Shown here one piece after another: positions 1-11,919 of a DNA stretch of 11,919 nt. Each line of letters begins with the position of its first letter. Position 1 is the first letter of the stretch. The DNA is taken from assembly GCA_026984555.1 (NCBI GenBank), contig JALSRY010000423.1:1-11919 (forward strand), read 5' to 3'. The DNA comes from Phycisphaerae bacterium (GTDB lineage: Bacteria > Planctomycetota > Phycisphaerae > UBA1845 > Fen-1342). Made by a program: the position numbers and the translations under genes. The notes beneath the pieces are model-generated. The model worked only from the letters and a program-made list of their open reading frames with translations, was not told where the DNA came from and ran no database searches.

Positions 1-103
1 ACCGGCAGCACCCGGCCGGACGAAACGCCGTCCTGCGTGCACGTTGTGGCGACTTCGCGCAGCGTGAAGAGACTCACTGGATTTACAGCATGGAGTAGGA
101 TTG

Positions 104-2446
104 ATGATCGCTTCGCTCGGGCTGATAATGCTGCTGCTGACGCCGGCGGCCAACGACAACAACGTAGAATGGGACGGCATCTCGCACGTACAGTGGCTCG
201 ACTGCCGGCCGGTCTGCCCGGTAAACGGCGAAGCGTTCCAGGTCCGTTTTCAGGCCTACCAGTTCGACCTGACGAGTGCCCGCGTCGTCGTCGATGACGG
301 CACGGTTCACTATTACGACGCCTACTGGGTCGAGGACCGCGGTCCGTACGCCGTCTGGGCGGCTGACGTATCCGCCACCGCCGCGAGCAGCCTGAGCTAC
401 TACATCGAGCTGACCGACGGCACTGACACCGACTACTACAGCGTCAGCGGCATGTCCGACGGACCGCCGACCGATGGCGGGTTCGTGGTCGATTTCGACA
501 CGCTCAGCCACGCACCCTATGGTGCCACACGGGTCAGTCCGGGCGGCGTGGTGTTCAAGGTCTGGGCGCCCGACGCGGGCACCGCCGCCGTCGCCGGCGA
601 GTTCAACGGCTGGTCGACGACCGCCAACCCGATGACCAGGCACGGCGCGGACTTCGTCGCCTACGTGCCCAGCGCGGGCGACCGCCAACAATTCAAGTAC
701 GTCTTCAACGGCAACAACTGGAAGCCGGACGCGCGGGCCAAGTCGCTCAACCCCAGCGACAACTACAACACGCACATCGAAGACGCATTCCGCTACGGTT
801 GGGCCAGCGGTGATTTCACGCCGCCGGCGCCGGAGGACATGATCGTATACGAGCTGCACGTGGGCACGTTCTCCGGCCGCAACGACCCGGTCGCATCGGG
901 CGCGATTCCCGGCACGTACCGCGACGTCGCGGCCCATGTGGACCATTTCGTCGACCTGGGTATCAACGTCGTCGAGGTCATGCCGATCACTGAGTTTCCC
1001 TGGGATTTCTCCGCCGGCTACAACCCGGTCAGCGTCTGGGCCCCCGAATGGAAGTACGGCACCCCCGACGATCTCAAGTACATGATCGACACACTGCACG
1101 CCCACGGCATCGCGGTGGTGTTCGACATCGTCTGGAACCACTTCTCGGCGACCGACAACTATCTGTGGTACTACGACGGCACACAAATCTACTTCGACGA
1201 CCCGGCCGTGGACACGCCCTGGGGCTCGCAGGCCGACTTCGACCGGGCCGAAGTACGCGACTACTTCCTCGACAGCACGCTGTACTGGCTCGAGGAGTTC
1301 CGGGCCGACGGCTTCCGCATGGACGCGACCTCGTACATGGCCCTCTACCAGGGCAGCGGCTGGGGCCTGATGCAGGCGTTCAACGACGAGATCGACAACC
1401 GCGCGGTGCACAAGATCACGATGGCCGAGCAGTTGCCCGACGATCCGTGGATCACGACACCGACCTCCGCGGGCGGTGCCGGTTTCGACTCGCAGTGGAA
1501 CGACTACTTCACCGATACATTGCGACAGGCGATCATCGACGCGGCGTTCGGAAACACGAACATGGGAGCCGTCGCCGATATCATCGACGGCAGCGGGGCC
1601 TACCTGTCGGGAACCTACGTCGTCAACTATCTCGAATCGCACGACGAGGTCTGGCCCGACAGCGGCGGCCAGCGGCTGGTCAAGACGATCGACACCACCT
1701 GGCCGCACGACGACATCTACGCCAAGGGCCGCATGAAGCTCGGCGAGGGCCTGACGCTGTTCTCCCCCGGCATCCCGCTGATCTTCATGGGCGATGAGTG
1801 GCTCGAAGACACCGATTTCGGCGGCGGCAGCCCCAGCGGTGCCGACCGCATCAACTGGGATCTGCTCACCCAGCACGCCGCGATCTACCAGTTCTTCAAG
1901 GACGCCATCGCCGTTCGCAAGTCCAACGGCGCCTTGCGCGGCAACGCCGGCGTCGACGTCTACCACGTCAACGACACCGCCGACGTCGTTGCCTGGCACC
2001 GCTGGGATCTTTCGGGCAACGAAATCGTCGTCATCGCCAATTTCAGCAACAACGATTACGCCGGCTACCAGATCGGATTCCCCCAGGCCGGCACCTGGTA
2101 CGAGCTGCTCAACAGTCAGGCCAGCGAATACGACGGCAACGGCATCGGCAACGGCGGCAGCGTGCAAACGACCGGCGGCCCCTACGACGGTTTCAGCCAG
2201 TCGGCCTACGTGACCATCCCGCAGATGGGCCTGCTCGTGCTGCGTTACAACGATCCGCCCTACGATCCCTGCCCCGAAGACCTCGACGACGACGGGCAGA
2301 TCGGCCTGAGCGACCTGGCGATCATGCTGGCCAACTACGGCAGCACCAACGCCGATCCGGCCGACGGCGACCTCGACGGCGACGGCGACGTGGACCTGGC
2401 CGACCTCGCCCAACTGCTGGCCGTCTACGGCTCCAGTTGTCCGTAG
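104..2446 (+). CDS. Secreted GH13 GlgB-like alpha-glucan enzyme with dockerin-type tail
   Basis: Predicted extracellular enzyme that cleaves or rearranges alpha-1,4/1,6-glucans (780 aa). The ATG at 104 is preferred over the TTG at 101 because GGAG (92-95) lies 8 bases upstream. A short hydrophobic start (residues 1-16) looks like a signal peptide, although it lacks a basic n-region. Residues about 18-120 resemble a CBM34-type beta-sandwich (less certain). About 139-230 is a CBM48-like module with VFKVWAPDA and GEFNGW. The (beta/alpha)8 GH13 domain shows all four conserved regions: DIVWNH (341-346), GFRMDA with nucleophile D407, MAEQ with acid/base E442, and ESHDEV with D514. An all-beta C-terminal domain follows and resembles that of GlgB. 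The tail (about 724-780) has two calcium loops, DLDDDGQIGLSDL and DLDGDGDVDLADL, flanked by cysteines. The catalytic core looks closest to branching enzymes, but amylase or neopullulanase activity is possible. It probably works with the GH57 gene downstream. Confidence 0.9.
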   Translation: MIASLGLIMLLLTPAANDNNVEWDGISHVQWLDCRPVCPVNGEAFQVRFQAYQFDLTSARVVVDDGTVHYYDAYWVEDRGPYAVWAADVSATAASSLSYYIELTDGTDTDYYSVSGMSDGPPTDGGFVVDFDTLSHAPYGATRVSPGGVVFKVWAPDAGTAAVAGEFNGWSTTANPMTRHGADFVAYVPSAGDRQQFKYVFNGNNWKPDARAKSLNPSDNYNTHIEDAFRYGWASGDFTPPAPEDMIVYELHVGTFSGRNDPVASGAIPGTYRDVAAHVDHFVDLGINVVEVMPITEFPWDFSAGYNPVSVWAPEWKYGTPDDLKYMIDTLHAHGIAVVFDIVWNHFSATDNYLWYYDGTQIYFDDPAVDTPWGSQADFDRAEVRDYFLDSTLYWLEEFRADGFRMDATSYMALYQGSGWGLMQAFNDEIDNRAVHKITMAEQLPDDPWITTPTSAGGAGFDSQWNDYFTDTLRQAIIDAAFGNTNMGAVADIIDGSGAYLSGTYVVNYLESHDEVWPDSGGQRLVKTIDTTWPHDDIYAKGRMKLGEGLTLFSPGIPLIFMGDEWLEDTDFGGGSPSGADRINWDLLTQHAAIYQFFKDAIAVRKSNGALRGNAGVDVYHVNDTADVVAWHRWDLSGNEIVVIANFSNNDYAGYQIGFPQAGTWYELLNSQASEYDGNGIGNGGSVQTTGGPYDGFSQSAYVTIPQMGLLVLRYNDPPYDPCPEDLDDDGQIGLSDLAIMLANYGSTNADPADGDLDGDGDVDLADLAQLLAVYGSSCP

Positions 2447-2476
2447 CCGGTTTCGCATTCGCCGCGAAAGCGATCG

Positions 2477-2519
2477 GGCGGTTCGCGAAACGAACCCGCC
2501 GGCGGCCTGATCCGCCGCC
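2477..2519 (+). other. Two adjacent GC-rich hairpins between the glycosidase genes
   Basis: The 95 bp gap holds two back-to-back inverted repeats. The first pairs GGCGGTTCG (2477-2485) with CGAACCCGCC (2491-2500), with one bulged C and the loop CGAAA. The second pairs GGCGGC (2501-2506) with GCCGCC (2514-2519) around a 7-base loop. Neither is followed by a T-run, so they are not standard intrinsic terminators. They could stabilise the upstream mRNA end or set the relative expression of the two genes (inference). Confidence 0.4.
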
Positions 2520-2541
2520 GACACGCTCCGGGAGCAAGCCC

Positions 2542-5439
2542 ATGCGCTGTGCAATCACGTGCGTGCTCACGCTGGCGACGGCCGTCTCCGCCGGCGCCCA
2601 CGAACCGATCCACGTCGGCTTCCTCTGGCACATGCACCAGCCGATCTATTACCCCTACGAGACGCCGGTGCAAACCGACGCCGCCGGGCGGTTCTCGTAC
2701 AGCGTCGTGGACATCCACAACCAGCGTTTCGGGCCGTACACGACCTGGCCCAAGGATGCGATCGAGGCCGGCCTGGGCCTGGCACACCTTGGCGCGCAGG
2801 TCAGCTTCACCGGCTCGCTGATCGAGAACCTCGACGCGATCGAAGCCGCCGGCGTCAACGGCGGCATGTGGAACAACTGGGACTGGGGGTACGACACCGC
2901 CCGCGGCTACCTCACCACGCTCGGTAACCGCCGCCTCGACCTGGTCGCCTTCGGCTACCACCATCCGCTGATGCCGCTGCTCGACGACCTCGACCGCCGC
3001 ATGCAGATCGCCCTGCACCGCCACGTCTATCAGCAGACCTGGGCCGGCGGCGGCTACTCGGCGGGCATCTTCCCGCCCGAGACGGCCTTCTCCGAACGGA
3101 TGATCCCCTCGTTGGTGGCCGAGGGGCTGAGCTGGGTGCTGGTGGACAATATCCATTTCGACCGCGCCTGCGCCGGCTATCCCCACACCAACGCCTCGGG
3201 ACTGTTCACCCCCAACCCGGCCGACCAGATCAACCCCGACCCCGCCACCACCGGCGGCGCCTGGGTCCAGCTCAACAACATCTGGGCCCCCAGCCCGGTC
3301 AGCGCCCCGTTCGGCTATCAGCCACACTACGTGCAATACGTCGATCCCGAAAGCGGCGCGACCACCCGCATGATCGCCGTCCCGGCCGCACGCTACGAGG
3401 GCAACGAAGACGCACGCGGCGGCTACGGCGCTTTCCTCTACGACCAGGTGATGGACCAGTACATCCAGTACAACACCGACCCGGCCCATCCCATGTTCGT
3501 GATGCTGCACCACGACGGCGACAACTACGGCGGCGGCTCGGAGTCCTATTACCACAGCAATTTCCAGAACATGGTGAGCTGGGTCAGCGGCGACCCCGAT
3601 TACGATATCTCCACCGTCGCGGACTACCTCGAACGTTTCCCGCCCGCCGCGGATGACGTGATCCATGTCGAACCGGGCAGTTGGTCCGGGGCCGACAACG
3701 GGGATCCCGAGTTCAAGAAGTGGCTGGGCGACCCCGACGCCGGCGGCTGGAGCCCGGACATCAACAGTTGGGCGGTGCTTACCGCCGCCAAGAACCGCGT
3801 ATTCGCCGCGCAGGCCGTGTCGCCGACCACGTCGATGCACAACGTGTGGCTCGGGACGGGCAGCGACACCGAGCGGGCCTGGCACTGGCTGCTGTGTGCC
3901 GAGGCGAGCGACTACTGGTACTGGGACGGCACCGAAATCTGGGACAGCAACGTGACCCGAGCCTGCAACCAGGCGGTGGTCTTCGCCGACGCGGTGATCG
4001 CCGGCCAGCCCGACACCACCCCCCCCACGGTCTTCCTGCCGCAGCGCGAGCCATACAACCCCGGCGGCTACGAATGGGGCAGCGAGCCGGAGCCGAGCGA
4101 TTTCGAGGTCTGGACGCTGGCCGACGACGCCGGCGGCTTGCAAAGCGTCACGCTCTACTGGCGCATCGACAACGACGGCACCAACCCGCTGGATTCGATC
4201 CAGAACGAAACCTACGCCGGCGGGCCCGAGGTGGGGCCCTGGCAACCCGTGGCCATGACCGCCGAACAATTGCCTTCTCCCCCGCCGGGCGTGCTGGACG
4301 CGACCTATCGGGCAACCCGCTACGGCGCGCAGATCACCGGCCAGCAGGACGTGCTCATCGACTACTACGTCGAGGCCGTCGATGACGCCGGCAACGTGCA
4401 GAAGACCGACATTCAGCACGTGTGGGTCGGACAGGGCGGCAGCGGCGGGCAGCGTGTCACCATCGAGCCCGACCCGGCCATCGCCGGCCAGAGCGTCACC
4501 ATCCGCTACCAGCCCGCCGGCGGCCCACTGCTGGGCGCGGCGCAGGTCTACCTGCACTACGGCTTCAACGGCTGGAACCCGGTGATCGACCCCGATCCGG
4601 CGATGACGTGGGATCCCAACAGCGGTCTATGGACCGCCAGTGTCTTCGTGCAGCCCGACGCGACGCAGCTCGACATGGTTTTCCACGACGGGCTGGGCAC
4701 CTGGGACAACAACGGGGGTGCCGATTGGCACTTCGCGGTCGTCGGCGGACAGCCGGGTACCTGGCAGATGGATGGCGTGCTCGATCCCGCTGCCACGCTG
4801 CTGGCCGCCAACGGCTCGATGCACCTGTGGGCCGGCATCGAGGCCGGTGTGCTCTACGTGGCCACCGAGGACGCGGGCGAGGGCTACGACCACTTCCTCT
4901 ACGTCGCCGAGACGCCCGGCCCGCCGCGCGGCGCCAACTGGGCCAAGGCCGGCACGATCGCCGCCTGGGATGCCTACCTGGCCGACGAGAACGACAACGA
5001 CTACGTCGCCTGGTACGACACGCAGGGAGCGGCCGGCGCGGCCAGCGGAACCGGCGCCGGCGTGCTCGAAGGCACGCTCGACCTCGCCGGCGAGTTCGGC
5101 CAACTGCCTGAGATCGTCTATCTCGCTGTCGGGGTCTACGGTAATCACGACGGCGGTGCGCTGGTCTGGCAGATGCAGGTGCCCGCCTCGGTCAACAACG
5201 ACGGCAACCTCGACGCCGACGAGTACCTCGCGGTCGATCTGATCCTGCTGGCCGGCGGCTGCCTCGAAGACCTCGACGGCGACGGCCTCGTGAACCTCTC
5301 GGACCTGGCGATCCTGCTGGCGCACTACGGCACCACCAGCGGCGCCCAGCGGACCGACGGCGACATCGACCGCGACGGCGACGTGGACCTGAGCGACCTG
5401 GCGGCCCTGCTGGCGGCTTACGACGCCGCTTGTCCGTAA
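2542..5439 (+). CDS. Secreted GH57 alpha-glucan hydrolase/transferase with CBM25-like, DOMON-like and dockerin-type domains
   Basis: Exported starch- or glycogen-active enzyme (965 aa). The ATG at 2542 is preceded by GGGAG (2530-2534). The open frame runs further upstream, but that part overlaps the GH13 gene and is an arginine-rich shadow. Residues 1-19 form a signal peptide ending in SAGA. GH57 landmarks are WHMHQP (29-34), GYHHPL (138-143), FPPE with likely nucleophile E180, and HHDGDNYG with likely acid/base D325, which aligns with the DDGEKFG motif of archaeal GH57 glucanotransferases. After about residue 490 come an Ig-like beta domain, a CBM25-like starch-binding module (about 638-736, HYGFNGWNP and FHDGLGTWDNN), and a glucodextranase-type DOMON-like domain (about 740-905, starting MDGVLDP). 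The dockerin pair is at 907-965 and is bracketed by C907 and a penultimate Cys. The layout recalls amylopullulanases. The family also contains branching enzymes and glucanotransferases, so the exact reaction is open. Probably cotranscribed with the GH13 gene. Confidence 0.9.
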   Translation: MRCAITCVLTLATAVSAGAHEPIHVGFLWHMHQPIYYPYETPVQTDAAGRFSYSVVDIHNQRFGPYTTWPKDAIEAGLGLAHLGAQVSFTGSLIENLDAIEAAGVNGGMWNNWDWGYDTARGYLTTLGNRRLDLVAFGYHHPLMPLLDDLDRRMQIALHRHVYQQTWAGGGYSAGIFPPETAFSERMIPSLVAEGLSWVLVDNIHFDRACAGYPHTNASGLFTPNPADQINPDPATTGGAWVQLNNIWAPSPVSAPFGYQPHYVQYVDPESGATTRMIAVPAARYEGNEDARGGYGAFLYDQVMDQYIQYNTDPAHPMFVMLHHDGDNYGGGSESYYHSNFQNMVSWVSGDPDYDISTVADYLERFPPAADDVIHVEPGSWSGADNGDPEFKKWLGDPDAGGWSPDINSWAVLTAAKNRVFAAQAVSPTTSMHNVWLGTGSDTERAWHWLLCAEASDYWYWDGTEIWDSNVTRACNQAVVFADAVIAGQPDTTPPTVFLPQREPYNPGGYEWGSEPEPSDFEVWTLADDAGGLQSVTLYWRIDNDGTNPLDSIQNETYAGGPEVGPWQPVAMTAEQLPSPPPGVLDATYRATRYGAQITGQQDVLIDYYVEAVDDAGNVQKTDIQHVWVGQGGSGGQRVTIEPDPAIAGQSVTIRYQPAGGPLLGAAQVYLHYGFNGWNPVIDPDPAMTWDPNSGLWTASVFVQPDATQLDMVFHDGLGTWDNNGGADWHFAVVGGQPGTWQMDGVLDPAATLLAANGSMHLWAGIEAGVLYVATEDAGEGYDHFLYVAETPGPPRGANWAKAGTIAAWDAYLADENDNDYVAWYDTQGAAGAASGTGAGVLEGTLDLAGEFGQLPEIVYLAVGVYGNHDGGALVWQMQVPASVNNDGNLDADEYLAVDLILLAGGCLEDLDGDGLVNLSDLAILLAHYGTTSGAQRTDGDIDRDGDVDLSDLAALLAAYDAACP

Positions 5440-5497
5440 CCGCGCGCAGCTCATCTGCCCCAACCCTGCTCGTCCCAAAACCTCGACGATCACGCCT

Positions 5498-5524
5498 GCG
5501 CCCAGGAACCCGCGGCCCGGGCGC
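5498..5524 (+). terminator. Weak terminator-like hairpin after the GH57 gene
   Basis: GCGCCC (5498-5503) pairs with GGGCGC (5519-5524). After an A/C mismatch two more G-C pairs extend the stem, leaving a 9-base loop. It starts 58 bases after the GH57 stop and lies upstream of the next promoter, which is where a terminator would be expected. No T-run follows, so this is only a candidate. Confidence 0.25.
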
Positions 5525-5575
5525 GAAACTCCACACAATCTCTCGCGTGTCCGGCGGACGGTTTTCGGCGTCCCA

Positions 5576-5584
5576 TGCTATACT
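5576..5584 (+). promoter_or_regulatory. Extended -10 promoter of the FG-GAP gene
   Basis: TGCTATACT matches the extended -10 consensus TGnTATAAT at all but one position. It sits in AT-richer DNA 48 bases before the start codon. No convincing -35 box is seen 16-18 bases upstream, which is usual for extended -10 promoters. Transcription would begin near 5590 and give a leader of about 40 bases that contains the Shine-Dalgarno AAGGAGG (5616-5622). Confidence 0.5.
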
Positions 5585-5631
5585 CGGGTTTTCCATCACA
5601 CGCGATTCGGGGGAAAAGGAGGAACGGAACA

Positions 5632-7035
5632 ATGACTCGTGTTTTCGCAATCGTGCTGCCGGTTCTGGCGGCGGCGGGACAGCTCGTGGCTCCGGCGGCG
5701 CGGGCCCAGTGCGACCCGCAGGAGTTTCTCAAAGTGCTCGCCAGCGACGCCCATAGCGACCTGTCGTTCGGCTTGGGCATCGCCATCGACGGGAACCTGG
5801 CGGTCGTCGGCGCCCCCCAGGACGACACGATGGCGGAAGATGCGGGCGCCGCCTACGTGTACCGCTATGACGGCGCGACCTGGGTCGAAGAAGCCAAACT
5901 CGTCGCTTCCGACGGCGAAGCCTTCGACGCCTTCGGTACCGGCACCGCGATCGACGGTGACGTGATCCTGATCGGCGCCTGGTGGGACAGCGACAACGGC
6001 TCGTCCGCCGGCGCTGCGTATGTCTTCCGCTACGACGGCAGCAATTGGAACCAGGAGGCCAAGCTGGTCGCCGGCGACCCGCTGCCCAACGCCTGGTTCG
6101 GCTACCGTGTCGATCTCAGCGGCGACGTAGCCATCATCGGGGCGTGGGGTGACGGCGGCGCTGCCCCCTTCGCGGGCGCGGCGTACATTTTCCGCTACGA
6201 CGGCAACGACTGGAACCAGGAGGCCAAGCTCCTGGCCCCCCTTCCGAACGTTACCGACTACTTCGGCTACAACGTCGCCATCCAGGGCGATCTCGCCGCG
6301 GTCGGTTCGCTGGGCGACGACGCCGGCGTGACCGACGGGGGCGCGGTCCACGTGTACCGCTACGACGGAACCAACTGGAACCACGAAGCGACACTCGTGA
6401 GCAACGACATCGCCACCTACGACCAGCTCGGCGTCTCGGTGCGTATCGTCGGCAACCGCATTTTCAGCGGCGCCTACGGCGACGACGATACGTCCGGCGC
6501 GGTATACGCCTTTGACTACGACGGTTCCGCATGGACCCAAACCGCGAAGATCACCGCATCTGACCGCTTCCCGGGCGACGGCTTCGGCTGGTGGATCGAC
6601 GCCGAGGGCGACCTCCTCCTGGCCAGTTCGGACACCGACGACGACAACGGCGACAGTTCGGGCTCGGCCTATCTCTATCGCGATACCGGCAGTGGCTTCA
6701 GCGAAGAGGCCAAGCTGCTGCCCTCAGATGGTGATATGGGGGACAATTTCGCGTACGCGCTGGGACTGAGCAACGGGTGGGCTCTCATCGGCGCGCCCGA
6801 CAATCAAGATTTCGGCGAGATGACCGGCTCGGCATATTTCTTCACGCTCAACTGCGCAGTCGCCGGCGACATCGATGGCGACGGCGACGTCGATCTCGCC
6901 GACCTCGCTTTGCTGTTGGCCGCGTACAACACTTGCGCCGGCGATCCCAACTTCGACCCCGCCGCCGATCTCGACGGCAGCGGGTGCGTCGACTTGAGCG
7001 ACCTCGCGATCCTGCTCGCGCATTACGGGGGCTAG
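5632..7035 (+). CDS. Secreted seven-repeat FG-GAP beta-propeller protein with dockerin-type tail
   Basis: Exported protein of unknown specific role (467 aa). The ATG at 5632 is chosen because a strong AAGGAGG (5616-5622) lies 9 bases upstream and a clean signal peptide follows (residues 1-25, ending AARA before QCDP). The longer reading from 5575 would overlap the promoter and is rejected. Residues about 36-408 hold seven repeats of roughly 45-58 aa. Each carries a G-A/S-x-A-Y-V-Y/F-R-Y-D-G-x-x-W-x-x-E-A-K-L-like core and a central I-x-G-D-x-x-x-x-G-A strand, as in integrin-type FG-GAP repeats. Seven fits one closed propeller. Residues 409-467 form the dockerin-type tail, with loops DIDGDGDVDLADL and DLDGSGCVDLSDL. 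Such propellers usually bind proteins or sugars in adhesion or surface assembly, and no catalytic motif is seen. It shares the tail with both glycosidases upstream, so it may reach the same extracellular structure (inference). Confidence 0.88.
   Translation: MTRVFAIVLPVLAAAGQLVAPAARAQCDPQEFLKVLASDAHSDLSFGLGIAIDGNLAVVGAPQDDTMAEDAGAAYVYRYDGATWVEEAKLVASDGEAFDAFGTGTAIDGDVILIGAWWDSDNGSSAGAAYVFRYDGSNWNQEAKLVAGDPLPNAWFGYRVDLSGDVAIIGAWGDGGAAPFAGAAYIFRYDGNDWNQEAKLLAPLPNVTDYFGYNVAIQGDLAAVGSLGDDAGVTDGGAVHVYRYDGTNWNHEATLVSNDIATYDQLGVSVRIVGNRIFSGAYGDDDTSGAVYAFDYDGSAWTQTAKITASDRFPGDGFGWWIDAEGDLLLASSDTDDDNGDSSGSAYLYRDTGSGFSEEAKLLPSDGDMGDNFAYALGLSNGWALIGAPDNQDFGEMTGSAYFFTLNCAVAGDIDGDGDVDLADLALLLAAYNTCAGDPNFDPAADLDGSGCVDLSDLAILLAHYGG
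5737..6855 (+). repeat. Seven tandem FG-GAP coding repeats
   Basis: Within the propeller gene, seven units begin near residues LASD, LVASDG, LVAGDP, LLAPLP, LVSND, ITASD and LLPSDG. The unit end RYDGxxWxxEAK is almost identical in the first three repeats, conserved in the fourth and degraded in the last three. This shows expansion by duplication followed by divergence. Confidence 0.8.
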
Positions 7036-7168
7036 CGGGGGCACGAACGACAGGACCTGCTTGTTCGGTTATCAGACGGGTCGATCGGCGTCACGACGGC
7101 GATCGGCCCGCTTCGTTGCTGTTCCGATAATTCGCGTCGCCCCTTTGGCAGCGGGCGAGATAGCCAGA

Positions 7169-7179
7169 TTATCAGATAA
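7169..7179. promoter_or_regulatory. Candidate operator, TTATC-A-GATAA palindrome
   Basis: TTATCAGATAA is a perfect 11-base palindrome around a central A, 16 bases upstream of the proposed -35 box of the regulator gene. The half TTATCAGA also occurs at 7069-7076, exactly 100 bp upstream, and the complementary sequence GATAAT occurs at 7126-7131. This fits a transcription factor site, but the factor is unknown. Confidence 0.35.
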
Positions 7180-7194
7180 ATGTTGCGAGGCAGC

Positions 7195-7222
7195 TTGCAC
7201 GGCGCGGTTGATGGTGTATATT
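7195..7222 (+). promoter_or_regulatory. Putative promoter of the Rrf2-cytochrome operon
   Basis: TTGCAC (7195-7200) and TATATT (7217-7222) are separated by 16 bases and resemble -35 and -10 boxes of a housekeeping promoter. The AT-rich patch at 7217-7236 stands out in otherwise GC-rich DNA. Transcription would start near 7229, inside the dyad at 7225-7236 and about 34 bases before the GTG start of the regulator. Confidence 0.5.
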
Positions 7223-7224
7223 TA

Positions 7225-7236
7225 GATATAGATATC
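7225..7236. promoter_or_regulatory. Candidate autoregulatory operator, GATAT-AG-ATATC dyad
   Basis: Five-base arms GATAT and ATATC flank a 2-base centre and overlap the predicted transcription start of the Rrf2 gene. A repressor bound here would block initiation. Rrf2 proteins commonly control their own operon through AT-rich dyads near the promoter, so this is a plausible target of the adjacent regulator (inference). Confidence 0.35.
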
Positions 7237-7262
7237 CGATTGTCCCGAGGGAGGCTCAGGAC

Positions 7263-7715
7263 GTGTTTTCACAAACAGTGGATTATGCGCTCCGCGCGGT
7301 TCTCTGTTTGGCGACGCGTCCCCATCAGGCCCAGACCGCCGAGCAAATCGCGCGCTGGGCGGCTGTTCCCGCCGGGTATTTGGCAAAAGTCTTGCAGGTG
7401 CTTGGCAAAGCCGGCATCGTCCGTTCACAGCGTGGGCTCGGCGGGGGTTTCACGCTGGTCAAGTCACCTGAGACGCTCAACGTGCTGGAAGTGGTCAACG
7501 CGGTCGACCCGATTCAGCGCATCGAATGTTGCCCGCTGGGGCGCGCGGCTCATTCGATCAAGCTCTGTCCGCTGCACCGGCGTCTTGACGCGGCGATCGC
7601 GTTGATCGAGGATTCGTTTCGGAGCTGCACCATCGCGGACCTGATCGTCGAATCTTCCGATAATGCGCCGCTTTGCCCCGACGAGACCGGCGACGATACG
7701 AACGGCGAATCCTGA
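7263..7715 (+). CDS. Rrf2-family transcriptional regulator, probable Fe-S or redox sensor
   Basis: DNA-binding regulator of the Rrf2 family (IscR, NsrR, RirA), 150 aa, the normal length. It starts with GTG at 7263, 8 bases after GAGGGAGG (7247-7254). The N-terminus FSQTVDYALRAVL, the winged-helix segment with AVPAGYLAKVLQVLGKAGIV and the wing RGLGGGF are typical. The C-terminal sensing region has C89 and C90, C102, and H105 in CPLH. IscR uses three Cys spaced C-x5-C-x5-C plus a His three residues after the last. Here C90, C102 and H105 match, but the middle position (96) is Ala, with His at 97. A cluster could use C89, H97 or an outside ligand, or the site may be bare. As first gene of the cytochrome operon it probably represses the genes downstream and itself in response to NO, nitrite or redox state (inference). 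Confidence 0.88.
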   Translation: MFSQTVDYALRAVLCLATRPHQAQTAEQIARWAAVPAGYLAKVLQVLGKAGIVRSQRGLGGGFTLVKSPETLNVLEVVNAVDPIQRIECCPLGRAAHSIKLCPLHRRLDAAIALIEDSFRSCTIADLIVESSDNAPLCPDETGDDTNGES

Positions 7716-7731
7716 AACCGTACTCAAATCA

Positions 7732-7751
7732 GCGGACGGGCGGTCGTCCGC
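7732..7751 (+). other. Hairpin between regulator and tetrahaem cytochrome gene
   Basis: GCGGACG (7732-7738) and CGTCCGC (7745-7751) form a perfect 7-bp stem with the 6-base loop GGCGGT, 16 bases after the regulator stop. No long T-run follows. It may be a processing or partial-termination element that separates regulator expression from that of the structural genes (inference). Confidence 0.45.
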
Positions 7752-7820
7752 AGATGTTTGCGACAGCGTTTGACGGTTCGAACAACCTGGCGAGAACTCA
7801 TCGACAGGGAGTGCGTCTCC

Positions 7821-8546
7821 ATGAGCAACGACGAGCATGGCCGATCCGGCGGCTCGGGGAGTTGGGCCGGATTCCTCATCGGGCCGGCGTTTCTGGTTCT
7901 CGTGTACTGGTTCCTCGCGGGGCCCGACCTCGCGGAAATCCCGCACACCAAGGCGGTCAGCGTCCCCGCTTCCGCCATCAGCACCGCCCCCAGGCGCGAA
8001 ATCCTTCACGACCCCCCCACCATTCTCATCAACGGTTTCAAGCGACAGTGCATGGACTGCCACTCGCTGTTCCCGCCCCGCGAGGAAACTCCGAAGCGGC
8101 TGCTCCAGCACAAACACGTGCGCCTCAACCACGGCATCAACGACCGTTGTCGAAACTGCCACGACACCGAAAACCGCAACCGGCTGGTGCTCTATGGCGG
8201 AAAATCGATTCCGTACAACAACGTGGTCGAGCTTTGTGCCAAGTGCCACGGCCCGGAATACGAAGACTGGTTGTTCGGCATGCACGGAAAGGTGCTCGGC
8301 TATTGGGACACGTCCCGCGGCCCCGCCCGCCGGCTGATGTGCACCGAGTGCCACAACCCCCACACCCCGCGGATCCCGGCCATGTCTCCGATCCAGCCGC
8401 TGCCCCCGCCCCACACCTTGCGGATGGGCAACCCCGCCGAACACGAAACGGCTGAGGAGGAGGCCGATCCGCTACGCCACGCGCTGCGCGTGACCGAACA
8501 GATCCTCAACCAGCGCAAGCACCCGAAGCAGGAGGTTCCCGACTGA
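7821..8546 (+). CDS. Membrane-anchored tetrahaem cytochrome c
   Basis: Electron-transfer cytochrome (241 aa) with four CXXCH haem c sites: CMDCH (77-81), CRNCH (110-114), CAKCH (139-143) and CTECH (174-178). The ATG at 7821 follows GGGAG (7807-7811) at 9 bases. One hydrophobic helix at about residues 15-33, ending LVYWFLAGP, is likely an uncleaved membrane anchor with the haem domain in the periplasm. The segment after the last haem is proline-rich, then charged. It overlaps the next gene by one base (TGATG). It is too divergent for me to assign to NapC/NrfH, which have a different CXXCH spacing. By position it could play the role of NrfB or the ActA/ActE cytochromes, passing electrons between the Fe-S/NrfD unit and the octahaem protein. 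Role is inferred from context; the tetrahaem nature is seen directly. Confidence 0.9.
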   Translation: MSNDEHGRSGGSGSWAGFLIGPAFLVLVYWFLAGPDLAEIPHTKAVSVPASAISTAPRREILHDPPTILINGFKRQCMDCHSLFPPREETPKRLLQHKHVRLNHGINDRCRNCHDTENRNRLVLYGGKSIPYNNVVELCAKCHGPEYEDWLFGMHGKVLGYWDTSRGPARRLMCTECHNPHTPRIPAMSPIQPLPPPHTLRMGNPAEHETAEEEADPLRHALRVTEQILNQRKHPKQEVPD

Positions 8547-9622
8547 TGAGTGCGGCGAACAACCCAACCGGTGGTGGAACCGGACCGGAACCCGTGGCCC
8601 CCGAAGTGACCCGACGCGGTTTCCTCCGCGGAACCCTCGGCGCGGTCGGTGGTGTGGCGGCGCTCGCGGCGGCCCTGAGCCCGCTCAAGGACATCGACAA
8701 AGAGGATTACACGCTCGAAAAGTTCCTCCAGAAGCACTACAAGGAAATGACGCCCGAGGAGATGAAGAAGGTACTCGCCCGGATCCGCAAGGAAGTCGAA
8801 CGCGAGTACAAGCTCTCTCCCCATCTCCGCGACGTCAAACCGATCGACGGCGTCCAGTTCGGCTACGCGCTGAACCTCGGCCGCTGCATCGGCTGCCGCA
8901 AGTGCGTCTACGCCTGCGTCGCCGAGAACAACCAGAGCCGCAGCCCGCAAATCCAGTACATCCGCGTGCTCGAAATGCCCCGCGGCAGTGTGGACATCGA
9001 GCGCGGCAACCACCACTACGACCGCCCCACGGTTCCCGACGAAGACCACTACTACATGCCCATCCAATGTCACCAGTGCGCCAACCCGCCTTGCGTGAAG
9101 GTCTGCCCCGTCGAGGCGACGTGGCAAGAGCCCGACGGCGTAACGGTCATCGACTACGACTGGTGCATCGGCTGCCGGTACTGCGAGGCCGCGTGTCCCT
9201 ACTGGGCCCGGCGGTTCAACTTCACCAAGCCCGGCTTTCCCCGTGACGAAGCCAAGTCGGAAAACCCGTGCGGCCTCAACCCGGACATGGCGTACCTTTC
9301 GAATCGGCCGCGGATGCGCGGGGTGATGGAGAAATGCCACTTCTGCCTCCAGCGCTCGCGCGAAGGCCGCCGGCCCGCCTGCCTCGAGGTGTGCCCGGTC
9401 GGGGCGCGCAAGTTCGGCAATCTGCTCGATCCGGATAGCGAGGTCGCCCGCATCCTGGCTGAAAAGCACGTGTTCGTGCTGAAGCAGGAGGTCGGCACGC
9501 TGCCGCGTTTCTTCTACTACTTCGACCAGGAATATCCGCGTGACATTCCCCTCTCGGCATTCAAGACCTCGGCAACGGGGCCAGCGCTGCCCGGAACGCC
9601 CATGACCGGGGGTGAGGCATGA
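8546..9622 (+). CDS. Tat-exported 4x[4Fe-4S] ferredoxin-like subunit (NrfC/PsrB/ActB family)
   Basis: Electron-transfer subunit (358 aa) of a membrane-bound quinone-linked oxidoreductase. The ATG overlaps the upstream stop, and GGAGG (8531-8535) lies 10 bases before it. A twin-arginine signal TRRGFLRG (22-29) with a following alanine-rich segment points to export of the folded protein. Sixteen cysteines make four cluster motifs: CIGCRKCVYAC (114-124), CHQC-x4-C-x3-CP (175-188), CIGCRYCEAACP (207-218) and CHFC-x11-C-x3-CP (264-284). All ligands are intact, as in NrfC, PsrB and HybA. A charged helical stretch of about 50 residues (DKEDYTLEKFLQKHY through KEVEREYKL) lies between the signal and the first cluster. 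There is no molybdopterin catalytic subunit beside it, so it probably serves the NrfD-like protein that follows, with which it overlaps by 4 bases. Confidence 0.93.
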   Translation: MSAANNPTGGGTGPEPVAPEVTRRGFLRGTLGAVGGVAALAAALSPLKDIDKEDYTLEKFLQKHYKEMTPEEMKKVLARIRKEVEREYKLSPHLRDVKPIDGVQFGYALNLGRCIGCRKCVYACVAENNQSRSPQIQYIRVLEMPRGSVDIERGNHHYDRPTVPDEDHYYMPIQCHQCANPPCVKVCPVEATWQEPDGVTVIDYDWCIGCRYCEAACPYWARRFNFTKPGFPRDEAKSENPCGLNPDMAYLSNRPRMRGVMEKCHFCLQRSREGRRPACLEVCPVGARKFGNLLDPDSEVARILAEKHVFVLKQEVGTLPRFFYYFDQEYPRDIPLSAFKTSATGPALPGTPMTGGEA

Positions 9623-10857
9623 AAGAGTACTTCCGCTTTCTCGGCCGCTGTTTCCGCGTCAGCTTCGTCGGCGACTGGCGTTACCAGCTCTGGATGTTGG
9701 TGCTGACGTTCGTCGTGCTGCTGGGCGTGAACGCCTATGCCAAACAGTTCGTACACGGCCTGATCGAAACAGGCATGACCGACCAGGTTTCGTGGGGACT
9801 CTATATCGCCAACTTCACCTACCTGGTGGGTATGGCGGCGGCGGCGGTGATGCTCGTCATCCCCGTCTATATCTACCGCAAACACGAGCTGCACGACCTG
9901 GTGATTTTCGGCGAACTATTCGCGGTCGCCGCGATCATCATGTGCCTCGCTTTCGTGAACGTGGACCTGGGCCGGCCGGATCGTTTCATGCACATTTTCT
10001 GGCGGTTCAATTTCCCGCGTTCGATGCTGACCTGGGACGTCGTAGCGTTGGGCGGCTACCTGCTGCTCAACCTGCACATCTGCGGCTACCTGATCTACTG
10101 TTCCTACCGCAAGCGCAAGCCCCACTTCGTGTTCTACATCCCGTTCGTGTTCGTCGCGATCGGCTGGGCGGTCAGCATCCACACCGTAACCGCGTTCCTG
10201 TATGTGGGCCTGGGCGGCCGGCCGTTCTGGAACTCCGCGATCATCGCCCCGCGTTTCCTGGCGTCGGCGTTCGCCGCCGGCCCGGCGTTCATCATCATCA
10301 CGCTCCAGATCATCCGCCGAACGACCGCGTACCGGATCACCGACGAGGCCCTGGCCCTGCTGCGGAACATCGTCACGGTCGCGCTGGCGATCAACATGTT
10401 CCTCCTGGGCTGCGAGCTGTTTACCGAGTTCTACACCCACTCGGCACACATGGCCTCGACGGTCTACCTGTTCTTCGGGTTGCGCGGATACCACGCCCTC
10501 GTGCCGTGGATCTGGACGTCGATCGCGATGAATCTCGTCGCGATGGTGATCCTGTTCCTGCCGCTGGCGCGCAGCCTCAAGTACCTCAACCTCGCGTGCG
10601 TGTTGATGATCGTAGGCATCTGGATCGAGAAGGGCATGGGGCTGATCGTGCCGGCGTTCATTCCCTCGCCGCTGGGAGAAATGGTCGAATACAAACCGAC
10701 GCTCAACGAAATCCTGGTCTGCCTGGGAATCTGGGCGTTTGGTTTGCTGCTGTACACGATTTTTGTTCGCGTTACGGTTCCTGTATTGTCGGGTCGGCTG
10801 GTGTCCGATCAGGTTGAAACATCCGGGGCGCATCCCGCGCGTTCCGGCGCGTCTTGA
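9619..10857 (+). CDS. nrfD: NrfD/PsrC-family integral membrane quinone-interacting subunit
   Basis: Polytopic membrane protein (412 aa) of the NrfD/PsrC/ActC family, which oxidises or reduces quinones at the membrane and passes electrons to a partner Fe-S subunit. The ATG lies in an ATGA overlap with the ferredoxin gene, with GGGTGAGG just upstream. About ten hydrophobic helices are visible, near residues 24-44, 59-84, 95-115, 136-160, 169-195, 212-232, 250-270, 294-317, 321-343 and 363-388. Family-like features are WGLYIANFTYLVG in helix 2, the DLGRPDRF loop (116-123) and FPRSMLTWD before helix 4. A polar tail of about 20 residues ends the protein. The family is named for formate-dependent nitrite reduction, but it also occurs in polysulfide reductase, Hmc, Qrc and alternative complex III. 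The neighbours here point to a link with c-type cytochromes. Confidence 0.93.
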   Translation: MKEYFRFLGRCFRVSFVGDWRYQLWMLVLTFVVLLGVNAYAKQFVHGLIETGMTDQVSWGLYIANFTYLVGMAAAAVMLVIPVYIYRKHELHDLVIFGELFAVAAIIMCLAFVNVDLGRPDRFMHIFWRFNFPRSMLTWDVVALGGYLLLNLHICGYLIYCSYRKRKPHFVFYIPFVFVAIGWAVSIHTVTAFLYVGLGGRPFWNSAIIAPRFLASAFAAGPAFIIITLQIIRRTTAYRITDEALALLRNIVTVALAINMFLLGCELFTEFYTHSAHMASTVYLFFGLRGYHALVPWIWTSIAMNLVAMVILFLPLARSLKYLNLACVLMIVGIWIEKGMGLIVPAFIPSPLGEMVEYKPTLNEILVCLGIWAFGLLLYTIFVRVTVPVLSGRLVSDQVETSGAHPARSGAS

Positions 10858-10872
10858 GAAGGGGAGCTTCTT

Positions 10873-11919
10873 ATGTCAACGGAAAGGTGGTTCAGGATGA
10901 AGAAAGTTGGAATCTGGTGCGGCGTGAGCGCGTTGGTGCTTTCGCTGGTGGGGGTTTCGTCGGCAGCGGCCCAGGCCATCGGCCTGCCCACGGTCAGCGA
11001 CGAATCCCAGGAGTGTATCGCGTGTCACAAGAAGACCGACCCGGTCGTATACCAGCAATGGGGTGTGAGCAAGCACTACCGGGCCAATGTCGCCTGCTAC
11101 GAATGCCACGGTGCGGAAAAATCCGATTCCGACGCGTTCGACCATTACGGCTTCACGATCGCCGTGCTGGTCACGCCGAAAGACTGCGGCCGCTGCCACA
11201 GCCGCGAGATGACCGAGTTCATCGGCTCGCACCACGCCAAGGCCGGCCGGATTCTCGGCTCGCTCGACAACGTGCTCGCCGAGGTCGTCGAAGGCAACCA
11301 GGCGTTCAAGACGATCGGCTTCCCCGAGGGCGTCTCCGCCTCGGCCGCCAACGGCTGCTGGCAGTGCCACGGCTCGCAGGTCAAGATCGGCGCCGACGGG
11401 CGCCCCGACGCGGCCACCTGGCCCAATAGCGGCATCGGCCGCCTCAATCCCGACGGCAGCGAAGGTTCCTGCCACGCCTGCCACACGCGGCATTCGTTCT
11501 CGGTCGCCCAGGCGCGCCATCCCGATACCTGCGGCAAGTGCCACCTCGGCCCCGACCACCCGCAGAAAGAGATCTACGAGGAGTCCAAGCACGGCATCCT
11601 GTTCTTCGCCAACGAGGACAAGATGAACCTCCACTCCAACAAGTGGATCGTCGGCGAAGACTACTGGGCCGCGCCGACCTGCGCGACCTGCCACATGTCC
11701 GCAACCAAGAGCCAGCCGGTCACACACGACATCGGGGCGCGGATCAGTTGGAACAACCGGCCGAAGACCTCGGTGCGTCCCGAAGTGGCCGACGCCAAGA
11801 TGGGGTTGCCCGGCAAGGATCTGCCCTGGCAAGTGCGGCGGGCCAACATGCAGGACGTCTGCCTGAACTGCCACAGCAAGCCGTGGGTCGAGAACTTCTA
11901 CACCCAGTACGACGCGCTG
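10873..11919 (+). CDS. hao: Octahaem cytochrome c, hydroxylamine oxidoreductase (HAO) family, 3' end cut off
   Basis: Periplasmic multihaem redox enzyme; 349 residues are visible and the frame is open at the window end. The ATG at 10873 follows GGGGAG (10861-10866). An in-frame ATG at 10897, after AAAGGTGG, gives a classical signal peptide (MKKVGIW through SAAAQA) and could be the true start. Eight CXXCH sites are seen, counting from 10873: 48-52, 75-79, 105-109, 162-166 (CWQCHGS), 200-204, 220-224, 270-274 and 330-334. The stretch from CWQCHGS through WPNSGIGR, NPDGSEGSC, RHSFSVAQAR and GPDHPQ to ESKHGI is strongly HAO-like. The family includes HAO proper, anammox hydrazine dehydrogenase and epsilon-type HaoA, thought to reduce nitrite or hydroxylamine to ammonia. 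The cross-linking Tyr that favours oxidation would lie beyond the window. The gene starts 15 bp after nrfD, so quinol-driven reduction is plausible. Confidence 0.92.
   Translation, partial: MSTERWFRMKKVGIWCGVSALVLSLVGVSSAAAQAIGLPTVSDESQECIACHKKTDPVVYQQWGVSKHYRANVACYECHGAEKSDSDAFDHYGFTIAVLVTPKDCGRCHSREMTEFIGSHHAKAGRILGSLDNVLAEVVEGNQAFKTIGFPEGVSASAANGCWQCHGSQVKIGADGRPDAATWPNSGIGRLNPDGSEGSCHACHTRHSFSVAQARHPDTCGKCHLGPDHPQKEIYEESKHGILFFANEDKMNLHSNKWIVGEDYWAAPTCATCHMSATKSQPVTHDIGARISWNNRPKTSVRPEVADAKMGLPGKDLPWQVRRANMQDVCLNCHSKPWVENFYTQYDAL

Follow-up and report, generated by a model that had tools for sequence, protein, structure and literature searches.

An octahaem cytochrome c beside a DsrOP-like module in Phycisphaerae as a candidate nitrite reductase in the place of NrfA

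Which substrate is served when an octahaem cytochrome c of HAO fold (OCC) is encoded directly behind a membrane module of the NrfD superfamily? The window (the whole analysed stretch of 11,919 nucleotides, from a Phycisphaerae bacterium) contains five tandem + strand genes at 7263-11919 for an Rrf2 regulator, a tetrahaem cytochrome c (c4), a four-cluster Fe-S protein, an NrfD-superfamily protein and OCC (Table 1). All five members of the packed array described in an earlier note are present on this strand. The c4 and Fe-S genes overlap by 1 nt and the Fe-S and NrfD genes by 4 nt, and 39 nt separate the NrfD gene from the likely OCC start, ATG 10897, where the full-length twin of the window OCC (P0010, 484 aa) begins. 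Judged by eye, the likely start of c4 is ATG 7821.

Table 1. Positions of the array genes and of the putative active-site codons in the window
Feature	Coordinates	Strand	Remarks
Rrf2-family regulator	7263..7715	+	GTG start; PF02082 E 1.2e-27; C89, C90, C102
c4, tetrahaem cytochrome c	7758..8546	+	ORF from TTG 7758; four CxxCH; one N-terminal hydrophobic helix
Four-cluster Fe-S protein, DsrO/NrfC superfamily	8546..9622	+	Tat-type signal TRRGFLRG
NrfD-superfamily integral membrane protein, DsrP-like	9619..10857	+	PF03916 E 8.6e-37
OCC, octahaem cytochrome c of HAO fold	10873..11919	+	PF13447; gene cut by contig end
Asp-His pair codons in OCC	11554..11559	+	P0010 D220-H221 aligned with NeHAO D267-H268

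A search for co-occurrence of these families recovered the order c4-FeS-NrfD-OCC in Planctomycetota and Verrucomicrobiia, and divergently in Cloacimonadota. The module NrfD was found in 21 of 101 genomes (E <= 1e-60), 20 of which also carry OCC; the sole exception, G006, is an edge fragment. In all 20 genomes with both, NrfD lies directly upstream of OCC (19 loci read; G083 from coordinates). Because this adjacency recurs across the genome set, the array is not a chance one. The tetrahaem protein, previously proposed as an array partner, is conserved beside the Fe-S/NrfD pair: c4 is present in 17 of the 19 loci read and the Fe-S protein in 18, with L050 cut by a contig end and L058 showing a partial Fe-S gene and no c4.

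The Rrf2 protein scored 103.5 bits against TIGR00738 (cut-off 73.3) and fell below the cut-offs of the NsrR, RirA and IscR equivalog models; C89, C90 and C102 lie in the loop in which Rrf2 proteins bind clusters. The four CxxCH motifs of c4, together with H118, H125, H176 and H202 (P0002 numbering), are kept in at least 90% of 21 aligned rows, among them L169, which lacks CxxCH and is probably misread. Its c-type matches in Pfam are weak only, and P0002 gave no match at E 1e-3 to the NapC/NrfH family PF03264, a model that matches the OCC neighbour in L146 (Photobacterium chitinilyticum) at 1.1e-52. In the Fe-S protein, which is presumably periplasmic because of its Tat-type signal, 16 cluster cysteines are kept in at least 90% of 23 aligned rows, two of them unrelated weak matches (L044 and L048).

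The earlier designation of this pair as an NrfCD-type module was not borne out by the family models. The best NCBIfam model for the Fe-S protein is DsrO, at 163.7 bits (174.0 and 188.2 for the relatives in L162 and L187), below the cut-off of 200, and the NrfC score was 104.1 bits against a cut-off of 377.6. The membrane protein, with about ten hydrophobic stretches and presumed to be the quinol-binding subunit, exceeded the DsrP cut-off of 350 (412.3 bits; 427.1 and 414.8 in L162 and L187). The NrfD equivalog gave no match at E 1e-3 for this protein (P0004) and 36.4 bits for that of L162 (cut-off 347.6). By these scores, the module is nearer to DsrOP than to NrfCD.

P0010 has eight c-type haem motifs and, as predicted, the HAO fold, so that the fold implied by the name HAO-family octahaem protein stands; the family placement does not. 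OCC forms a clade separate from HAO and nearest to IhOCC, and in the tree the OCC and IhOCC-like rows part from HAO, HDH and 6h5l on a branch with a support of 99 (SH-aLRT only; long branches are present). The HAO side also takes in L069, a short octahaem row. Rows with stops or an insufficient number of haem motifs (L052, L059, L070, L129) were omitted, as was L071, and L044 and L155 are identical. Aligned by MAFFT with partial sequences of NeHAO (4fas), 6h5l (chain A) and IhOCC (4qo5), P0010 keeps the catalytic Asp-His pair. The cross-link tyrosine (NeHAO Tyr467 column) is found in none of 84 OCC rows, 83 of which have Trp and one a gap; if the register is moved by one residue, P0010 has His402 at this column and certain relatives have Gln or Trp. 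Judged by its separate clade and the lack of Tyr at this column, OCC is not an HAO proper, and the hydroxylamine:quinone oxidation suggested earlier is therefore a weak option.

The residue state of OCC, Asp-His with Trp at the Tyr467 column, is that of 6h5l chain A. This structure, the Kustc0457/0458 complex, shares the HAO fold, but unlike OCC it groups with HAO/HDH in the tree. Epsilon-Hao, likewise of HAO fold, has a NapC-type partner. Reductive function has been reported or proposed for both Kustc0457/0458 and epsilon-Hao (PMC12758564, PMC5317091), and the former source calls the cross-link-less state reductive. In the family of IhOCC from Ignicoccus hospitalis (32 rows), Asp-Val/Thr/Ala is combined with Phe (once Tyr), whereas OCC has Asp-His and Trp; the in vivo role of IhOCC is termed hypothetical in PMC4429474.

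The supposition that the octahaem protein stands in the place of NrfA agrees with the genome distribution, in which OCC occurs where NrfA is absent. An OCC-family protein was found in 60 of the 101 genomes, NrfA in 21 and both in one (G030), with a Fisher p of 6.4e-9 that ignores shared ancestry (no genome tree was used). Without the four genomes having only the short OCC type, the counts are 56 and 21 (p 7.0e-8), and none of the 63 genomes with a completeness of 90% or more and a contamination of 5% or less holds both (p 1.1e-7). Six families hold both proteins, in five of which no single genome has both; the test confined to family f1 yields p 0.012. In genus g41, NrfA (its gene interrupted by an in-frame stop) occurs in G044, and OCC together with the module in G047; genus g60 has NrfA in G070 and G072 and an OCC in G076. 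The window genome (88.7% complete) contains NarG (1516 bits) and gave no match to NapA (1e-60), NrfA (1e-20), NirK (1e-40) or the NorB cytochrome c-like domain (1e-15).

On balance, we favour the reading that the array encodes a quinol-linked respiratory nitrite reductase taking the place of NrfA, which would most likely form ammonium. This is suggested by the gene order, the NrfA/OCC exclusion, the company of NapA, the missing cross-link tyrosine and the nearby ammonium transporters, which lie directly downstream in L180, L184 and L186 and, in L166, some 2.8 kb upstream; for OCC itself, the support comes from distribution and neighbourhood. As to NapA, matches at E 1e-60 occur in 12 genomes, all with OCC (3 of the 12 exceed the NapA cut-off), and 8 of the 121 scanned sequences have a NapA-like gene behind OCC on the same strand. 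The DsrP-like protein would oxidise menaquinol, and electrons would pass through the Tat-exported Fe-S protein and the membrane-anchored c4 to periplasmic OCC. There, the uncross-linked haem with the Asp-His pair would reduce nitrite, most likely with six electrons to ammonium. The nitrite may be supplied by Nar in the own genome, or in some relatives by a NapA-like enzyme encoded nearby.

The orange octahaem cytochrome BOGUAY_0691 of Beggiatoaceae probably belongs to the OCC clade, an assignment made via Thiomargarita L184 rather than its own sequence. L184 lies inside the clade, is 54% identical to P0010 and neighbours an ammonium transporter and a nonahaem-cytochrome b protein. For BOGUAY_0691, which has NapA and NapB genes upstream, nitrite reductase activity was measured (PMC6449678). 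According to the same source, the recombinant protein has far lower activity than the native cytochrome, ammonia formation is credited to another octahaem enzyme, and Ca. Thioglobus autotrophicus, with a sister homologue, did not grow on nitrite. These three observations speak against the favoured reading, as does the absence of the module from 16 of the 36 genomes with a P0010-type OCC (best match >300 bits).

Rather unlikely, in our view, is that the same module and enzyme reduce nitrite by one electron to NO, with OCC replacing NirK/NirS in a truncated denitrification. OCC shares the residue state of 6h5l chain A, the characterised Kuenenia enzyme without the cross-link forms NO (PMC12758564), and an Onr-like octahaem protein has been proposed as the missing nitrite reductase in Phycisphaerae (PMC11266412, which names Poriferisphaera corsica among the carriers of the octahaem gene). 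NirK was unmatched at E 1e-40 in the 101 genomes, NorB is present in 26 of the 60 OCC genomes, and in G022 a qNor-like gene precedes the module, with one small gene between them. The Kuenenia product and the NorB and qNor-like genes count against ammonium as well. However, the NorB cytochrome c-like domain was unmatched in 16 of 21 module-NrfD genomes, the window's included (NorB types without the domain escape this search), and both the exclusion with NrfA and the transporters adjoining OCC in three other loci suit ammonium formation.

The Fe-S/NrfD pair could also be the quinol dehydrogenase of NapA or of several periplasmic reductases, with OCC as one client or a mere neighbour. Among the module loci, a NapA-like gene is encoded downstream of OCC in only 5 of 27 (L033, where a NapD-like gene also follows, L071, L182, L187 and L191), a low count for the nitrite-reductase reading too; many of the other 22 end at a contig edge. 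A molybdopterin subunit immediately downstream had been named earlier as a possible true partner of the module: NapA-like genes do follow OCC in these five loci, so that the module may also feed NapA, but they never lie directly beside the NrfD gene; in the window, the contig stops within OCC. Since the gene next to NrfD is OCC, not NapA, in each of the 20 relatives that carry NrfD and OCC, and only one of 21 module genomes (the G006 fragment) lacks OCC, we consider this explanation improbable.

MccA has an atypical long haem-c motif, which is absent from OCC, where all eight sites are CxxCH. A sulfur-oxyanion reductase (for sulfite, tetrathionate or polysulfide) would fit the DsrOP-like module and the precedent of MccACD, an octahaem c enzyme likewise fed by an NrfC/NrfD-type quinol module (PMC8076601), yet appears very improbable. 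The cytochrome c, Fe-S protein (DsrO) and DsrP of DsrMKJOP are similarly arranged, with three haems in DsrJ (PMC8076601) against four in c4; no DsrMKJ was recognised among the listed neighbours, a minority of which were scanned against families. Least probable of all is an oxidative hydroxylamine (or hydrazine):quinone oxidoreductase, for which the HAO fold and the hydroxylamine/hydrazine oxidase activity of the orange cytochrome beside its nitrite reductase activity (PMC6449678) would speak, whereas the missing cross-link tyrosine, the NrfA exclusion and the Nap/Nar company indicate reduction.

The architecture has precedents and is a known design varied, not a new principle. Besides MccACD, these include the Hao-NrfD-FeS-cytochrome c locus reported in 2017 for Thermosulfurimonas dismutans (TDIS_0606-0609) and Dissulfuribacter thermophilus (DBT_2326-2329) (PMC5276818); both were missing from the known systems listed in the earlier note. 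As described there, this locus combines a HaoA-like multihaem protein, NrfD, a periplasmic 4Fe-4S protein and a transmembrane cytochrome c in bacteria without NrfA, clusters with Nap, and was proposed to reduce nitrite, with sulfur metabolism as an alternative. It belongs to other phyla, and the likeness is one of described gene content. NrfD clusters in Planctomycetota MAGs also combine multihaem c, 4Fe-4S and NrfD proteins near Nar/Nap/Nxr genes, with a hypothesised nitrite-reductase role and hao genes noted too (PMC10732223); these differ in having mostly five haem motifs, ActD/CcoP-like partners and, as described, no octahaem protein, and are nearer to alternative complex III.

Three features appear to be new: the Phycisphaerae-type distribution, the mutual exclusion of NrfA and OCC, and the pairing of a single OCC clade with electron-delivery proteins of at least three kinds (DsrJOP-like c4-FeS-NrfD, NapC-type tetrahaem and nonahaem-cytochrome b561). 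A full-text literature search, with most subscription papers outside its reach, found no description of the array in Planctomycetota. Tentatively, and with somewhat less than even confidence, we propose that OCC represents an additional, widespread class of respiratory ammonifying nitrite reductase, non-orthologous to NrfA/ONR/OTR, that displaces NrfA in one lineage after another and uses interchangeable electron modules; the Phycisphaerae-type NrfD version could make nitrite respiration electrogenic.

Surveys of nitrate reduction to ammonium usually rely on nrfA as their marker gene. Should OCC perform the same task, they would overlook this conversion in the planctomycetes studied here, among which OCC-family proteins are more frequent than NrfA, and database entries labelled 'hydroxylamine oxidoreductase', several of which matched, would falsely imply that ammonia is oxidised or anammox takes place. 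A single clade of enzymes naturally paired with several electron-delivery proteins would also offer a test bed for the exchange of quinol modules in multihaem reductases.

The octahaem, HAO-fold cytochrome c next to NrfD (hereafter OCC) closes the five-gene array that the earlier note had described, which is present with all genes in the same orientation. The source genome comprises 808 contigs (88.7% complete), one of which, at 11,919 b, is the whole window. Because OCC is cut by the contig end, all analysis of it beyond base 11919 was done on P0010, a full-length database protein of 484 aa that is identical to the window OCC across the aligned part. The genes upstream of Rrf2 constitute a cluster for starch use that shows no apparent connection with the octahaem array; all three encoded proteins terminate in dockerin-like repeats.

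Features of the window
Feature	Position	Strand	Remarks
Alpha-amylase-like protein P0250	101-2446		assigned by eye
GH57/CBM53 protein	1798-5439		
FG-GAP repeat protein	5575-7035		
Rrf2 regulator	in 7263-11919	+	
Tetrahaem cytochrome c (c4)	in 7263-11919	+	single N-terminal hydrophobic helix
Four-cluster Fe-S protein (FeS)	in 7263-11919	+	Tat-type signal, 16 cluster cysteines
NrfD-superfamily protein	in 7263-11919	+	about 10 hydrophobic stretches
OCC	to 11919	+	octahaem; truncated by contig end

The c4-FeS-NrfD module had been read as NrfCD, which the protein models contradict: the window NrfD reaches 412 bits on the DsrP equivalog, whose cut-off is 350, and at E 1e-3 it does not match the NrfD equivalog. 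FeS is nearest to DsrO, yet its 163.7 bits lie under the cut-off of 200. The NrfD and FeS copies at loci L162 and L187 score similarly. The layout resembles DsrJOP, but c4, in the place of J, carries a fourth haem. Its four CxxCH motifs and four additional conserved histidines would suffice for bis-His ligation of all four haems, and no NapC/NrfH match was found for it in Pfam. Ahead of the Rrf2-module stretch in one relative (L034:474-5307, G011) lie genes for a nine-haem protein, a nine-haem-motif/Rieske domain fusion and a cytochrome b, a possible second quinol-oxidising complex.

Among 101 genomes (the window's own and 100 relatives), the OCC family (threshold E 1e-10) occurs in 60 and window-type NrfD in 21. 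OCC is present in 20 of these 21 and adjoins NrfD in all 20 (in G083 by coordinates); the exception is an edge fragment from G006, a genome 68% complete. Types are mixed among the OCC genomes: 36 of the 60 have a P0010-type match above 300 bits, accompanied by the module in 20 of them, and four of the 60 have short octahaem types alone. In the OCC tree, module-bearing rows fall within one set of 40 (support 98), and the module label requires four changes. Interspersed among the module-bearing rows are ten long OCCs that lack the module, suggesting its loss. In a scan led by the Ignicoccus hospitalis octahaem cytochrome, the module adjoins OCC at 7 of 80 loci: L162, L169, L171 (start cut), L177, L182, L187 (Verrucomicrobiia) and, in divergent orientation, L191 (Cloacimonadota). 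The octahaem type encoded at L066-L068 is shorter, at about 404-418 aa, and falls outside the long OCC set; a protein with 7-8 helices follows it. At L061 (G095:C215), a large inverted repeat carries two OCC-type copies (6361-7776 and 16035-17450) in facing orientation, possibly an assembly artefact.

NrfA occurs in 21 of the 101 genomes and coincides with OCC in only one (p 6.4e-9, inflated, as are all NrfA/OCC p-values here, by shared ancestry). That genome, G030, has 8% contamination, and its NrfA is a contig-edge fragment. The exclusion holds without the four short-type genomes (p 7.0e-8) and among the 63 genomes with completeness of 90% or more and contamination of 5% or less, where the overlap is zero (p 1.1e-7). 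In five families (f1, f2, f4, f7 and f8) both enzymes occur, never in the same genome; f1 by itself gives p 0.012. Genus g41 includes G044 with NrfA (interrupted by an in-frame stop) and G047 with OCC plus module; in g60, NrfA is found in G070 and G072 and an OCC in G076. NrfA against the module instead of OCC gives p 0.066. The main line of the earlier interpretation, an octahaem enzyme in the place of NrfA with a quinol link, stands. Calling that enzyme HAO was wrong, and hydroxylamine oxidation was weighted too generously given the reductive residue state of OCC.

OCC is present in every one of the 12 genomes that match NapA at E 1e-60, though just three of these exceed the NapA cut-off. 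Downstream of OCC, in the same orientation, a NapA-like gene is seen in 8 of 121 sequences (L033, L064, L070, L071, L182, L187, L191 and L193); for module loci the figure is 5 of 27. At L033, OCC is followed by genes for a 168-aa protein, a NapD-like protein (E 4e-4, under cut-off), a NapA-like enzyme (638 bits against a cut-off of 904, and 505 with the formate dehydrogenase model), a tetrahaem protein and an alginate-export porin. The OCC of L064 and L070 (G033, G046) is of a second type that shares about 44-45% identity with P0010; the NapA-like gene lies directly downstream of it, and there is no NrfD module within the sequenced stretch examined. NarG is found in 11 genomes, ten of them with OCC; the remaining one, G048, has NrfA. 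The window's own genome has a near full-length NarG (G000:C15:1653-5249, 1516 bits) and no match to NrfA (1e-20), NapA (1e-60), NirK (1e-40) or the NorB domain (1e-15).

Other partners also accompany OCC. A NapC-type tetrahaem protein lies downstream in seven gammaproteobacterial loci (Pfam check, L146). Six further gammaproteobacterial loci (L149, L154, L156, L160, L161 and L184) have a downstream nonahaem protein of 645-684 aa with a cytochrome b561-like membrane part (Pfam check, L156 only), which may serve OCC as a further quinol module; at L184 an ammonium transporter stands between the two. At L033, L035, L036, L071, L162, L169, L171 and L182, OCC is closely followed by a conserved protein (about 150 aa), a candidate assembly factor; its copy at L033, between OCC and the NapD-like gene, has no match in Pfam or NCBIfam.

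The principle of an octahaem reductase with an NrfD-type module is already known from MccACD, coupled to an NrfCD-type module (PMC8076601), and from Thermosulfurimonas and Dissulfuribacter, whose Nap cluster contains a HaoA-like multihaem protein, NrfD, an Fe-S protein and a cytochrome c; nitrite reduction in the absence of NrfA was proposed for that locus in 2017 (PMC5276818). Nap adjoins a Hao-like octahaem protein in Caldithrix and Deferribacter, where NrfA is absent (PMC5317091; PMC6896113). An Onr-like octahaem protein of Phycisphaerae was considered a likely missing nitrite reductase (PMC11266412; the term NrfD is absent from that text), and Planctomycetota MAGs are reported to have an NrfD cluster of another kind, whose multihaem protein mostly has five haems (PMC10732223). 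The orange octahaem cytochrome of Beggiatoaceae, with NapA and NapB close by, has some nitrite reductase activity (PMC6449678) and probably belongs to the OCC clade. Added here are the variant, its distribution, the NrfA/OCC exclusion test and the partner swapping.

Four lines of genomic evidence point to nitrite as the OCC substrate: the exclusion of NrfA, the NapA company, the NarG company together with the gene content of the window's own genome, and the reductive residue state. Several observations argue against ammonium as the product. The cross-link-less Kuenenia enzyme makes NO (PMC12758564), a qNor-like gene lies upstream of the module in G022 with one small gene between, NorB occurs in 26 of 60 OCC genomes versus 7 of 21 NrfA genomes, and Thioglobus failed to grow on nitrite although it has a homologue of the orange Beggiatoaceae cytochrome (PMC6449678). 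Ammonium is nevertheless favoured as the predicted product of OCC by the NrfA/OCC exclusion, by the location of ammonium transporters immediately after OCC (L180, L184 and L186) or near it (L166), and by the finding that 16 of the 21 genomes with the module NrfD have no NorB-domain match.
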